From Niabella ginsenosidivorans (lineage in GTDB: Bacteria; Bacteroidota; Bacteroidia; Chitinophagales; Chitinophagaceae), in the NCBI RefSeq assembly GCF_001654455.1, contig NZ_CP015772.1, forward strand, positions 4,712,001 to 4,776,000: a stretch of DNA of 64,000 bases, read 5' to 3'. Below, piece by piece: positions 1 to 64,000 of this stretch (the first letter of the stretch is position 1; each line of letters starts with the position of its first letter). The position numbers were made by a program, and so were the translations under genes. The notes under the pieces were generated by a model. That model was not told the origin of the DNA, ran no database searches, and saw nothing but the letters and a program-made list of their open reading frames with translations.

Positions 1-1
1 T

Positions 2-406
2 GCCGCGGCGCAGATCAGCACGCCTGAAACCATCGGATCGCTTTATAATGATTACCTGAAAATCAATACCATTATTGCCGGTTTTTTTAAATCGGTTCAA
101 TCCGATCTTTCAAAGATCGCATTCCCCATGCGTTTTATTGAGCTGGTAGATCCCGAACAGACCAATGCCGTACTAAATTTCAGCATTTCGAAAGCCCGGG
201 AGGCTGCCTGGGCCAATGCTTTGCTGTTTTGCGAAGCTGGAAACGCAAATGAAACACCCCTCATCAACACCTGTGACAACGTGGTAGACAGCGTGGCGCA
301 AAAAATTCTGCAACCAGGCGCAGCAGCGTCTGTACTGACCAACCTGGTGCTTCGCACGGAACAAAAGGACGTGGCCCAAAACATTGCTTTTCTTAACCAG
401 GATTAA
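2..406 (+). CDS. C-terminal part of an unrecognised protein (5' end outside window)
   Basis: An open frame runs in from the left edge and ends at the TAA at 404-406, giving about 134 C-terminal residues. An internal ATG at 128 exists, but the same frame is open and protein-like before it, so the gene is probably longer and starts outside the window. The residues look alpha-helical and mixed polar/hydrophobic, with no membrane segment or motif I recognise. I cannot assign a family or function. The antiporter gene follows 85 bases downstream on the same strand. Confidence 0.6.
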   Translation, partial: AAAQISTPETIGSLYNDYLKINTIIAGFFKSVQSDLSKIAFPMRFIELVDPEQTNAVLNFSISKAREAAWANALLFCEAGNANETPLINTCDNVVDSVAQKILQPGAAASVLTNLVLRTEQKDVAQNIAFLNQD

Positions 407-491
407 CATCAGGAGCGGCAATAAGGGATGAGTTCAGTAAAAATAACAGGCATTGTTGCTGCCGGCAACAAGAACTTTCGTATTTTAAACC

Positions 492-2108
492 ATGATCGAA
501 AACAGCCTTTTGCTTATCCTGGCAATGTTATTTGTAATTACAATGCTCACAATGCTGAGCAGCAAATTACGCATACCTTATCCCATTTTTCTGGTCATTG
601 CCGGGCTGGCCATCAGCCTTTTGCCGGGAATGCCCCGTATAAGAATCAACCCGGAGCTGATCTTCCTGATCTTTTTGCCCCCGATCCTCTTTTCCGCCGC
701 ATGGCAAATACCCTGGGCTGATTTCTGGGGAATGCGATCATCCGTTGCCACATTAGGATTTGGCCTGGTATTTTTTACAGCATTACTCATTGCTTATTTA
801 TCCCATGTCCTCATTCCGGGGTTTGATCTTGCCCTTGGATTTGTGTTGGGGGGCATCATTTCCCCGCCGGATGCGGTAGCTGCCACATCTGTACTTAACA
901 AACTAAAAGTGCCTAAAAGCGTTGTACACCTGCTGGAGGGGGAAAGCCTTGTAAATGACGCATCCAGCCTTATTGTTTTCCATTTTGCACTGGCTGCGGT
1001 GCTTACACATACTTTCAGTTTCTGGGATGCAACCCGGTCTTTTTTCCTGGTATCCTGCATGGGCATTGTCATCGGGCTGGCTATTGCTTTTATCGTTTCC
1101 ATTATTCATAAATATTTTCCGACCACGCCGGTCATAGATGCGGCGCTTACGCTGGTAGCCCCTTATGTAATGTACCTGGCAGCGGAAAATCTGCATTTTT
1201 CAGGGGTGCTTGCAGTGGTTGTCGGCGGGCTCTTTCTGAGCTACCATGCGCATGACACGTTAACCTATGCATCCCGGCTGAATCTTGCCGGTATCTGGAA
1301 CACCATCGGATTTCTCCTGAACGGGTTCATTTTCGTTCTTATAGGGTTACAGATGCCCTATATTATCAGCAATTTTACACATAATACGGTAAAAGAAGCC
1401 CTGTATTATGGGCTGATCATCAGCGCCGCTGTAATAGTGATCCGTATTGTATGGGTTTATACTATTACTTATTTAAGAGAAAAGCTTACCCCAAAAAATA
1501 CATCGCACTATTATATACCCACTGCCAAAGAAAAATTTTTGATCGCCTGGTGTGGCATGAGAGGCGTGGTATCATTAGCAGCTGCCTTATCCATCCCTTT
1601 TTATTTAACGGGCAAAACAGAATTTCCTTACCGGAACCTGATCCTGTTTATAACATTTGTGGTCATCCTTATTACGCTGGTGGTTCAGGGATTAACCATT
1701 ACACCTATTATCCGGTTGCTGAAAATTGAGGACAGCAACAGTGCCATAAGAAGAAAGGAAGAGGAGCAGCTAAAGCTGCAGTTGGCACAGGCCTGCTTAC
1801 AATACATTGATTCCAATTACGCCCATGAGCTCAAAGAGAATGAACCGTTCAGGATCCTGCGCAATCGCTACAGCCGCATGATTGAGGTGGCTCAAAGCAA
1901 ACTGCACGGTCAAACAGACGGCGCAGGTGCTACAGCTGAGGATAAAAAGCAGGAGCGCTTCCAGTACCTCCTGCTGGAGCTGGTAGATATACGGCGCGGG
2001 GAGCTGGTATCCTACAGGATCAATGGCGACTTTGATGAAGAGCTGATCAAGGAAAAGGAGTATGAGCTGGACCTGGAAGAAGCAAGGCTCAGAAGCAATA
2101 CGCTTTAG
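492..2108 (+). CDS. Na+/H+ antiporter, CPA1 (NhaP-type) family
   Basis: This is a 538-residue inner-membrane protein that should exchange Na+ (or K+) for protons. The first ~420 residues hold about a dozen hydrophobic helices. Hallmarks of the CPA1 family are visible: FLPPILFSAAW near residue 60, the ion-site stretch GGIISPPDAVAA near 120-130, and LEGESLVNDASSLI near 155. The last ~110 residues are hydrophilic and charged, as expected for the cytoplasmic tail. The ATG at 492 begins directly with a hydrophobic helix. A short hairpin (TTGTTGC/GCAACAA, 453-471) lies just upstream without a T-run. Substrate ion and physiological role (pH or salt homeostasis) are inferred from the family. Confidence 0.93.
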   Translation: MIENSLLLILAMLFVITMLTMLSSKLRIPYPIFLVIAGLAISLLPGMPRIRINPELIFLIFLPPILFSAAWQIPWADFWGMRSSVATLGFGLVFFTALLIAYLSHVLIPGFDLALGFVLGGIISPPDAVAATSVLNKLKVPKSVVHLLEGESLVNDASSLIVFHFALAAVLTHTFSFWDATRSFFLVSCMGIVIGLAIAFIVSIIHKYFPTTPVIDAALTLVAPYVMYLAAENLHFSGVLAVVVGGLFLSYHAHDTLTYASRLNLAGIWNTIGFLLNGFIFVLIGLQMPYIISNFTHNTVKEALYYGLIISAAVIVIRIVWVYTITYLREKLTPKNTSHYYIPTAKEKFLIAWCGMRGVVSLAAALSIPFYLTGKTEFPYRNLILFITFVVILITLVVQGLTITPIIRLLKIEDSNSAIRRKEEEQLKLQLAQACLQYIDSNYAHELKENEPFRILRNRYSRMIEVAQSKLHGQTDGAGATAEDKKQERFQYLLLELVDIRRGELVSYRINGDFDEELIKEKEYELDLEEARLRSNTL

Positions 2109-2160
2109 CTTTCAAAGGAATTCATCATAATTTTTGTAAAGCCATTCTGATGAAATAGAA

Positions 2161-2168
2161 TAGCTTTG
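2161..2168 (+). promoter_or_regulatory. -7 promoter box, very close to the start codon
   Basis: TAGCTTTG matches the Bacteroidota -7 consensus TAnnTTTG exactly. Only four bases separate it from the ATG at 2173, so transcription would begin at or beside the start codon. A TTTG lies about 24 bases upstream, a slightly long spacing for the -33 element. Confidence 0.45.
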
Positions 2169-2172
2169 CACC

Positions 2173-2658
2173 ATGGCGATAAGAATTTTTATTACAGGAG
2201 GTACATTTGACAAAGAGTATAATATGCTGAACGGTGAACTGTATTTTAAGGATACGCACCTGCATGAACTGCTTGAAAAAGGGCGCAACACCGTACCTGT
2301 TGAGATCCGGACACTGATGATGGTTGATAGTCTTGAAATGACAGAGGAAGACAGGGAACTGATCGCTTACCAGTGTGAGCAAAGTGAGGAAGACCAGATC
2401 GTGATCACACATGGTACAGATACCATGTCTGTAACTGCACAACTGATTGCACAACGCGTAAAAAATAAAACCATAGTGCTTACAGGTGCCATGATCCCCA
2501 TTAAATTTGGCAGCTCTGACGGGCTGTTTAACCTGGGCAGCGCCATTGCTTTTGTACAATCCCTGCCCCACGGCGTTTACGTAGCCATGAACGGGCGCTA
2601 CTTTCCCGCCAATCATGTTCGCAAGAACCGGGAAACCGGGATATTTGAAGCGGTATAA
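2173..2658 (+). CDS. Asparaginase-like protein, N-terminal domain only
   Basis: This 161-residue protein matches the N-terminal domain of type I/II L-asparaginases: ITGGTFDK at residues 6-13 carries the first catalytic threonine motif, and HGTDTM near residue 79 the second. The C-terminal domain of normal ~330-residue asparaginases is absent. Short stand-alone versions of this domain are known in several phyla, so it is probably a genuine short family and not a truncation; the frame ends cleanly and the next gene starts 11 bases later. Whether it hydrolyses asparagine is unknown. It could be co-transcribed with the decayed phosphatase gene downstream. Confidence 0.85.
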   Translation: MAIRIFITGGTFDKEYNMLNGELYFKDTHLHELLEKGRNTVPVEIRTLMMVDSLEMTEEDRELIAYQCEQSEEDQIVITHGTDTMSVTAQLIAQRVKNKTIVLTGAMIPIKFGSSDGLFNLGSAIAFVQSLPHGVYVAMNGRYFPANHVRKNRETGIFEAV

Positions 2659-2669
2659 AATCAAAAAAA

Positions 2670-3550
2670 ATGATCAGAGTTTTTTCAACCCTGGCAGGGT
2701 TGCTGTTAATGGCCGTAGTATACGCTCAGCCATCCCGGGTAGAATATGTGGTACTGATCGGATGTGGCGGGTTTGGGGCTTATGCTTTACCAAATGCCGG
2801 CATGCCCCGTTTAAAAACTCTGATGCAGGAAGGAGCCTGGTCCTTAAAAGCACGTTCAGTGCTGCCTTCTTCCAGTGCTGTTAACTGGGCTTCCCTGTTA
2901 ATGGGTGCCGGGCCTACAGTACACGGATATACTGGAACAGTGCCATTCCCGAAATACCTTCCGCAGATACCAGCCGGTATGGGTTATTCCCCTCTGTTTT
3001 CAGCATTTTAAAAGAGCAAAAGCCGGATGCTTTATCCGCGCTTGTTTATAGCTGGCCGGGTATTGGCCCGCTTGTGGAAAAAGCGGTTACCACTATCCGG
3101 GTGGCAGGCAATGATAATGACGATTTTTGTGCGGATACTGCTGCCACTGTTATCCGGTCCAAAAAACCGGTGCTTACCTTCATTCATCTTGATCAGCCCG
3201 ATGGCGTAGGGCATGCCATTGGTCATCGCACACCGGAATATTATGCAGAGCTGAAACGGGTAGATACGCGCATCGGCAAAATTGCAGACGCTGTAAAAGA
3301 CGCCGGTATAGCAGCGGAAACAATCATTATTGTAACAGCAGATCATGGGGGCAAAGGCAAGGGGCATGGAGGCAAATCGCTTGATGAAGTGCAGATACCC
3401 TGAATCATTTACGGGCCCGGGGTCAAAAAGGGATATCAGTTAACGAATACCATTATCACTTATGATACGGCGGCAACAATAGCGTGGCTGTTAAAACTGA
3501 AAGCACCTCAAAGCTGGAGGGGCCGGCCCGTTAAAGAAGCATTCCGCTAA
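2670..3550 (+). pseudogene. Alkaline-phosphatase-superfamily hydrolase, disrupted
   Basis: The reading frames together encode a secreted nucleotide-pyrophosphatase/phosphodiesterase-like protein (signal peptide about residues 1-20; NWASLLMGAGP nucleophile region; HLDQPDGVGH and TADHGG metal sites). Three lesions are visible. The first metal-ligand Asp of the xDGFG motif is Gly (GCGGFGAY, codon 2766-2768, GGC). One base is missing near 2932: frame 0 reads HGYT, then the homologous sequence WNSAIPEIPS continues in frame 2. An in-frame TGA at 3401-3403 stands where the family has Trp (QIP-W-IIYGPG), and homologous sequence continues to a TAA at 3548-3550. With three independent defects, sequencing error is an unlikely sole cause. 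It lies 11 bases after the asparaginase-like gene on the same strand. Confidence 0.85.
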
Positions 3551-3633
3551 TTATGATGCCATGGTACTTTGCTCTTGGGCACGTTCTGGTCCCGGTCCGT
3601 ACAAGACCAGCAATGAATACATACCAGCATAAA

Positions 3634-3667
3634 AACGGCCGTCTTTTTAAACGGCCGTTGTCTTTTT
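3634..3667. terminator. Bidirectional intrinsic terminator
   Basis: A perfect 9-base stem (AACGGCCGT / ACGGCCGTT) with an 8-base loop is flanked by A-runs on the left and T-runs on the right. It sits between the convergent phosphatase pseudogene and the susD-like gene and could end transcription in both directions. Confidence 0.85.
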
Positions 3668-3681
3668 AGTAAATAGGATTT

Positions 3682-5643
3682 TTATTTCTGTTGCGCCCAC
3701 CATAAAGGAGTTAAAACAGCATCAGCACCACCCAAAGCAGTAACAGCCTGGTTATAACCATTAATGTTACTGTTTTGCAGGCTTGAAGGATATTTCATTC
3801 TCTGCGGGAAAAATTTTATACTGCTTGTTGTGTAATTAGATGCAGTTAAATCCGGCAAAGTGGTTATAGGACTTTCAAGCACTACATTTTCAAAAAACGG
3901 CAGCCCCAATCTTCTGTGATCACTCCAGGTTTCAAGCGGTAACCAGGGGGTCTGTGCTATAAATTTTTGTGTAATAATTTTTGTAAGCTGGTCGTTTCTG
4001 ACAGCACCTCCTTTATATAAGCTATTAACGGGATAGTTTATATTAACTGTTCCTGCTGTACCGCTAATACCATCCACATAGTTCATGGTGCGGGATCCGC
4101 CGGGCTCGGCAGTATGACTCCAGCTCACCGATGTGCCTGCTCTGTTATAATCTGTTGAGGTAAGGTATGCTGAAAGGTAGCTGGAAACGCCCCAGTATTC
4201 GAAACTGCTCGAGATTCCCTTTTCATAAGCGGTTTTCCCATCCACGGGAGTAGACCAGCCACGAACAGCACCTTCAGCCAGCAGAAAATAGGTTTCCCAG
4301 GGAGCAAAGAAAACGCGTTTGGCATTTTGGGTCCTGAACTGATTTTTCAGACTGGGAACTTTACCATTAGAGTTGCCTATACTTACAAAAGGATTAATTG
4401 CATTTACAACACCTCCCTTTGCGCCCCAGTTTCCATCAGGAATAGGATTCCAGGTAAATTTTGCGTCCATTCCCTTTACTTTTTTCCCACTCAAATCTTT
4501 AAGAGTATCAACGGTGCCGGCATCAACGGCACCGCAGGTGCCGCTTGGAAAAGAGGCATCAGAACTGTTCCCGGGCATATAAAAGATCTGGTAGGCACGC
4601 GGATCTATTGTATAGGGTAAGCCATCGAGCCAATAGGCTGATGTAGGGTTGTTTGTTTTTGTAGTAAGCTGTACAGGATAATATTGCCCTACATAATTGG
4701 CTGGTTTAATATTAGCAATAGCCTGAGCGCGTTTCGTAGCATCAGTTACAATATTCGGAAGCTGATCTTCTGACTTAATACCTCCCAGATTTTTAACCAG
4801 GTTGTCAAAGGTTACTCCCTCAGGTAAAAGGTACCAACAGCGGGTATATACACCGGAAAGATCATCCCATCCTGATTTCTCCTGCACCTGAAAGATCTGG
4901 GTATTATCTGTAAGCAGGGCACCTTTAGCAGCATCCTCAAATTCTGCCTTTGCTTTTGCAGGATCTACTTCTGATAACCGCATGGATAACCGCAGGCGCA
5001 GAGAGTTGGCATAAGCCTGCCATTTTGAAAAATCAAACGCATAAACAGGGTCATTCGCCTTAACATCGCTGGGCACCTCTACTGTAATATCCAGCTTGGA
5101 ACTTGCATCTTTTAGCTCGTCCAGCATATAATAGTAAACTGATTTCACATCTTTAAAGTCCGGATTCACTCCTTGGAAACCCTCTATAGGCATCGGACCA
5201 AAGGAGTCGCTCATTTCACTCAGCAAATAGGCACGCCATATACGGGCAATCTGTAAAAGGTTACTGGTATAAAGTTTTCCTGTATTGTTATCAAGCTGTT
5301 GATTGGCTACATCAATAGCACTATTTGCATAATTTAAAGCACTGGACTGGTTATTATAGTAATTGGTCAGCCACCCGTCGTTATATCCTGCCTGCGAAAA
5401 AGTAGCACCATCCGCATCACCGATCTGGTGGCCAGCCGCCTGCCAGTATAAGATAAACCCTCTTTCCGAAACATCCGGATTTTGCTGCGCGTGCACAATA
5501 GAGTAGTCAATAAAATACTCCACCTGAACCTGGTCAGTATTTGCGGCAACGGGATTTGTATTAATTTCTTCAAACTTTTTACAGGATGCAGCCAGCAGCG
5601 TCACTGTTGTAAGTATTGCCGTTTTTTTTATTATTTGCTTCAT
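3682..5643 (-). CDS. SusD/RagB-family nutrient-binding outer-membrane lipoprotein
   Basis: This 653-residue lipoprotein is the surface-exposed substrate lid of a SusCD importer. The N-terminus has a signal peptide and lipobox ending LLAASC at about residue 21, followed by KKFEEINTNP, a typical mature start. The following region with helical TPR-like segments (for example the IARIWRAYLLSEMSDSFGPMP stretch near residues 130-150) matches the larger SusD-like subfamily. The gene follows susC by 25 bases on the same strand and belongs to the ROK-susC-susD unit. The imported nutrient cannot be deduced: no glycoside hydrolase or peptidase is encoded beside it. Confidence 0.93.
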   Translation of the reverse strand: MKQIIKKTAILTTVTLLAASCKKFEEINTNPVAANTDQVQVEYFIDYSIVHAQQNPDVSERGFILYWQAAGHQIGDADGATFSQAGYNDGWLTNYYNNQSSALNYANSAIDVANQQLDNNTGKLYTSNLLQIARIWRAYLLSEMSDSFGPMPIEGFQGVNPDFKDVKSVYYYMLDELKDASSKLDITVEVPSDVKANDPVYAFDFSKWQAYANSLRLRLSMRLSEVDPAKAKAEFEDAAKGALLTDNTQIFQVQEKSGWDDLSGVYTRCWYLLPEGVTFDNLVKNLGGIKSEDQLPNIVTDATKRAQAIANIKPANYVGQYYPVQLTTKTNNPTSAYWLDGLPYTIDPRAYQIFYMPGNSSDASFPSGTCGAVDAGTVDTLKDLSGKKVKGMDAKFTWNPIPDGNWGAKGGVVNAINPFVSIGNSNGKVPSLKNQFRTQNAKRVFFAPWETYFLLAEGAVRGWSTPVDGKTAYEKGISSSFEYWGVSSYLSAYLTSTDYNRAGTSVSWSHTAEPGGSRTMNYVDGISGTAGTVNINYPVNSLYKGGAVRNDQLTKIITQKFIAQTPWLPLETWSDHRRLGLPFFENVVLESPITTLPDLTASNYTTSSIKFFPQRMKYPSSLQNSNINGYNQAVTALGGADAVLTPLWWAQQK

Positions 5644-5668
5644 TTCTTTCAGATTAAATAGTTAAATA

Positions 5669-8600
5669 TTAGAACCCTAAAGTAAAATTGATAAAGAAGG
5701 TTCTTGATGTAGGAGCGCTCCCGTTTTCAAACCCTACAGCGGGTGTTCCTGTAGCGTATACTGATTCAGGGTCAATACCATGCATATGACTGGAAATTAA
5801 CCACACATTATTACAGGACACCGAAACCGCCGCTCTTTGAATAAAGCTACCGGAAAGCATTTTTTTAGGAAAGTTATAGCTCAGCTGAATGTTTCTGATG
5901 CGGATGTTGGATGCATCGTACAGATTCGCCTCTGTTATTCCGATATTTCCTTCTCCTGCCATCGCACCCCAATACTGCTGGGCAGAAACTTTTTTCGTAT
6001 TAGGTTCGTACTCATTAGTCGTTTTGTTCAGAATAACACCATTTACGATCACAGAATCCCTGGAACCATTTACAACCGTCATTCCAGCAGTTCCGCTTCT
6101 TTCCATAGCAGCAAGAGTCCCTGAGAATATTTTCCCGCCAAAGCGCGCATCCACCTGGAAGGATAATCCGAAATTTTTATACGCAAAAGAGTTGGTAACG
6201 CCCAGTAATCCTGATGCCTGCTGGTTACCCAACCGAACCCTGTCGCCATCATTCGCTACTTGTGGTAAACCTTCCGAGCTTAACAATAACTGTCCATAAC
6301 TGGAACTGGTGTTATCAGTTACCCTTGCAAACTGGGTTCCGTAAATTTCACCGTACTTTTGCCCTTCTACTGCCAGTATCTGGATATCATCAAAGGAACC
6401 TCCCGGAAGCTGGTACTTGGGAACACCCGGATAAATTGATTTCACCACGTTGTTATTGTGGGAATAGTTTACAGATATGTTCCAGTTCAGCGAATTTTGA
6501 TGTGTGAGAATTTTTGCATCCGCGATCAATTCAACGCCTGCATTCTGAACATTCCCTGCATTTATTTTTCTATAGTTATACCCGCTCAACGGATCCATTG
6601 GCAGATCAATCAGCTGGTTGGTCGTATTTGTTTTATAGAAGGACAGATCTATGCCAAAACGGCTCTGAAAAAAACGCATTTCCAGACCAGCTTCAAGCGA
6701 TTTCATCAACTGCGCCTTAACGCTGTCATTGAACAAGGTAGTATTTCTCCAGGCTATCGTATTGCTGTTTGGATCATTTCCTATAAAATAGGTATTATAC
6801 AGCTGGTATGGATCCAGGTCGCTACCTGCCTGCGCATAAGTACCTCTCAGCTTGGCAAAGCTCAACCATCCGGGAAGAGCCCCCCCGTTCCTGGTGATCA
6901 TATCTGTGATAACATAAGACAGGCCTACAGATGGATAGAAGAAAGATCTGTTGAGTTTACTTAAGGTGGAGGACCAATCGTTTCTGAACGTTCCGTTCAA
7001 AAACAAGTATCCGTCGTAGTTCAGCTCAACCGATCCATAGGCTGAATTGATCTTTTTTTGTGAATAATCCTGCGTAATGGATGGGTTTCCTTTTGAATTG
7101 GTTACTGAAAATAGGTTCGGCACTTTAAGGGAAGCCGCACTGGCACTAAGTGAAGAATTTTCCCAGGCCATCAGGTTTCCTCCCACCATAATGGAGCCGC
7201 CTAGTTTACCAAATAAATTGTCTTTTTTGGCAGTAAACATAGTGCTGAAATTGGTTTGGCGATAAGTTTGCTTTCCCAATCCATAGCTTCCTGTAACATT
7301 ACCCGGGCTGCCCGCGTATAACTTGCTTTCTGTATTAGTGGTATACATATCAGCACCACCGCTTACTTCAGCGCTTAACCAGTCTGTGAACTGGTGCTTT
7401 AATGTGCCATTCAACAAAAACCGGTTCCGGGTGTCGCTATTCAGGTTGTATTGTCTGCTCCAGTAAGGATTCATATTATTGCCGGGTTGATACCAGATCA
7501 TATTGCCTGCAGAATCCACAGAATGCTTAAAGCTGGTAATATCCAAAGACCGGGGCAGATTATAGGCAATTGCAAAAGCATTGTTTACATTTTGCCCCAC
7601 CAGCGGCCGGTTATCAGCGGTGGCATTAATAAACTGTACTTTAGTATCCAGCGTCCATTTTTCCTGTCTTCCAAATTTGGTAATGGCCCGTGTTGTGATG
7701 TTATTTCTCACCAGTTTGGATCCGGGTACAATGTCTTTATTATCCATCCGGTTATAAGAAGTATAAACGGATGTTCCTCCAAGTTGCTGTTGAAATGAAA
7801 CATTCTGATTAGAAGCAATGCCTGTTTGAAAATAATTCTTAACGTTATTATAGGCCTGCATGGATCTGTTTACCCCTGCCCAATCCGTATATGACTGGCC
7901 CTCAATTTTCGGGCCCCAGCTTAAATCAGAGGTTGCATTAAACAATCCGTTGCTTCCCTGGCCATAAGCGCTTTGTATTTCCGGGTTGGTAAAGATACTG
8001 GAGAAACCAACAGATGAGGAAACCGTAATGCCCAGGCCCTGCTGTTTTTTACCGCTCTTCGTTGTAATCAGAATAACACCATTACCGCCTAATGATCCGT
8101 AAAGACCGGCAGCGGCTGGCCCTTTCAGTACAGAAATACTTTCAATATCATCTGCGTTTATATCACTCAACCCGTTACCCATATCCAGTGTAGGGTTCCA
8201 GAAATCATTGTTGCCGTTAACACGGCCTATAGCATTGCTCATCGGAATACCGTCAATAACGATCAAAGGCTGGGATAATCCTGTTAATGAATTATTTCCC
8301 CTTAATACGATTTGTGAGGATCCTCCAATCCCGTTTCCGGAGCGTACAACCTGTAAACCGGCTACCTTACCCGTCAGATCATTTACCAGGTTGGGCTCCC
8401 GCGCTTCCACCAATGCCTGTCCCTTCACTTCCTGCACGGCATACCCCAAAGATTTCCGTTCTCTTTTAATACCTAACGCCGTAACCACTACCTCTCCTTC
8501 TGTTTTTCCACCGGTTGTAGTAAGGGTAATATCTACAGTAGTATTTGTGCCCACTTTCATATCCTGGTTAGCATATCCGATAGAGGATACTTCCAGCACG

Positions 8601-8809
8601 GCATTATCAGTTGCCTGAATGCTGTAATGGCCGTTTTCATCAGTAGACACGGCCGTTACCGTTCCCTTAATGGTAATCGTAGCTCCGGGAACCGGCTTTC
8701 CGTCTGCGTCGGTAACAGTACCGGTGATCGTACGTTTTACCTGGGCAAACAGGCTCCCGCAACAGATCAGCATCGCAAGGAATACGAACAGAATTTGTTT
8801 CTTCATCAT
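5669..8809 (-). CDS. SusC/RagA-family TonB-linked outer-membrane transporter
   Basis: This 1046-residue protein forms the outer-membrane channel of the SusCD pair. Visible in order: signal peptide (residues 1-22, ending LFAQ), a carboxypeptidase-D regulatory-like domain (ITGTVTDADGKPVPGATI, about 27-100), the TonB plug domain (including LTGKVAGLQVVRSGNGIGG and the LKGPAAAGLYGSLGGNGVI segment, about 115-250), and a long beta-barrel ending in the aromatic terminus FFINFTLGF. There is no anti-sigma-interacting N-terminal extension, so sigma/anti-sigma control is not indicated. It starts 19 bases after the ROK regulator stop, which implies co-transcription. Confidence 0.95.
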   Translation of the reverse strand: MMKKQILFVFLAMLICCGSLFAQVKRTITGTVTDADGKPVPGATITIKGTVTAVSTDENGHYSIQATDNAVLEVSSIGYANQDMKVGTNTTVDITLTTTGGKTEGEVVVTALGIKRERKSLGYAVQEVKGQALVEAREPNLVNDLTGKVAGLQVVRSGNGIGGSSQIVLRGNNSLTGLSQPLIVIDGIPMSNAIGRVNGNNDFWNPTLDMGNGLSDINADDIESISVLKGPAAAGLYGSLGGNGVILITTKSGKKQQGLGITVSSSVGFSSIFTNPEIQSAYGQGSNGLFNATSDLSWGPKIEGQSYTDWAGVNRSMQAYNNVKNYFQTGIASNQNVSFQQQLGGTSVYTSYNRMDNKDIVPGSKLVRNNITTRAITKFGRQEKWTLDTKVQFINATADNRPLVGQNVNNAFAIAYNLPRSLDITSFKHSVDSAGNMIWYQPGNNMNPYWSRQYNLNSDTRNRFLLNGTLKHQFTDWLSAEVSGGADMYTTNTESKLYAGSPGNVTGSYGLGKQTYRQTNFSTMFTAKKDNLFGKLGGSIMVGGNLMAWENSSLSASAASLKVPNLFSVTNSKGNPSITQDYSQKKINSAYGSVELNYDGYLFLNGTFRNDWSSTLSKLNRSFFYPSVGLSYVITDMITRNGGALPGWLSFAKLRGTYAQAGSDLDPYQLYNTYFIGNDPNSNTIAWRNTTLFNDSVKAQLMKSLEAGLEMRFFQSRFGIDLSFYKTNTTNQLIDLPMDPLSGYNYRKINAGNVQNAGVELIADAKILTHQNSLNWNISVNYSHNNNVVKSIYPGVPKYQLPGGSFDDIQILAVEGQKYGEIYGTQFARVTDNTSSSYGQLLLSSEGLPQVANDGDRVRLGNQQASGLLGVTNSFAYKNFGLSFQVDARFGGKIFSGTLAAMERSGTAGMTVVNGSRDSVIVNGVILNKTTNEYEPNTKKVSAQQYWGAMAGEGNIGITEANLYDASNIRIRNIQLSYNFPKKMLSGSFIQRAAVSVSCNNVWLISSHMHGIDPESVYATGTPAVGFENGSAPTSRTFFINFTLGF

Positions 8810-8828
8810 TTCTCTCTTTTTAAAAAGT

Positions 8829-10060
8829 TTAAACTATTGATACACTATCTGGTAGAGGTCTTGGTATGCGTGATTTTTCTTTGCCTTTCACAAGGCTCTC
8901 CAACACCAACGCCGCAGCTCCTATTAATTCTGCCCTGTACCCGATGTTGGAAACTTTTATAATGCTGCTGTTGGCCAAACGGGGAATACAATGTTCATTC
9001 ACTGCCTGCAGCACCGGGGCCAGCCAAAGACGTCCCACCTGTGAACCGCGGCCGCTTAAAATAACCATATCAGGGTTAAAAAGGTGAATTAAAATGGAAA
9101 CACCCCGCCCGATATCATACCCAGCAGCAGTCAGCAGTTTGATCACATATTCATCGCCGGACTGGGCGGCTTTTACAATGGCATGCCAGTCGTTCTCTAT
9201 AAGCCCCGTTCTGAAATCTTTTTTTAAAAAACTGGATGTGTCCTTTTTTTCAGCCCCTGCTCAGCCTTTTCTATAATTACTTTCAGGGAAGTTTCTGTTT
9301 CCAGGCACCCTCTTTTTCCACAGGAACAAAGCTTGTTGTTATCATACATGGGAATATGGCTGAACTCCCCGGCAAACCCGTTTTCCCCCCTGTACAACTG
9401 GTCATTTAAAATAAGCCCCAGGCCAATTCCCCAGCCGATGTTGACCACCATGGCATTCCTTACATTCACAGCAGCTCCAAAATGATGCTCGGCCAGCGCA
9501 ATAATGCTGGAATCATTATCAATATAAACGGGCACCCCCAGCTCCTTATTCAGATAAGCCGAAACACTGCTGTTGCTGTCTGTGGAAAGAAAAGAATAGT
9601 TGATCCCTTTCCGGGCATCAATAAAACCCGGCATGCCAATGCCTACTCCCAGTATTTTTTTCCGGGGGACCTTGGACTTTTTAAGAGCTGTTTCAATGGC
9701 GCCCTTCAGTTGGACCAGTGCATCAGGATTATCTGCCAGCTCCAGGTCAAAATGCTGGGGCGTTCCTACAGGCTTATTATCAAAACCAATAACCGCTATT
9801 CTTGTCACCATCTGATCCATAGCCACGGCTACCACATACATAGCATCCTTTTTTATAGAATACATCAGCGGGCGCCTGCCGCCGTTTGAAGGTGCCAGAC
9901 CTTCCTCCTCCACAAGGCCTTCTTCCATCAGATCGTTCAGCATTTGGGTGGTCAGCGGAATACTTTTACCAATCCGTGCGCTTAATTCCGCACAGGAAAG
10001 TGAATTAGAGTAATAAAACTCCCTGAGGATCAAATATTTATATTGCAAGCGTTTCTGCAT
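8829..10060 (-). pseudogene. ROK-family transcriptional regulator with a frameshift
   Basis: The first 278 codons encode an N-terminal helix-turn-helix (residues about 10-60) and most of a ROK sugar-kinase-like domain, with the zinc motif CSCGKRGCLET near residue 250. That frame stops at 9224-9226. The rest of the domain (DTSSFLKKDF... to the final ~105 residues ending SVSIV) continues in another frame to 8829. The frames join exactly at a run of seven A on the coding strand (plus positions 9244-9250); eight A would restore one ~410-residue protein, the usual ROK length. This may be a true mutation, slippage-based phase variation or a sequencing error. The gene heads the susCD transcription unit and is the probable regulator. 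Confidence 0.8.
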
Positions 10061-10076
10061 TAGCCAATTGTTAACA

Positions 10077-10084
10077 CAAACTTA
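10077..10084 (-). promoter_or_regulatory. Possible -7 box for the ROK-susC-susD unit
   Basis: On the minus strand TAAGTTTG matches TAnnTTTG and lies 16 bases before the regulator ATG, in a very A/T-rich stretch (10085-10140). I see no clear -33 TTTG at the right distance, so the call is tentative. Confidence 0.35.
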
Positions 10085-10247
10085 ATAAACTTATTAAAAT
10101 AATTAAAAACTTTTTTAAAAATATTTTTAATTGTCTTCTCTACTATTCTTTCCCTGATAAGAAAAAATAAACCATCTTTACGCGCTTTTTATGGAATGAA
10201 ACCCCGGCAAACAGGGGCTTTCAGCATACAAACTAAAACCCTTTTGC

Positions 10248-11477
10248 ATGAAACAAGGATCGCGTGATGCCGCTATAGGCTTTATTTTTATTACGATGAC
10301 CATTGACATTATCGGCTGGGGACTGATCATTCCGGTAATGCCGCCGCTGATCGCCGACCTGAAGCACATCAGCATTCAGGCCACCAGCAAATGGGGCGGT
10401 TATCTTATAGTAGCGTTCTCAAGCATGCAGTTTCTCTTTGCACCGTTATTGGGCAATCTCAGCGACCGGTACGGAAGAAGACCGGTTATTCTGTTGTCTT
10501 TGCTGGGTTTTTGTGTGGATTACCTGATACTGGCTTTTGCACATAACTATTCCCTTTTAATGGTGGGCCGTATCCTTTCTGGCATAACGGGTGCCAGCTT
10601 TACTGCCGCAACCGCTTATATTGCCGATATCAGCACCCAGGAAACCCGTACCAAAAACTTCGGGCTGATCGGGGCGGCCTTCGGACTTGGGTTTATCATC
10701 GGACCTGCCCTGGGCGGGCTGCTGGCCGGCTGGGGGCTAAGAGCTCCTTTCTTTGCCGCCGCCATCCTGTGCTTTATCAATTTCCTTTATGGCTATTTTG
10801 TACTGCCGGAATCTTTGAAACCCGAAAACCGCAGAACTTTTGACTGGAAAAAAGCCAACCCGGCAGGTGCGCTGCTGCATATCAGAAATTATCCCTCTAT
10901 AGCCGGCCTGGTACTTTGCTTTACGCTTATTTACCTTGCCGGACATGCAGTGCAAAGCAACTGGAACTATTTTACTATGTATCGTTTCAGGTGGACAGAA
11001 CGCCAGGTGGGCATTTCCCTGGCTATAGTGGGCATTCTGGTAGGAATAGTGCAGGGCGCCCTGGTACGGTTTACCACTCCCCGGCTTGGAAATAACCGTT
11101 CTGTATACCTGGGACTGCTTTTATATACAGTCGGGCTCCTGCTGTTTGCTTTTGCTTCCCAGGGCTGGATGATGTATGCCTTTCTGGTTCCATATTGCCT
11201 TGGAGGTATTGCAAGCCCGGCTTTACAATCCATCATTACCCAGCACGTGCCGCCCAATGAGCAGGGCCAGCTACAGGGCGGCCTGACCAGCTTAATGAGC
11301 CTTACCTCCATATTTGGCCCGTTAATAATGACCAACCTTTTCTTTTACAGTACCCAAAAAGGAACCCCGTTTTATTTTCCGGGGGCACCTTTCCTGTTAG
11401 GGGCGCTATTAATGCTTGCAAGTACGGTTGTCGCCTATTCCTTTCTCAAAAAGGAAAAACTGGTTTCCGGCAAATAA
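10248..11477 (+). CDS. MFS transporter, TetA-like (TCR/Tet family)
   Basis: This 409-residue protein has twelve hydrophobic segments and the MFS loop motif GNLSDRYGRRPVIL between helices 2 and 3 (residues ~66-80), plus the DIIGWGLIIPVMPPLI first helix typical of the Tet(A)/TCR branch. Such proteins are proton-coupled drug or metabolite exporters; the substrate here is unknown. It is divergent from the ROK-susCD unit across a 187-base A/T-rich gap, so the regulator might also affect it. The ATG at 10248 is followed directly by a short cytoplasmic N-terminus. Confidence 0.88.
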   Translation: MKQGSRDAAIGFIFITMTIDIIGWGLIIPVMPPLIADLKHISIQATSKWGGYLIVAFSSMQFLFAPLLGNLSDRYGRRPVILLSLLGFCVDYLILAFAHNYSLLMVGRILSGITGASFTAATAYIADISTQETRTKNFGLIGAAFGLGFIIGPALGGLLAGWGLRAPFFAAAILCFINFLYGYFVLPESLKPENRRTFDWKKANPAGALLHIRNYPSIAGLVLCFTLIYLAGHAVQSNWNYFTMYRFRWTERQVGISLAIVGILVGIVQGALVRFTTPRLGNNRSVYLGLLLYTVGLLLFAFASQGWMMYAFLVPYCLGGIASPALQSIITQHVPPNEQGQLQGGLTSLMSLTSIFGPLIMTNLFFYSTQKGTPFYFPGAPFLLGALLMLASTVVAYSFLKKEKLVSGK

Positions 11478-11491
11478 TAAATAACGTATGG

Positions 11492-11522
11492 CCTGCCGGT
11501 TCTGTATTCAGTAACCGGCAGG
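11492..11522 (+). terminator. Strong hairpin after the MFS gene
   Basis: A perfect 10-base stem, CCTGCCGGTT / AACCGGCAGG, with an 11-base loop lies 14 bases after the MFS stop. It has no T-run behind it, so it is either a weak or factor-dependent terminator or an mRNA-stabilising hairpin. Confidence 0.5.
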
Positions 11523-11838
11523 ATCATTCCCCAATCATAGCAGCATCTCCTTTACATAAGGGCACACAGCAGTTATGTGAGCCTCGATGCTTTCTGTATG
11601 CCCTATGCGGCGGAAAAAACCTGCAACTTTCTGTTCTTTAAAACCAATAGGCTTAACAATTCTTTTACGGGGCAATATGTAACAAATGATAAAACGCCGC
11701 GACTTACAGATACAAACGCATTTCATGATACCGGCCGGAACAAATAATGAAAAGGAACAGGTGATACAGGACTTGCCGTTTTTTTACCCGGGGAAAACCG
11801 CCATTCACCCCATTTCTCAGGCAACCCGCCACAAACCC
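11523..11838. other. Intergenic stretch without a supportable gene
   Basis: Short open frames exist on both strands (minus 11535-11726, 63 residues; plus 11686-11889, 67 residues), but they overlap each other, have no clear ribosome site and show no family I recognise. They may be remnants of a lost gene; nothing decides this. Confidence 0.4.
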
Positions 11839-11871
11839 TTTGGCACCAGCTGTAAACCCATACTATTTTTG
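11839..11871 (+). promoter_or_regulatory. Bacteroidota promoter (TTTG-N21-TATTTTTG)
   Basis: TTTG at 11839-11842 and TATTTTTG at 11864-11871 are separated by 21 bases, a good match to the -33/-7 consensus. The start codon of the secreted-protein gene is 43 bases downstream, leaving a leader of about 35 bases. Confidence 0.7.
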
Positions 11872-11914
11872 GATCAACAAAGCAATTAAATAACTAAAAT
11901 AAAAACTTTAAAAA

Positions 11915-12361
11915 ATGAAACTCTTTATTCTTACCACCGCTCTTTTGTTTGGATTAAACGCTATGGCCGCTACTGCCGATCCATCAGTAAATGAAAAAGT
12001 ATTGAAAACCTTTAATGAGGTTTTTACCAATGCCCGGAATGTGCAATGGAGCACTACAGCTGAATACAGCGAGGCCAGCTTCAGCACCGGGTCTGTTACT
12101 TCCCGTGCTATGTTTGACAACAACGGGAAACTGATCCGTACGATCCGTTATTACAAAGAAAACAACCTTCCATCCAATGTGCGTTACGAAATAAAAAACG
12201 AATACAGGGGAAAAGAGATCTATGGTGTAACGGAAGTGGCAACTGCAACTGCAACTATTTATCATCTCATTATCCGCGACAGCAAGAACATCTATAAAGT
12301 AGTGGCTGATAATAATGGCAATATTGCCCAGACAGCAAGGTTTAAAAGAGGCGATATTTAA
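11915..12361 (+). CDS. Small secreted protein, PepSY/DUF2874-like fold suspected
   Basis: This 148-residue protein has a clear signal peptide (MKLFILTTALLFGLNAMAA, cleavage about residue 19). The mature part starts with a helix (VNEKVLKTFNEVFTNARNVQW) followed by beta-strand-rich sequence with DNNGKLIRTIRYY. That helix-plus-four-strand pattern resembles small periplasmic PepSY-like (DUF2874) proteins common in Bacteroidota. Function unknown. It is monocistronic: its own promoter lies upstream and a terminator follows 42 bases after the stop. Confidence 0.75.
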   Translation: MKLFILTTALLFGLNAMAATADPSVNEKVLKTFNEVFTNARNVQWSTTAEYSEASFSTGSVTSRAMFDNNGKLIRTIRYYKENNLPSNVRYEIKNEYRGKEIYGVTEVATATATIYHLIIRDSKNIYKVVADNNGNIAQTARFKRGDI

Positions 12362-12403
12362 GTTTTGCTTCTCTCAGTCTAAAACATTTCTCATGTATAA
12401 TAC

Positions 12404-12434
12404 GGAGCGGGACATTCTTGTCTGCTCCTTTTTT
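12404..12434 (+). terminator. Intrinsic terminator after the small secreted protein
   Basis: The hairpin arms GGAGCGGGACA and TGTCTGCTCC pair with a small bulge and are followed by six T (12429-12434). It lies between the plus-strand secreted-protein gene and the convergent DUF2911 gene. Confidence 0.85.
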
Positions 12435-13068
12435 ATTTTATGACGAACGGAATTTTTGCCAGTTGGTCATCCCAGGCTACTAAAAGATCAGCACCCTGAT
12501 CGGTTCGCTTAAACACCATTGTAAAATATTCTATCCTTGGGTTTCCCGTGGTTACAGGCACAGCTATTCTTTGCAGGTCTTTTGTGCTGTCCTGCTTCAG
12601 CCCCCAATCGTCCAGGCTGCTGTTCAGAACAAAGATCCAGTTTTTTTCATGTGGGATGGCATACAGGGTGTAGCGCCCGGGATTGATCTTTTTATCGTCA
12701 AGGAGCACAGGGCGGAACACATCCAGTTCTGTAGCCTCATTAGCGCCCAGCCGCCATGGCTCTCCATATTTTAAAACCCCGTTAAACAAAGCGCGACCCT
12801 GTAAATGCGGACGACTGTAAATAACACGCATGACCGGCGGCCCGGTCATTTTACCTGCCAGTTTTCTTAACGGGTAATGAGCAGGAAAATAGCTCATATC
12901 CATTGGAGAAATATCTACCGGTTCATAGGGATTCCCGCTATTTGCCGGCAGTTGTGGCTGAATGATGTCGTTTTGCGGCGGCGCTTCTTTGCGGTCCGGT
13001 TTCCGGTTACAGGCCATAAGTTGCCATATAGCAAGCAACAGGATTACACCTCCTTTTAAATAGTTCAT
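12433..13068 (-). CDS. DUF2911 lipoprotein (copy 1)
   Basis: This 211-residue protein has an N-terminal signal with lipobox ending LMAC at about residue 20, a Pro/Asn-rich linker to ~50, then the DUF2911 domain. Conserved blocks shared with its neighbour are MRVIYSRP, WRLGANEATE, GRYTLYAIP and EKNWIFVLN. DUF2911 proteins are secreted beta-rich proteins of unknown function, frequent in Bacteroidota. It lies 9 bases downstream of a second DUF2911 gene on the same strand; the two look like a tandem duplication in which this copy became a lipoprotein. Confidence 0.88.
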   Translation of the reverse strand: MNYLKGGVILLLAIWQLMACNRKPDRKEAPPQNDIIQPQLPANSGNPYEPVDISPMDMSYFPAHYPLRKLAGKMTGPPVMRVIYSRPHLQGRALFNGVLKYGEPWRLGANEATELDVFRPVLLDDKKINPGRYTLYAIPHEKNWIFVLNSSLDDWGLKQDSTKDLQRIAVPVTTGNPRIEYFTMVFKRTDQGADLLVAWDDQLAKIPFVIK

Positions 13069-13077
13069 TAATAAAGA

Positions 13078-13638
13078 TTAAAAATTAACAGGCAAAGATG
13101 CTTTCTTTTGATCCCATTCTGCAACCAAGTTAACGTTGGTTCCGCTTTTTTCAAAATTAATTGTCAGCGATTCAACCGGCTCCTTTACATCTTCAGCAGG
13201 AACGGTAATACGCACCACATCTTTGGAGGCATCATAATTAAACGCGCCCCATGCATCGGTATCCCTGTTTATAATAAAGGTCCAGTTCTTTTCCGTAGGT
13301 ATACAATACAGGGTATACCGTCCTTCAGCAATTCTTTTACCATTGATGTTGGCCGGCATAAAGAAATCGATCTCTGTAGCTTCATTAGCCCCCAGCCGCC
13401 ATACTTTTCCGTATGGAACAATGTCTGACCCAAAGATCTTGCGGTTGTTTTTTGCAGGACGGCTGTAAATGACCCTCATGCGCAGCGGCTCATTCAGCCC
13501 TCTTATTTTTTTAGACGGATAATCAATCGGGTAATAGATCTGGTCCATAGGCGATTTGTCAACCGGTATCCAGGACTGGCTTTTTGCAGAAAAATTAAAT
13601 GCTGTAGCAATAAGGATTACAAACAGGTATTTCCTCAT
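13078..13638 (-). CDS. DUF2911 secreted protein (copy 2)
   Basis: This 186-residue protein has a cleavable signal peptide (to about NFSAKSQ, residue 21) but no lipobox Cys, so it is probably soluble in the periplasm. The DUF2911 domain fills the rest, with MRVIYSRP, VWRLGANEATE, GRYTLYCIPTEKNW and a closing LVAEWD. It resembles the adjacent DUF2911 lipoprotein strongly in order and motifs. It starts one base after the stop of the upstream AcpH-like gene, so it is part of a minus-strand run of five genes (14820 to 12433). Function unknown. Confidence 0.88.
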   Translation of the reverse strand: MRKYLFVILIATAFNFSAKSQSWIPVDKSPMDQIYYPIDYPSKKIRGLNEPLRMRVIYSRPAKNNRKIFGSDIVPYGKVWRLGANEATEIDFFMPANINGKRIAEGRYTLYCIPTEKNWTFIINRDTDAWGAFNYDASKDVVRITVPAEDVKEPVESLTINFEKSGTNVNLVAEWDQKKASLPVNF

Positions 13639-13639
13639 C

Positions 13640-14239
13640 TTATTCTGTTTTTTTCAAAAGTTCAATAAATTGTTGTTCCGCATATGGTTTCAGTTCTTTC
13701 CAGAACAGACGGTATTGTTCCTGTAAAAGTTCCATATGAGCGGTAAATAATTGTTCTGCAGGGCCACTGTCCGTTAAATATTTTGCCCGGCGTACCAACC
13801 CGGCAAAACTGTTGAAAAGCCCCCTCTGCTCCCGGTAATTGTACAACCAGTTCTGCTGCTTCATATAGTAAAACATCCGCTGAAAGGACGGAGGCAGCAG
13901 ATCAGCATACCGGTCCAGTGCCCTGTAAGTGTTCCGGGAAAAGTCAGACAGGCTTTCCCGGGAAAATTCACCGGCATCATTGGCCAGGAAATAATCATAC
14001 ACCACATCCATAAATGCACCGCTGTACAAACGGTATTCCCGGCGAAATATCTGTTTGGCCGCTATTGTGGCCGGGTGTTCATCAGTAAAGGTATCAATTC
14101 TGCGATGCAGTTGAATACCAGCCTGGATTTGCGGGGGAAATTCAAACTGTTTGGATCCCTTCACAAAATCACTGACCATATTACCCACCAGAACGGCTTC
14201 ATTATTAAATGAAAGCCGCGCGTGCGCCAGAAAATTCAT
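13640..14239 (-). CDS. AcpH-like acyl-carrier-protein phosphodiesterase family (DUF479)
   Basis: This is a protein of about 199 residues beginning MNFLAHARLSF, a hallmark of the AcpH/DUF479 family, with VGNMVSDFVKG and LHRRIDTFTDEHP following. E. coli AcpH removes the 4'-phosphopantetheine arm from holo-ACP; whether this relative does so is unproven, because the E. coli assignment has been questioned for distant members. An in-frame ATG nine codons upstream (14266) would overlap the thioredoxin-like gene; I chose 14239 because the family starts here. Closely followed by DUF2911 copy 2. Confidence 0.8.
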   Translation of the reverse strand: MNFLAHARLSFNNEAVLVGNMVSDFVKGSKQFEFPPQIQAGIQLHRRIDTFTDEHPATIAAKQIFRREYRLYSGAFMDVVYDYFLANDAGEFSRESLSDFSRNTYRALDRYADLLPPSFQRMFYYMKQQNWLYNYREQRGLFNSFAGLVRRAKYLTDSGPAEQLFTAHMELLQEQYRLFWKELKPYAEQQFIELLKKTE

Positions 14240-14256
14240 GCTGTAAAAGTAAGTAA

Positions 14257-14820
14257 TCAGCAGCAATGTTGCTTTAGCAGGTTAGCTACCTCCTGTTGGG
14301 TGCCTGCTCCTTTGTCTGTATTATACGCCTGCTGCAAAAGAGTCTTCATTTCTTCAAAACCCGCCTTTTTTTCTTTTAATGCTTCGTAAACCTTTCTAGT
14401 TGCCTCCGGGCGCGGGCCCCAGTGAAACAGATCCTTTCCCTCTTCATTCCGTACAATCAGCATAGGAATGGATCTTGTACCATTGGTCAGATACTGTTCT
14501 ATTTCCGAACCCGCATCTCTTAATTGCAGCTTAAAATCTATATGATCATTCAGCCGGCTCATTAAATACAGAATGGGCACAATATGTGCCGCATCTCCGC
14601 ACCAGGGCTCCGTAATCACTATCCATTGCAGCTTTTGCTGTATGCCTGAAACGATCTTTTTTGTTTCATCGCTCAGCGGCGCCTGTTTTAGCCATCGGTT
14701 GGACCGGGACCGGTTCATTTTTGTATACTGAAAATAGTCGGCGTTATCATAAGGTGGCTCAGCCTGTGCTGCGCTTAGTATCCCATCAAAATAATCCATA
14801 TATTCTTGAAACGTCATCAT
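14257..14820 (-). CDS. Thioredoxin-fold protein with a single active-site cysteine
   Basis: This protein of about 187 residues matches the thioredoxin_9-like family. IVITEPWCGDAAHIVPIL (about residue 75) is the active-site region, but the usual CxxC is CGDA, so only one cysteine is present. A cis-Pro loop (TRSIPMLIV) follows. It therefore is unlikely to be a dithiol oxidoreductase; a role in thiol transfer or redox sensing is conceivable. I chose the ATG at 14820 (or the next codon at 14817) because the upstream 17 codons are unlike the family. The protein ends KQHCC. It is the first gene of the minus-strand run leading to the DUF2911 pair. Confidence 0.78.
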   Translation of the reverse strand: MMTFQEYMDYFDGILSAAQAEPPYDNADYFQYTKMNRSRSNRWLKQAPLSDETKKIVSGIQQKLQWIVITEPWCGDAAHIVPILYLMSRLNDHIDFKLQLRDAGSEIEQYLTNGTRSIPMLIVRNEEGKDLFHWGPRPEATRKVYEALKEKKAGFEEMKTLLQQAYNTDKGAGTQQEVANLLKQHCC

Positions 14821-15076
14821 ATCAAATACATTTAATTCCTGGCAGCATCCGTGCACATATTTAACACACAACTTAGCAAAAATGTTTCATCTGATAACCA
14901 TACCGCCTGCTATTACTATCTGTTATGGAAATAACCGTAATAACTACAGGGGGCGTTAGCTTAATAATTATTGTTTCCGTATCGTTCTCCAAACAGTTTA
15001 CGATCGATTAACACGAATATTAGATACAACTTAAAATATAATGTACCTTTATCAGCTACTTTTTAAAATTTATAAT

Positions 15077-15574
15077 ATGGACACACTACAGCAACTGAGC
15101 GCTGAGCTGGAACAGGAATACAACATTACCAAAAAGTTCTTTGAGCTTTATCCGGATGGCAAAGGGAGTTACAAGCCGCATCCCAAAAGTTATTCATTAA
15201 GCCACCTTGTTACACATATTGTGGAAATTTTCGGCTGGCCGGGGTTTATGTTGCAAACAGAAGAGCTGGATCTTGGCAAAACGGATTATAGGCCCACTCC
15301 CCTGGATACCAAAACAGATCTGTTAGCTGCTCTTGAAAAAAACAAGGCATCCAGCCAGGAGGCGCTTCAAAAAGCTACCGGGGCCGATCTTGAAAAGAAC
15401 TGGCGGTTAGCTCATAACGGGCAAACCCTGGCTGAATGGACAAAATACAGTGCCATGCGCCATGCTTTAAACCAGATCACCCACCACAGGGCACAACTGG
15501 GAGTTTATTATCGCTTAAATGACATTCCGCTGCCGGGCAGCTACGGCCCTTCGGCAGATGATCAGCAATTTTAA
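15077..15574 (+). CDS. DinB-family (DfsB/YfiT-like) putative metal-dependent enzyme
   Basis: This protein of about 165 residues has a four-helix-bundle pattern with spaced histidines expected of the DinB superfamily: SLSHLVTHIVE near residue 42 and ALNQITHHRAQLGVYYR near 140. DinB-family proteins bind a divalent metal; some are thiol transferases, most are uncharacterised. I chose ATG 15077 (MDTLQQLSAEL) over 15041, because a -7-like TACCTTTA overlaps the upstream codons. It appears monocistronic. A second, divergent DinB protein is encoded at 37892-38410. Confidence 0.8.
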   Translation: MDTLQQLSAELEQEYNITKKFFELYPDGKGSYKPHPKSYSLSHLVTHIVEIFGWPGFMLQTEELDLGKTDYRPTPLDTKTDLLAALEKNKASSQEALQKATGADLEKNWRLAHNGQTLAEWTKYSAMRHALNQITHHRAQLGVYYRLNDIPLPGSYGPSADDQQF

Positions 15575-15696
15575 TAGCTGCAACGAAAGAATGGTAAAAA
15601 ACGTCAGACAAAGAGGGCATTTTGAGGTTATTTAACAGCATCGTCCGAATTATGGCACAGTTTTTTAGGTACATCTTCATTAACTAACTATTTTAA

Positions 15697-15900
15697 ATGT
15701 ATTCTGACATGAACAAAAACACAAGAAACGGTCTTTTTGCCCTGGGCTTAGCTGCTGTGGCAGCCTGGTATAAAATGAGTCCGGACCAGAAAGCAAACCT
15801 TAAAAATAAAGTAGCCGGCCTTGGCAATAAACTTAAAGACAATCTGAACAACCTGAAAGGACAGGTAAAACAGGGAAATTCGACACAGTCCGCTTCTTAG
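15697..15900 (+). CDS. Small membrane-associated protein, YtxH-like, unknown function
   Basis: This 67-residue protein (or 63 if the second Met at 15709 is used) has one hydrophobic segment (LFALGLAAVAAWY, residues ~13-26) followed by a basic amphipathic helix rich in Lys and Asn (NLKNKVAGLGNKLKDNLNNL). The arrangement, one N-terminal anchor and a lysine-rich soluble helix, resembles YtxH-like stress proteins. It is followed by a good terminator, and codon use looks like that of real genes. Function unknown. Confidence 0.65.
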   Translation: MYSDMNKNTRNGLFALGLAAVAAWYKMSPDQKANLKNKVAGLGNKLKDNLNNLKGQVKQGNSTQSAS

Positions 15901-15937
15901 GCTCAACTAAAACAAAAGCCTTTTAATACTGTTGTGG

Positions 15938-15965
15938 GGTTCTGTTAAACAGAGCCTCTTTTTTT
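15938..15965 (+). terminator. Intrinsic terminator
   Basis: Arms GGTTCTGT and ACAGAGCC with a three-base loop (one G-T pair) are followed by a T-run (15959-15965). It closes the small membrane-protein gene and abuts the stop of the convergent dehydrogenase-like gene. Confidence 0.82.
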
Positions 15966-17037
15966 ACAGGTTCAGCAGCAAATGCTGGCTTGCCGTAAAA
16001 ATATCCCTGAAAATACGGTTAATAGTAGTGTCGTTCTGTGTTGCCGCTACACCGCAATAAGGATACAATTGCACCACCTGCGCCCTTGATGCCCGGGCTA
16101 GCCCGCGGCTGAACCGGCTTACCTGCTCCAGTTGATGTTCCGGAACAGGCCGTCCGGCAAGTGTATGTTCCCATGCTTCAGCAACAGCAGCAAAAAATGA
16201 TTGCCGCAGCCGGCTCAGATCATCACAGGCTGTTATCCGGAGCTGCTCTATCCGGCTCATCTGTTCTGTGCTCAGGGTTCCTGAGGCCGTTTTATATTGC
16301 AGCAGTTTTTCCAGCTCATCCAAAAAGTGCTGTGCCATGCCCAATGTGTTCACAGCAAGGGTGGCTTCAGCAAACTGTAAGAATGGGAATTGATAAACAG
16401 CACCGGGCAGGGTGGTTTGCAGGGGGTCGATCATAAAACTGCGTTCTTTTGCAACAAACAGGTCAGATACACTGAAACTATCACTGGCAGTGGCTTTCAG
16501 CCCCATGGTATTCCAGTCTTTATGAAGCGTAACTTCCTCACGCAGGAACAGAAAAGAGCGATACAGGGGCGCTCCTTTATCATTCAGTACAGGCTTTCCA
16601 TTCCTTTCAATCCTGCAATTGGCTGTAAAATGGGTACAGTAAGGAGCTCCGGTTGCATATTTCCAGTTGCCGCAAACCAGGTACCCTTCTCCTGTTTCCC
16701 GGGCAGTGCCGGACAATGCACCGCTTCCTCCAAAGCAAACTTCCGGATCCCTAAAAACAGGCCCGGTTACAGCCGGTGAAAGATAGCCCGTAAACAGGGA
16801 AGCCCCTGCACATAAGGTTACTGTCCACCCAAGACTTCCGTCGATACGTGCCAGAGCCTCTTCCATTTCCAGCCCCTCGATCAGTGTCAGTTCCAACCCG
16901 TTCTGAGACCGGGGCACAAACAGCTTCAGCCATTTTTCCTTATAAATAATATCAAGCTGTCCGGGTAAAAACACACCCTGTTCATCAGACAGCTTTGCTA
17001 AAGTCTCCAACGGCTTTTTTATTTCCTGACGAATCAT
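15964..17037 (-). CDS. Acyl-CoA-dehydrogenase-like flavoprotein, co-transcribed with pnuT
   Basis: This protein of about 357 residues has the acyl-CoA dehydrogenase fold: an N-terminal helical part, a central beta-domain (GTARETGEGYLVCGNWKYATGA, about 125-150) and a C-terminal helical bundle. No clear catalytic glutamate of true acyl-CoA dehydrogenases is visible, and the sequence is closer to the flavin-dependent monooxygenase side (HsaA/DszC-like). The start at 17037 lies 53 bases inside the end of pnuT, so the two are translationally linked and both lie behind the TPP riboswitch. Its substrate is unknown; the context suggests something connected with thiamine or a thiamine precursor. Confidence 0.8.
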   Translation of the reverse strand: MIRQEIKKPLETLAKLSDEQGVFLPGQLDIIYKEKWLKLFVPRSQNGLELTLIEGLEMEEALARIDGSLGWTVTLCAGASLFTGYLSPAVTGPVFRDPEVCFGGSGALSGTARETGEGYLVCGNWKYATGAPYCTHFTANCRIERNGKPVLNDKGAPLYRSFLFLREEVTLHKDWNTMGLKATASDSFSVSDLFVAKERSFMIDPLQTTLPGAVYQFPFLQFAEATLAVNTLGMAQHFLDELEKLLQYKTASGTLSTEQMSRIEQLRITACDDLSRLRQSFFAAVAEAWEHTLAGRPVPEHQLEQVSRFSRGLARASRAQVVQLYPYCGVAATQNDTTINRIFRDIFTASQHLLLNL

Positions 17038-17638
17038 TTTTTTCAGTTTCAATGCTGCGTTTCCATTCAAAGAAACCCAATATAGCAACAACAAATAAGA
17101 ATATAGTTAATACTGCGTACAAGGGAAGCTGTTTATAAAACAGCAAGGGGATCGCAACGGCATTGCTGATGTTCAGCAGGATCCAGTTCTCCAGCTTACG
17201 CCGGGCAAGCAGCCACATGCCCGCCCAGGCGGTAGCGCTTACAAAAGCATCCATTACAGGCACAACAGAGTTGGTAAAAAATTTCAACACCAGGAACAGG
17301 ATCAGAAACCCGCCAATAACAATTGCCAGCACCGTTTTCCATTCCTGCCGGGTTGTTCTTGTAACAGGCAGTGGAACCACATCTCGTTTGTATACCCAGA
17401 ACCACCAGCCATAAATGCTCATAACCAGATAGTAGCCGTTTAAAATACTTTCAGCGTACAACCCGTTTGTTATAAATATATAAATGCTGATGACCACCGA
17501 AACGATCCCCGTTGGGTATAGCCACACTTTGTTGATCTTTGCAAACAGTACCTGTGCAATGCCAAAGCCCGCACCCAGCCATTCCAAAAGGGTAGTGTTC
17601 TTTATTTCCTGAATAAAAAAATGTATCCACTGTTCCAT
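16985..17638 (-). CDS. pnuT: Thiamine transporter of the PnuC family (PnuT)
   Basis: This 217-residue inner-membrane protein has about seven hydrophobic helices and the PnuC-family aromatic motif MSIYGWWFWVYKR (about residues 73-85) plus WAGMWLLARRKLENW. PnuC proteins facilitate uptake of vitamins that are then trapped by phosphorylation: nicotinamide riboside (PnuC), riboflavin (PnuX) or thiamine (PnuT). The TPP riboswitch just upstream makes thiamine the likely substrate. The C-terminal ~30 residues are polar and overlap the start of the dehydrogenase-like gene. No thiamine kinase is encoded beside it. Confidence 0.9.
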   Translation of the reverse strand: MEQWIHFFIQEIKNTTLLEWLGAGFGIAQVLFAKINKVWLYPTGIVSVVISIYIFITNGLYAESILNGYYLVMSIYGWWFWVYKRDVVPLPVTRTTRQEWKTVLAIVIGGFLILFLVLKFFTNSVVPVMDAFVSATAWAGMWLLARRKLENWILLNISNAVAIPLLFYKQLPLYAVLTIFLFVVAILGFFEWKRSIETEKNDSSGNKKAVGDFSKAV

Positions 17639-17677
17639 AATAGATCAAACACAGGATGGTATAAAGCTGGTACATTT

Positions 17678-17795
17678 CCTTTCCTACGCCGGCATTACCC
17701 GGATCAGGTTCCTGAAACCTGGCTGGTTTCAAAGGGTATATTCTCAGCCCTTATTTCATCCCGCCAATGGCGGAAAAGGCACCCCTGTTTGGTGT
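17678..17795 (-). promoter_or_regulatory. TPP (THI-box) riboswitch
   Basis: Read on the minus strand, conserved THI elements appear in order: AGGGGTGCC (about 17790-17778), GGGCTGAGAATATACCC (about 17752-17735), ACCTGATCCGGGTAAT (about 17710-17694) and GCCGGCGTAGGAAA ending near 17680. An extra stem (CCGCCATTGGCGG) sits in the variable P3 arm. It lies about 40 bases before pnuT and should shut off the pnuT unit when thiamine pyrophosphate is abundant. Confidence 0.95.
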
Positions 17796-18044
17796 GAAGA
17801 TAAGCAAAAGAATCAAGAGCCGGCATACTATATTGCGGATTCCTGAAACACAGATGTTCTAAAGGCCCTTTCAGGAAATCTGGACAGGCACAATATTCAG
17901 CCAGGGCCTTTAGTATAAAAGACATAAACCAGCTCCGGCACTTTCAATAACGGAGTTGTCCGGCAAAACCGAAAAAAAATAATTCAACCCCCTTATTCAT
18001 TGAGTTGGGTTTTGTAATATATTCGCTGCCATTAATTCTATTCC

Positions 18045-18488
18045 ATGCCGTCGTCAAAACGCTTATTCGTAAAGACTTCTACGCTGCCCAATGCCGGTAA
18101 AGGGTTGTTTACAAAAGTAAATATTGCCAAAAATGAAATTATTACTGAATACATTGGCAACCTTGTAACCTGGAAAGAGGTAGAGCAGGATGTAGATAAC
18201 GGCTATATTTTCCATATAAATGACGATGCCGTTATTGACGCCAGCAAAAACAAAAACTCTTTCGGGCGTTATGCCAATGATGCCGCCGGCCTGCAGCGGG
18301 TCAAAGGCATTACCAATAATGCGGAATACATGGAAGAAGGAACCCGTGTATTCATAAAAGCAAAAAGAGCGATTCCCGCAGGAAGCGAAATTTTTGTTGC
18401 CTATGGACCCCAGTACTGGAAACAGGTCAGGGAGAATATAAAGCTGGATGCAAGGGAACAAAAAAAGAAATCAAAAAAAGCACTATAG
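18045..18488 (+). CDS. SET-domain protein (putative protein-lysine methyltransferase)
   Basis: This 147-residue protein is almost entirely a SET domain. It opens with [18 protein letters not shown] (the 'xxxGxGLF' entry motif), has EYIGN, the [10 protein letters not shown] and NNAEY pseudoknot-like region (about residues 78-105) and closes with [14 protein letters not shown] (about 120-133). Bacterial SET proteins of this size use S-adenosylmethionine to methylate lysines; targets are rarely known. A short lysine-rich tail follows. obgE starts 59 bases downstream with its own promoter-like box. Confidence 0.88.
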
Positions 18489-18529
18489 TCATCCGCAGTG
18501 CGCATTCTTTATTTCTGGAGGAATGCCGT

Positions 18530-18537
18530 TATCTTTG
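18530..18537 (+). promoter_or_regulatory. -7 box before obgE
   Basis: TATCTTTG matches TAnnTTTG and ends 10 bases before the obgE ATG, implying a leader of only a few bases. No convincing -33 TTTG is present at the usual distance. Confidence 0.45.
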
Positions 18538-18547
18538 TTTCAAGATA

Positions 18548-19561
18548 ATGGAGAAAAGCAATTTTGTAGACCAGATACGTATTTTCTGCCGCAGCGGCCA
18601 TGGCGGCGCGGGCATTAAGCATTTTTTGCGTGATAAGTTCACTTCCAAAGGAGGCCCCGACGGGGGCGACGGCGGCAGAGGCGCCCATATTATCCTGAAA
18701 GGAAACCGCAACCTGTGGACACTGCTGCATTTACGTTATTATAAAAATATCCTGGCTGAAAATGGTGAGAACGGCGGCCACAACAACCAAACCGGGCGCA
18801 GCGGAAAAGACGTGATCATTGAAGTGCCCTTAGGCACCATTGCACTGGATGAGGAAACTGGCGAAAAGGAAGCGGAAATTTTGGAGGACGGACAGGAGAT
18901 CATCTGGATGCCCGGCGGCAAGGGGGGCCTGGGCAATGCCAATTTTGCAACTGCCACCAACCAGGCGCCCGAATATGCGCAACCGGGTATGCCCGGTAAG
19001 GAAGGCTGGAAGGTGCTGGAGCTGAAAGTGCTGGCAGACGTAGGTCTGGTAGGTTTTCCCAATGCTGGGAAATCAACATTGCTCTCCGTGCTTACCGCCG
19101 CCAAACCTAAAATAGGCAACTATGCATTTACCACCATCACCCCCAATTTAGGCATTGTTGAATACCGCGACGGACGGAGTTTCTGCATGGCAGATATGCC
19201 GGGCATTATTGAGGGCGCAGCAGAAGGCCGGGGCCTCGGACACCGCTTTTTACGCCATATTGAGCGCAACCCCGTCCTCTTATTTTTAATTCCGGCAGAC
19301 AGCCCTGATCATCGCAAAGAATTTGACATCCTGATGAACGAACTGAAGCAGTACAACCCGGAACTGCTGCACAAACAATTTCTGATCGCGATCAGTAAAA
19401 GCGATATGCTCGACGATGAACTAAAAGCCGCCATCAGCAGGGAAATGCCGGAGCACATCCCGCATCTTTTTATATCTTCTGTTACCCAGCAGGGATTGAC
19501 CCAACTGAAAGACAGGCTTTGGGAAATATTAAATACATCGCTGGACATGCCCGGAAAATAA
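18548..19561 (+). CDS. obgE: GTPase ObgE/CgtA
   Basis: This 337-residue protein is the conserved ribosome-assembly and stress GTPase. The glycine-rich Obg fold fills residues 1-160 ([32 protein letters not shown]). The G domain follows with G1 GFPNAGKS (about 167), switch region TTITPNLG, G3 [17 protein letters not shown], and G4 SKSD in place of the usual NKxD. A short C-terminal tail replaces the OCT domain of some relatives, as usual in Bacteroidota. ObgE binds the 50S subunit and ppGpp. The downstream rhamnosidase gene is separated by 90 bases. Confidence 0.97.
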
Positions 19562-19651
19562 GAGCTCTCAGGATTGTACAGGATAGTTGCCCGGATGATC
19601 CGCTGTATATTCGGACAACGGTTTATTTGGTAAAAGATACAAACTTGCTTT

Positions 19652-22360
19652 ATGAACAAAATTCTTTTTGTGTTTATAGCCGTGCTATGTTCACTGAGCA
19701 CAGGCGCACAATCCACTGTAAAGAACCTGCGTACAGAAAACCTTACTGATCCCGTGGGGCTTGATGTGCTTCAGCCACGTTTTAGCTGGCAGCTGGAAAA
19801 TAATAAAAGAAATACCTTACAGACCGCCTATGAAATAAAAGTGACCGCCAATGGCCGGCCGGTGTGGAACAGTGGAAAAACAAATTCGGATTCTTCCGTG
19901 CACGTTGCTTATAAAGGCCCCGCTTTGCAAAGCGGTCAGCCATACAGCTGGCAGGTGCGCGTATGGGATAACAGTGGCAAGCCATCCGCCTGGAGTCCTG
20001 CTGCCAGTTTTCAGATGGCATTGCTGCACCCGGCAGACTGGAAGGCAGAATGGATTGAGCCGGGCTATACAGAAGATGACACAATGCGCCCCTGCCCTTT
20101 ATTCCGTAAAATATTCAGTTCCGTCAAAAAAGTTGCCAGGGCTACCATATATATTACCTCTCACGGAATGTATGAAGCTTTTTTAAACGGCAACAGGATC
20201 GGTAATGCCTATCTTACCCCTGGCTGGACCTCTTATAAAAAAAGATTGCAATATCAGGTGTATGATGTTACGGATCAGTTAAGACAGGGCACCAATGCGC
20301 TGGGCGTTATACTGGGAAACGGCTGGTACCGTGGTTTTATTGGCTTTGAGAAACAGAATAATTTTTACGGGAAGGATATCGCCTTATTGCTGCAATTAAC
20401 TATTACCTACAGCGATGGCACTACAGCAACCATTGTCTCCGACGGTTCCTGGAAAACGGCTACCGGCCCCATTACCTATTCTGAAATTTATAACGGAGAA
20501 ACTATAGACGCGCGTAAAGACAAAACCGGATGGATGCAGCCCGGGTATAAGGATGACGACTGGGCTGCTGCCAAAACAGCCGCCTTTACAAAAGAGAACC
20601 TGCTGGCCACCTATAATGAACCCGTAAAAGCGCACGAGGTATTGAAACCCGTTAAACTGATAAAAACACCCAAAGGGGAAACCGTGCTGGATTTTGGTCA
20701 GAACCTGGTTGGCTGGGTACGCATGAAAGTGACCGGTAATGCCGGAGACTCTGTAAAACTTTTTCATGCAGAAGTGCTGGATAAAGCGGGCAATTTTTAT
20801 ACAGAGAACCTTCGTTCTGCAAAGCAGAAAAACACCTATGTGCTAAAGGGGGGCGCAACAGAAACCTTCTTTCCCCATTTTACCTGGCAGGGATTCCGTT
20901 ATGTAAAAATAGAAGGATACCCCGGTACGCCTGATCCAGATAATTTTGAAGCAGTGGTACTGCATTCAGATATGGAACCCACCGGAACTTTCACAACATC
21001 CAATCCGCTTATTAACCAGTTGCAGCATAATATTCAATGGGGACAAAAAGGCAATTTTTTAGACGTACCAACGGATTGCCCGCAACGGGATGAACGCCTT
21101 GGATGGACGGGCGATGCACAGGCCTTCTTCCGCACCGCTTCTTTTAACAGAGGTGTCAACAATTTTTTTGCCAAATGGCTGAAGGATGTAGCTGCCGACC
21201 AGATAGACGGCCGTGTTCCCTTTGTAATTCCCAATATTCTTGGCAACAGCGCCAATAGTGCAGGATGGGCAGACGTAGCCACCATTGTTCCATGGCAGCT
21301 ATACCTGGCTTATGGTGATAAACGCACACTGGCCGCCCAATATAACAGTATGAAAAATTATGTGGAAAGCATTCGTAAAACCACCAGTAATGATCTGTGG
21401 AATACCGGCTTTCATTTTGGTGACTGGCTGTTTTACCGCCCCGGCGATGATAACGATGGCCGGGCAGCAGTTACAGATAAATACCTTATTGCACAATGCT
21501 TTTATGCACACTCTGTTCAATTGCTGATCAACGCGGCAAAAGTGCTGGACAAAAAAGAAGATGCTGCAGCCTATTCGGATCTGTTAAATGCCGTTAAAGC
21601 CGCCTTCCTAAAAGAGTACATGACGCCTTCCGGCAGACTGGTTTCCGGCACCCAAACAGCCTATGTATTAGCCCTGTATTTTGATATGCTGCCTGAAAAC
21701 CTGAGGGAACAGGCCGCCCGGCGGCTGGTATACAATATAAAAAGCTATGGTAACCATTTAACCACCGGCTTTTTGGGAACGCCCTACCTGTGCCATGTTT
21801 TAACCCGCTTTGGTTACAGCAATGTTGCTTATGACCTGTTATTACAGGAAACCTATCCCTCATGGCTGTACCCCGTAAAAATGGGCGCTACTACCATTTG
21901 GGAACGCTGGGATGGCATAAAGCCTGATGGCAGTTTTCAGACACCAGGGATGAACTCTTTTAATCATTATGCTTACGGAGCCATCGGGGATTGGATGTAT
22001 CGTAAAATGGTGGGACTGGACACTTATGAAGACGGGCCCGGTTATAAACATATAAAAGTGATGCCGCATATCGGCGGGGGATTTAAACAGGCGTCTGCTG
22101 CTTTAAAAACCTATTACGGAACGGCATCGGCAGGCTGGACGGTAAATGGCAGTACAATTACAATAGATGTGGAAGTGCCGGCAAATACCACGGCTACCAT
22201 TTTTCTTCCGGCTACTGATGCTTCCGCAATTACAGAATCGGGCAAACCACTGACGTCTGTAAAAGAAATAAAAAGCCTGGGGAACGAAGAAGGTTATATC
22301 AGGGTGCAGACCGGCTCCGGCAAATACCGGTTTTCCATGCAGAGCAGGCCGGCCAAATAG
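19652..22360 (+). CDS. Alpha-L-rhamnosidase, GH78
   Basis: This 902-residue secreted enzyme should release terminal alpha-L-rhamnose from plant or microbial glycans. It has a signal peptide (ending STGAQS, about residue 20), an N-terminal Fn3-like domain (VGLDVLQPRFSWQL), the Bac_rhamnosid_N beta-sandwich (about 145-330, MYEAFLNGNRIGNAYLTPGW), a further beta domain, the (alpha/alpha)6 catalytic barrel with DCPQRDERLGWTGDAQAF (about 475) and TTIWERWDGIKPDGS (about 747), and a C-terminal beta-sandwich. Length and order match GH78. It stands alone, not inside the SusCD locus. Confidence 0.94.
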   Translation: MNKILFVFIAVLCSLSTGAQSTVKNLRTENLTDPVGLDVLQPRFSWQLENNKRNTLQTAYEIKVTANGRPVWNSGKTNSDSSVHVAYKGPALQSGQPYSWQVRVWDNSGKPSAWSPAASFQMALLHPADWKAEWIEPGYTEDDTMRPCPLFRKIFSSVKKVARATIYITSHGMYEAFLNGNRIGNAYLTPGWTSYKKRLQYQVYDVTDQLRQGTNALGVILGNGWYRGFIGFEKQNNFYGKDIALLLQLTITYSDGTTATIVSDGSWKTATGPITYSEIYNGETIDARKDKTGWMQPGYKDDDWAAAKTAAFTKENLLATYNEPVKAHEVLKPVKLIKTPKGETVLDFGQNLVGWVRMKVTGNAGDSVKLFHAEVLDKAGNFYTENLRSAKQKNTYVLKGGATETFFPHFTWQGFRYVKIEGYPGTPDPDNFEAVVLHSDMEPTGTFTTSNPLINQLQHNIQWGQKGNFLDVPTDCPQRDERLGWTGDAQAFFRTASFNRGVNNFFAKWLKDVAADQIDGRVPFVIPNILGNSANSAGWADVATIVPWQLYLAYGDKRTLAAQYNSMKNYVESIRKTTSNDLWNTGFHFGDWLFYRPGDDNDGRAAVTDKYLIAQCFYAHSVQLLINAAKVLDKKEDAAAYSDLLNAVKAAFLKEYMTPSGRLVSGTQTAYVLALYFDMLPENLREQAARRLVYNIKSYGNHLTTGFLGTPYLCHVLTRFGYSNVAYDLLLQETYPSWLYPVKMGATTIWERWDGIKPDGSFQTPGMNSFNHYAYGAIGDWMYRKMVGLDTYEDGPGYKHIKVMPHIGGGFKQASAALKTYYGTASAGWTVNGSTITIDVEVPANTTATIFLPATDASAITESGKPLTSVKEIKSLGNEEGYIRVQTGSGKYRFSMQSRPAK

Positions 22361-22387
22361 CCGTTGTTGCTGTACCCGGAAAATGTT

Positions 22388-23587
22388 TTACTTTCTTAAG
22401 ATATTGATCACATTCATTGTAGCAGTCTGCAGCTCCCCGTTGCGCCTGTAAATGATCTTTACTTTTCCATAGGTAGCCAGTAAAGCCTGTTTCAGATCGT
22501 CCAGCGTCATCCCGAACTTATTATTAATGGCAATAATTTCATCTCCCTCCTTAAGGCCCGCCTTGGCGGCCGGGGAGTCTTCGGGTATCTTGCCCGTAAC
22601 AGCTACCCCATTGATCAGGTAAAGCTCAATACCGGAATAAGCATAATCAAAAGGAGCGTTAAAAAACTGGTTGGGCATTAAATAAAACTGCTGTTTATCA
22701 TAATTCAGGATCACATTAAACCGCCTGAAGATCTCATTTCCTATAAGGCCTCCCAGGGAAGGATAAGACGTTACATTATAATCATCGCTGAAAATATTTA
22801 CGGGCACATTTTTGAACCTGTAAGGGCCCAGCCGCAATGACTTCATTACCGTTAAATACATATCTACCCTGCCTCCCAATCCTTCACCCTGCTTTAAATA
22901 GCGTTTGCGTCTGGATTTTAAAAAAGTGCTGTCGTTTATAAAATCTTCTGAAAATAAAACGGTAAGCCCTGCCCCGATGTCAAACAGATAATTAAAATTC
23001 CGTTTGCGGGCATCATTAATGCCGGTTCTTAAATAAGGAAGCATTCTTATATAAGGCCTTAAAAGATATCCTCCTTTCGGATACTTAAATACTCCGCGTG
23101 TATAAAGGCTTAATTCCTGTTTATCATAATCGAGTTTTACAATAAAACGGCTCAATACAGAATAGCCTACAATGCCATCTATTTTTCTTCCGTATAAGGA
23201 GGTGAGCACATCATAGTCAATAATATGAAAATTCAGGCTGTCAATTTCATAACCTCCAATGGTCAAACGGCGTTCTTTAAGAAAGCCCACCTTCCTGATA
23301 CCGCCAATGCCCCGGATCATTTTTTCAGGAGCGCCCGGCTTTAAATTCAGGCTTGCAACAGTAGTAGAATCTAATGAAATGCCGCCGCTGCCGGTATCCA
23401 GAATAAAGGAAAGCGAGTCCTTAAAATCATCAAGCAATGCTCTAAAGACAATGACGCCGCCAATAAATTGTTCAAAATGAACCGTAGTTAAAAGCGTGCT
23501 TGGCGGATCAACAAATTCTTCCTGGGCCTTTGCAGAAAATACACAGGCAAGCTGCAACGTTAAACCTATCAATAGCAACCGGATCAT
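22388..23587 (-). CDS. Secreted retropepsin-like aspartyl protease with C-terminal PDZ domain
   Basis: This 399-residue protein has a signal peptide (ending VFSAKAQ, about residue 22), then two pepsin-like halves: SFILDTGSGG near residue 60 holds the first catalytic Asp-Thr-Gly, and YLFDIGAGLTVL near 206 the second, where Thr is replaced by Ile. A PDZ domain occupies about 310-399 (GIELYLINGVAVTGKI..SPAAKAGLKEGDEIIAIN). Related Bacteroidota proteins are annotated as aspartyl protease family; with DIG instead of DTG the activity of this one is uncertain. It converges with the rhamnosidase gene. Confidence 0.88.
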   Translation of the reverse strand: MIRLLLIGLTLQLACVFSAKAQEEFVDPPSTLLTTVHFEQFIGGVIVFRALLDDFKDSLSFILDTGSGGISLDSTTVASLNLKPGAPEKMIRGIGGIRKVGFLKERRLTIGGYEIDSLNFHIIDYDVLTSLYGRKIDGIVGYSVLSRFIVKLDYDKQELSLYTRGVFKYPKGGYLLRPYIRMLPYLRTGINDARKRNFNYLFDIGAGLTVLFSEDFINDSTFLKSRRKRYLKQGEGLGGRVDMYLTVMKSLRLGPYRFKNVPVNIFSDDYNVTSYPSLGGLIGNEIFRRFNVILNYDKQQFYLMPNQFFNAPFDYAYSGIELYLINGVAVTGKIPEDSPAAKAGLKEGDEIIAINNKFGMTLDDLKQALLATYGKVKIIYRRNGELQTATMNVINILRK

Positions 23588-23731
23588 TCAATATTATTAA
23601 TAGCAGCTATAACATGCTCTGTTCTGCTGCTGCAGGCATTTACCTAAAAAACGGCAGCAACGTAATCTGGCCTTCTCTTAACGGCCATCAGGGAATAAAA
23701 ATGTTATCTCTTACTAAAGTTACATAAAAAT

Positions 23732-24910
23732 TTATTCTCTCAGTTGCCAGGCCGGGCTGTCTGATCTTAACCGGGTAATGGTATCTTTTACAAACTGAAG
23801 CGTATAACTCACTTCCTCTTCCGTTGTAAAACGGCTTAAACAAAAGCGTATAGCAGCTTTTGCCAGGTGGTCCGGCTGATGCATTGCTTTTAAAACATAG
23901 GAGGGGTCCAGCGACCCTGAAGTACACGCAGAGCCGGAAGACACCGCAATGTCCTTGCCAAGTGCCGTTATAATCTGGCTGCTGCTGAGGTAATCAAAGG
24001 AAAGATTGCTTACATGGGGCAGCCGGGCGGCGGCATCCCCGTTTAAATAAGTATCAGGAAGAGACAAAAGGCCTTTTTCTAACCGGTTACGCAGTTTTAA
24101 AAGGCGGGAATACTCATTCTGCATTTCACCGGCACAAAGCGCACAGGCTTTGCCAAAGCCAACAATACCCGGCACATTCAGTGTACCACTGCGGATATTC
24201 TTTTGCTGCCCGCCCCCGGTTATCTGGGGAGTTATTGTAACCCGTGGGTTCCTGCGGCTGATGTATAAGGCGCCCACCCCCTTAGGTCCATATAATTTAT
24301 GGCTGCTACAGGCCATTAAGGCCAGTTTGGATTCTTTTACATTAACAGGTATTTTTCCCGCGGCCTGGGTGGCATCAGAAAAAAACAAAACATTATGCTC
24401 ACAGGCAATCTTGCCGATCTCCTTTACCGGCATTACAACACCGGTTTCATTATTTGCCCATTGCAGTGCAATTAAAATAGTAGCCGGACGTATGGCAGCT
24501 CTTACAGCATCCGGATCTATTTGCCCGTTATCCGGTACATCCAGATAGGTGATTTCTATTCCTTTCTTTTCAAGCTCCCTGCAGGTATCCAGTACTGCCT
24601 TATGTTCTGTTTTTGTTGTAATAATATGATTGCCTTTACCGGCATAGGCTGTGCTTACCCCTCTTAATGCCAGATTACAGCTTTCAGTAGCCCCCGAAGT
24701 AAAGTAGAGCTCATCAGCACCGGCCCCGATCAGATCCGCGACCTGTTGCTGCGCCTCTTCCACTGCCGCGGCCGCTTTCCATCCAAACGGGTGGCTCCTG
24801 CTGGATGCATTTCCAAAATGATCTGTAAAGTAGGGCAGCATTGCGGTTACCACCCTTTCATCGCAGGGTGTGGTGGCACAGTTATCAAGATAGATCGGAA
24901 AACGGATCAT
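23732..24910 (-). CDS. Cysteine desulfurase (NifS/IscS-like)
   Basis: This is a PLP enzyme of about 392 residues that takes sulfur from cysteine for Fe-S clusters or thio-modification. Visible are the start IYLDNCATTP, FTSGATESCNLA, the PLP lysine in SSHKLYGPKGVGALY (about 200) and the active-site Cys loop SSGSACTSGSLDPSYVL (about 325-340). I chose ATG 24910, because the 17 upstream codons (from 24961) are not family-like. No iscU or regulator gene adjoins; the lipoprotein gene upstream ends 59 bases before. Confidence 0.93.
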   Translation of the reverse strand: MIRFPIYLDNCATTPCDERVVTAMLPYFTDHFGNASSRSHPFGWKAAAAVEEAQQQVADLIGAGADELYFTSGATESCNLALRGVSTAYAGKGNHIITTKTEHKAVLDTCRELEKKGIEITYLDVPDNGQIDPDAVRAAIRPATILIALQWANNETGVVMPVKEIGKIACEHNVLFFSDATQAAGKIPVNVKESKLALMACSSHKLYGPKGVGALYISRRNPRVTITPQITGGGQQKNIRSGTLNVPGIVGFGKACALCAGEMQNEYSRLLKLRNRLEKGLLSLPDTYLNGDAAARLPHVSNLSFDYLSSSQIITALGKDIAVSSGSACTSGSLDPSYVLKAMHQPDHLAKAAIRFCLSRFTTEEEVSYTLQFVKDTITRLRSDSPAWQLRE

Positions 24911-24969
24911 TTTAATAAAACACTGCGGTATATTGGGTGCAGCGCCTTTAAAATTAGTCAAAAGCAGCT

Positions 24970-25485
24970 TTACTCAGCAGGAATGGCCGGTTCTATTTTA
25001 ATATGATTTTTTGCAGCAAAAGCATTACGCTGCTTAATAAAATCATTATCAGCGGCGGTTTCCTCCTGCTGAAGCCGGCTGATGATCGTATCAACCCGGC
25101 TGTTTGCCTGGGCTGTATCTTTCTCTTCTTTATATATGCTCGCTATTTCAGTATAAGGCCCGTTAATGGATCTTTTATAAAATTCGCCAAGCCGTACGGC
25201 AGCGTCCCGGTAACCGGTATCCCCGTTAAAATCAGGAAGCTCTCTGAGGGTCTTTGTTACCGAATCAATCCGGGTTATATAACTGCCTATATCAGCCTGT
25301 GCACCGGAGCTATCGCTTCCGGTAACTCTTTGTACCGCAAATAAGGCTTGCTGCATCTGCTCCATGCGATCAATAATGAATTGATCATATGATACAGCAT
25401 CGGTAAATTGTTTCTTGCCGGGAGTTGAGCAGGCTATAACCAGAAAACCCAGCAAAACTGTTGTAACAATCAGTGCTTTTTTCAT
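24970..25485 (-). CDS. Predicted lipoprotein of unknown function, helical
   Basis: This 171-residue protein has a signal peptide with lipobox LVIAC (Cys about residue 19). The mature part is predicted to be nearly all alpha-helical and polar (DQFIIDRMEQMQQALF, ITRIDSVTKTLREL, ISRLQQEETAADNDFI), suggesting a small helical bundle or coiled coil in the periplasm. I do not recognise the family. It begins 11 bases after the rnc stop and may be in the acpP-fabF-rnc transcription unit. Confidence 0.7.
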   Translation of the reverse strand: MKKALIVTTVLLGFLVIACSTPGKKQFTDAVSYDQFIIDRMEQMQQALFAVQRVTGSDSSGAQADIGSYITRIDSVTKTLRELPDFNGDTGYRDAAVRLGEFYKRSINGPYTEIASIYKEEKDTAQANSRVDTIISRLQQEETAADNDFIKQRNAFAAKNHIKIEPAIPAE

Positions 25486-25496
25486 GTGCGCAAATT

Positions 25497-26234
25497 TTAT
25501 TGTGCCGGAACGCCTTCCTCATTATTGCTGATCCCCAAGGAATGAACAGCCAGGCTTGCCGCAATCTGAGAAGCGTCTTTTTTATTAAACGCTTTTCCCT
25601 GGGCAATTATTTCACCATCAACAACTGCGCCAATGGTAAACAGCCGGCGGCCATTTTCCAGTTTTTCCTCAATAGTGGTAAATTCTAATGATTTGCCCAG
25701 CTTATTTGCCCATCCATAGAGCTTGTTCTTATGATTGATTTCCCTCGTTTCCAGTTCATCCATAAACATGTGCGGGGAAATAATATAATCATATACCCAT
25801 TTGCTGGTTTTTTTGTACCCTAAATCCAGGTAAATAGCACCCACCAGCGCTTCCAGTGTATTACCAAAAATATGGCTTCCCCTTAATGTATGATCCAGCT
25901 TATTGAAATTAGCGATCTTTTTCAGGTTCATTTTAACCGCCACCTCGTTCAATTGCTGCCGGTTCACCATTTTGCTGCGCATTTCTGTAAGGAAGCCTTC
26001 TCCCTGGTAAGGATATCTTTTAAACAGATAATCGGCTACAAGTGCGCTCAGAACAGCGTCGCCCAGGTATTCCAGCCGTTCATTGTTCTCATCTACATTT
26101 TCTTTTAATGAACGATGAGTAAGCGCTGTTTTGTACAGGGATATATTATCAGGTGTAAAACCCAATATATTCCGTAACTGTTTTTTTAAAACGGTATCTG
26201 ATTTTCCCTTAAAAAGCTCTTTTATAAAATTCAC
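25497..26234 (-). CDS. rnc: Ribonuclease III
   Basis: This 245-residue protein cuts double-stranded RNA in rRNA and mRNA processing. The catalytic signature NERLEYLGDAVLSALVADYLF lies near residues 52-72, with the second acidic site in the LEALVGAIYLDLGY segment near 130. The C-terminal double-stranded-RNA-binding domain occupies about 165-235 (NHKNKLYGWANKLG.., KKDASQIAASLAVHSLG). Six bases after fabF, in the conserved order acpP-fabF-rnc. Confidence 0.96.
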   Translation of the reverse strand: MNFIKELFKGKSDTVLKKQLRNILGFTPDNISLYKTALTHRSLKENVDENNERLEYLGDAVLSALVADYLFKRYPYQGEGFLTEMRSKMVNRQQLNEVAVKMNLKKIANFNKLDHTLRGSHIFGNTLEALVGAIYLDLGYKKTSKWVYDYIISPHMFMDELETREINHKNKLYGWANKLGKSLEFTTIEEKLENGRRLFTIGAVVDGEIIAQGKAFNKKDASQIAASLAVHSLGISNNEEGVPAQ

Positions 26235-26240
26235 AGAACA

Positions 26241-27491
26241 CTATGAATATTTTTTTACTATTACACAGGCATTATGCCCACCGAAGCCAAAGGTATTGCT
26301 CAATGCAATATTCACCTCCCGCTCCTGTGCCTTGTTAAAGGTAAAGTTCAATTTGGGATCCAGTTCCGGGTCGTCAGTAAAATGATTAATGGTTGGGGGC
26401 ACAATATTATGTACAACACTTTTGATACAGGCGATCGCTTCAATAACACCGGCAGCACCTAAGCAATGGCCGGTCATGCTTTTGGTAGAGCTGATATTCA
26501 TATCATAAGAATGCGCACCAAATACTTCCAGGATCGCTTTGGTTTCGGCAATATCTCCAAGGGGTGTGGATGTGCCGTGCGTATTAATATAATCTACATC
26601 GGCAGGGGTAATGCCCGCATCATTTAACGCAGCAATCATTACATTCTTTGCTCCCAGCCCTTCCGGGTGCGGGGCCGTAATATGATAGGCGTCAGCAGTA
26701 GCGCCGCCGCCAATTACTTCACAGTAAATAGTAGCTCCCCGTTTCAGGGCATGCTCCAGCTCTTCAAAGACCAATACGCCTGCGCCTTCCCCCATTACAA
26801 AACCATCCCTGTCTTTATCATACGGGCGGCTGGCTGTTGCCGGATCATCATTCCGTTCACTCATGGCCTTCATGGCATTAAAACCTCCAACACCTGCTTC
26901 ACTTACAACCGCTTCACTTCCTCCGGTAACAATGATATCCGCTTTGCCCAGGCGCAATAAATTAATAGCGTCTATCATAGCGTTGGTGCTGCTGGCACAG
27001 GCGCTTACCACTGCATAGTTGGGGCCGCGGAAATTATGCCGCATGCTGATCTGCCCGGCAGCAATGTCCAGGATCATTTTAGGAATAAAGAAGGGGTTGA
27101 ACCGGGGGGTGCCATCCCCCTTGGCAAAATCAATCACTTCATTCTGAAAGGTGATCAGCCCACCAATACCGCTTCCTAAAACAACGCCTACACGATCCGG
27201 GTTTATATTTTCTTTGGTAAGGCCTGCATTCTTTACTGCCTGGTCACTTGCTATCAATGCAAACTGGGTAAACCGGTCAACTTTCCGGGCTTCTTTTTTA
27301 TCAAGAAAATTCGTGGGGTCAAAATTCTTTACTTCACAGGCAAATTTCGTTCTGAATTTACTGGCATCAAATAAGGTGATGGGTGCAGCACCTGAAACGC
27401 CATTAATCAACCCGTTCCAATAATCATCAACTGTATTGCCCAACGGTGTTAATGCACCCATTCCGGTTACAACTACCCTTTTCAACTCCAT
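26241..27491 (-). CDS. fabF: Beta-ketoacyl-ACP synthase II
   Basis: This 416-residue condensing enzyme elongates acyl-ACP in fatty-acid synthesis. The catalytic triad is visible: Cys in VSACASSTNAM (about 165), His in YINTHGTSTPLGD (about 305) and His in KSMTGHCLGAAG (about 342). The C-terminal NTFGFGGHNAC motif is intact. The gene follows acpP by 115 bases with a hairpin between, and runs into rnc. Confidence 0.97.
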   Translation of the reverse strand: MELKRVVVTGMGALTPLGNTVDDYWNGLINGVSGAAPITLFDASKFRTKFACEVKNFDPTNFLDKKEARKVDRFTQFALIASDQAVKNAGLTKENINPDRVGVVLGSGIGGLITFQNEVIDFAKGDGTPRFNPFFIPKMILDIAAGQISMRHNFRGPNYAVVSACASSTNAMIDAINLLRLGKADIIVTGGSEAVVSEAGVGGFNAMKAMSERNDDPATASRPYDKDRDGFVMGEGAGVLVFEELEHALKRGATIYCEVIGGGATADAYHITAPHPEGLGAKNVMIAALNDAGITPADVDYINTHGTSTPLGDIAETKAILEVFGAHSYDMNISSTKSMTGHCLGAAGVIEAIACIKSVVHNIVPPTINHFTDDPELDPKLNFTFNKAQEREVNIALSNTFGFGGHNACVIVKKYS

Positions 27492-27522
27492 AAACTGGTT
27501 ATCCTTATTATTTTATGATAAA

Positions 27523-27560
27523 ACCGCCTTTAATTATGGAAGACCACAGTCAAAGGCGGT
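27523..27560 (-). terminator. Hairpin between acpP and fabF (attenuator-like)
   Basis: Arms ACCGCCTTT and AAAGGCGGT pair perfectly around a 20-base loop; on the minus strand TTTATC follows. It can partially terminate after acpP, which would make acpP mRNA more abundant than fabF mRNA, as expected for acyl carrier protein. Confidence 0.6.
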
Positions 27561-27606
27561 GTATTTGTTTCTTTACCAAAGCCAAGCTTGGCTAAACTCC
27601 AATCAA

Positions 27607-27843
27607 TTACTTGGCGTGTTCTTCCAAATAAGATACAGCCTGACCAACAGTAGTAATTGTTTCGGCTTGCTCATCTGGAATAGAAATATTGAATTCTTTT
27701 TCAAATTCCATGATCAGTTCTACGGTGTCCAGTGAGTCGGCACCCAGATCATTTGTAAAAGAAGCTTCATTAGTTACTTCTGCTTCGTCAACGCCCAGTT
27801 TGTCAACGATAATTTTTTTAACTCTTGATGCAATGTCTGACAT
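27607..27843 (-). CDS. acpP: Acyl carrier protein
   Basis: This 78-residue acidic helical protein carries acyl chains on a phosphopantetheine attached to the serine of [10 protein letters not shown] (about residue 37). Length and motifs match bacterial ACP throughout. It is the first gene of the acpP-fabF-rnc cluster and has a good promoter directly upstream. Confidence 0.97.
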
Positions 27844-27867
27844 ATCTTATTAATTTAGTTATTGCTG

Positions 27868-27900
27868 CAAAAATAGAGTTTTTGGGTAAAAATGCACAAA
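27868..27900 (-). promoter_or_regulatory. Promoter of acpP
   Basis: On the minus strand TTTG (27900-27897) is followed after 21 bases by TATTTTTG (27875-27868), an exact -33/-7 match for the Bacteroidota primary sigma factor. The acpP ATG is 24 bases downstream. Confidence 0.7.
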
Positions 27901-28007
27901 AAGAAAAAAAAAACTAAAAATGTATTGAAACGCTTAAAAATCCTTAATTTACAAAATAAATAAGTACCTGCAACGACCTATGATTTTTACTAAAATGAGA
28001 CGGTTTT

Positions 28008-28436
28008 ATGGCATTAAAGATTATAGATCATGGTTCCAAAGAATACCAGCAAATGGTAGATCTCCGCAATGAAATTCTGCGGAAACCTTTGGGGCTGGTA
28101 TTAACGGAGGAAGATATTAATGCCGACAAAAACAATGTGCTGATCGGTGCCTTTGAAGATGAAAAAATGCTGGGATGCTGTATGCTTGTAAAACAATCAG
28201 ACCGGATTGTTTTACTGCGCCAGATGGCGGTGCTGAATGATCTGCAGGGGAAGGGAATCGGTAAAGCCCTGATGCAGTTTGCGGAAAACATTGCAAGGGA
28301 TATGGGCTACCGCGAAATATCGATGCAGGCGCGCAAGAATGCATCCGGCTTCTATGAAAAAATGGGGTACCGGGAAGCGAGCAATGAGTTTACAAATCTG
28401 ACGATCCCCCACGTCATTATGAAAAAATACATCTGA
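28008..28436 (+). CDS. GNAT-family N-acetyltransferase
   Basis: This 142-residue protein has the GNAT fold: an N-terminal helix, beta-strands with MLGCCMLVKQSDRIVLLRQMAV, then the acetyl-CoA pyrophosphate loop LQGKGIGKALMQFAE (about residues 82-96) and ASGFYEKMGYREA near the end. The substrate is unknown; small amines or amino acids are typical. Divergent from acpP and convergent with the YcxB-like gene, so it is its own transcription unit. Confidence 0.9.
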   Translation: MALKIIDHGSKEYQQMVDLRNEILRKPLGLVLTEEDINADKNNVLIGAFEDEKMLGCCMLVKQSDRIVLLRQMAVLNDLQGKGIGKALMQFAENIARDMGYREISMQARKNASGFYEKMGYREASNEFTNLTIPHVIMKKYI

Positions 28437-28441
28437 CGGCG

Positions 28442-28921
28442 TTATTTGCCTTTTACCTTGTTCATTAACAGATGCCGGAGCCGGGAAACCTCCTCACTGT
28501 TTCCACAGGCCGATTTGGGCACCAGCAAAAAAGACCGTTCGTCAAAATACAAATGAAAAAAATGAGGGCTTTCCTTATAACCGGCCAATACAGTATAAGG
28601 CCAGCTTCTTTTACCTTTTGAATGCTCCAGCGTAAAGTCATTGTCATCAAAATACATGGTAAAATGATGCTTAAAGGTTGCTGCCTTTCTGTAAACCAGG
28701 CCGGGAAGCACAAACCACAGACTGATCATTAACAACAACCAGAGAAATGAATTGATCAGAAAGGCTGTGGGCGTTATTTTATGCAGTGCATACAATACCA
28801 GCGCCAGGGCTGCAAATACATTTACCAGGATAATCATGATCCTGATCTCTCTCTTGGAAATGAAATGATAGCGCAATGCCTGTATTACCTGCTTTTTATC
28901 ATAACCAAAATTGATCGTCAT
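28442..28921 (-). CDS. YcxB-like membrane protein
   Basis: This 159-residue protein has two adjacent membrane helices (IRIMIILVNVFAALALVLYAL and AFLINSFLWLLLMISLWFVLPG, about residues 26-77) and a C-terminal soluble part with YFDDNDFTLEHSKGKRSWPYTVLAGYKESPHFFHLY.., the pattern of YcxB-like C-terminal domains. Function unknown. Converges with the GNAT gene five bases away. Confidence 0.75.
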   Translation of the reverse strand: MTINFGYDKKQVIQALRYHFISKREIRIMIILVNVFAALALVLYALHKITPTAFLINSFLWLLLMISLWFVLPGLVYRKAATFKHHFTMYFDDNDFTLEHSKGKRSWPYTVLAGYKESPHFFHLYFDERSFLLVPKSACGNSEEVSRLRHLLMNKVKGK

Positions 28922-29026
28922 ATTTTTATTGTTTAAAGCGGAAGGGGCTGCAGGGCTAAAGATAAATGTTAAACGGAGAAATCACAGCCGGTCTGAAAAA
29001 AATACTTATCCCCGGTCAGTACAAAT

Positions 29027-29059
29027 AAAAAGCGAACCCCGGTTAAAGGTCCGCTTTTT
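29027..29059 (-). terminator. Intrinsic terminator after the TraR/DksA-like gene
   Basis: Arms AAAAAGCGAACC and GGTCCGCTTTTT pair (one G-T) around a 9-base loop. Because both sides carry A/T runs it could act on both strands; the minus-strand ileS-traR unit ends 23 bases upstream of it. Confidence 0.8.
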
Positions 29060-29081
29060 ATACTGTTCTATTACATTTCTG

Positions 29082-29957
29082 TTAACGATTCATCATTGAT
29101 TTGGCCTCAATGCTAAGAGTGGCATGGGGCACTGCACGCAAACGCGCCTTATCTATTAAATGACCGGTTACGCGGCAAATGCCATAGGTTTTGTTCTCTA
29201 CACGCATTAACGCTTTTTCAAGGTGATCAATAAAAGTGATCTGGCGGCTGGCCAGCTGGCTCAGCTGTTCCCGCTCCATGCTTACACTGCCATCCTCCAT
29301 GGTCATATAACGGCCTTCATCCATATCGCCGCCCTCATCCCTGCGGGTAATCAATCCCTGTAAATAAGCCAGCTCTTTTTTAGCTGCATCCAGCTTTTTT
29401 AAAATGATCTCTTTAAACTCGGCCAGGTCGCTATCGGAATAACGGACTACTGATGGAGCTTTTTCTACCGCAGGGGTATCCAAGACACTCTTTGTAAAAT
29501 CCGGCTGATATTTTACCGAACTCTTAGTAGACAGTTTGGGAACCACTACCTTTTTAGGAGCTTTTGCTTCTTTTTTATCTTCTTTTTTTGCCACTATTTT
29601 TTCTGTTATGGGAGTTTCTTTTACTGTCGACTTTTTTTCAACTGTTTTTTTTGCGGGAGGTGCTACCGCTTTTTTAACCGGGGCCTTAGCTTTTACCACA
29701 GGCTTTGCCGCAGCCTTTTTAACCACAGCTTTTTTTGCCGCAGCTTTTGCTTTCGCCGCAGGCTTTGCCGCTTTTTTGGAAGCCACAGCTTTTGCTGCCG
29801 GGCGGGCCGGCTTTGCTGCTGCTTTTACGGCGGGCTTACCCGCTTTTTTTGTTACAGCGGCCACTTTTCCGCCTACGGAACGGACAGGTTTTGCCGGCGC
29901 CGCTTTTTTACTTGCTGAACGGGTTGGTTTAGTGGTTGTTTTTTTCTTTGTAGCCAT
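29082..29957 (-). CDS. TraR/DksA-family protein with a histone-H1-like basic N-terminal tail
   Basis: This is a 291-residue protein of two parts. Residues 1 to ~145 are a low-complexity tail of Ala, Lys and Pro repeats (AAKPAAKAKAAAKKAVVKK and similar), like the C-terminal tail of histone H1 or AlgP. Residues ~165-291 are DksA/TraR-like: a helical hairpin (DLAEFKEIILKKLDAAKKEL..) and the end YGICRVTGHLIDKARL. The zinc finger is degenerate: one Cys (261) remains where the family has four. Bacteroidota relatives of this domain next to ileS are common and often lack the cysteines. The tail may bind DNA or RNA. It lies 6 bases after ileS, in one unit. Confidence 0.85.
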   Translation of the reverse strand: MATKKKTTTKPTRSASKKAAPAKPVRSVGGKVAAVTKKAGKPAVKAAAKPARPAAKAVASKKAAKPAAKAKAAAKKAVVKKAAAKPVVKAKAPVKKAVAPPAKKTVEKKSTVKETPITEKIVAKKEDKKEAKAPKKVVVPKLSTKSSVKYQPDFTKSVLDTPAVEKAPSVVRYSDSDLAEFKEIILKKLDAAKKELAYLQGLITRRDEGGDMDEGRYMTMEDGSVSMEREQLSQLASRQITFIDHLEKALMRVENKTYGICRVTGHLIDKARLRAVPHATLSIEAKSMMNR

Positions 29958-29963
29958 CTTTTG

Positions 29964-32900
29964 TTACCCTTTTTTTGTTACAATCGTATATAACTTATGT
30001 TCGTTCACCTCAATTTCAGCGCCACCTGATGTAATCGGACTAAAATCCAGATCATCTGCCAAAATTTCTGCGCAAATATAGTCTTTATACGTGTTTAACG
30101 AATTTTTTAATGTAGGATTTGTGTCAATTTGTACTGAAATACGATCAGTTACATCAAAATTGCTATCCTTCCTTATTTTTTGAATACGGTTTATAAATTC
30201 CCGCGCGTCGCCTTCCTGTTTCAGGGCTTCTGTAATGGTAATGTCTAACGCCACGGTGAGGGCGCCTTTGTTGGCTACCGTCCATCCGGGGATGTCTTCA
30301 CTGCTGATGTCCACCTCGTTGCTCTGAATGGTTATCTTTTCGCCGTCAATATCCAGTTCTGTCTGTCCGTTCTTTTCCAGATTGCTGATATCCTCCTGAC
30401 CGAAATCAGCCAGTGCATTCGAAACCGCTTTCATTTTAGGGCCCAGCTTTTTACCCAACGCTACAAAGTTGGGCTTGATTTTTTTCTTTATAAATCCTTC
30501 GGTATCAACCAGGTATTCTGTCTCCTTAATATTAACTTCCGATTTGATCAGCTCCTCCACCTTTTCCAGTTGTTCTTTCATAGAAGGGTTCAGCACAGGA
30601 ATTAATACCTTTTGTAACGGTTGACGCACCTTAATGTTCACTTTTTTGCGTAAAGACAGGATCAATGAAGAAATATCCTGAGCCAGCTGCATCCTTTCTT
30701 CCAGCGCTTTATCAATGGCTGCTTCATCTGCTTTGGGAAAAAGAGCATGATGTACTGATTCCACGTCAAAGTGCCGGGCAACGGCATTCAGGTTACGGAA
30801 AACCGCATCACTGAAGAAGGGAGCTACCGGGGCCATTAAGCGCACAACGGTTTCCAGGCATTCAAATAAGGTCTGGTAAGCCGAAATTTTATCTGCTTCA
30901 TATTCTCCTTTCCAAAACCTTCGACGGCAAAGTCTTACATACCAGTTACTTAAGTGCTCATCCACAAAATCTTCGATCAGCCGGCCGGCCTGGGTAGGCT
31001 CATAATCATCCATAGCCGCCGTAACATCTTTTACCAGGGTGTTAAGAGAAGAAATGATCCAGCGGTCAATTTCCGGCCGTTCATTCAGCGGAATCCGGGC
31101 TTCGCTGAAGGTAAACCCGTCCACGTTTGCATAAAGCGCAAAGAACTGGTAAGTATTGTATAGGGTACCAAAGAATTTTCGCTGCACTTCCTTTATACCG
31201 TCGATATCAAATTTCAGGTTATCCCATGGAGAGGCGTTTGTAATTAAATACCAACGCGTTGCATCTGCGCCAAAGGTTTCGATGGTAGTAAAGGGATCTA
31301 CCACGTTGCCCAGCCGCTTGCTCATTTTATTGCCATTTTTATCCAGCACCAGGCCATTGCTTACTACTGTTTTGTAAGCTACGCTATCAAACAACAGTGC
31401 TGCAAGGGCATGCAGGGTATAAAACCATCCGCGGGTCTGGTCTACACCTTCACAGATAAAGTCAGCGGGGAAGTTGGTGTCAAACGGCTGGTTGAACGGC
31501 TGCGGATCACCGGCTTTTAACTTATCATAGTCCAGCCCCCATTGTGCATAGGGCATGGCACCACTGTCGAACCATACATCGATCAGATCCGGTTCCCGGC
31601 GCATGGGTTTGCCGGAATCGCTCACCAGTACCACTTCATCTACATAGGGTTTATGTAGATCCAGGATGCCTTCATGCAGATAATTCTTATTGATTTCACC
31701 GCCCAAAACCTCGCTGGCCTTCCTTATTTCACTGTTCAGTTCCCCGATAGAGCCGATACATTTCATTTCGCTGCCATCTTCGGTAGACCAGATGGGTAAT
31801 GGGGTGCCCCAGAAACGGCTGCGGCTCAGATTCCAGTCTACCATATTCTCCAGCCAGTTGCCAAAGCGGCCTTCACCGGTTGATTTTGGTTTCCAGTGAA
31901 TGGTTTTGTTCAGCTCCACCATCCGGTTGCGCAATGCTGTGGTTTTGATGAACCAGGCATCCAGCGGGTAATATAATATCGGCTTATCGGTACGCCAGCA
32001 GTGGGGGTAATTGTGCTCATATTTTTCTACCTTAAAAGCACGGTTCTCTTTTTTCAGCTTTACTGAAATATCCACGTTTACATCCACATAACCGGGCTCA
32101 TCCTTATAATCCTTCACATAACGGCCGCTGAACTCACCGGTACCGTCAATAAATTTCCCCGTACGGTCTACCAGCGTGAGAATGCCGATATTGTTTTTCT
32201 TACCTACTTTATAGTCATCCGCGCCAAAGGCCGGTGCAGTATGCACAATACCTGTTCCGTCTTCAGTTGTTACAAAGTCGCCCACCATTACTTTAAAAGG
32301 AGTGGCTCCGGGAGTAATTTCCTGTATTTTCTCCAGGGAGTTGGATTCAAAGGGTAATAACTGCTCATATTCAATGCCTGCCAGCTCATCGCCTTTAAAG
32401 GTGGCGAGGATCTTCCAGGGCAGCACCTCACCCCCGGCCCCTCTCCCTCCAGAGAGGGGGGTATAATTTTCAAAATCACCATTTTCCCCTTCTGCCTTAA
32501 AATATTTGCTGACGAGGGGTTTGGCAATGATCACATTTACCGGAATGTGGGTATAAGGATTAAAGGTTGTTATAAGGACATAATCAATATTGCCTCCAAC
32601 GGTCAGCCCCAGGTTGGAGGGCAGCGTCCAGGGAGTGGTGGTCCAGGCCATGAAGAAGACTTCGGCAGGCTCGGCCTCAACCCCCTCTGTATCTCTCCCA
32701 AAGGGGGAGACCTTTGTGGTTTCTTTAAACAGGAACTCACTTTTATTATTACGCACGGCCTTAAACAGCACGGTGGCGCTGGTATCTTTTACATCTTTAT
32801 AGGTACCCGGCTGGTTCAGCTCGTGGGAGCTTAACCCGGTACCGGCAGCAGGGGAATAGGGCTGAATGCTTACACTTTTATACAATAACCCCTTATTATA

Positions 32901-33404
32901 TAACTGCTTCAGTAAATACCAGAGCGTTTCTATGTATTCATTTTTAAAGGTAATATAGGGATCATTCAGGTCTACCCAATAGCCCATTTTACGGGTAAGA
33001 TCATCCCACTTATCCTTAAACCGCAGCACCGCTTCCCGGCATTTCTGGTTGTATTCCTCTACAGATATTTTTTTGCCGATGTCTTCCTTGGTAATGCCCA
33101 GCTCCTTTTCCACTCCCAGCTCTACCGGCAGCCCGTGGGTATCCCAGCCGCCTTTGCGTTTTACCTGGAAGCCCTGCATCGTTTTATAACGGCAAACCAG
33201 GTCTTTGAGCGTGCGTGAAATAACATGGTGAATACCCGGCATACCATTGGCGCTGGGAGGGCCTTCATAAAAAACAAAGGACGGCGCCCCGTTGCGCAGG
33301 GAAACGCTTTTTTCAAAAGCCTGTTCTGCATTCCAGTTTGCCAGCACTTCCTGCTCTATGGAGGGCAGGTTCAAACCCGTAAATTCTCTGTATTTCACAC
33401 TCAT
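29964..33404 (-). CDS. ileS: Isoleucyl-tRNA synthetase
   Basis: This 1146-residue class I synthetase charges tRNA-Ile. The HIGH motif appears as GIHHV (about residue 56) in PPSANGMPGIHHV, and the KMSKS loop as KMSKRLGN, a form also seen in eukaryote-like (IleS2) enzymes. The editing domain lies about 200-420, with two odd inserts at about residues 231-244 and 315-327 that correspond to palindromic repeats (32675-32712 and 32426-32462). An anticodon-binding and a C-terminal domain follow. I chose ATG 33404 (MSVKYREF): the frame is open to 33500, but the promoter at 33424-33457 lies inside that extension. Confidence 0.97.
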   Translation of the reverse strand: MSVKYREFTGLNLPSIEQEVLANWNAEQAFEKSVSLRNGAPSFVFYEGPPSANGMPGIHHVISRTLKDLVCRYKTMQGFQVKRKGGWDTHGLPVELGVEKELGITKEDIGKKISVEEYNQKCREAVLRFKDKWDDLTRKMGYWVDLNDPYITFKNEYIETLWYLLKQLYNKGLLYKSVSIQPYSPAAGTGLSSHELNQPGTYKDVKDTSATVLFKAVRNNKSEFLFKETTKVSPFGRDTEGVEAEPAEVFFMAWTTTPWTLPSNLGLTVGGNIDYVLITTFNPYTHIPVNVIIAKPLVSKYFKAEGENGDFENYTPLSGGRGAGGEVLPWKILATFKGDELAGIEYEQLLPFESNSLEKIQEITPGATPFKVMVGDFVTTEDGTGIVHTAPAFGADDYKVGKKNNIGILTLVDRTGKFIDGTGEFSGRYVKDYKDEPGYVDVNVDISVKLKKENRAFKVEKYEHNYPHCWRTDKPILYYPLDAWFIKTTALRNRMVELNKTIHWKPKSTGEGRFGNWLENMVDWNLSRSRFWGTPLPIWSTEDGSEMKCIGSIGELNSEIRKASEVLGGEINKNYLHEGILDLHKPYVDEVVLVSDSGKPMRREPDLIDVWFDSGAMPYAQWGLDYDKLKAGDPQPFNQPFDTNFPADFICEGVDQTRGWFYTLHALAALLFDSVAYKTVVSNGLVLDKNGNKMSKRLGNVVDPFTTIETFGADATRWYLITNASPWDNLKFDIDGIKEVQRKFFGTLYNTYQFFALYANVDGFTFSEARIPLNERPEIDRWIISSLNTLVKDVTAAMDDYEPTQAGRLIEDFVDEHLSNWYVRLCRRRFWKGEYEADKISAYQTLFECLETVVRLMAPVAPFFSDAVFRNLNAVARHFDVESVHHALFPKADEAAIDKALEERMQLAQDISSLILSLRKKVNIKVRQPLQKVLIPVLNPSMKEQLEKVEELIKSEVNIKETEYLVDTEGFIKKKIKPNFVALGKKLGPKMKAVSNALADFGQEDISNLEKNGQTELDIDGEKITIQSNEVDISSEDIPGWTVANKGALTVALDITITEALKQEGDAREFINRIQKIRKDSNFDVTDRISVQIDTNPTLKNSLNTYKDYICAEILADDLDFSPITSGGAEIEVNEHKLYTIVTKKG
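32426..32462 (-). repeat. Palindromic G/C-rich repeat inside ileS (insert 1)
   Basis: CCCCTCTC and GAGAGGGG arms around a short loop, followed on the minus strand by a GGCCGGGGGTGAGG tail. This is the form of interspersed repeat often seen between genes in Bacteroidota. Here it is read in frame as TPLSGGRGAGGEV in the editing domain. Confidence 0.7.
32675..32712 (-). repeat. Palindromic G/C-rich repeat inside ileS (insert 2)
   Basis: On the minus strand, GGTCTCCCCCTTTGGGAGAG followed by ATACAGAGGGGGTTGAGG forms a second, different palindromic unit, 212 bases from insert 1. It is read in frame as VSPFGRDTEGVEAEP, just before the conserved MAWTTTPWTLPS of the editing domain. Confidence 0.65.
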
Positions 33405-33423
33405 ATTAACCAAAAAATGAGTG

Positions 33424-33457
33424 CAAAGGTACGAAATATAATTATGGTACGGAACAA
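33424..33457 (-). promoter_or_regulatory. Promoter of ileS
   Basis: On the minus strand TTG (33457-33455), 23 bases, then TACCTTTG (33431-33424) fits the Bacteroidota consensus. It is 19 bases before ATG 33404 and excludes the longer upstream start. Confidence 0.65.
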
Positions 33458-33615
33458 CCAAAAACCAGGGTAAAAACGATTTAACAGCTTTACTAAGCAC
33501 GCCATCTTACACAGCGGCCAAGGAAATACGGCGACATAAAGGGGACTTGTGGGACAGGCAGTTATTTGATTTTACAGTAAAATTCAGCTTAAAAGGAAAC
33601 ACTTAATTATTCTAT

Positions 33616-33649
33616 TAAAAAAGCCGCCCGTATGAACATACGGAGCGGC
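33616..33649 (-). terminator. Terminator of the heme-uptake operon
   Basis: On the minus strand GCCGCTCCGTAT and ATACGGGCGGC form a hairpin with a four-base loop and a one-base bulge, followed by a T-run. It lies 25 bases after the DUF6607 stop. Confidence 0.85.
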
Positions 33650-33674
33650 ACTTATACAATACATGAAGAAAAAA

Positions 33675-34577
33675 CTATTGAATATGCTTTGCCAGCACGG
33701 CGCCCACTTTTGCATTGACATCTGAGGCGGTAAGCTTCTTTTCCTTCCATTCATCGGCCATAGAAAACAGCTGGGTCATCAGGTCTTCATTGCCTACTTT
33801 TTCCGTCAGCTTAATTTGATCCTTGGCATTCAGCACTTTTTCCCATTCCTGCTCCAGGGCCAGCCAAAAGCCTTTGTATTCTTCCCAGTATTTTTCGCCG
33901 GCGGCGCAATCTTCCTTATCCACTCTTTCATAGCCATTCAGCCCCCGTTCTTCCACCAGCAGCTTATCTGTTCCATTTGCGCGGATGATCTTTTTGTTTT
34001 CCTGGTTGTGGTCATATCCCTTATCCGTAATTACCAGGCGGTTGGTACGGTTCAGGATGTTATAGTCGGAGCGTTGGGTATATTCTCTCCGGGGCAGCGG
34101 GGCATCCGCTGTATTTTCCCAGATCATGTGGCCGTTTACCAGTTGCCAGGGAGCGCTGCCCTGGTAGCGGGGGGCATCGGTTACTTCCCATACGGACTGC
34201 GACCATTTGCCTTTTACATCAGCAGCAGGCAGGGTTACTTTTTCCCAAACCTTATCGCCTTTATACACCCATTGCACGGGGTTTTCATAGGTCCAGTCTT
34301 CCCTCCAGTGTTTTACAATGGTACCGTTGCCCATTACCAGCAGGTGCTGGATCACCACTTTTTTATCCGTATTTACCAGCGGCAGGGCCAGCTCGGTAAC
34401 GCCCATGATCTGCTCTCGGTCGTGGAATTTATAATCCTTTTCCGGGGCAAAGGTTTCTGCATATTTAAAGCTTACTTCAAAGCAACCGCAGATCTTGTCG
34501 ATGTTTTCTTTGCCGTTTTGGGCCATGGCAGGAGCTGAGAGCATCGCAGCCATAGCTATACCTAATAATTTATTCAT
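33675..34577 (-). CDS. DUF6607-family secreted protein of the heme locus
   Basis: This 300-residue protein has a signal peptide (ending SAPAMAQ, about residue 19) and starts its mature part with NIDKICGCFEVSFKYAETFAPEKDY, the opening I associate with DUF6607. The rest is beta-rich with many Trp (HWREDWTYENPVQWVYKGDKVWE), ending in an alpha-helical part. Its role is unknown, but it is the last gene of a TonB receptor-HmuY unit (36 bases after hmuY), which points to heme or iron uptake. Confidence 0.8.
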   Translation of the reverse strand: MNKLLGIAMAAMLSAPAMAQNGKENIDKICGCFEVSFKYAETFAPEKDYKFHDREQIMGVTELALPLVNTDKKVVIQHLLVMGNGTIVKHWREDWTYENPVQWVYKGDKVWEKVTLPAADVKGKWSQSVWEVTDAPRYQGSAPWQLVNGHMIWENTADAPLPRREYTQRSDYNILNRTNRLVITDKGYDHNQENKKIIRANGTDKLLVEERGLNGYERVDKEDCAAGEKYWEEYKGFWLALEQEWEKVLNAKDQIKLTEKVGNEDLMTQLFSMADEWKEKKLTASDVNAKVGAVLAKHIQ

Positions 34578-34613
34578 TGAATCGTTTTTGATAGTTCGGG
34601 ATTAAATTTAAAA

Positions 34614-35699
34614 TTACTTAATAAGTTCGTATTGTATCTCGGGCTTGCCGCGGGTGCCGCCGTCATCAACAACAGTGGGATAACCAACAGGCCCCATTGC
34701 AATAAATTTCAACTTGTAATAATTTCCGGATGCATCTTTAATAATATAAAATCTATCGTGCTTTATACCAGCAGGAGTACCAGCCGTTGCACGCCAATTA
34801 GAGCCAATTGTCCATCTGTCACTAGAAAATGTATATTTCGCTACGCTGTCTTTATTAAACTTTGTAAATGCGTCGCTGGCAACTGCATCTCCACTATATA
34901 CCCGCTCAAAAGCCTGCACACCATTTAATTGATTCAGCGCTACTAAATCGGAAAAAGGATACATTACATCTACACCAAAATTAGTTTTGTATGCCGAATA
35001 GGTCCATTCTATATCCCATTCAATTTTAGCAGGAAAACCACTTACAGTATTTCCGTTATCAAGAGATATGTAAACAAAATCTCCATCACCGGTTTTAGAA
35101 ATCGAAAGAGTATTATATGTATTTGCGGTCAATGGGGCATATTGCAAGGTGTAGCCGTTACTGTTTCTCAAAACTCTAAGTTTCATATATTGATTTTGTG
35201 ACCTGACAATACCGCCACCAGTACCACGGTTTAAAATAAATACCTTATTATCCGTTTCTGTGGCAGACGCACTGATTAATGTTTGAGAAATATTTCCGTT
35301 GAGATTATCCATCATAGTAAAATCTGCAGCAGTAGGAACGTTTTGGTCAAATTCCAATTTTAGACCAACAGTGTCCGCGCTACCAACCGCGTTCAAATCT
35401 GTTTTTGTAGTTGCCTTTGCATAAGCAACAGCAGTATTATTAATAATAGCCCTGAAATCAGATCCTGTATAAAATCCCAGATCCCAGTTTTTTCTTGCAA
35501 CTGTATATTGCTTGTCTGCGCTAAAATCAACAAATACAGAATTTGCCGCTTTAGAGCCATCACCACCTTCTGATCCGTCAAGCCCATTTAACGTCATTTG
35601 AGAACCAGACGACGGCGGCACAATAATCAGCGGGTCCTTATCCTTACTGCAAGAGGCCAATGCAGCTACTGCTACCGAAATCATTAAAATTTTCTTCAT
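34614..35699 (-). CDS. hmuY: HmuY-family heme-binding lipoprotein
   Basis: This 361-residue lipoprotein has a lipobox ending AALASC (Cys about 17) and a low-complexity Gly/Ser region, then the HmuY domain beginning SVFVDFSADKQYTVARKNWDLGFYTGSDFRAIINN, characteristic of the family. HmuY of Porphyromonas gingivalis captures heme at the surface and hands it to its TonB receptor HmuR. The gene is 12 bases downstream of such a receptor. It is longer than P. gingivalis HmuY (~216 residues), as usual for environmental Bacteroidota. Confidence 0.9.
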   Translation of the reverse strand: MKKILMISVAVAALASCSKDKDPLIIVPPSSGSQMTLNGLDGSEGGDGSKAANSVFVDFSADKQYTVARKNWDLGFYTGSDFRAIINNTAVAYAKATTKTDLNAVGSADTVGLKLEFDQNVPTAADFTMMDNLNGNISQTLISASATETDNKVFILNRGTGGGIVRSQNQYMKLRVLRNSNGYTLQYAPLTANTYNTLSISKTGDGDFVYISLDNGNTVSGFPAKIEWDIEWTYSAYKTNFGVDVMYPFSDLVALNQLNGVQAFERVYSGDAVASDAFTKFNKDSVAKYTFSSDRWTIGSNWRATAGTPAGIKHDRFYIIKDASGNYYKLKFIAMGPVGYPTVVDDGGTRGKPEIQYELIK

Positions 35700-35711
35700 A
35701 TTGTTTGTTGT

Positions 35712-37763
35712 TTATTTTTTAAAAAACTGATAGGCTATTCCCAAAAAGTAAGACCTGCCATAGCTGATGGGCAGCGGTCCGCCGGTGCTGTGCACACCGC
35801 CACTGGTGGCAGTGCTGTTGATATTGTTGATGTTAAAAATATTTTTTACCCCTGCCTGTACGGTAAATGTTTTAAGAAAGGTTTTTGTGGCGGTAAAATC
35901 CATCCAATGGTAGGCATTCACTTTGGTAAGCATTACATCATCGGGGTTACTGTCTGATAGCTGGTAGCCATTGCGCACACCGGTAAACTTATATAGCAGC
36001 GCCAGGCCCGTATTTATTTTACGGAGGGTATAAAAAACATTGGCAGTTACTTCCGGCGACCAGTTGAACCGGGGCACCTCCCGGTTCAGGCCTTCTTCAT
36101 TGCTTAAATCATTGTACCGGCCTACATATAATATACCTGCATTTACCTGCCACTGGTTGTACAGGAGACTTTGTTCAAAAGAAATACCGGTTGTTTTAAA
36201 TTTAGATACATTAAACAGGCGCGTGGTTTTATTATCAGAGGGGTCTACCGCATAATCGATCAGATCATCAAACACATTATAAAACCCGCACAGCACACTG
36301 GTGGCTTTTATCCGGTCATTTTTATACTGCCAGTTTAAGGAACCGTTGAAGCTGTTGGAAGTTTCCGCTTTCAGATCTTTATTACCAAAAATGGAATGGT
36401 TGGCATCCACAAAATCAAAGTATAGTTCCCGCAGGGCAGGTGCCCGGTAGCCTTTTGCATAAGACAGCCTTAGATCCAGAGCATCTGTTAAACTGATCTT
36501 TGTATTTAATGCCGGTACAACAGGTGGTGCATCATATACCGAGTTTTTTATAGCTCTTAGTCCCGGGCGCAGTATCAGCCAGCTTACCGGTTTCCATTCC
36601 GCCGAAGCAAAAAGTGCAAGGTCATTAATGGTAGGCGAACCGTCTATTCTTTGTCCGGAAGCTGCGTTGTGATTTATTTCAATGCCGGGCTGAAAAGACA
36701 ACCGGTCATTAGCCCTGTAATAAACCTGTGTTCTGAAGAACAAGGTGGTGAATTTTGCCGTGTCCTGCTCACCGGCGCCGGTTGTCAGTTCTTCTGTACC
36801 CGTTGTAAAGTCGTGCCTTGTAGTTCTGGTGCGGCGGCTGTAATCCGTATAAGACAAAGCGGTATTCAGGCGCCATTTATTACTGATGCTCCAGTCGTCC
36901 TGCAACTGGTGCATCCAGCGGCGTGTAATATAACACTGATCGGTAGCTTTATAATTACCCATATTGATCTCCCCTTTTGAAGTAATGGTTTCATCTAAAC
37001 CATCCAGCCGGTAATACACTGTATTCTTTTCGGTACGGATGCCGGCTATCATGTTTCCTAAATACTGTTCTTTTGGCTTCCAGCTTTTAGCTCTTCCGTA
37101 GGCATCACCTCCAAACCCTTCATGATCCATATGCGTAAATCCGCCATTAATGAAAAACGCATTTTTACCAAAAGCCGCATTTAAAGATTGCAGATGTGCG
37201 CCTTTATTACCCAGAAAACTGTATTCATCGCCGGCAGTTTCCTCCTGCACACGGGCCCCTGCGCTGAAATGATTGCCCGTAACTCTCTTGGTAATGATAT
37301 TAATAACGCCCGCCAACGCATCAGAACCGTAAATAACACTCATAGGGCCTTCTACAATTTCAATGCGCTCAATGTTCTGCACATCGATCTGGCCCAGGCT
37401 TTCGCGCGCATCATTACGGTCGGTAAGGGGTACACCATCCAGTAAAATCTTTACCCCACGCCCGCTCATGCCCATCAGCTCTATATCTGCTACGCCTAAT
37501 GTATTATCATTACTGATGCGAATGCCCGCCTGTGTATTTAATACCTGGAGCAGGTTTACAGGCGCTTTTGCTTTTATTTCATCCGCGGAAATGACCTTTA
37601 TATTAAAAACAGAGTTTTTTAAAGACTGCGGCCGGTATTGGCCGGTAGTGACTACCACACTGTCCATTTCTACCATTTTACCTTCAGGTTGTGCGAAGGA
37701 ATTGCCTGCTATGAATACCAGCAGCAACAAGCAGCTATATTTCAGAATATCACCCGGACCCAT
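35712..37763 (-). CDS. TonB-dependent outer-membrane receptor (HmuR-like)
   Basis: This receptor of about 683 residues has a signal peptide (ending GNSFAQ), a TonB-box/plug region with SVVVTTGQYRP and the plug end VEGPMSVIYGSDALAGVINIITKRV (about 135-160), then a 22-strand barrel ending RSYFLGIAYQFFKK. There is no carboxypeptidase-like N-terminal domain, so it is a classical siderophore/heme-type receptor and not SusC. With hmuY downstream, heme is the likely ligand. I chose ATG 37763; three further upstream codons begin with TTG. Probably iron-regulated, but I see no clear Fur box. Confidence 0.92.
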   Translation of the reverse strand: MGPGDILKYSCLLLLVFIAGNSFAQPEGKMVEMDSVVVTTGQYRPQSLKNSVFNIKVISADEIKAKAPVNLLQVLNTQAGIRISNDNTLGVADIELMGMSGRGVKILLDGVPLTDRNDARESLGQIDVQNIERIEIVEGPMSVIYGSDALAGVINIITKRVTGNHFSAGARVQEETAGDEYSFLGNKGAHLQSLNAAFGKNAFFINGGFTHMDHEGFGGDAYGRAKSWKPKEQYLGNMIAGIRTEKNTVYYRLDGLDETITSKGEINMGNYKATDQCYITRRWMHQLQDDWSISNKWRLNTALSYTDYSRRTRTTRHDFTTGTEELTTGAGEQDTAKFTTLFFRTQVYYRANDRLSFQPGIEINHNAASGQRIDGSPTINDLALFASAEWKPVSWLILRPGLRAIKNSVYDAPPVVPALNTKISLTDALDLRLSYAKGYRAPALRELYFDFVDANHSIFGNKDLKAETSNSFNGSLNWQYKNDRIKATSVLCGFYNVFDDLIDYAVDPSDNKTTRLFNVSKFKTTGISFEQSLLYNQWQVNAGILYVGRYNDLSNEEGLNREVPRFNWSPEVTANVFYTLRKINTGLALLYKFTGVRNGYQLSDSNPDDVMLTKVNAYHWMDFTATKTFLKTFTVQAGVKNIFNINNINSTATSGGVHSTGGPLPISYGRSYFLGIAYQFFKK

Positions 37764-37891
37764 TAAAATCAAATATGCGCGAAGGTGGCTTTATATGCCT
37801 GTATTGATTTCCGGAATCGGGAAAAGAAGTTTCGAGATCCGGAAAAATTCCAGGCCACCATAAAACGATCGGAATTTTGTAGGTTCGTGCC

Positions 37892-38410
37892 ATGTTATCA
37901 ACGCCTGAGCTATTGACCGGATTCTGCAACAGTGTTGACCAATGGATCGGCTACCTGGATGCTTATACCCTGCAGCAATTACAACAGCGGCCGGCACCTG
38001 ACAGCTGGTCGCTGGGCCAGGTTTATCAGCATCTTATCAGCGATACCCGCTTTTATACAGAACAAATGGAAGCAGCCATGGCAACCGATGAGCATGCTGA
38101 CTGTGCCATGACGCCCGAAGCCGCCGCCCTGTTTGCCGTGAACAGCTTCCCCAACAAGCCACTGGCAAACCCTTTTAATGACATTCACCTTCAGCAACCG
38201 GAAAGCAAAGAACAGCTTCGCAGGCAGCTCACCGGCATCCGGGAGAAAGTATGCCAGTTATTCAAAAACGCCTCTATAAGAAAGGGCAAAACACTGCATC
38301 CCGGCTTTCAGTATTTTAATGCCGCGGAATGGCTGCAATTTGCAGATATGCATTTACGGCACCACCTGTGGCAAAAAGAAAAGATCGATAAAGCAATTTT
38401 GCAGGCGTAA
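37892..38410 (+). CDS. DinB-family protein
   Basis: This 172-residue protein shows the DinB helical bundle: DSWSLGQVYQHLISDTRFY (first His, about residue 48) and FADMHLRHHLWQKEKIDKAI at the C-terminus (other His ligands). It is divergent from the heme operon and probably monocistronic. A -7-like TAGGTTCG lies just upstream of ATG 37892. Enzymatic role unknown; it is only distantly similar to the DinB protein at 15077. Confidence 0.82.
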   Translation: MLSTPELLTGFCNSVDQWIGYLDAYTLQQLQQRPAPDSWSLGQVYQHLISDTRFYTEQMEAAMATDEHADCAMTPEAAALFAVNSFPNKPLANPFNDIHLQQPESKEQLRRQLTGIREKVCQLFKNASIRKGKTLHPGFQYFNAAEWLQFADMHLRHHLWQKEKIDKAILQA

Positions 38411-38501
38411 TCCACGATCAGTTTTTTAATTCTTTATCCCGTTTTTCAAATAAAATGAATCAGGGTTCGTGCATGCGCGCCCTGACAAGAAAAATCATGC
38501 C

Positions 38502-38819
38502 GTCACCTGAGTTTTCCATTTGCAAAAACAAAATCATCCGAAAGTTCGGATGAGGCGATGACAATCCTTCTTAGGGGTTACCCTGAAGATGTCATCCTGT
38601 ACCTGTTCCGGAATCTGTTTTTGTTTCAGGGCCTGTTGAGCGATACTATAACATAGATACTGAAATACCCGTCCGACCGGGGTCATCTGGTCAGGAGCAC
38701 AGCATGACAAAAACAGGATTGGTTTTCAACGTATCATGTAATCTGTCATTGGCAGGCAATTATAAAGACGTTGCATTTAAGCTTATTGGGTGACAATTTT
38801 TTCAATCGTCATCCCCGCT
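38502..38819 (+). repeat. Intergenic repeat element, copy A
   Basis: This segment of about 318 bases aligns with the reverse complement of 54946-55230. Shared blocks occur in the same order: GTTTTCCATTT, ACCCTGAAGAT, ATCTGTTTTTGTTT, TGTCATTGGCA, TTTAAGCTTATTGGG and ATCGTCATCCC. Differences are spread evenly, so both are diverged copies. There is no coding potential. Confidence 0.75.
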
Positions 38820-38910
38820 ACCGGCCGGCAGGTGCTCCGCTATGCTGCGGTCGAATCCGATGACTATCAGATAACGGAGCTATATATTGTTGATCTCAAA
38901 ACAATACAGC

Positions 38911-38965
38911 ATTTGTCAATAACAGGCAATCATAAAGCGTTGCTTTTAAATTCTTTAAAATGACA
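38911..38965 (+). repeat. Partial internal repeat of copy A
   Basis: The segment reads TTTGTCAATAACAGGCAATC, then ATAAAGCGTTGC and TTTTAAA, matching the 38740-38790 part of copy A (ATCTGTCATTGGCAGGCAAT, then ATAAAGACGTTGC and ATTTAAG). It looks like a partial tandem duplication. Confidence 0.55.
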
Positions 38966-39200
38966 GGAGCCTGTCGAACTGTTAACGAAGCCTTGAGCGA
39001 TGGCTATTATGTCCCTTCGTCAGGGTGACATTTTACCAGGCCTGTTACCAATCCGGATGCTGTTTGAACCGCTTGTAACAGTTTCACCCCTGTGGGGAAA
39101 ATGACAATAGCCCGGAAAACAACCCCCTTATTACCAAAATCAATGGTTTAAAATATTCAGACAGCTTGTTTTCAGGCTGTTTACGCCCTTTTTTCCACAG

Positions 39201-39231
39201 TTTGTTGATATCTTTAAAAACGCTATTTTTG
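39201..39231 (+). promoter_or_regulatory. Promoter of the foldase gene
   Basis: TTTG at 39201-39204 and TATTTTTG at 39224-39231 are exactly 19 bases apart, the best promoter match in the window. The ATG is 32 bases downstream. Confidence 0.8.
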
Positions 39232-39263
39232 CCAACCTTTTTAATACTATATATTAATTAACA

Positions 39264-41402
39264 ATGTCAGTAATACAGAACATTCAGGACAAGTATGGCA
39301 AGGTGATGGCGATTATCATCGGGATAGCCCTGGTTATATTTGTTGTGATGCTTGCTTTTGAGAACAGAGGAAGCCTTTTTAGCGGAGATGTAAGAACAAT
39401 CGGAAAAGTTAACGGCGAAAAAATCGACTTCCAGGATTTTAACAATATGGTTGATCAGACCACCCAGATGATGCAGGCCCGCGGAATGAGTGGTGGTGAA
39501 GGCGCTGCCCAGCAGGCCAATGAGCAGGCCTGGAACCAGGAGGTTTCACGCATTTTGCTGGATCAGGAAACAAAGAAGCTGGGGTTGGATGTAGGCCGTA
39601 AAGAACTGAATGACCTGCTGTTTGGTGCAAATCCGCCACAGGAAATAGCACAGGGTTTTACCAATCCTCAAACCGGGCAGTTTGATGCTGCCGCGGCCCA
39701 GGCGCAGATTAACCAGATCAAATCCAAAGGAACTGCGGAGCAAAAAGCACAGCTGGGCGCTTTCCTGAACCAGCTGGCCTTTCAGCGTACTGCGGAAAAA
39801 TTTGATGCATTACTGACCACCAGCATCAATTTTCCAAAATGGATGCTTCAGAAACAGCAGGCAGACGATGCCTTACTGTCAAAAGTGTCTTATGTAAGGG
39901 CCCCGTATACCAGCATTTCTGACTCTGCGGTTAAAGTAACCGATGCCGATATACAGGCATATATCGATAAGCATAAAAAAGATTTTAAGCAAACAGAAAG
40001 CCGCAGCATTTCCTATGTTGCCTTTAACGCAGACCCAAGCCCTGCAGACAGTATGGAAGCAAAAAAGCGGATCCTTGAATTAAAACCGGCATTCGACAGC
40101 ACGCACAATGTAAAAGATTTCCTGGTAAGCCAGGGCATCAATAATTATTATGACGGCTTTATCAACAGTAACCGTATACAGGTGCCGATGAAGGATTCTA
40201 TATTAAAAGTGGGCACCGGGAATATTTATGGCCCTTATGTTGACGGCAATTCTTATGCACTGGCAAAAATTGTTGCCACAGCAACGATACCGGATACCGT
40301 TAAGGTACGCCATATTTTAGTGGGCACAATACAACAGGATCCGCAAACCGGCCAGCAGATCCCCATAAGGGATACTGCAACCGCACATCACCTGGCAGAC
40401 AGCCTGTACCAGGTTTTACAAAAGGGTGGAAACTTTGATACACTGGTAGCTAAATTTTCAGACGACCCGGGTAAAACACAAAACAGAGGTACTTATGACA
40501 ATGTACCTTCCGGTCAAATGATGCCTGCTTTTAATGACTATATATTTACCCATCCCGTAGGAAGCAGGGGCATTGTAAAAACCGACTATGGTTACCATAT
40601 TATTGAGGTGCTGGCAGCTAAAGGAAGCGGAACCGGCTACAAAATAGCCTATGTAACCAAGCCTATTGAAGCCAGCCAGGAAACAGATAATGCAGCAAAT
40701 GCGGCGGCTACCAAATTTGCATCCCGGGCTACTGACCAGAAATCATTTAACGCTGCTGCAGCCAAACTGCAATCAGAAAAGGGAATTTATAAATCCGTTG
40801 CATCTGATATTCCGCCTACCGGCGCTACATTACAGGGGCTGGGCACATCCAGGAACTTTGTAAAGAGCATTTATAACGCAAAAGTAGGCGAGGTCATACA
40901 GCCCACCCGTGTAGGCTCTTTTTACGTGGTTGGCCTGGTTACAGAAATTAACGAGGAGGGAACCATGAGCCCTGCCAAGGCACGGATGATGGTAGAACCT
41001 TTGCTGGTGAACCAGAAAAAAGCAAAAATACTTACTGACAGGATCGGGAAAGTAACCACACTGGAAGCCGTTGCCGCTACCCTGAAAACGCAGGTTGAAA
41101 CAGCAGACAGTCTCCGGTTTAATGCCCAAACACCCACAGCCCTGGGATTTGAGCCAAAAGTGATCGGAGCTTCTTTTAACAAGGAAAATCTGAACAAGGT
41201 GGTTCCGGAGCCCATTGCCGGCACACAGGGTGTTTATGTAATTAAAGTGGATAATTTAATAAGCACACCAACAGAAACGCAAGATGTTGAGGCATTACGT
41301 AAAATGCGTTATATGCAGGCGAAACAACAGGCGCAGTTCCAGTCGCTACAGGCGCTGCGGGAAGCTGCTGATATTAAAGACTACAGGAGCAAATTTTATT
41401 AA
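39264..41402 (+). CDS. PpiD/SurA-like peptidyl-prolyl isomerase (parvulin type)
   Basis: This 712-residue protein is anchored by one N-terminal helix (VMAIIIGIALVIFVVMLAF, about residues 14-32), as in PpiD, and faces the periplasm. A SurA-like N-terminal helical domain (VNGEKIDFQDFNNMVDQ.., about 50-240) precedes a parvulin domain (VKVRHILVGT to GYHIIEVL, about 347-455), then a long C-terminal region. It should help fold outer-membrane or secreted proteins. Monocistronic, with its own promoter and terminator. Confidence 0.92.
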   Translation: MSVIQNIQDKYGKVMAIIIGIALVIFVVMLAFENRGSLFSGDVRTIGKVNGEKIDFQDFNNMVDQTTQMMQARGMSGGEGAAQQANEQAWNQEVSRILLDQETKKLGLDVGRKELNDLLFGANPPQEIAQGFTNPQTGQFDAAAAQAQINQIKSKGTAEQKAQLGAFLNQLAFQRTAEKFDALLTTSINFPKWMLQKQQADDALLSKVSYVRAPYTSISDSAVKVTDADIQAYIDKHKKDFKQTESRSISYVAFNADPSPADSMEAKKRILELKPAFDSTHNVKDFLVSQGINNYYDGFINSNRIQVPMKDSILKVGTGNIYGPYVDGNSYALAKIVATATIPDTVKVRHILVGTIQQDPQTGQQIPIRDTATAHHLADSLYQVLQKGGNFDTLVAKFSDDPGKTQNRGTYDNVPSGQMMPAFNDYIFTHPVGSRGIVKTDYGYHIIEVLAAKGSGTGYKIAYVTKPIEASQETDNAANAAATKFASRATDQKSFNAAAAKLQSEKGIYKSVASDIPPTGATLQGLGTSRNFVKSIYNAKVGEVIQPTRVGSFYVVGLVTEINEEGTMSPAKARMMVEPLLVNQKKAKILTDRIGKVTTLEAVAATLKTQVETADSLRFNAQTPTALGFEPKVIGASFNKENLNKVVPEPIAGTQGVYVIKVDNLISTPTETQDVEALRKMRYMQAKQQAQFQSLQALREAADIKDYRSKFY

Positions 41403-41423
41403 TAGAATTACAACAGTATATAA

Positions 41424-41458
41424 AAAAACAGTCCATCTTCTTGACGGGCTGTTTTTTT
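41424..41458 (+). terminator. Terminator of the foldase gene
   Basis: Arms ACAGTCC and GGGCTGT (one G-T pair), extended by flanking A/T pairs, are followed by eight T. It lies 22 bases after the stop. Confidence 0.82.
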
Positions 41459-41711
41459 ATATGCTGGTTTCAGAGTAGAAGTAAGGGCTTCTTTTCAGAA
41501 TCAGGCAGCTCAAAGTATGCTTGCCCCAGCCTTGCTTTAAGCTCGTTTTCAATAGGCACCGGCAATGCGGTATGGCAGCGTAAAGCCGCCTTCCTTCGCA
41601 ACCTTTAGTTCCCCTGTATCCTATTGCAGCCTGAGGTTAAGAATACTACTTCGGGACTTGCAGCCCTGAGAATCGGCCGGATAAATATTTCATAGTTTTT
41701 ATCCTAAAAAT
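41459..41711. other. Intergenic stretch with a possible coding remnant
   Basis: On the minus strand, about 41578 to 41479 reads as a protein-like C-terminal tail (LRCHTALPVPIENELKARLG and LPDSEKKPLLLL, then TGA), but an in-frame stop lies just upstream and no start exists. I read it as the possible end of a decayed gene; no family is recognised. Confidence 0.35.
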
Positions 41712-43046
41712 TTACCGTACAACAATCGCATTGCCGGCCGAATTAAGTACAGCATTCCCTAAATTAACCGGCACACCGTTTTTCCAGTATTTGGCTACCT
41801 TGCAGGTGCCGTTGTTTTCCCATCCTGATACATAAACATCATTACCAAAAACAGCAATGCCCGTAGCAGCGGAAGATGCTGTTGATAATTTTACAGGCAC
41901 ACCGTTCTTCCAGTATTTAGCAAAAGTCAGCCCGCTATGATAATAGTCTTCCTGTTCATATCCTGCCACATATACATCGTTTCCCACCACAAAAACAGCG
42001 GTGGCAACGCCTACTGAAGCAGTACCTGCGGTTAATGTTGTAGCCGTCCCGTCTTTCCAGATGGTGGCCATGGCCAACCCGGTTGTTGCATTATTTTGGC
42101 TGCCTGCCACATACTCATCGCTCCCGCTAACGAAAACAGCGTTGGCAAAGCAATGCTTATCGTTATTGGGTATGGTATTGGCCGGTATTATCCCGTTTAT
42201 AAATTCCCAGGGCGAAAACCTTCCCTGTGAGTTGCGATAATATCCAACAGCATATATATTGTTGGCACTTACACAAATACCATAGCAGGAGCCATTGCCA
42301 AGCACTGTTTGTGATATAATGGGGTCATTTACATTTACCGATATTCCTGTTCCGTTCTTCCAATACCTCGGAATGTCAAACCCGTTTACTACTTCCCAAC
42401 CACCTACGTGTACATTGTTTCCGTTTACAGCGATGGCATTGGCTACTGATGCCCCTGTGCCAAGCGTGGTTTTAACGCCGTTTTTCCAGTAGTTGGCCAA
42501 TTGTAAGTTATTTATTCTTTCACTTCCGGCTGCATACACATCATTGCCGGTTATACAAATGGAAGTCAGAGCCGATTCCTCCGTGCTTAGCGTATCAGCA
42601 GCGCCGTTTTTCCAATAGATGGCTAAAGCATGGGCAGCATTGTTTTGAGAACCTGCTACATATACATCGGGCACATAGGTAATGTTGCCGCCACTTGCGG
42701 TTTGATTGCCTGTTTTTATTTTCACTTCACCGCCGGTAGCTCCTACGGCCGGGACGATTACTTTCAACTCCGCTGCCGTAGCCGATTGTACGGTAGCTGC
42801 CACATCATTGATGGTAACGGTATTGTTGGCGGCTGTGACAGAAAAATTGCTGCCCTCAATGGTAAGCGTATCCCCATAATGCAAAGTGGTTGTCGAAAGA
42901 GCGCTTATCCTGAGCGTGGTGTCCGGTGGTGTAATGGGCGTTACCGTAATGCCATTGTCTTTTTTGCAGGAAACCAATACAGACAGGTACAGCGCAAATG
43001 CTGCATAAGCTGCGGTGGTAAGGATGCTGCGGTTCATTGTTTTCAT
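41712..43046 (-). CDS. Lipoprotein with IPT/TIG domain and seven propeller-like repeats
   Basis: This is a 444-residue surface lipoprotein (lipobox LVSC about residue 27). An IPT/TIG immunoglobulin-like domain follows (ISALSTTTLHYGDTLTIEGSNFS..., about 47-125). The rest is built of seven repeats of about 42-52 residues with the pattern VYVAG...A.YWKNG....L......AI.V.GND, each ending NDVYVAG-like. Seven such blades fit a beta-propeller. The partner LamG protein gene ends 19 bases upstream, so both probably form a unit. Ligand unknown. Confidence 0.8.
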   Translation of the reverse strand: MKTMNRSILTTAAYAAFALYLSVLVSCKKDNGITVTPITPPDTTLRISALSTTTLHYGDTLTIEGSNFSVTAANNTVTINDVAATVQSATAAELKVIVPAVGATGGEVKIKTGNQTASGGNITYVPDVYVAGSQNNAAHALAIYWKNGAADTLSTEESALTSICITGNDVYAAGSERINNLQLANYWKNGVKTTLGTGASVANAIAVNGNNVHVGGWEVVNGFDIPRYWKNGTGISVNVNDPIISQTVLGNGSCYGICVSANNIYAVGYYRNSQGRFSPWEFINGIIPANTIPNNDKHCFANAVFVSGSDEYVAGSQNNATTGLAMATIWKDGTATTLTAGTASVGVATAVFVVGNDVYVAGYEQEDYYHSGLTFAKYWKNGVPVKLSTASSAATGIAVFGNDVYVSGWENNGTCKVAKYWKNGVPVNLGNAVLNSAGNAIVVR

Positions 43047-43065
43047 AAATGTGATTTTTTTTTAC

Positions 43066-44226
43066 TTATTGTTCTTTTATGGCCTGTATTATTTTACTGT
43101 ATGCTTTTGTTCCGTCTTTATCTACCTGCGCTATCCGTATGTAAATGTTACCGGGCATACCACGCTGTATTTCGCCGGAAGTTTTAGTACAGGAAATAAA
43201 CGTGCTCACAAAAAATACCACGGCAGGCAGATGACGGTTTCTTTTACATACCGGCAATAACAGCATGGCCAGCAGGCCAAAACCGGCAACGCTCAAACTG
43301 GTCATATTAAGGCTGAAGCTGTATTGTACGGGCGTATCTGAATTGCCGGTCCCGGATTTTAGCGTTCCTATTTCTTTAAACAGTTTGCCATCTGATGAAG
43401 CCTCAATGACAAACCGGTCGTTATTTTTTTCTGTAAGGCAGGTAAAATTTACCTGCAAAGCATTTCCTTTTATAACTGCTGCAACATTTCCAAAAGTTAC
43501 AGGTAGCCCGCTGTCGCCGGTAATAAGGGACAATGCCTGTAATTCAGTATCCTTCAATGCACGATTGTAAATGCGCACTTCGTCTATCATGCCATCGCTG
43601 TATTCGTCGGGGCCACTTAGGCTGCGCCCGATAGCATAGGTATTTACAGTATCCGAGCTAAAGACTTCGTGGTATTCTTTAGAACCAATCAGGTTGCCGT
43701 CCACATAAAATTTTGCAGTGTCCGTGAGCTTGCTATATGTTGCCGCAAGATGATGCCATTCGTTGAAGTTCCATGGATAATCACAACCGATGTAATTGGT
43801 ATTGTAGCCCGACTCGAACAAAATCCCTCCGGAGGCCCAGTTGGCCTCCAGCAGCACCGAACCCCAGTCGTTATTTGGATCGTATTGTTCAAAAACAGCA
43901 AACACATTCCAGTTGTTGTACCAGTTGCGGATATTGATCCAGGCGGCAATCGTTACTTCTCCGGACGTATAAATTTTGGAGAGCGAAGGGCTTGCCGGTA
44001 TCTCTATATAAGCACCCGTACCGTTAAAATCATACGCTGCATTTGCGGTGTTATTTCTATCAGCGGTAAGTGCAGCATTATGTACGATGCCGTTGTTGTC
44101 ATTGCCGCTTGCATCATTGGCATTACCGTTGAAGGGCAGATAAAGCAACAGGCTGTCGTTAATAGCCTGTGCCCGTAACGATTGCACTGATAGCACCAAA
44201 AAAAGCAGCGCAAAAATGCGTTTCAT
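43066..44226 (-). CDS. Secreted LamG-domain protein with an interrupted C-terminal domain
   Basis: This protein of about 386 residues has a signal peptide (MKRIFALLFLVLSVQSLRAQ) and a LamG/concanavalin-like lectin domain (LLLYLPFNGNANDASGNDN to MIDEVRIYNRAL, about 27-225). A beta-rich C-terminal domain starts at about 241 (LPVTFGNVAAVIKG..., NDRFVIEASSDGKLFKEIG), similar to the domain preceding T9SS signals. It is then split by two hydrophobic segments (313-327 and 333-346) around KRNRH, the second ending in a lipobox-like ISC, before its last strands NIYIRIAQVDKDGTKAYSKI. ATG 44226 chosen for its signal peptide. Unit with the propeller lipoprotein. Confidence 0.8.
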   Translation of the reverse strand: MKRIFALLFLVLSVQSLRAQAINDSLLLYLPFNGNANDASGNDNNGIVHNAALTADRNNTANAAYDFNGTGAYIEIPASPSLSKIYTSGEVTIAAWINIRNWYNNWNVFAVFEQYDPNNDWGSVLLEANWASGGILFESGYNTNYIGCDYPWNFNEWHHLAATYSKLTDTAKFYVDGNLIGSKEYHEVFSSDTVNTYAIGRSLSGPDEYSDGMIDEVRIYNRALKDTELQALSLITGDSGLPVTFGNVAAVIKGNALQVNFTCLTEKNNDRFVIEASSDGKLFKEIGTLKSGTGNSDTPVQYSFSLNMTSLSVAGFGLLAMLLLPVCKRNRHLPAVVFFVSTFISCTKTSGEIQRGMPGNIYIRIAQVDKDGTKAYSKIIQAIKEQ

Positions 44227-44454
44227 TACTTTATAATGACTTTGAGATTTGACAGTTAAAGGTTTGACGAAAGAATTAAAGACATATTTCATTCGTAAAT
44301 ATTTTAAGTTTTTAATGGTTGAATGAACCCTTTGATTCAAAAAATTTTCATACCCCTATGTGAAAAAATGAAAATTTTTCTCATGCTGGTTTCATTTGCT
44401 TTTGATGGTTTTGGTAATTCAGGTGTAAAAGTAGCTTTGCACAGAGGGACGGTC

Positions 44455-44578
44455 AATCATTAAAAAAGATGATTTTTTAAATTACTAACCCCGTTTTTTA
44501 CAAAAATCCCGTACATCATAGCCCGCGGTTTAAACCATGGGCTATGATGCGTCAAAAAAAATCATTAAAAAAGATGAT
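44455..44578 (+). repeat. 19-base direct repeat flanking a palindrome
   Basis: AATCATTAAAAAAGATGAT occurs at 44455-44473 and exactly again at 44560-44578, 105 bases apart, with the palindrome 44514-44549 between. It could be a duplicated target site of a small non-coding mobile element or a pair of binding sites before the kinase gene (ATG 44624). Confidence 0.6.
44514..44549. repeat. 36-base REP-like palindrome
   Basis: CATCATAGCCC, then GC, GGTTTAAACC, AT, and GGGCTATGATG: the outer arms are perfectly complementary and the centre GGTTTAAACC is itself palindromic. This looks like a repetitive extragenic palindrome of the kind spread by REP-associated transposases. No transposase is present in the window. 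Confidence 0.65.
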
Positions 44579-44623
44579 AGACTGCATAGCTATTGCTGCT
44601 TTTATTTGCAATAACTTTAGAAG

Positions 44624-46564
44624 ATGAAAAAAATTTTGCTGATAGTATTCCTTGGTCTCAGTACTATGACCTGTGTTGCACAGGGATTATTAAAAAAAGA
44701 CAGCTTGCTGAAACTATTGGCCGCCGCAAAAGATGATACAGCAAAAGTGTTATTATATATAAACATTGGCAACCAATATGAAATGGATGATCCGCAAGTC
44801 GCCGGGAAATATTACCAAATGGCTGGCAATCTGAGCAAACACCTTCACCACAAATTAGGTATTATAAAATACATCTCAAACTATACGGCCATTCTTAATA
44901 TGGCCGGTAAATTCGATAGCGCATTATTATTAAACAAACAATCTTTTCAGATTGCAAGGGAATTAAATAACAAATTATATATTGCTAAAACAGCAGCCAA
45001 TATTGGTAATAGTTTTAATTATTTAAGCGAATACGATAGTGCCATTTATTATTACGAAACTGCAGGAAAATATTTTGAAGATATGGGTAACAACTACCTT
45101 TTGGCCAGGATGTATGAAATGGAGCAACTTGTTTACCAAAATATGAACCAGCACAAAAAAGCGCTGCAATATGGAGAAAAAGCGGTAAAAGAGTTAAGAA
45201 TTTCAGGAGACAGTATTGATTTAGGTAGATGCCTGCTTAACCTTGCTAATAGTTATCAAGGCAATAATTTTCCCGACTCTGCACTGAGCTGTTATAAAGA
45301 AGCGTTGATCATTTCACAAAAAACAAATTATGCACAGGGGGAAGCAGCCAGCCTTTTGGGTATCGGTAATATTTATTTTCACCGCTATGATGCAGACCAA
45401 ATGAAGCCTTGCTTTGAAAAAGCGCTTGCAATATCACAGCAATTAGGCGATCCGCAAGGTCAGTTAATAGCATCAAGAGGCATGGCGCTTTATTATCTTT
45501 TAAAAAAGGAGCTGAATAAGGCAAAAATATATTGTGCCGCTTCCGTAAAATTAGCCGATAGTTTAGGTACAAAATATGATAAATATGAGTCGATGCATGT
45601 CTTGTCTTCTATATTTTATGCACAGCATGATATTATAGAAGCTGAAAAAACAAGGGACAAAATGCAGGTGTTAGAAAACGAAATTAGAGGAGACGAGTTG
45701 CAACAGAAAACCATTTCAATAGAAAAGAAGTTTGAAACCGAGAAAAAGGAAGCACAGATAAAATTGCAGCAAACACAACTCAGGCAAAAAACTATGCTCA
45801 ATTATTTGCTTTTTGTCGGGGCCGGGGCCCTACTGCTTATATCGCTGCTGGGCTACCGCAATCATCGCAACAGGCAAAAACTGCAACAGGCAAAGATTGA
45901 TGAGCTTGAAACCGAAAAAAGGCTTACTGCTACCGAAGCTGTACTATTAGGGGAAGAACAGGAGCGCACGCGCCTCGCAAGAGACCTGCACGACGGGCTG
46001 GGCGGCATGTTGAGCGGTATAAAATTTTCATTAAGCAATATGAAAGAGAATTTAATTATGACGCCTGACAATGCGCAGGCTTTTGAGCGCAGCATGGATA
46101 TGCTGGACAGCTCCATAAGGGAGATGCGCCGTGTGGCGCATAATATGATGCCCGAAATGCTGGTAAAATACGGATTGGATACAGCGCTGAAAGAGTTTTG
46201 CGATGAAATAACCCGCAGCGGCGTTACAACGGTGAACTATCAATCCGTTGCCATGCAGGACGCGGTCCTGGGGCAAACGCAATCCGTTACCATATATCGC
46301 ATTGTGCAGGAGCTGGTAAACAATGCCATTAAACACGCCAATGCTCATAATGTGCTGGTGCAACTGCACCTGCACAGGCAGGAGCGATTGCTGGCCGTAA
46401 CCGTAGAGAACAACGGCAGCGGGTTTGATACCAGGGCAATGACAGATACGGGCGGCATAGGCTGGAAAAATATCCAGAGCCGTGTAAATTTTTTACAGGG
46501 TAAGTTAGATATACAATCTGCTCCCGACAGCGGCACCTCCGTAATGATAGAAATTAATATCTGA
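44624..46564 (+). CDS. TPR-containing sensor histidine kinase (HisKA_3 type)
   Basis: This 646-residue kinase has a signal peptide (ending MTCVAQG), about seven tetratricopeptide repeats in the periplasm (residues ~30-350), a short coiled coil, one membrane helix (about 391-410, YLLFVGAGALLLISLLGY), another coiled coil, the HisKA_3 phosphoacceptor RDLHDGLGG (His about 456) and an ATPase domain (VQELVNNAIKHANAH, NNGSGFDTRAM, GGIGWKNIQSRV). It should pass signals to the LuxR-type regulator whose ATG overlaps its stop. The first ~1150 bases are clearly more A/T-rich than the last ~780. Confidence 0.93.
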   Translation: MKKILLIVFLGLSTMTCVAQGLLKKDSLLKLLAAAKDDTAKVLLYINIGNQYEMDDPQVAGKYYQMAGNLSKHLHHKLGIIKYISNYTAILNMAGKFDSALLLNKQSFQIARELNNKLYIAKTAANIGNSFNYLSEYDSAIYYYETAGKYFEDMGNNYLLARMYEMEQLVYQNMNQHKKALQYGEKAVKELRISGDSIDLGRCLLNLANSYQGNNFPDSALSCYKEALIISQKTNYAQGEAASLLGIGNIYFHRYDADQMKPCFEKALAISQQLGDPQGQLIASRGMALYYLLKKELNKAKIYCAASVKLADSLGTKYDKYESMHVLSSIFYAQHDIIEAEKTRDKMQVLENEIRGDELQQKTISIEKKFETEKKEAQIKLQQTQLRQKTMLNYLLFVGAGALLLISLLGYRNHRNRQKLQQAKIDELETEKRLTATEAVLLGEEQERTRLARDLHDGLGGMLSGIKFSLSNMKENLIMTPDNAQAFERSMDMLDSSIREMRRVAHNMMPEMLVKYGLDTALKEFCDEITRSGVTTVNYQSVAMQDAVLGQTQSVTIYRIVQELVNNAIKHANAHNVLVQLHLHRQERLLAVTVENNGSGFDTRAMTDTGGIGWKNIQSRVNFLQGKLDIQSAPDSGTSVMIEINI

Positions 46565-47178
46565 TGGCGGTAAGTATTTTTATAGTAGATGACCATTATA
46601 TGGTAATTGAAGGCATCCGTTCTTTATTGCAGCATGAAAAGGAAATGGACTGGCTGGGGCATGCCACCAATGCCATGTCCTGCCTCAGCTTTCTAAGACA
46701 ACAGCAGCCGGATATTATACTCATGGATGTGAGCCTGCCCGATAAAAACGGCACGGAACTGTGCAAAGAAGTAAAGCTGCTGTATCCTTCAGTATTTGTA
46801 TTGGGCCTCAGCACATTTAACCAGCAGGCAGTTATCCGCAATATGATAGAAAACGGCGCATCGGGGTATGTGCTCAAAAACGCATCTAAAGAAGAATTGC
46901 TCGAAGCCATTGCGGCGGTAATAAAAGGCAAAACTTATTTAAGCCATGAAGCTGCGCTTTCCATGAAGGAAACGGTCAAAGATATTCCCCTTATTACCCG
47001 AAGGGAAAAGGAAATTCTGGCCCTCATTGCCGAAGGGCTTACCAACGCGGAAATATCCGAAAAGTTATTCATCAGTATTCCCACCGTAAACACGCATCGC
47101 AGAAGCCTTCTGGAAAAATTTGATGTAAAAAACACCGCTACGCTTATTGGCAGGGCAATAAAGACGGGATTGATATAA
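46564..47178 (+). CDS. Two-component response regulator, NarL/LuxR type
   Basis: This 204-residue regulator has a receiver domain (phosphoacceptor Asp55 in ILMDVSLPDKNG, acidic pair DD at 9-10, Lys in YVLKNAS) and a LuxR-type helix-turn-helix (LITRREKEILALIAEGLTN..., about 140-200). ATG 46564 overlaps the TGA of the kinase gene (ATGA-type coupling), so it is the cognate partner. Targets are unknown; the divergent LamG/propeller gene pair is a plausible candidate. Confidence 0.95.
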   Translation: MAVSIFIVDDHYMVIEGIRSLLQHEKEMDWLGHATNAMSCLSFLRQQQPDIILMDVSLPDKNGTELCKEVKLLYPSVFVLGLSTFNQQAVIRNMIENGASGYVLKNASKEELLEAIAAVIKGKTYLSHEAALSMKETVKDIPLITRREKEILALIAEGLTNAEISEKLFISIPTVNTHRRSLLEKFDVKNTATLIGRAIKTGLI

Positions 47179-47498
47179 ATATGTTTTACCCCTGCCTGTA
47201 TTGCAGTTTTTCAACACGCTCAAAAAAAAGGAACCTAATACTTCCGATTTTTCGTATTGTTGTGTAGTTTACTTTAATATGACTTATTTATTGCTGTCCG
47301 GTAAAAACCATAAAATATGGCAGAGCTCCTTTACGGTATCGTGTGCCATCGGTTTTTGAAGCAGGAATATCTCTCTGATTTTGAACAGCATACCACATTG
47401 AGCTATATATAGTCATTTTAATTTTAGCAGGCAACAGAATAGTGAAAAAGAATAAAATTATTTTATGGGGCGCATGTCGCAATACGGACCTACAGCAA
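47179..47498. other. Intergenic stretch without a supportable gene
   Basis: Short open frames occur (for example minus 47288-47482, 64 residues; plus 47317-47412, 31 residues), but neither has a ribosome site or recognisable family. No clear terminator follows the response-regulator gene. Confidence 0.4.
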
Positions 47499-47533
47499 TT
47501 TGCAAAATTAAAAACAAAGCCTTCCTAACTTTG
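47499..47533 (+). promoter_or_regulatory. Promoter of the DUF2480 gene
   Basis: TTTG (47499-47502), 23 bases, then TAACTTTG (47526-47533). The ATG at 47551 is 17 bases further on. Confidence 0.6.
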
Positions 47534-47550
47534 TTTTATCTTTTATCATT

Positions 47551-48057
47551 ATGGAAACAACATTCAGAAACAAAGTTGCGGAAAGCGGTATCATTACCCT
47601 GAACCTGGAAGATTATTACCCGCAGGAGCCCGTATTGCTTTTTGACATAAAGGATTACCTGTTTATGGGCATGATCCTGAAGGAGAAAGACTTCCGTGCG
47701 GCGTTAAAAGAGCAGGACTGGACCGTTTATAAAAATAAGGGGGTGGGCATTGTTTGTACGGCCGACGCTATTATTCCCCTTTGGGCTTATATGCTGATTG
47801 TGAGCTACCTGCAGCCTGTTGCCGCCTTTGTGCACCTGGGCGATGAAGCTACCGTAAAGAACAAACAACTCCTGAAAGCAATTGAGGCGCTTGATGTCAA
47901 TGCTTTCCTGGACGCACGTATAGTGATAAAAGGTTGTGGTGATATTCCCGTTTCCGAAGAAGCCTATGCCCAGGTAGCGCTGAAGCTGTTGCCGGTAGTA
48001 AAAAGCCTGATGTACGGTGAGCCTTGCAGCACCGTGCCGGTATATAAGCGAAAATAA
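47551..48057 (+). CDS. DUF2480 family protein
   Basis: This 168-residue cytoplasmic protein begins FRNKVAESGIITLNLEDYYP and continues VLLFDIKDYLFMGMILKEKDFRAALKEQDWTVYKNKGVGIVCTADAIIP, the conserved body of DUF2480, found almost only in Bacteroidota. Function unknown. Both conserved cysteines (about residues 69 and 130) are present. Convergent with corA three bases away. Confidence 0.85.
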   Translation: METTFRNKVAESGIITLNLEDYYPQEPVLLFDIKDYLFMGMILKEKDFRAALKEQDWTVYKNKGVGIVCTADAIIPLWAYMLIVSYLQPVAAFVHLGDEATVKNKQLLKAIEALDVNAFLDARIVIKGCGDIPVSEEAYAQVALKLLPVVKSLMYGEPCSTVPVYKRK

Positions 48058-48060
48058 GAT

Positions 48061-49170
48061 TTAAAACCAGCCCTTTCTTTTAAAGACCCACAGCATCCAC
48101 AGGGGGATTAATATCATTGCGCCAACCGCTATCCAGAAACCAAAATGGTGACTGGTGAGCGGGATCACGTTAAAATTCATCCCGAATATGCCTCCGATAA
48201 CCGTAGCAGGAGCCAGCAGGCAGGTAACAATGGCCATTACTTTCATGACCTCGTTCATTTTTAAATTCACATTGCTGAGATAAAGATCCTGCATTCCCAT
48301 CAGTACATCGCGATAGTTATCTACCAGGTCAATGGCCTGTACAATATGATCGTATACATCTTTATAATACCGTTCATTGCTTTCGGTCAGCAGGTCGTTT
48401 TCGCTTTTTATGATCCCGCTGATCACTTCCCGCACCGGGTAAATGGTTCTTTTCAAGATAATGAGCTCTTTTCTTAAAGAGTTAATATAGGCAAGCGTGC
48501 GTTTACCGGAGCTCTTTATAATCTCCTCCTCCAGGTCTTCAATTTCATCGCCCAGCTTGTCCATTACAATAAAATAGTGGTCAACAATGGTATCCAGCAG
48601 TGTATAATACAGGTAATCTGCCTCTTTGGTACGGGTTTTACTGGTGGGCAGCTTCAGCCGTTCCCGCAAAGCGCTGAAAACATCCCGCGTAATATCCTCC
48701 TGGAAAGTGATCACAAAGTTTTTACCCAATACCAGCGCTATCTGTTCATAATCTACCGATTTTTTCTGCTCATTATAATACAACATATCCATGAGACAGA
48801 AAAGAATGTCGTCAATCTCATCCATTTTGGGGCGCTGGCCTACGCTTAAAATATCTTCCTGCAACAGCGGGTGAACGCCAAACCGGTTACCAATGGCCTC
48901 CACATCACTTTTGCGCAACCCGTCTATATTGATCCATACGATCTTATTGCTTTTTTTCAGGTTCAGGGCCTCATCAAGCGAAAGATCCTTTAGCTCTTCT
49001 ATGGATGCTTTGTTATAGCAATAAGCCGTTATTACCACCCTCTGAGCTTCTTCCCGCCTGGGAATAATTGTTGGATTGACCGATAAGATCTCTTTTGTTC
49101 TTTCAGTTCCGAAAAGGTCCATCAGGTTGGGTAAAAAAAGCTTCAGGTATTTATCCGGGCGAACCTTCAT
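48061..49170 (-). CDS. corA: Magnesium/cobalt transporter CorA
   Basis: This 369-residue protein has a long soluble N-terminal funnel domain (about 1-300) and two C-terminal membrane helices around the signature GMN motif (GGIFGMNFNVIPL, about residues 325-337), ending with a basic tail (FKRKGWF). It forms a pentameric Mg2+ channel in the inner membrane. Its own promoter box lies at 49199-49206. Confidence 0.95.
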   Translation of the reverse strand: MKVRPDKYLKLFLPNLMDLFGTERTKEILSVNPTIIPRREEAQRVVITAYCYNKASIEELKDLSLDEALNLKKSNKIVWINIDGLRKSDVEAIGNRFGVHPLLQEDILSVGQRPKMDEIDDILFCLMDMLYYNEQKKSVDYEQIALVLGKNFVITFQEDITRDVFSALRERLKLPTSKTRTKEADYLYYTLLDTIVDHYFIVMDKLGDEIEDLEEEIIKSSGKRTLAYINSLRKELIILKRTIYPVREVISGIIKSENDLLTESNERYYKDVYDHIVQAIDLVDNYRDVLMGMQDLYLSNVNLKMNEVMKVMAIVTCLLAPATVIGGIFGMNFNVIPLTSHHFGFWIAVGAMILIPLWMLWVFKRKGWF

Positions 49171-49198
49171 GTATGGATGGTGATTTTATATTATTGCA

Positions 49199-49206
49199 CA
49201 AATGTA
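49199..49206 (-). promoter_or_regulatory. -7 box of corA
   Basis: TACATTTG on the minus strand matches TAnnTTTG exactly and lies 28 bases before the corA ATG. No clear -33 TTTG. Confidence 0.45.
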
Positions 49207-49227
49207 TCGGATTTGTATCACTTTATT

Positions 49228-49662
49228 TTACAGCACAGGAACCGGTCCCGTTATTGCGGAAATAATGTACAGCACACCAATAATGATTGCCGCAATACCC
49301 AAACGGCCCTGCCTGGGGCGCAGCCGGTCCAGTAATTGTGCCCCTTTTTCTGCTGCTTTTTTATTTTCTGAAAGCACATATTGCTGAATAAAACCATATC
49401 CCAGCAAAAAGCCCAGCGCTGCGGCTACCAACCCTGTAGCCAGCCATAAGCACCAATAAACAGGGAAAAAGCCCAACAGGTCAAGGCTTAAGATACAGCG
49501 GATGACCCGTATTATTCCAATTATACAAAACATGATCCCTATCCAGCCCTGATAGGGGGTTATTTTATCCAGCAACTCTTTTGCTTCCGGCTTACGGGAA
49601 AGCAACAGGGATGGTACGGCTAAAATACCCAGGCAGATCAATAAAATTCCATTTAAAATCAT
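49228..49662 (-). CDS. Small four-helix membrane protein with internal duplication
   Basis: This 144-residue integral membrane protein has four hydrophobic segments. Its two halves are related: ELLDKITPYQGWIGIMFCIIG (residues ~29-49) and QLLDRLRPRQGRLGIAAIII (about 107-126) align, so it arose by duplication of a two-helix unit. Function unknown. It follows kdsB by 9 bases on the same strand and may be co-transcribed. Confidence 0.72.
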   Translation of the reverse strand: MILNGILLICLGILAVPSLLLSRKPEAKELLDKITPYQGWIGIMFCIIGIIRVIRCILSLDLLGFFPVYWCLWLATGLVAAALGFLLGYGFIQQYVLSENKKAAEKGAQLLDRLRPRQGRLGIAAIIIGVLYIISAITGPVPVL

Positions 49663-49671
49663 AATAGCTTT

Positions 49672-50403
49672 TTATTGGTTCAGGATAGCAGCGGCTTTTT
49701 CGAGGTCTTCCGGAGTATCGATCGCCACTGTCTGATAAGTGGTTGTTGCCATATAGATATCCACCCCGTTTTCCAAAAACCGCAGCTGTTCCAGCTTTTC
49801 AGTCTGCTCCAGTATGCTTTGCGGCCAGGTTGTAAACTTTAACAAGGCTTCTTTTCTAAATGCATAAACACCAATATGCAGGTAATAGGCCACCCCGGCT
49901 TTCTGATCCCGGTTATAAGGAATTATGCTTCGGCTGAAATACAGGGCTTTCCCGTTCTTACCTGTTACCACTTTTACCGCATTCGGGTTCTGTGCCTCCT
50001 CTTCACTGCCAAATTTCCGCATCAATGAACCCACCTGAACAGCGTCTGACCGGAAAAGCGCTACAATTTTTTGCAGCGGTTCGGTTTGCATAAAAGGCTC
50101 ATCGCCCTGCACATTCACAATCACATCCACGTCCATATCCCGTACCGCTTCCGCAATACGGTCCGTTCCGCTTTCATGCGCGGCCATACTCATGATAGCC
50201 TTGCCGCCCCGTTGAATAATTTCTTTATAAATAATATCGCTGTCCGTTACCACAAACACCTCCGAAAACAGGTTGCTTTTTACAACGGCATTGTAGGTGT
50301 GCACAATCACAGGGTACTGCCCTAATTGCTGCATCAGTTTGGCCGGGAACCGCGTAGCAGCATATCTTGCGGGAATGACTGCGATCACTTTTTGTTCTTT
50401 CAT
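49672..50403 (-). CDS. kdsB: 3-deoxy-manno-octulosonate cytidylyltransferase
   Basis: This 243-residue enzyme makes CMP-Kdo for lipopolysaccharide. It has the nucleotide-binding start VIPARYAATRFPAKLM, the VNVQGDEP motif (about 95) and SRSIIPYNRD (about 155), with a length equal to E. coli KdsB. A very close -7 box (50408-50415) precedes it. Upstream of the duplicated membrane-protein gene. Confidence 0.96.
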   Translation of the reverse strand: MKEQKVIAVIPARYAATRFPAKLMQQLGQYPVIVHTYNAVVKSNLFSEVFVVTDSDIIYKEIIQRGGKAIMSMAAHESGTDRIAEAVRDMDVDVIVNVQGDEPFMQTEPLQKIVALFRSDAVQVGSLMRKFGSEEEAQNPNAVKVVTGKNGKALYFSRSIIPYNRDQKAGVAYYLHIGVYAFRKEALLKFTTWPQSILEQTEKLEQLRFLENGVDIYMATTTYQTVAIDTPEDLEKAAAILNQ

Positions 50404-50407
50404 TTTT

Positions 50408-50415
50408 CAAAAGTA
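50408..50415 (-). promoter_or_regulatory. -7 box abutting the kdsB start
   Basis: TACTTTTG on the minus strand (exact TAnnTTTG) lies four bases before the kdsB ATG, so its transcript would be leaderless or nearly so. The -33 element is weak. Confidence 0.4.
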
Positions 50416-50430
50416 GGAAAGTCCTTTGGT

Positions 50431-51294
50431 TTAAGCTATTCCTTTGCGGGCATTGCCGGGCACCTCTGTTTCTGCAGTTTCTTTTTTAATAAAAGGATCT
50501 TTTAACAACGCTAAAAAGTCTTCGTCCCGGGTGTTATCATAATACCGGTCCAGCCCGTATTTTATTTTTGAGGGATCCAGCTCTTTATAGGTGCCCAGCA
50601 GCCGGTCCCATATAGAAAACACGGCACCATAGTTACTGTCTGTATAAGGTTGTTTCCAGTGATGATGCACTTTATGCATATTGGGTGAAACCAGTACATA
50701 GCTCAATGCTTTGTCCAGCTTTGAATGAAGCCGGATGTTGGCATGTGTAAAGGCGGTGGTAACCACTACCAGTGTCTGATAGATCATGACGCTGTACATA
50801 GGGGCGCCGCTAACAAAAATCAATAAAAGAAAAAAGATGCCCCGTAACAGGCTATCGCCGGGATGATGCCTCAGGCCTGTGGTAACATCCACTTTATTAT
50901 CACTATGATGTATTAAATGATACCGCCACAGCCAGGGTTGTTTGTGCATTATCCAGTGTACCAGCCAACTGCTGAAATCCAACGCCAGCACACCAATAAG
51001 CACAGCGCCCGCTACACTGGCATGCAGCCAGTATACCAACCCGAATTGTGCATGAAGGCACCAATCAGACAGCACTACTATCACCACTGCCAATGCAGTA
51101 TGGATGACCAGATGCAGGACGGTAAAACCGAAATTTACCAGCGCATGAGCAAATTTTGTTTTCCGGTATTTCAGATGATACAGTGGAATGACCCCTTCCA
51201 GTATCCAAAAGATCAGCATTCCGCCAACCAGTAGTCCCATCCGCTCCAGTGGACGTTGTTCCAGTGTTGAAAAATAGGCAATTACTTTATCCAT
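50431..51294 (-). CDS. Sterol desaturase / fatty acid hydroxylase family membrane protein
   Basis: This protein of about 287 residues has several membrane helices and the di-iron histidine clusters of the fatty-acid-hydroxylase superfamily: HWIMH and HLIHH (about 110-125), then LRHHP, and VSPNMHKVHHH (about 200). It would use O2 to hydroxylate or desaturate a lipid chain. ATG 51294 chosen; the frame upstream (to 51369) has no family-like sequence. Substrate unknown. A distant relative is encoded at 62292-63209. Confidence 0.88.
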   Translation of the reverse strand: MDKVIAYFSTLEQRPLERMGLLVGGMLIFWILEGVIPLYHLKYRKTKFAHALVNFGFTVLHLVIHTALAVVIVVLSDWCLHAQFGLVYWLHASVAGAVLIGVLALDFSSWLVHWIMHKQPWLWRYHLIHHSDNKVDVTTGLRHHPGDSLLRGIFFLLLIFVSGAPMYSVMIYQTLVVVTTAFTHANIRLHSKLDKALSYVLVSPNMHKVHHHWKQPYTDSNYGAVFSIWDRLLGTYKELDPSKIKYGLDRYYDNTRDEDFLALLKDPFIKKETAETEVPGNARKGIA

Positions 51295-51375
51295 GGCAAC
51301 GATATATAAAATGAACCTGTTTAATGAAAATATATTTCTGAAACGCACCCTTCTGCCCCTTTCTTGCAAGCGAAA

Positions 51376-51774
51376 CTATTGTGCTTCATATTCATACCCG
51401 CAATCAAAACAATGGTGTACCTTATCTACCGGCAAAGGTGCTCCTATGCCTAACAGGAGATTTATAAGGGTGCCCAGCCAGTTGGACGCTTTTTTGGGCG
51501 TGCTCACATACTCCACGTTGGTGGAACCGCAATGGGGGCAGGGATGTTGCTGCTGGTATTCTTTTTTTGTATTCTTTAAAATATCCAACGCTCTTCCGAT
51601 CTGTGGCTGTGCCACCATTAATTTTATTCCTCCTACAGCATTGGTCAGTATGGGATCGATGGTTACCGTATTTTCATCCTTCAGCCAGCAGTTAATGCTT
51701 TCACTCTGCAAATTGCCCATTGCAAGATGCGCTTCTATATAATTATTGTAGGTGCTGGCAATCACATAGTCCAT
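51376..51774 (-). CDS. DUF2007 / zinc-ribbon small protein
   Basis: This 132-residue protein starts with a DUF2007 domain (MDYVIASTYNNYIEAHLAMGNLQ.., VGGIKLMVAQPQIGRALDIL, residues ~1-70), a signal-transducer-like ferredoxin fold. It then has a C-terminal zinc ribbon made of CPHCGS (about 78-83) and CFDCGYEY (about 122-129), with a hydrophobic stretch between (LGTLINLLLGIGAPL). Role unknown. It lies upstream of the hydroxylase gene on the same strand. Confidence 0.8.
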   Translation of the reverse strand: MDYVIASTYNNYIEAHLAMGNLQSESINCWLKDENTVTIDPILTNAVGGIKLMVAQPQIGRALDILKNTKKEYQQQHPCPHCGSTNVEYVSTPKKASNWLGTLINLLLGIGAPLPVDKVHHCFDCGYEYEAQ

Positions 51775-51854
51775 ATTTTAAAGTTATTACAGTATACCGG
51801 ATAAAAAAAGTCCTCTTGTCTTTAAAATTTTACCGGGAACTACCTTGTTTTGAT

Positions 51855-51862
51855 TAAATTTG
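51855..51862 (+). promoter_or_regulatory. -7 box of the cobalamin-riboswitch-metE transcript
   Basis: TAAATTTG matches TAnnTTTG and lies about 30 bases before the riboswitch, so the aptamer would be transcribed whole. I see no clear -33 TTTG. Confidence 0.5.
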
Positions 51863-51892
51863 CCAACTTAATAAGTTCTTTCATTTTTCATC

Positions 51893-52068
51893 AACCAGGA
51901 AAGGTCCCTGATGAAGATCAGGGATAATAGGGAATCGTGTTCAAATCACGAGCTGTCGCGCAACTGTAAGCAGCCAGCAAGGCTTTACCCAATGTATGTC
52001 CACTGTTTCGCCCCGGGCGGAGCGGGAAGGGCGGTAAAGCTGCTGTAAGCCAGGAGACCTGCCTTTTC
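51893..52068 (+). promoter_or_regulatory. Cobalamin (B12) riboswitch
   Basis: The conserved elements appear in order: AAAGGTCCCT, AATAGGGAATC, GAGCTGTCGCGCAACTGTAA, CCACTG, GGGAAGG and the B12 box AAGCCAGGAGACCTGCC (about 52047-52063). Binding of a cobalamin should repress metE downstream (ATG 52254), which is the usual target because MetE is needed only without B12. The 185 bases between contain a weak hairpin (CCCATTCCGGTAACGGG) as part of the expression platform. Confidence 0.95.
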
Positions 52069-52253
52069 TGTATGAGCAATGCTTTCGCGGTCTGAAGCAA
52101 CGGTCTGTATGATGCCTTTTAAAAATTCCTACTTTATATCCGGAGTCCCATTCCGGTAACGGGCATCTGCTTGTCTTTTTCTTCTTATCCTTATCGCATT
52201 GTGAAATTTGCAAAGGGCTTTTAGCTTATTATTCATTAAAAAAGTTAAAAGAA

Positions 52254-54587
52254 ATGCAAACACACAATCTGGGCTACCCGCGTATTGGTAGTAACCGGGA
52301 ACTGAAAAAAGCCTGCGAACAATATTGGGCCGGCAAAATTGAAGCAGCACAACTGGAGCAGGTGGCCCGTGAAATAAGGTCAAATCACTGGCAATTACAG
52401 AAGGATGCCGGTATTGACTGGATCCCTGTAAATGATTTTTCCTTTTATGACCAGGTACTGGACACCTGCCTGATGACTGGTGCCATCCCGGAACGGTATC
52501 ACCCGTTAATTGAAAAGGAACATCTGAAAACGATCGACCTGCTTTTTGCAATGGCAAGAGGATATCAAAAGAACGGGTATGACCTTACTGCCATGGAAAT
52601 GACCAAGTGGTTCGATACCAACTACCATTATATTGTTCCTGAGTTTAAAAAAGACCAGAAATTCTCTTTTTTTAACAGCAAGGTTACTGATCAGTTCATC
52701 GAAGCTAAAAAGGCCGGCTACAATTCCAAACCCGTTTTAACAGGGCCTGTTACTTTTTTATTGCTGGGTAAAGAAAAAGAAGAAGGCTTTCACCGGATCG
52801 ACCTGCTGAAAAATCTTTTACCCGTATATTTTGAAGTGCTGGAAAAACTGGACGCCAGCGGCGCTTATTATGTGCAACTGGATGAGCCCTGCCTGACGCT
52901 GGATCTTACCCAAAAGGAACAGCAGGCGCTGGTAACGGCTTACACCGCTATGCAGCAACGGTTCCCTAACCTGAAGATCATCCTGGCCAATTATTTTGAT
53001 TGTTTCGGGGCCAATCTCTCAACCGCTTTATCGCTTCCCGTGCAGGTGCTGCACCTGGACCTAGTGCGCTGTCCTTCCCAGCTGGAAGATATCCTGGCGG
53101 TACCGGATTTTATCAGAGCAAGAACCCATTTGTCCCTGGGCATTGTGGATGGAAGAAATATCTGGAAGAATAATTTTAAACAATCCCTGTCACTGATCCA
53201 AAAAGCCCAGCAAAAAATAGGGGCAGACCGCATCTGGCTGGCGCCATCCTGTTCCCTGCTGCATACTCCCTGCGACCTGGATCTGGAAACTGATGAAAGG
53301 CATCTTACCGCTGAAATAAAACAGTGGATGGCCTTTGCCCAACAAAAGCTGGCGGAGGTAGCGTCCCTGAAGCAGATTGCTGCGGACCCTGAAACCCCCG
53401 CCTCAAAAACGCTGCTGGAAGCCAACATCCGGTGCATTGAAAGCCGCCGCAGCTCCGCGTTGATCCATAACCAGCAGGTAAAGCAACGCGTAGCAGCAAT
53501 AACAGAAGCCGATGCGAGACGAAACAGTTCTTTTACTGCAAGAAAAGAAAAGCAGCAGCAGGAGTTCCGGCTGCCGCTCTTTCCTACTACTACCATTGGG
53601 TCCTTTCCGCAAACAAAAGAAATCCGGGCCTGGAGGGCGCAATGGAAAAAGCAGCAGCTTTCAGATACTGAATATGACCGGCTGCTGAAAGAGGCTGCTC
53701 AGGAAGCCATTCGATGGCAGGAAGAAGCAGGCTTAGATGTATTAGTGCACGGCGAATTTGAGCGCAACGATATGGTGGAATATTTTGGAGAGCAACTGGC
53801 AGGCTTTGCTTTTACCCAAAACGGATGGGTACAAAGCTATGGCAGCCGCTGTGTAAAGCCACCCGTCATTTATGGCGATATATACCGGCCGGCACCAATG
53901 ACCGTTGAATGGAGCCGTTATGCCCAGTCCCTTACCCGTAAATGGGTAAAAGGCATGCTGACCGGCCCTGTGACCATTTTGCAGTGGAGCTTTGTGCGGG
54001 ACGACCAGCCCAGGAGCGTAACGGGCGATCAGATAGCGCTGGCCATCCGGGACGAAGTAATTGATCTGGAAAAAGCGGGGATAAAGATCATCCAGATTGA
54101 TGAGCCGGCAATAAGGGAAGGACTACCTTTAAGAAAGGAAAACCGCCGGGAGTACCTGGACTGGGCCGTAAGGGCATTCCGCATTGCAGCAAGCGGTGTA
54201 CAGGATGCAACCCAAATCCATACCCATATGTGCTACTCTGAATTCAATGATATCATTAACAATATTGCAGATATGGATGCCGATGTAATTACTATAGAAA
54301 CCTCCCGCTCCCAAATGGAATTGCTGGATGCTTTTGCCACTTTTGCATATCCGAATGATATAGGTCCTGGTGTGTACGACATTCATTCGCCCCGTGTTCC
54401 CTCAAAACAGGAAATGGTAGCATTGATTGAAAAAGCGCTGCACTATATTCCGGCAGAACGCCTTTGGGTGAACCCGGATTGCGGTTTAAAAACACGCGGA
54501 TGGAAAGAAACAAAACGGGCGCTTACGGAAATGGTAAACGCAGCCAAAACACTGCGGGAAAAAATACAGCACCCCGTATTGCAATAA
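52254..54587 (+). CDS. metE: Cobalamin-independent methionine synthase
   Basis: This 777-residue enzyme transfers methyl from 5-methyl-tetrahydropteroyltriglutamate to homocysteine. It has the usual two barrels. The N-terminal half begins LGYPRIGSNRELKKACEQYW. The C-terminal catalytic half has TTTIGSFPQTKEIRAWR (about 443) and the zinc site in IHTHMCYSEFNDII (about 660) and NPDCGLKTRGW (about 742). Regulated by the B12 riboswitch upstream and followed immediately by a cysteine-rich gene. Confidence 0.97.
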   Translation: MQTHNLGYPRIGSNRELKKACEQYWAGKIEAAQLEQVAREIRSNHWQLQKDAGIDWIPVNDFSFYDQVLDTCLMTGAIPERYHPLIEKEHLKTIDLLFAMARGYQKNGYDLTAMEMTKWFDTNYHYIVPEFKKDQKFSFFNSKVTDQFIEAKKAGYNSKPVLTGPVTFLLLGKEKEEGFHRIDLLKNLLPVYFEVLEKLDASGAYYVQLDEPCLTLDLTQKEQQALVTAYTAMQQRFPNLKIILANYFDCFGANLSTALSLPVQVLHLDLVRCPSQLEDILAVPDFIRARTHLSLGIVDGRNIWKNNFKQSLSLIQKAQQKIGADRIWLAPSCSLLHTPCDLDLETDERHLTAEIKQWMAFAQQKLAEVASLKQIAADPETPASKTLLEANIRCIESRRSSALIHNQQVKQRVAAITEADARRNSSFTARKEKQQQEFRLPLFPTTTIGSFPQTKEIRAWRAQWKKQQLSDTEYDRLLKEAAQEAIRWQEEAGLDVLVHGEFERNDMVEYFGEQLAGFAFTQNGWVQSYGSRCVKPPVIYGDIYRPAPMTVEWSRYAQSLTRKWVKGMLTGPVTILQWSFVRDDQPRSVTGDQIALAIRDEVIDLEKAGIKIIQIDEPAIREGLPLRKENRREYLDWAVRAFRIAASGVQDATQIHTHMCYSEFNDIINNIADMDADVITIETSRSQMELLDAFATFAYPNDIGPGVYDIHSPRVPSKQEMVALIEKALHYIPAERLWVNPDCGLKTRGWKETKRALTEMVNAAKTLREKIQHPVLQ

Positions 54588-54845
54588 ATGTGTAAACATG
54601 AACAGAAATACTGCCCCCGGTGCGAGCAACCTTTTGAATGCAAGGTGGGCAGTATTTTACTTTGCCAATGCAGTTCTGTAATATTAACAGATGCCGAGCG
54701 CGATTTCATCACCGGGCTGTATGAAGATTGCCTGTGCGCCCGATGTCTTGCTGATATGAAAATACTGTATCATAAACAAACCTTTCAAAGTAAACTCAAA
54801 AAAATACTGGGCGTTTTATACAGGGAGCCGCATTTACCACGGTGA
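54588..54845 (+). CDS. Cysteine-rich CWC-family protein, co-transcribed with metE
   Basis: This 85-residue protein starts in the base after the metE stop, so it is part of that transcript. Its first half has paired cysteines (YCPRCEQPFECKVG..LCQC) and its second a CLCARCL pair, the pattern of the cysteine-rich CWC family, which is probably zinc-binding. The end is basic. Function unknown, but control by the B12 riboswitch would tie it to B12-limited conditions. Confidence 0.75.
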   Translation: MCKHEQKYCPRCEQPFECKVGSILLCQCSSVILTDAERDFITGLYEDCLCARCLADMKILYHKQTFQSKLKKILGVLYREPHLPR

Positions 54846-55314
54846 TGCCCGTTAGTAACAGTTGCATAAGATTTAGTAGACAATCTGTTAGGATTTGCCC
54901 CCGGTTCGCCACAGATCCCCCCGCTTCTCCCGCTATCGCGGACTGCGACCGGGATGACGATTAAAAAAATTGTCATCCCAATAAGCTTAAAGGCAACGCT
55001 TTTATGATTGCCAATGACAGATGTGTTATTGTTTTGAAAATCAATTTTCTTTTTTGTCATGCCGTTCCTACAGTTCGGAATTGTTTCGGCATCTATTTAT
55101 CGCTAATTTGGACCCTAAAACAAAAACAGATCCCGGAATAAGTCCGGGATGATATCTTCAGGGTGACCTGTAAGAATAATTGTCATAGCCTCATTAATTT
55201 TGTTTTTACAAATGGAAAACTCCGGGTGACAGTGTTCTTTTAATCTAAATGGTATTATAAAGCAAGACGGTAAACCCATTTGCTGCCGGCTTTATTAAAA
55301 ACCGGATCCTTATT
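54846..55314. other. Gene-free stretch containing repeat copy B
   Basis: No gene is supported here. Most of it (54946-55230) is a repeat inverted relative to 38502-38819. It also contains palindromes such as ATCCCGGA/TCCGGGAT near 55130-55150. Confidence 0.7.
54946..55230 (-). repeat. Intergenic repeat element, copy B (inverted)
   Basis: About 285 bases, in reverse complement, match copy A at 38502-38819, with shared blocks in the same order (GTTTTCCATTT, ACCCTGAAGAT, ATCTGTTTTTGTTT, TTTAAGCTTATTGGG). The copies are about 16 kb apart and differ by scattered changes and small gaps. Confidence 0.75.
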
Positions 55315-55917
55315 CTATTTCTGAACCGGCTGCGGGTTAAAACTGATGTTCTTGCGAATGGCATCCATCAGTGCATTGGCGCCATTCCAGGTACCCTGGT
55401 AATACAGCCCGTTCTGGAAGGAAGGAACAAAAACAGATGCAATAATATTGTCTATCTGATCCCTGGGCAATAACCGGGTTACAAAATTTCCACAATCAAT
55501 CGCTACCTTGTTTAAGGATTTGCTTACAGAAATCACCATTGATTTTTCAGCCTTCCCGTGCAGGGCATCCCACTCTTTTAATAGGGATTTATTATTCTTT
55601 TCAAAATTATCAGGCAGCACTTTATCCGTTCCCAGTGTTACTATTTTGATCGGGATCAGATTGCTCTGTTCAAATAAATGCATTAAACTATCCAGTTTCT
55701 GAACTTCGGCCGGAGAAAAAACCTGTTCATAGTCGTATACCATGTTCACATTGGCCGGGGTTGCCACAAATTGCTGCGGATACTGCAGCTTTACGTCCCT
55801 GCCATTTGCGTTGCGTTGTGTAACAGCCTGGTCTAATTTTTTTGTCGGGCTACAGGCAACAAAGAAAACGCCTGCTGCAATTGCAAAAAGAAAGGGATAG
55901 AAACACAGGTACTTCAT
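55315..55917 (-). CDS. TPM-domain lipoprotein
   Basis: This 200-residue protein has a signal peptide with lipobox FFVAC (Cys about 22) followed by a TPM (TLP18.3/Psb32/MOLO-1-like) domain: MVYDYEQVFSPAEVQKLDSLMHLFEQ, IPIKIVTLGTDK, SMVISVSKSLNKVAIDCGNFVTRLL. Eukaryotic members act as photosystem-repair phosphatases or channel auxiliaries; bacterial roles are unknown. Monocistronic, with a -7 box at 55947-55954. Confidence 0.85.
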   Translation of the reverse strand: MKYLCFYPFLFAIAAGVFFVACSPTKKLDQAVTQRNANGRDVKLQYPQQFVATPANVNMVYDYEQVFSPAEVQKLDSLMHLFEQSNLIPIKIVTLGTDKVLPDNFEKNNKSLLKEWDALHGKAEKSMVISVSKSLNKVAIDCGNFVTRLLPRDQIDNIIASVFVPSFQNGLYYQGTWNGANALMDAIRKNISFNPQPVQK

Positions 55918-55946
55918 AAAATGAATTTAAAATGATTTGTATGCTA

Positions 55947-55954
55947 CAAACTTA
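55947..55954 (-). promoter_or_regulatory. -7 box of the TPM gene
   Basis: TAAGTTTG on the minus strand (exact TAnnTTTG), 29 bases before the ATG. A TTTG lies 16 bases upstream, slightly close for a -33 element. Confidence 0.5.
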
Positions 55955-55977
55955 CTTTTTAAATGAATATCAAAAAT

Positions 55978-57225
55978 TCATTTATTGAACAAAAGTTGCA
56001 GATAAAAAGAAGGCTTTGTTAATTTTTTACGCAGATCCACTTCATAAAACATACAGGAAAGCAGTTCCTGTACTTTTTTGTTTTTTGCGCCTATGTTGAT
56101 GAAGAAATTAAACAGCCGGGGATAATTTACCAGTTTTTGGATACGGGTGCTCAGCCGCAGCTCCGGCCCAAAAACACGTTCTATTTCCATATCATATTTC
56201 GCCAGTCCGGCGGCTGAAAAATCATTTGCCTGTATAGCCCTTGCAGCCTGCAGCGCGGCCAGCCTGCCGGATCCCATGGCATTGCCAATCCCTTCCCCGG
56301 TAAACGGGTCTATAAGATAACCGGCATCCCCTACCAGCATAAACCGGGTGCCGCTGAGCCTTCTCTTTTTACTTCCCAATGGTAATCCATATCCCTCTAT
56401 AGTTCCCTGCAGCGTTGCATTTTTAAACCGTTCCTTAAAAACAGGATCGTTCTCCACAATATGGACAAGCTCTTTTTTAAGGTTTACTTTTCCCCGGTGC
56501 ACTGCCTCGCTCAGCATTCCGATTCCTACATTTGCCTCTCCGTTGGGCAATGGAAATATCCAGAAATAGCCTGGCAGCAGATTTTTAAGGAAATGCAGCT
56601 CAATAAAATGCCGGGGATGCATACCGGCAACTCCTTTGTAATAGGCACGTATACCGGCCATATAATGTTTGGGCTCCATAGCAATGCCCGCTACCTGTTT
56701 GGTAAAAGCAGCATGGGCGCCACCGGCAATAATCAGCAGGGACGCTTTTACCTCAAACCCTTTACCATCGCTGACCAGGTACCCATCCGGCTGCAGCTCA
56801 TATTTTATAATGTGTTTGCCCTCAAATAATTTCACATGCGGACACCTCTTAAGCTCTTGCACAAGAAAATGATCAAAGTTCCATCTCTTACATACATAAC
56901 CGATAGGCGTTTGCCGGTGCGCTGCATTATCCGCATCAAAATCTGGCCGGTAACCGATTCCCAGTAGCTGTCTGTTTGGAGCAGCAAAGCTGACACCCCA
57001 GCTGTTTACTTTAAATCCTGCGCCTTTCAGCCGTTCCGCAATGGCTGGATCAATCTTTTGCAGGCAGGTTAATACTTTACCGCTCAGGCCATCGCCGCAA
57101 ACCTTATCCCTTGGGAATACCGCCTTATCTACTACCACACAATCAACTTCCTCCCTGTTTAACTGCAGGGCAGCTGTTGCGCCTCCCGGTCCGGCCCCGA
57201 TGATACAAACCCTGGTAGCAATCAT
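55978..57225 (-). CDS. Geranylgeranyl-reductase-family FAD-dependent oxidoreductase
   Basis: This flavoprotein of about 415 residues has the Rossmann FAD site VCIIGAGPGGATAALQL at the very start, the second FAD motif MLVGDAGYLIDPFTGEGIGNAM (about 280-300) and a C-terminal helical region. Family members reduce isoprenoid double bonds or act on halogenated or polyketide substrates; the real substrate here is unknown. I chose ATG 57225 because the alternative GTG at 57243 lies in the dnaN terminator hairpin. Confidence 0.88.
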   Translation of the reverse strand: MIATRVCIIGAGPGGATAALQLNREEVDCVVVDKAVFPRDKVCGDGLSGKVLTCLQKIDPAIAERLKGAGFKVNSWGVSFAAPNRQLLGIGYRPDFDADNAAHRQTPIGYVCKRWNFDHFLVQELKRCPHVKLFEGKHIIKYELQPDGYLVSDGKGFEVKASLLIIAGGAHAAFTKQVAGIAMEPKHYMAGIRAYYKGVAGMHPRHFIELHFLKNLLPGYFWIFPLPNGEANVGIGMLSEAVHRGKVNLKKELVHIVENDPVFKERFKNATLQGTIEGYGLPLGSKKRRLSGTRFMLVGDAGYLIDPFTGEGIGNAMGSGRLAALQAARAIQANDFSAAGLAKYDMEIERVFGPELRLSTRIQKLVNYPRLFNFFINIGAKNKKVQELLSCMFYEVDLRKKLTKPSFYLQLLFNK

Positions 57226-57229
57226 ACAA

Positions 57230-57256
57230 TAAAAAAGGCCCACTTTTGTGAGCCTT
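57230..57256 (-). terminator. Terminator of dnaN
   Basis: On the minus strand AAGGCTCAC and GTGGGCCTT form a hairpin followed by a T-run. It lies 19 bases after dnaN and directly before the flavoprotein gene. Confidence 0.85.
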
Positions 57257-57274
57257 ATTCTAATTATTTATCAG

Positions 57275-58390
57275 TTATTGATTCAGCATTAACGGCATTA
57301 CCAGCATCAGCAGTTCTTCGCTCTCCTCCTGGTCTACGGGTTTGATCAGGCCTGCTTTTGTAGGTGTGCTCAACTCCATATATACTTCTTCGCTATCTGT
57401 AGCGTTCAGCATTTCAATCAGGAATTTGGCATTAAAGGCAATTACCAGGTCCTCACCATTGTACTGGCATTTCATACGCTCATTGCCCTCAAAGCTAAAG
57501 TCCACATCCTGCGCGGCCAGTTGCAGTTCACTGCCGCTGATGTTCAGGGCAACCTGGTACGTGCTTTTATTACTGAAAACGCTTACCCGGCGCAAGGCTC
57601 CTAAAAATTCAATGCGGTTCACTGTTAATTTATACGGGTTTTCCGTGGGGATCACCACTTTGTAATCCGGAAAACGCGCATCAATCAACCTACAGCTCAT
57701 TTGCGTGGTTCCATGCACTACAAAGAAGTGGTTGCTGTTATAATTGATGGTAATTTCATCCTCATTATCCGGCAAAGCCGATTTTAAAAGGTTCAGCGGT
57801 TTACGCGGCACAATAAACGTATCTGCGTTCGGCGAGCTTACATCGGTTCTTTTATAACGCACCAGCCTGTGCGCATCCGTTGCCACAAATTGTATCCCCT
57901 TTTTATCCAGTTCAAAGAATACACCTGTCATAGCGGGCCTTAAATCGTCGGTACTGGTGGCAAACAGCGTTTTATTAATGGCAGTAACCAGCGCAGTAGA
58001 CGTCATGGTAAAGCCGGAAGCATCATCTGCGGTTGGTTCTTTGGGGAAATTATCGGGATTTTCGCCCATTACCTTATACTTACCATTGTCGCTCGTAATT
58101 TCAACACCATAATTCTTATCAATATTGAAGGTAAGCGGTTGTTCCGGTATGTTCTTTAAAGAATCGATCAGGATCTTTGCGGGAATGCAAACACGGCCGC
58201 TGTCTTTTGCCTCTACCGGCATTTCCGTTTTCATAACCGTTTCCAGATCTGTTGCAACAATAGTCAGCCGGTTCTTATCAATGTCAAACAAAAAGTCTTC
58301 CAGAATAGGCAATACGTTGTTGGCGTTAATTACACCGGAAATGTTCTGAAGCTGTTTCAGTAATGCTGACGATGATACAATAAATTTCAT
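57275..58390 (-). CDS. dnaN: DNA polymerase III beta subunit (sliding clamp)
   Basis: This 371-residue protein has three repeated domains of about 120 residues each, typical of the ring-shaped clamp: MKFIVSSSALLKQLQNISGVI at the start, ATDLETVMKTEM, FVATDAHRLVRYKR (about 180), FIVPRKPLNLLKSAL and the end LLMLVMPLML. The clamp holds the polymerase on DNA. No dnaA or recF gene is beside it, so this is not the classical origin order. Confidence 0.97.
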   Translation of the reverse strand: MKFIVSSSALLKQLQNISGVINANNVLPILEDFLFDIDKNRLTIVATDLETVMKTEMPVEAKDSGRVCIPAKILIDSLKNIPEQPLTFNIDKNYGVEITSDNGKYKVMGENPDNFPKEPTADDASGFTMTSTALVTAINKTLFATSTDDLRPAMTGVFFELDKKGIQFVATDAHRLVRYKRTDVSSPNADTFIVPRKPLNLLKSALPDNEDEITINYNSNHFFVVHGTTQMSCRLIDARFPDYKVVIPTENPYKLTVNRIEFLGALRRVSVFSNKSTYQVALNISGSELQLAAQDVDFSFEGNERMKCQYNGEDLVIAFNAKFLIEMLNATDSEEVYMELSTPTKAGLIKPVDQEESEELLMLVMPLMLNQ

Positions 58391-58596
58391 CCGTATATTA
58401 TTTTATGTTTTTGTTCCATTTTGGTAAATGGTAGCAGCGAAACTACTATTTTATTGCTGAATGTCTGAAAAATTCTGTCCCCATTTTTGGGAAAAACAGG
58501 GGGAAAAACGGCAATTTCCCAGGTAAGTAAATATCCCGCAAGATTTTTTAGGTAGTTAAATAAGGTTTAGTAACTTCCCCAACTTAAACAGGTCCT

Positions 58597-59928
58597 ATGC
58601 TGAATAAGTTTTTAAACTGGGTTAGAGGTAAGGAGGAGCCCGCCGGTAAGGGAATCCTCTTAATGGACTTTGGCCGTTATTCCGATAATAATAAGGTTTC
58701 GGGCAAAGTACGCCGCTGGAAAGACGCCGATAATCTTTTTAAAGAAAAAAAATATGCAGAATCCGTTGATGCCTTTTTTGATTATTTAAGGGACGACGAT
58801 GCAGAGAATGTTCGCTATACACGTGAAGGCAACCATGTACGCTTTGAGTTTTACCAGGGTTCAAAGATCATCCGTGGGGAAATAAAGGAAAACCATTTGT
58901 CGGCCGATGTAAAACTGGCACGTATGGCCGAACCTTCTGTTCCAGTAATGCGCCGCCTGCTCGAAATGAATTTTGCATTGTATTACAGTCGCTTTGCGCT
59001 GAATAAGGATGAGCTTTGTATGCGCTTTGATACGGATCTTGCCACCGCTAATCCCAATAAGCTCTATTACGGCTTAAAGGAGCTGGCTACAAAATCCGAC
59101 AAACAGGACGACCTGCTGATCGATGATTTTTCCTCACTTCAGGCTATAGACCAGGACCATATTATTCCCCTGCCGGACGATGAAAAGGAAGTTAAATATA
59201 CCTTTATGCAGCGCTGGATTACGGAGACCCTTGAAAAAGTAGGAGAAGTGGATGCCGATAAGTTCTCCGGGGGCATCTCCTATTTGCTGCTGAGCCTCGT
59301 TTACCGTATCGACTTCCTGATCATACCGGAAGGGCAGCTGTTGAACCAACTGGAAAAAATAGGGGGCATCTATTTCAAAAAGGATGAACGCTCTGTTGTT
59401 GATAAGAACAGGGACATGATCGAAGCTTTCAGGGAATTAAAAGCAAAACCCAGAGATGAGGTGTTTAAAAACCTTTTCCGCTCCAAGTACACTTTTTCCA
59501 TTGTAACACCACAGGTGCATAAAGTGCTTGCAGACGCCATTCACGAGGCCAATGAAAATATGCTCTGGTACAGAGACAACCGGTATGACTATTTTGCCAA
59601 TAAGCTGATGGAATATGGGTTATCCTATTGCCAGTACTCCTACAGCCTGCCCAGGCCTATTACCCTGCTCATCCAGCTTTTTATGCGGGTGAACTATCCC
59701 GACTACTTTAAGGCATTAGGTTATGGAGAAACTTTTTATGATCCGGCAACCAACCGTTTCAGGGAGGAGGCCATTATCCGTTATATGCGCACGATAGAAA
59801 GCCAGTGGAAGGAACGTTACCCCTATATGAGCTTCAGAACAGAAACATTGAGTTTTGTAAACCTTTTATCATTTAACTATAGTTTTACCACTTTAATTGA
59901 AAAGTTAAATATGGACATTCCGGCCTGA
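58597..59928 (+). CDS. Conserved protein of unknown function, paired with the protease
   Basis: This 443-residue cytoplasmic protein has no signal peptide or membrane helix. Its N-terminal part (about 35-170, DADNLFKEKKYAESVDAFFDYL, NHVRFEFYQGSKIIRGEIKE) looks like a YbjN/type-III-chaperone-type fold. The remaining ~270 residues are helical and rich in Tyr, Phe and Arg, without a motif I know. The protease gene starts 22 bases later and has a similar YbjN-like part at its C-terminus, so I infer that the two products work together. Function unknown. Confidence 0.75.
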   Translation: MLNKFLNWVRGKEEPAGKGILLMDFGRYSDNNKVSGKVRRWKDADNLFKEKKYAESVDAFFDYLRDDDAENVRYTREGNHVRFEFYQGSKIIRGEIKENHLSADVKLARMAEPSVPVMRRLLEMNFALYYSRFALNKDELCMRFDTDLATANPNKLYYGLKELATKSDKQDDLLIDDFSSLQAIDQDHIIPLPDDEKEVKYTFMQRWITETLEKVGEVDADKFSGGISYLLLSLVYRIDFLIIPEGQLLNQLEKIGGIYFKKDERSVVDKNRDMIEAFRELKAKPRDEVFKNLFRSKYTFSIVTPQVHKVLADAIHEANENMLWYRDNRYDYFANKLMEYGLSYCQYSYSLPRPITLLIQLFMRVNYPDYFKALGYGETFYDPATNRFREEAIIRYMRTIESQWKERYPYMSFRTETLSFVNLLSFNYSFTTLIEKLNMDIPA

Positions 59929-59950
59929 CCGCGGGCCGTCATTAGCAGTT

Positions 59951-61051
59951 ATGAACGCACAGGAAATTATCAATACATACCAGCGCGCCGTTATCCAGAT
60001 AGCCACCCAAACAGGCACCGGCACCGGTTTTTACCTCATGGACTATGACCTCATCATTACCAATAACCACGTGGTCAATAACACACCGGAGGTAACCATA
60101 CAGGGCAAAACGTTCGACAAACAGCTTTCAAGGGCTTTGTATACAGACCCCAAGCATGACCTGGCATTTTTACAACCTCCAACAGGGGCCGACCTTGCAG
60201 CTATACATATTGGAGATTACGCTGCCATGAAGGATGGCGATAATGTTATTGCCATCGGCCATCCCTATAACCTGAGCTATTCCGCCACACAGGGCGTTAT
60301 ATCAAAAGTGGACCGCATCCGCGATGGATTAAAATATATCCAGATCGACGCAGCCATTAATCCCGGCAACAGCGGGGGCCCGCTGGTAGATTATGCCGGC
60401 AATGTGATCGGCGTAAACTCTTTTATTATAAAGGGGGGCGATAACCTGGGCTTTGCATTGCCCGCAAGCTATTTAAAAGAAGCCATTGACCTGTACATGC
60501 CCTATAAGGGCCAGGAAGCAGTGCGCTGCTCCAGTTGCGATTCACTGGTTACAGCAGCCAATATTGATAATAATAAATACTGCCCTAATTGCGGTTCGGA
60601 AGTAAAGCTGCTGCAGGTTCCTGAAAAAGAGGCGGAGCTGATGGGCGTGGCCCGGCTCATTGAAGACATTTTAAAAGAGCTGGGGAAAGATGTGCGCCTG
60701 GCGCGGGATGGCGCCAACCAGTGGAGTGTAAAAGAAGGCTCGGCAAAGATCAACATCAGCTATAACCCCGATAACTTCTTCATAGCCGGCGATGCCTATC
60801 TGTGCCAGATGCCGCCGGAGCCTTCCAAAATAAAGCCATTATACCAGTTCCTGCTGCAGGAAAACAATAAACCAACGGGGCTGGTGCTGAGCTGTCAGAA
60901 AAACAATATTGTATTAAGCCGGTTGCTATATGACCTGGACATGACAAAAGAATCGGGAGTGCTGGAATTTAAAAACCTCTTTGAGCAGGCAGACCATTAT
61001 GATGATTATCTGAAAAACGAGTTTGGCTGTACCGCCCGTTTAGAGGAATAG
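59951..61051 (+). CDS. Cytoplasmic trypsin-like (HtrA-related) serine protease with zinc ribbon
   Basis: This 366-residue protein has no signal peptide: the trypsin-like domain starts at once. The catalytic triad is visible: His40 (IITNNHVV), Asp70 (DPKHDLAFL) and Ser141 (INPGNSGGPL). Unlike HtrA there is no PDZ domain. Instead a zinc ribbon (CSSC..CPNC, about 190-215) and a C-terminal YbjN-like domain (about 230-360) follow. A cytoplasmic protease with this build is uncommon. It is 22 bases downstream of the unknown partner gene. Confidence 0.88.
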   Translation: MNAQEIINTYQRAVIQIATQTGTGTGFYLMDYDLIITNNHVVNNTPEVTIQGKTFDKQLSRALYTDPKHDLAFLQPPTGADLAAIHIGDYAAMKDGDNVIAIGHPYNLSYSATQGVISKVDRIRDGLKYIQIDAAINPGNSGGPLVDYAGNVIGVNSFIIKGGDNLGFALPASYLKEAIDLYMPYKGQEAVRCSSCDSLVTAANIDNNKYCPNCGSEVKLLQVPEKEAELMGVARLIEDILKELGKDVRLARDGANQWSVKEGSAKINISYNPDNFFIAGDAYLCQMPPEPSKIKPLYQFLLQENNKPTGLVLSCQKNNIVLSRLLYDLDMTKESGVLEFKNLFEQADHYDDYLKNEFGCTARLEE

Positions 61052-61149
61052 CGATAATAATATTCATTATATCACCTTTTTGATTTTTTCAGAGTAGCAA
61101 ACTACAAAATAGCTTTGTAAAAGCAACAAAATACAGTCTAAAAAACTTA

Positions 61150-61157
61150 GTACATTT
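61150..61157 (+). promoter_or_regulatory. -7 box of the VapBC-type pair
   Basis: TACATTTG is an exact TAnnTTTG match. It excludes a translation start at 61156 and favours the GTG at 61219. No clear -33 element. Confidence 0.5.
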
Positions 61158-61218
61158 GTATAAGTGGTGTTGGGGTTATAGAAGCTGGAAAAGCTTATTT
61201 ACAAAAAATGAAATAGAA

Positions 61219-61455
61219 GTGATACGTACCATAGTCAGGGCTCAGGAAAGGCAAATCAGGCTGGAAATTTCAAAAGAATATGTAGGGAAGGAGATTGAAA
61301 TTACTTATATACCTCTTGAAGAAGTGAACCAGGAGGTACAATATGTTTCCGGCAAAAAAATGAAAGATTTCAGGAGCATCCTGTCTGATGAAACTGCTGC
61401 AAAGTTTCATACACATATTGAAAAGAGCAGAAATGAATGGGAAAGAAATATTTAA
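61219..61455 (+). CDS. VapB-type antitoxin (AbrB-like or DUF2281-like)
   Basis: This is a protein of about 78 residues: VIRTIVRAQERQIRLEISKEYVGKEIEITYIPLEE, then a helical tail with KDFRSILSDETAAKFHTHIEKSRNEWERNI. The first half resembles DNA-binding antitoxin folds and the tail the toxin-binding part. I chose GTG 61219, as no ATG is in frame and the -7 box lies upstream. It overlaps the toxin gene by 19 bases, the usual layout of type II systems, and probably represses its own promoter. Confidence 0.7.
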   Translation: MIRTIVRAQERQIRLEISKEYVGKEIEITYIPLEEVNQEVQYVSGKKMKDFRSILSDETAAKFHTHIEKSRNEWERNI

Positions 61456-61784
61456 TTGATTCCAATTGCGTCATTGACTTCTGCAATGGCAAATTGCCTG
61501 CTCCTGCACAAGCGTTGCTTTTTGCCCTGGAACAACCAGTTATTTCTGTCATTACACAGATTGGAGTTTTGAGATTTGATATAACCAATGAAAAGAAAGA
61601 AAAGCTGCTGAATTTGCAAGTTGCTTTAAAAACAATTGAAATTAAAAAAAAGGCCAGGATTAAGTTGCCGGATGCTGTAATAGCAGCCACAGCGATTCAG
61701 TTTAATGCTGTATTACTTACCGGCAATGTTACTGATTTTAAAAATGTTTCGGAATTGAACCTGCAAAATCCCCGGGATTTATAA
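61437..61784 (+). CDS. PIN-domain (VapC-like) toxin, probably inactive
   Basis: This 115-residue PIN protein begins GKKYLIDSNCVIDF, with the first catalytic Asp8. In VapC relatives a Glu follows in the sequence ..ITxIELL; here it is Gly43 (TQIGVLRF). The later Asp79 (KLPDAVIAATA) and Asp100 (GNVTDF) remain, but LLTRN is LLTGN. The segment between about 60 and 65 is shorter than usual by roughly 15 residues. Loss of one metal ligand plus a deletion suggests that it no longer cleaves RNA. Confidence 0.75.
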   Translation: MGKKYLIDSNCVIDFCNGKLPAPAQALLFALEQPVISVITQIGVLRFDITNEKKEKLLNLQVALKTIEIKKKARIKLPDAVIAATAIQFNAVLLTGNVTDFKNVSELNLQNPRDL

Positions 61785-61809
61785 AATTGGTTCATATAAT
61801 ATCAGGTAT

Positions 61810-62286
61810 ATGGCATACACTCATACATTCACCGAAGCACAGGCTCTAAAAAAACTGCAACAATACTGTGCGTACAGCGAACGATGCCATAGCGATGTGG
61901 TAAATAAATTATATGAGTTGGGTGTATGGAAAAAGGAGCATGATGCCATTATTGCCGCATTGATTGAAGCAAACTATCTGAACGAGGAGCGTTTTGCAAA
62001 AGCCTTTGCCGGCGGCCACTTCCGGCAAAAAAAATGGGGACGTAACAAAATAAAAAAAGCATTGCAGCAAAAACAGGTCAGCTCTTACTGTATAAAAACC
62101 GCAATGAAGGAAATTCCTGAAGCGGCTTATCTTCAGGTGTTGCAGGAGCTTTTTCTTCAAAAATGGGAAAGCTTAAACCACGAAAAGAACCGGTTTATAA
62201 AGATGCGCAAGGTTAGTGATTTTCTGCTTCAGAAAGGCTTTGAGCCGGAGCTTATTCAACCGTTATTCAGCAAAGCAAAAGAATAA
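61810..62286 (+). CDS. recX: RecX-family regulator of recombinase RecA
   Basis: This 158-residue basic, all-helical protein fits RecX: AQALKKLQQYCAYSERCHSDVVNKLYELGV (first helix-turn unit), then LNEERFAKAFAGGHFRQKKWGRNKIKKALQQKQV, the conserved centre, and FIKMRKVSDFLLQKGFEPELI near the end. RecX limits RecA filament growth. recA is not in the window. Next gene starts 5 bases later. Confidence 0.88.
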   Translation: MAYTHTFTEAQALKKLQQYCAYSERCHSDVVNKLYELGVWKKEHDAIIAALIEANYLNEERFAKAFAGGHFRQKKWGRNKIKKALQQKQVSSYCIKTAMKEIPEAAYLQVLQELFLQKWESLNHEKNRFIKMRKVSDFLLQKGFEPELIQPLFSKAKE

Positions 62287-62291
62287 ATCCA

Positions 62292-63209
62292 GTGTATAGT
62301 TACCACGAACAGGTATTACTGCTTTTTTCGACCCCTTTTTATATCATCATCATCGGGGCGGAGGTCTTATTGTCCAGCCTTCACTTTCATAAAAAGACGT
62401 ATACGCTTAAAGATACGCTTACCAATATCTATCTTACTATAGCCAACGGCCTGATTGATATGGCCTTTAAGCTAAGCTATCTGTGGGTGCTGGTACAGGT
62501 CTTTAATCACAGCCCTTTCCGGAACTGGCATACCGGCGCACTTTACTGGGTACTACTGTTAATAGCAGAAGATTTTACTTATTACTGGCTGCACCGCTTT
62601 GATCATGAATTCCGCTTTTTATGGGCAGTGCATGTTACGCACCACAGCTCCCGGCAATTCAATTTCAGCGTAGGATTCCGCTCCTCCGTTTTTGAGCCCC
62701 TTTACCGTTTTATTTTCTTTATTCCGCTGGCTTTTGCCGGTTTTAAGCCGCTGGATATTTTATTTATGTATTCAGCCACCCAGATATGGGGTACGCTGGT
62801 GCATACAGAACTGGTGGGAAAGCTGGGCTGGCTGGAAAAAGTATTTGTTACGCCATCACACCACCGTGTGCATCATGGCTCTAATCCCAGATACCTTGAT
62901 AAAAACATGGGTATGTTCTTAATCATCTGGGATAAATGGTTCGGCACCTTCCAGGAAGAGCTGCCGGAACAGGAATATGCTCCCATTCAATACGGACTTA
63001 CCAAAAACCTGGAAAATCCCAATGCGTTTACCATTATATTTCATGAATGGATACAGATCTATAAAGACGTTACTCAAAAGGGACTAACTTTTAAACAGCG
63101 CTTTAAGTATATTTTTGGCCCCCCGGGCTACAGCCATGACGGCAGCCGCAAAACCAGTAAACAGATGGAGCGGGAAGAAGCCGGGCAGCCGCCTCTTTCT
63201 TCAAAATAA
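62292..63209 (+). CDS. Sterol desaturase / fatty acid hydroxylase family membrane protein (second)
   Basis: This 305-residue multi-helix membrane protein has the three His clusters of the family: WLHRFDHEF (about 97), VHVTHHSSRQF (about 115) and TPSHHRVHHGSN (about 195). GTG start at 62292, 5 bases after recX. The C-terminal ~40 residues are polar. It should be a di-iron lipid hydroxylase; the substrate is unknown and it is only distantly similar to the one at 50431. Confidence 0.87.
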   Translation: MYSYHEQVLLLFSTPFYIIIIGAEVLLSSLHFHKKTYTLKDTLTNIYLTIANGLIDMAFKLSYLWVLVQVFNHSPFRNWHTGALYWVLLLIAEDFTYYWLHRFDHEFRFLWAVHVTHHSSRQFNFSVGFRSSVFEPLYRFIFFIPLAFAGFKPLDILFMYSATQIWGTLVHTELVGKLGWLEKVFVTPSHHRVHHGSNPRYLDKNMGMFLIIWDKWFGTFQEELPEQEYAPIQYGLTKNLENPNAFTIIFHEWIQIYKDVTQKGLTFKQRFKYIFGPPGYSHDGSRKTSKQMEREEAGQPPLSSK

Positions 63210-63229
63210 CCGAACTTCGCCGTTGCAAT

Positions 63230-64000
63230 ATGTCCTTACAGATTTCTATAATACAGACCCCACTTTATTGGGAAGACAAAACAGCCAACCTGGAAATGCT
63301 GCAGCAAAAAATTGAAAGCATCTCCCAGACCCAGGTTGTGATATTGCCCGAAATGTTTTCCACGGGATTTTCCATGAAACCGGAATTATTAGCCGAAACA
63401 ATGGACGGGCCAACCGTTCAGTGGATGAAAGATATTGCTGCAAAAAAGAAGATCATCCTTACCGGCAGCATAATCATAGAAGAAGACGGGCATTATTACA
63501 ACCGGCTCATCTGGATGCTTCCTACCAGGCAATATGGCAGTTATGACAAGCGTCATCTTTTTGCTTTTGCAAAGGAAGATGAACATTATACTGCGGGCAA
63601 TAAACGGTTCATTGCATCTGTAAACGGCTGGAAGATCAACCTGCAGGTATGCTATGACCTCCGTTTCCCGGTTTGGGCAAGGCAGAACGCCCTGTTTCCC
63701 CAGGAGCAAAGTTCCGGGCCAGCTGCCCCGGAATATGATGTGCTGATCAATGTAGCCAACTGGCCCCGGCGCCGCAGTTTAGCCTGGAAAACATTGCTGC
63801 AGGCCCGCGCCATCGAAAATCAATGTTATGTAGCAGGTGTAAACCGTGTGGGTGAAGACGGCAATCATATTGATTACAGCGGAGATAGTATGGTCATTGA
63901 CCCTTTGGGCAGGATCCTTTATCACCAAGCAGATGCGGAAGACCTTTTTACCATTACGCTTTCCAGGGAAAAGCTGCAGGAAGTAAGGGAACAGTTTCCT
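63230..64000 (+). CDS. Nitrilase-family amidase (YafV/omega-amidase-like), 3' end outside window
   Basis: The frame from ATG 63230 (MSLQISIIQTPLYWEDKTANL) stays open to the last base, giving 257 residues. The nitrilase triad is visible: Glu in ILPEMFSTGF, Lys in YDKRHLFAFAKE and Cys in LQVCYDLRFPVWAR. ANWPRRRSLAWKTLLQARAIEN and VGVN-like GVNRVGEDGNHIDYSG match the omega-amidase branch, which removes ammonia from alpha-keto-glutaramate or ketosuccinamate. Only the last few residues should be missing. Starts 20 bases after the hydroxylase stop. Confidence 0.92.
   Translation, partial: MSLQISIIQTPLYWEDKTANLEMLQQKIESISQTQVVILPEMFSTGFSMKPELLAETMDGPTVQWMKDIAAKKKIILTGSIIIEEDGHYYNRLIWMLPTRQYGSYDKRHLFAFAKEDEHYTAGNKRFIASVNGWKINLQVCYDLRFPVWARQNALFPQEQSSGPAAPEYDVLINVANWPRRRSLAWKTLLQARAIENQCYVAGVNRVGEDGNHIDYSGDSMVIDPLGRILYHQADAEDLFTITLSREKLQEVREQFP

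Follow-up and report, generated by a model that had tools for sequence, protein, structure and literature searches.

A candidate internal lipoprotein signal within the FnIII-like C-terminal domain of secreted proteins in Niabella and other Chitinophagaceae

The LamG gene and its surroundings

The window analyzed here is the whole 64,000-nucleotide stretch of the Niabella ginsenosidivorans genome (NZ_CP015772.1, positions 4,712,001 to 4,776,000). The gene under study is read from the minus strand as a single 386-aa frame over 44226..43066 with no internal stop codons (Table 1); the strand was the one point left unstated in the original prediction, which otherwise described the gene accurately. 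Both the signal peptide and the LamG domain that it proposed were recovered, the former followed by Gln, in keeping with the Q-rule for SPI substrates of Bacteroidetes (PMC5837995). The two hydrophobic stretches, placed by that prediction at residues 313-327 and 333-346, proved right to within a few residues, and its lipobox-like ISC is part of the FISC motif.

Table 1. Coordinates of the LamG gene and of the features of its predicted product
Feature	Coordinates	Strand	Residues	Remarks
Whole gene	43066..44226	-	386 aa	ATG at 44226, stop 43068..43066
N-terminal signal peptide MKRIFALLFLVLSVQSLRA, then Q	44170..44226	-		Sec/SPI type, +1 Gln
LamG passenger	43540..44025	-	68-229	Laminin_G_3 PF13385, Pfam match E 7.4e-27
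FnIII-like domain, first part (strands A-E), LPVTFG...YSFSLN	43306..43506	-	241-307	
TM1 SLSVAGFGLLAMLLLPV	43249..43299	-	310-326	predicted stop-transfer segment
Basic loop CKRNRH	43231..43248	-	327-332	n-region of the putative internal signal
TM2 LPAVVFFVSTFIS	43192..43230	-	333-345	h-region of the putative internal lipoprotein signal
Lipobox FISC	43189..43200	-	invariant Cys 346	Cys codon 43189..43191
Predicted 41-aa lipoprotein tail CTKTSGEI...KEQ	43069..43191	-	last FnIII strands 360-383	

By the positive-inside rule, the CKRNRH loop would be cytoplasmic, and the predicted LspA cut falls between residues 345 and 346. After FISC, the protein continues with IYIRIAQVDKDGTKAYSKIIQAI and ends with the FnIII-like domain itself, without a T9SS CTD.

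The gene at 41712..43046, also on the minus strand and 19 bp downstream, encodes a lipoprotein with an N-terminal signal (MKTMNRS...LVSCKKDNG), an IPT/TIG domain, and propeller-like repeats; together with the LamG gene, it probably forms an operon. On the other side, the LamG gene is adjoined by a divergent pair of genes (44624..47178, plus strand) for a TPR-histidine kinase (HisKA_3) and a LuxR-type response regulator.

An FnIII-like sandwich with a hydrophobic hairpin in place of a loop

The AlphaFold model of the C-terminal domain consists of strands at model residues 5-69 and 124-147 that flank a low-confidence insert and form one sandwich (block pLDDT 86-96 before the insert, 49-62 within it, and 93-95 after it). 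In the structure comparison, solved FnIII-type domains match the whole model, residues 1-148, with Z about 9-10; no Pfam FnIII sequence match to the domain was found. Homologues lacking the insert are encoded in other genera, for example, ...YSFTDTKPLPGLNQYRLKQLDKDGKTTYSKIVQV, followed by a T9SS-type tail, and have a short loop exactly at the insert position. Aligned with these relatives, the insert takes the place of the E-F loop, and the tail corresponds to the domain's F-G end. Thus, the C-terminal domain is an FnIII-like sandwich in which the E-F loop is replaced by TM1, a basic loop, and TM2 with a lipobox. The FnIII-like domain that precedes Bacteroidota T9SS CTDs shares the same pattern (LPV.F...ERS.DG..F..IG...S.A..GNS...L.YSF ... 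Y.R..Q.DKDG...YS), but has a short E-F loop and is followed by a T9SS-type tail, whereas the window domain carries the hairpin as its loop and forms the end of the protein. Two further claims of the original prediction, that the beta-domain resembles those found before T9SS signals and that its last strands follow the insert, are borne out by these alignments.

The lipobox Cys is conserved in 66/66 aligned homologues (30-55% identity to the query); no other column of the insert is invariant, and the hydrophobic columns around the Cys are nearly random across the same alignment. The residue at -1 is S, A, or G in 63 of the 66 homologues, and Lys occupies +3 in 62. The loop before TM2 contains 3.7 Lys/Arg on average and no acidic residues (64/64), the TM2 h-region is uncharged in 61/64, the distance from the Cys to the C-terminus is 38-43 residues, and TM1 contains a conserved Gly in 48/65. 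The 60 external rows of the alignment were found by a tail motif around YIRIxQVDK; the conservation of the tail is therefore biased by selection, but that of the Cys, which is outside this pattern, is not. The set of N-terminal signals used as a control is too mixed to give a clean lipobox yardstick. The signals of the passengers are of the ordinary SPI kind: a crude scan detected one in 46 of 64, 43 of them with Q after a small residue, as in the Q-rule (PMC5837995).

Several features of type II lipoprotein signals, namely, an invariant Cys with G/A/S at -1, a basic n-region, and an uncharged h-region, are present in the insert, which shares them with the signals handled by Lgt, LspA, and Lol. 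Unlike the usual type II signal, the putative one here is found within a domain, some 310-345 residues from the start of an already exported protein, and follows a putative stop-transfer helix. Judging from the alignment, the insert appears to be a complete type II signal peptide inside a protein. The original prediction noticed the ISC but did not carry it to its main consequence: TM2 would be a full lipoprotein signal peptide, which predicts two chains. The genome encodes LspA, with two PF01252 matches above the cut-off (E 3e-33 and 4e-29); the LspA-family genes are located at 3577752-3578180 and 4692704-4693285, and the frame of the second, at 243 aa, is unusually long. The tail has no obvious acidic signal for surface export directly after the Cys.

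Decisive support for this reading comes from five genomes in two other genera of the Chitinophagaceae, g9 (loci L124, L125, and L184) and g98 (L183 and L188), which encode the same domain in two neighboring genes. Strand E is immediately followed by the end of gene 1 (..RYQQKVHLGF, ..SYQIKLNY, and ..FDYTINYSW, each followed by the stop codon), so that gene 1 terminates exactly before the hairpin position, and TM1 is absent from the two-gene forms. Gene 2, which starts 3-100 bp further on, encodes a lipoprotein of 51-64 aa consisting of an N-terminal signal, a lipobox, and only the F-G strands (e.g., MKTTIATTLFFLSALFLLSSC...). The signal is therefore at the N-terminus of its chain in the two-gene form and internal in the one-gene form. 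Between the two g9 species represented by L124 and L125, Ka is 0.05 and Ks 1.4 for gene 2 (Ka/Ks about 0.04), compared with 0.11 and 1.3 for the half domain and 0.29 and 1.6 for the passenger; in g98, Ka is about 0.22-0.25 for both genes, with synonymous sites saturated. Given these values, gene 2 is a real gene under purifying selection. The g98 loci combine a secreted passenger that looks hydrolase-like by eye with a lipoprotein of about 52 aa; no Pfam match was obtained for the L183 passenger.

The L184 pair was modelled as one chain, with the TAA replaced by a Gly linker and with an alignment of one-gene homologues; such a model is an aid and not proof of binding. AlphaFold returned a complete sandwich in which the gene 2 strands have a pLDDT of about 95, and FnIII-type structures match over the domain with Z about 10-12. 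The domain is too short for a tree that would order the one-gene and two-gene forms.

Distribution of the domain and the type IX secretion system

Six paralogues with the same arrangement and 36-43% identity are encoded in the same genome (5.63 Mb, one contig); together with the invariant Cys of the alignment, they show that the arrangement is more than chance. Their passengers differ: LamG, an NHL propeller, and DUF285 are among them, and others have no Pfam name; G8 is also found among the passengers of the family, which are adhesion-, repeat-, or enzyme-like. In a profile search, 14 of the 16 other genomes of the genus contained 2 to 62 copies, and the remaining two (G008 and G016) lack both the domain and the T9SS. 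A few copies were detected in other Chitinophagaceae (the Ferruginibacter-labelled MAGs L045 and L057, as well as G318 and G410), and the two-segment insert is kept in the 66 aligned homologues. Outside the family, the order- and phylum-wide searches yielded only insert-free tails among the best 16-21 candidates per genome. Because the family-, order-, and phylum-wide searches covered the best 13-21 candidates per genome, with at most 150 in the closest set, the actual range may be wider. No plasmid relatives were found. Candidate L007 was discarded as a spurious match (E 0.17) with a stop.

Niabella genomes also contain broken copies of the tail region (L255, L256, L257, L258, and L259). These short ORFs with the tail were considered as two-gene forms and rejected, as they look like decayed copies. 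Such remnants suggest rapid gain and loss of insert-domain genes.

The NCBIfam entry NF058595, 'invert_tail', is described as a lipo-invert putative C-terminal anchoring domain of 113 positions. The TM1-loop-TM2-lipobox segment of the window family aligns to about positions 24-75 of this profile, and the remaining 38 or so positions correspond to the same tail length. At E<0.01, NF058595 matches 9 of the 66 members with 13-21 bits, a range in which hydrophobic segments alone can give weak matches; the best score, 20.7 bits (L034), compares with a curated cut-off of 37, which no listed score reaches, and no match at E<=0.01 is listed for the window domain. By these weak matches, the general kind of domain appears to have been named already by a curator as lipo-invert. 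Compared by description, the entry's short text mentions neither the split sandwich nor the two-gene form. Literature searches turned up no paper on NF058595 and no precedent for the split sandwich, the two-gene form, or the link to the T9SS.

SprA was detected in none of the 17 genomes of the genus and in 18/18 other relatives. Of the 17 genomes, 15 have no T9SS CTD and the other two have a single one, and Por_Secre_tail (PF18962) has no match in the N. ginsenosidivorans genome or in the window protein. The whole genus seems to lack a type IX secretion system, whereas all sampled neighbors have one; we found no paper stating this. With no CTD in the protein and no SprA in the genus, the window protein was rejected as T9SS cargo. 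The prediction of a hairpin membrane insert that acts as a processing signal distinct from the T9SS is thus well supported, given also the 66 homologues.

Large numbers of the one-gene form occur only in this genus, which lacks the T9SS. Since SprA is absent from these genomes, the insert device may take the place of T9SS anchoring in them. Carriers of the domain outside the genus, however, keep SprA, so that the device predates the loss of the T9SS or is independent of it. Strict replacement of the T9SS is weakened by these carriers and by G008 and G016; expansion after the loss appears to be the simplest reading.

Proposed mechanism and alternative explanations

We propose that Sec exports the passenger first, whereupon TM1 would halt translocation and return the chain to the cytoplasmic side, and TM2 would then re-enter the translocon as an internal lipoprotein signal. 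Because the chain must regain the cytoplasmic side before a lipoprotein signal, TM1 would be needed in the one-gene form; its absence from the two-gene form fits a role confined to resetting topology. Lgt would then lipidate the Cys and LspA would cut before it, yielding the passenger with an unfinished sandwich and a lipoprotein of about 40 residues, the two or three strands of which would finish the sandwich. The passenger would be clamped non-covalently to its lipid anchor, with the outer membrane, reached by Lol transport, as the most likely site. A hairpin kept on the passenger after the LspA cut would conflict with a tail in the outer membrane, except where the hairpin is cut off or the complex reaches across the periplasm; the conserved TM1 Gly may mark such a second cut. 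Overall, we think it probable that LspA splits the protein and that the passenger is anchored by the lipidated tail, which completes its fold.

Other readings account for parts of the same anatomy. Two hydrophobic segments with a basic loop make a normal helical hairpin, and the insert might be an uncleaved double-span anchor holding a single chain in the inner membrane, with the Cys kept for some other reason. We consider this unlikely: such an anchor needs neither an invariant Cys nor a small residue at -1 nor Lys at +3; the two-gene forms lack TM1, and the same Cys there ends an N-terminal signal peptide; and any lipidated signal of this sort should be cleaved by LspA. It also seems quite unlikely that the one-gene form is a bridge, with the hairpin holding the passenger half in the inner membrane, the lipidated tail in the outer membrane, and the sandwich tethering both. 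Such a bridge would follow from LspA cleavage if the hairpin stays, and the hairpin is retained in 66 homologues, but it is missing from the two-gene forms, hence bridging is not a function shared by the two, and many passengers (LamG, NHL, G8, DUF285) would fit a surface location better.

A sorting tag of the exosortase, sortase, or rhombosortase type, in which TM1 and the following Lys/Arg would be the recognized signal and the rest a by-product, is very unlikely in our view. TM1 followed by Arg/Lys does resemble such tails, there are weak sub-threshold matches to the LPXTG_anchor and PEP_CTERM profiles, and an intramembrane protease could use the conserved TM1 Gly. No exosortase, however, was detected above the cut-off in 17/17 genomes of the genus (that of N. 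ginsenosidivorans has only a sub-threshold match in a 137-aa frame), and the protein was rejected as an exosortase substrate on this ground; moreover, no conserved cleavage motif precedes TM1, and the conserved elements, the Cys and the strands, come after it. The fusion of two ORFs, raised as an option in the original prediction, holds insofar as two-gene versions exist in other genera. As an artefact, a fusion or frameshift of two unrelated ORFs, it is almost certainly wrong: the reading frame runs uninterrupted in this gene and in dozens of paralogues from independent assemblies, which contradicts a sequencing or assembly fusion, and the tail strands share homology with the end of this domain in proteins that lack the insert. 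The two outcomes that were to speak against the insert, a lack of homologues sharing it and a clean gene boundary at its position in close relatives, turned out differently: the insert occurs in the 66 aligned homologues, and the boundary does exist but delimits two conserved genes, supporting a split product.

The proposed anchoring through fold complementation would resemble donor-strand complementation in the Porphyromonas type V fimbriae (Mfa/FimA; PMC4789730), where a fold is likewise finished by strands of another chain and the precursors are lipoproteins. The cases differ in that no polymer or arginine-specific protease step is known here, and the donor would be a tiny lipoprotein dedicated to one partner.

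More broadly, we see about an even chance that these proteins represent a new way of lipid anchoring, in which the anchor resides on a 'clip' lipoprotein of about 40 residues that completes the fold of its partner and is supplied either by a neighboring gene or by the tail of the same gene, in which case LspA would free it by a cut at an internal signal. After its loss of the T9SS, a Bacteroidota genus would have multiplied the one-gene form, which took over domains that once preceded T9SS tails. If so, lipoprotein signals need not be N-terminal, and predictors that scan only the first residues would miss classes of lipid-anchored proteins, here with up to 62 copies per genome. There would also be a naturally split protein pair that can be compared with a one-gene counterpart, as well as a simple tool for lipid anchoring of proteins in trans, and bacteria without the T9SS would have an anchoring route of their own.
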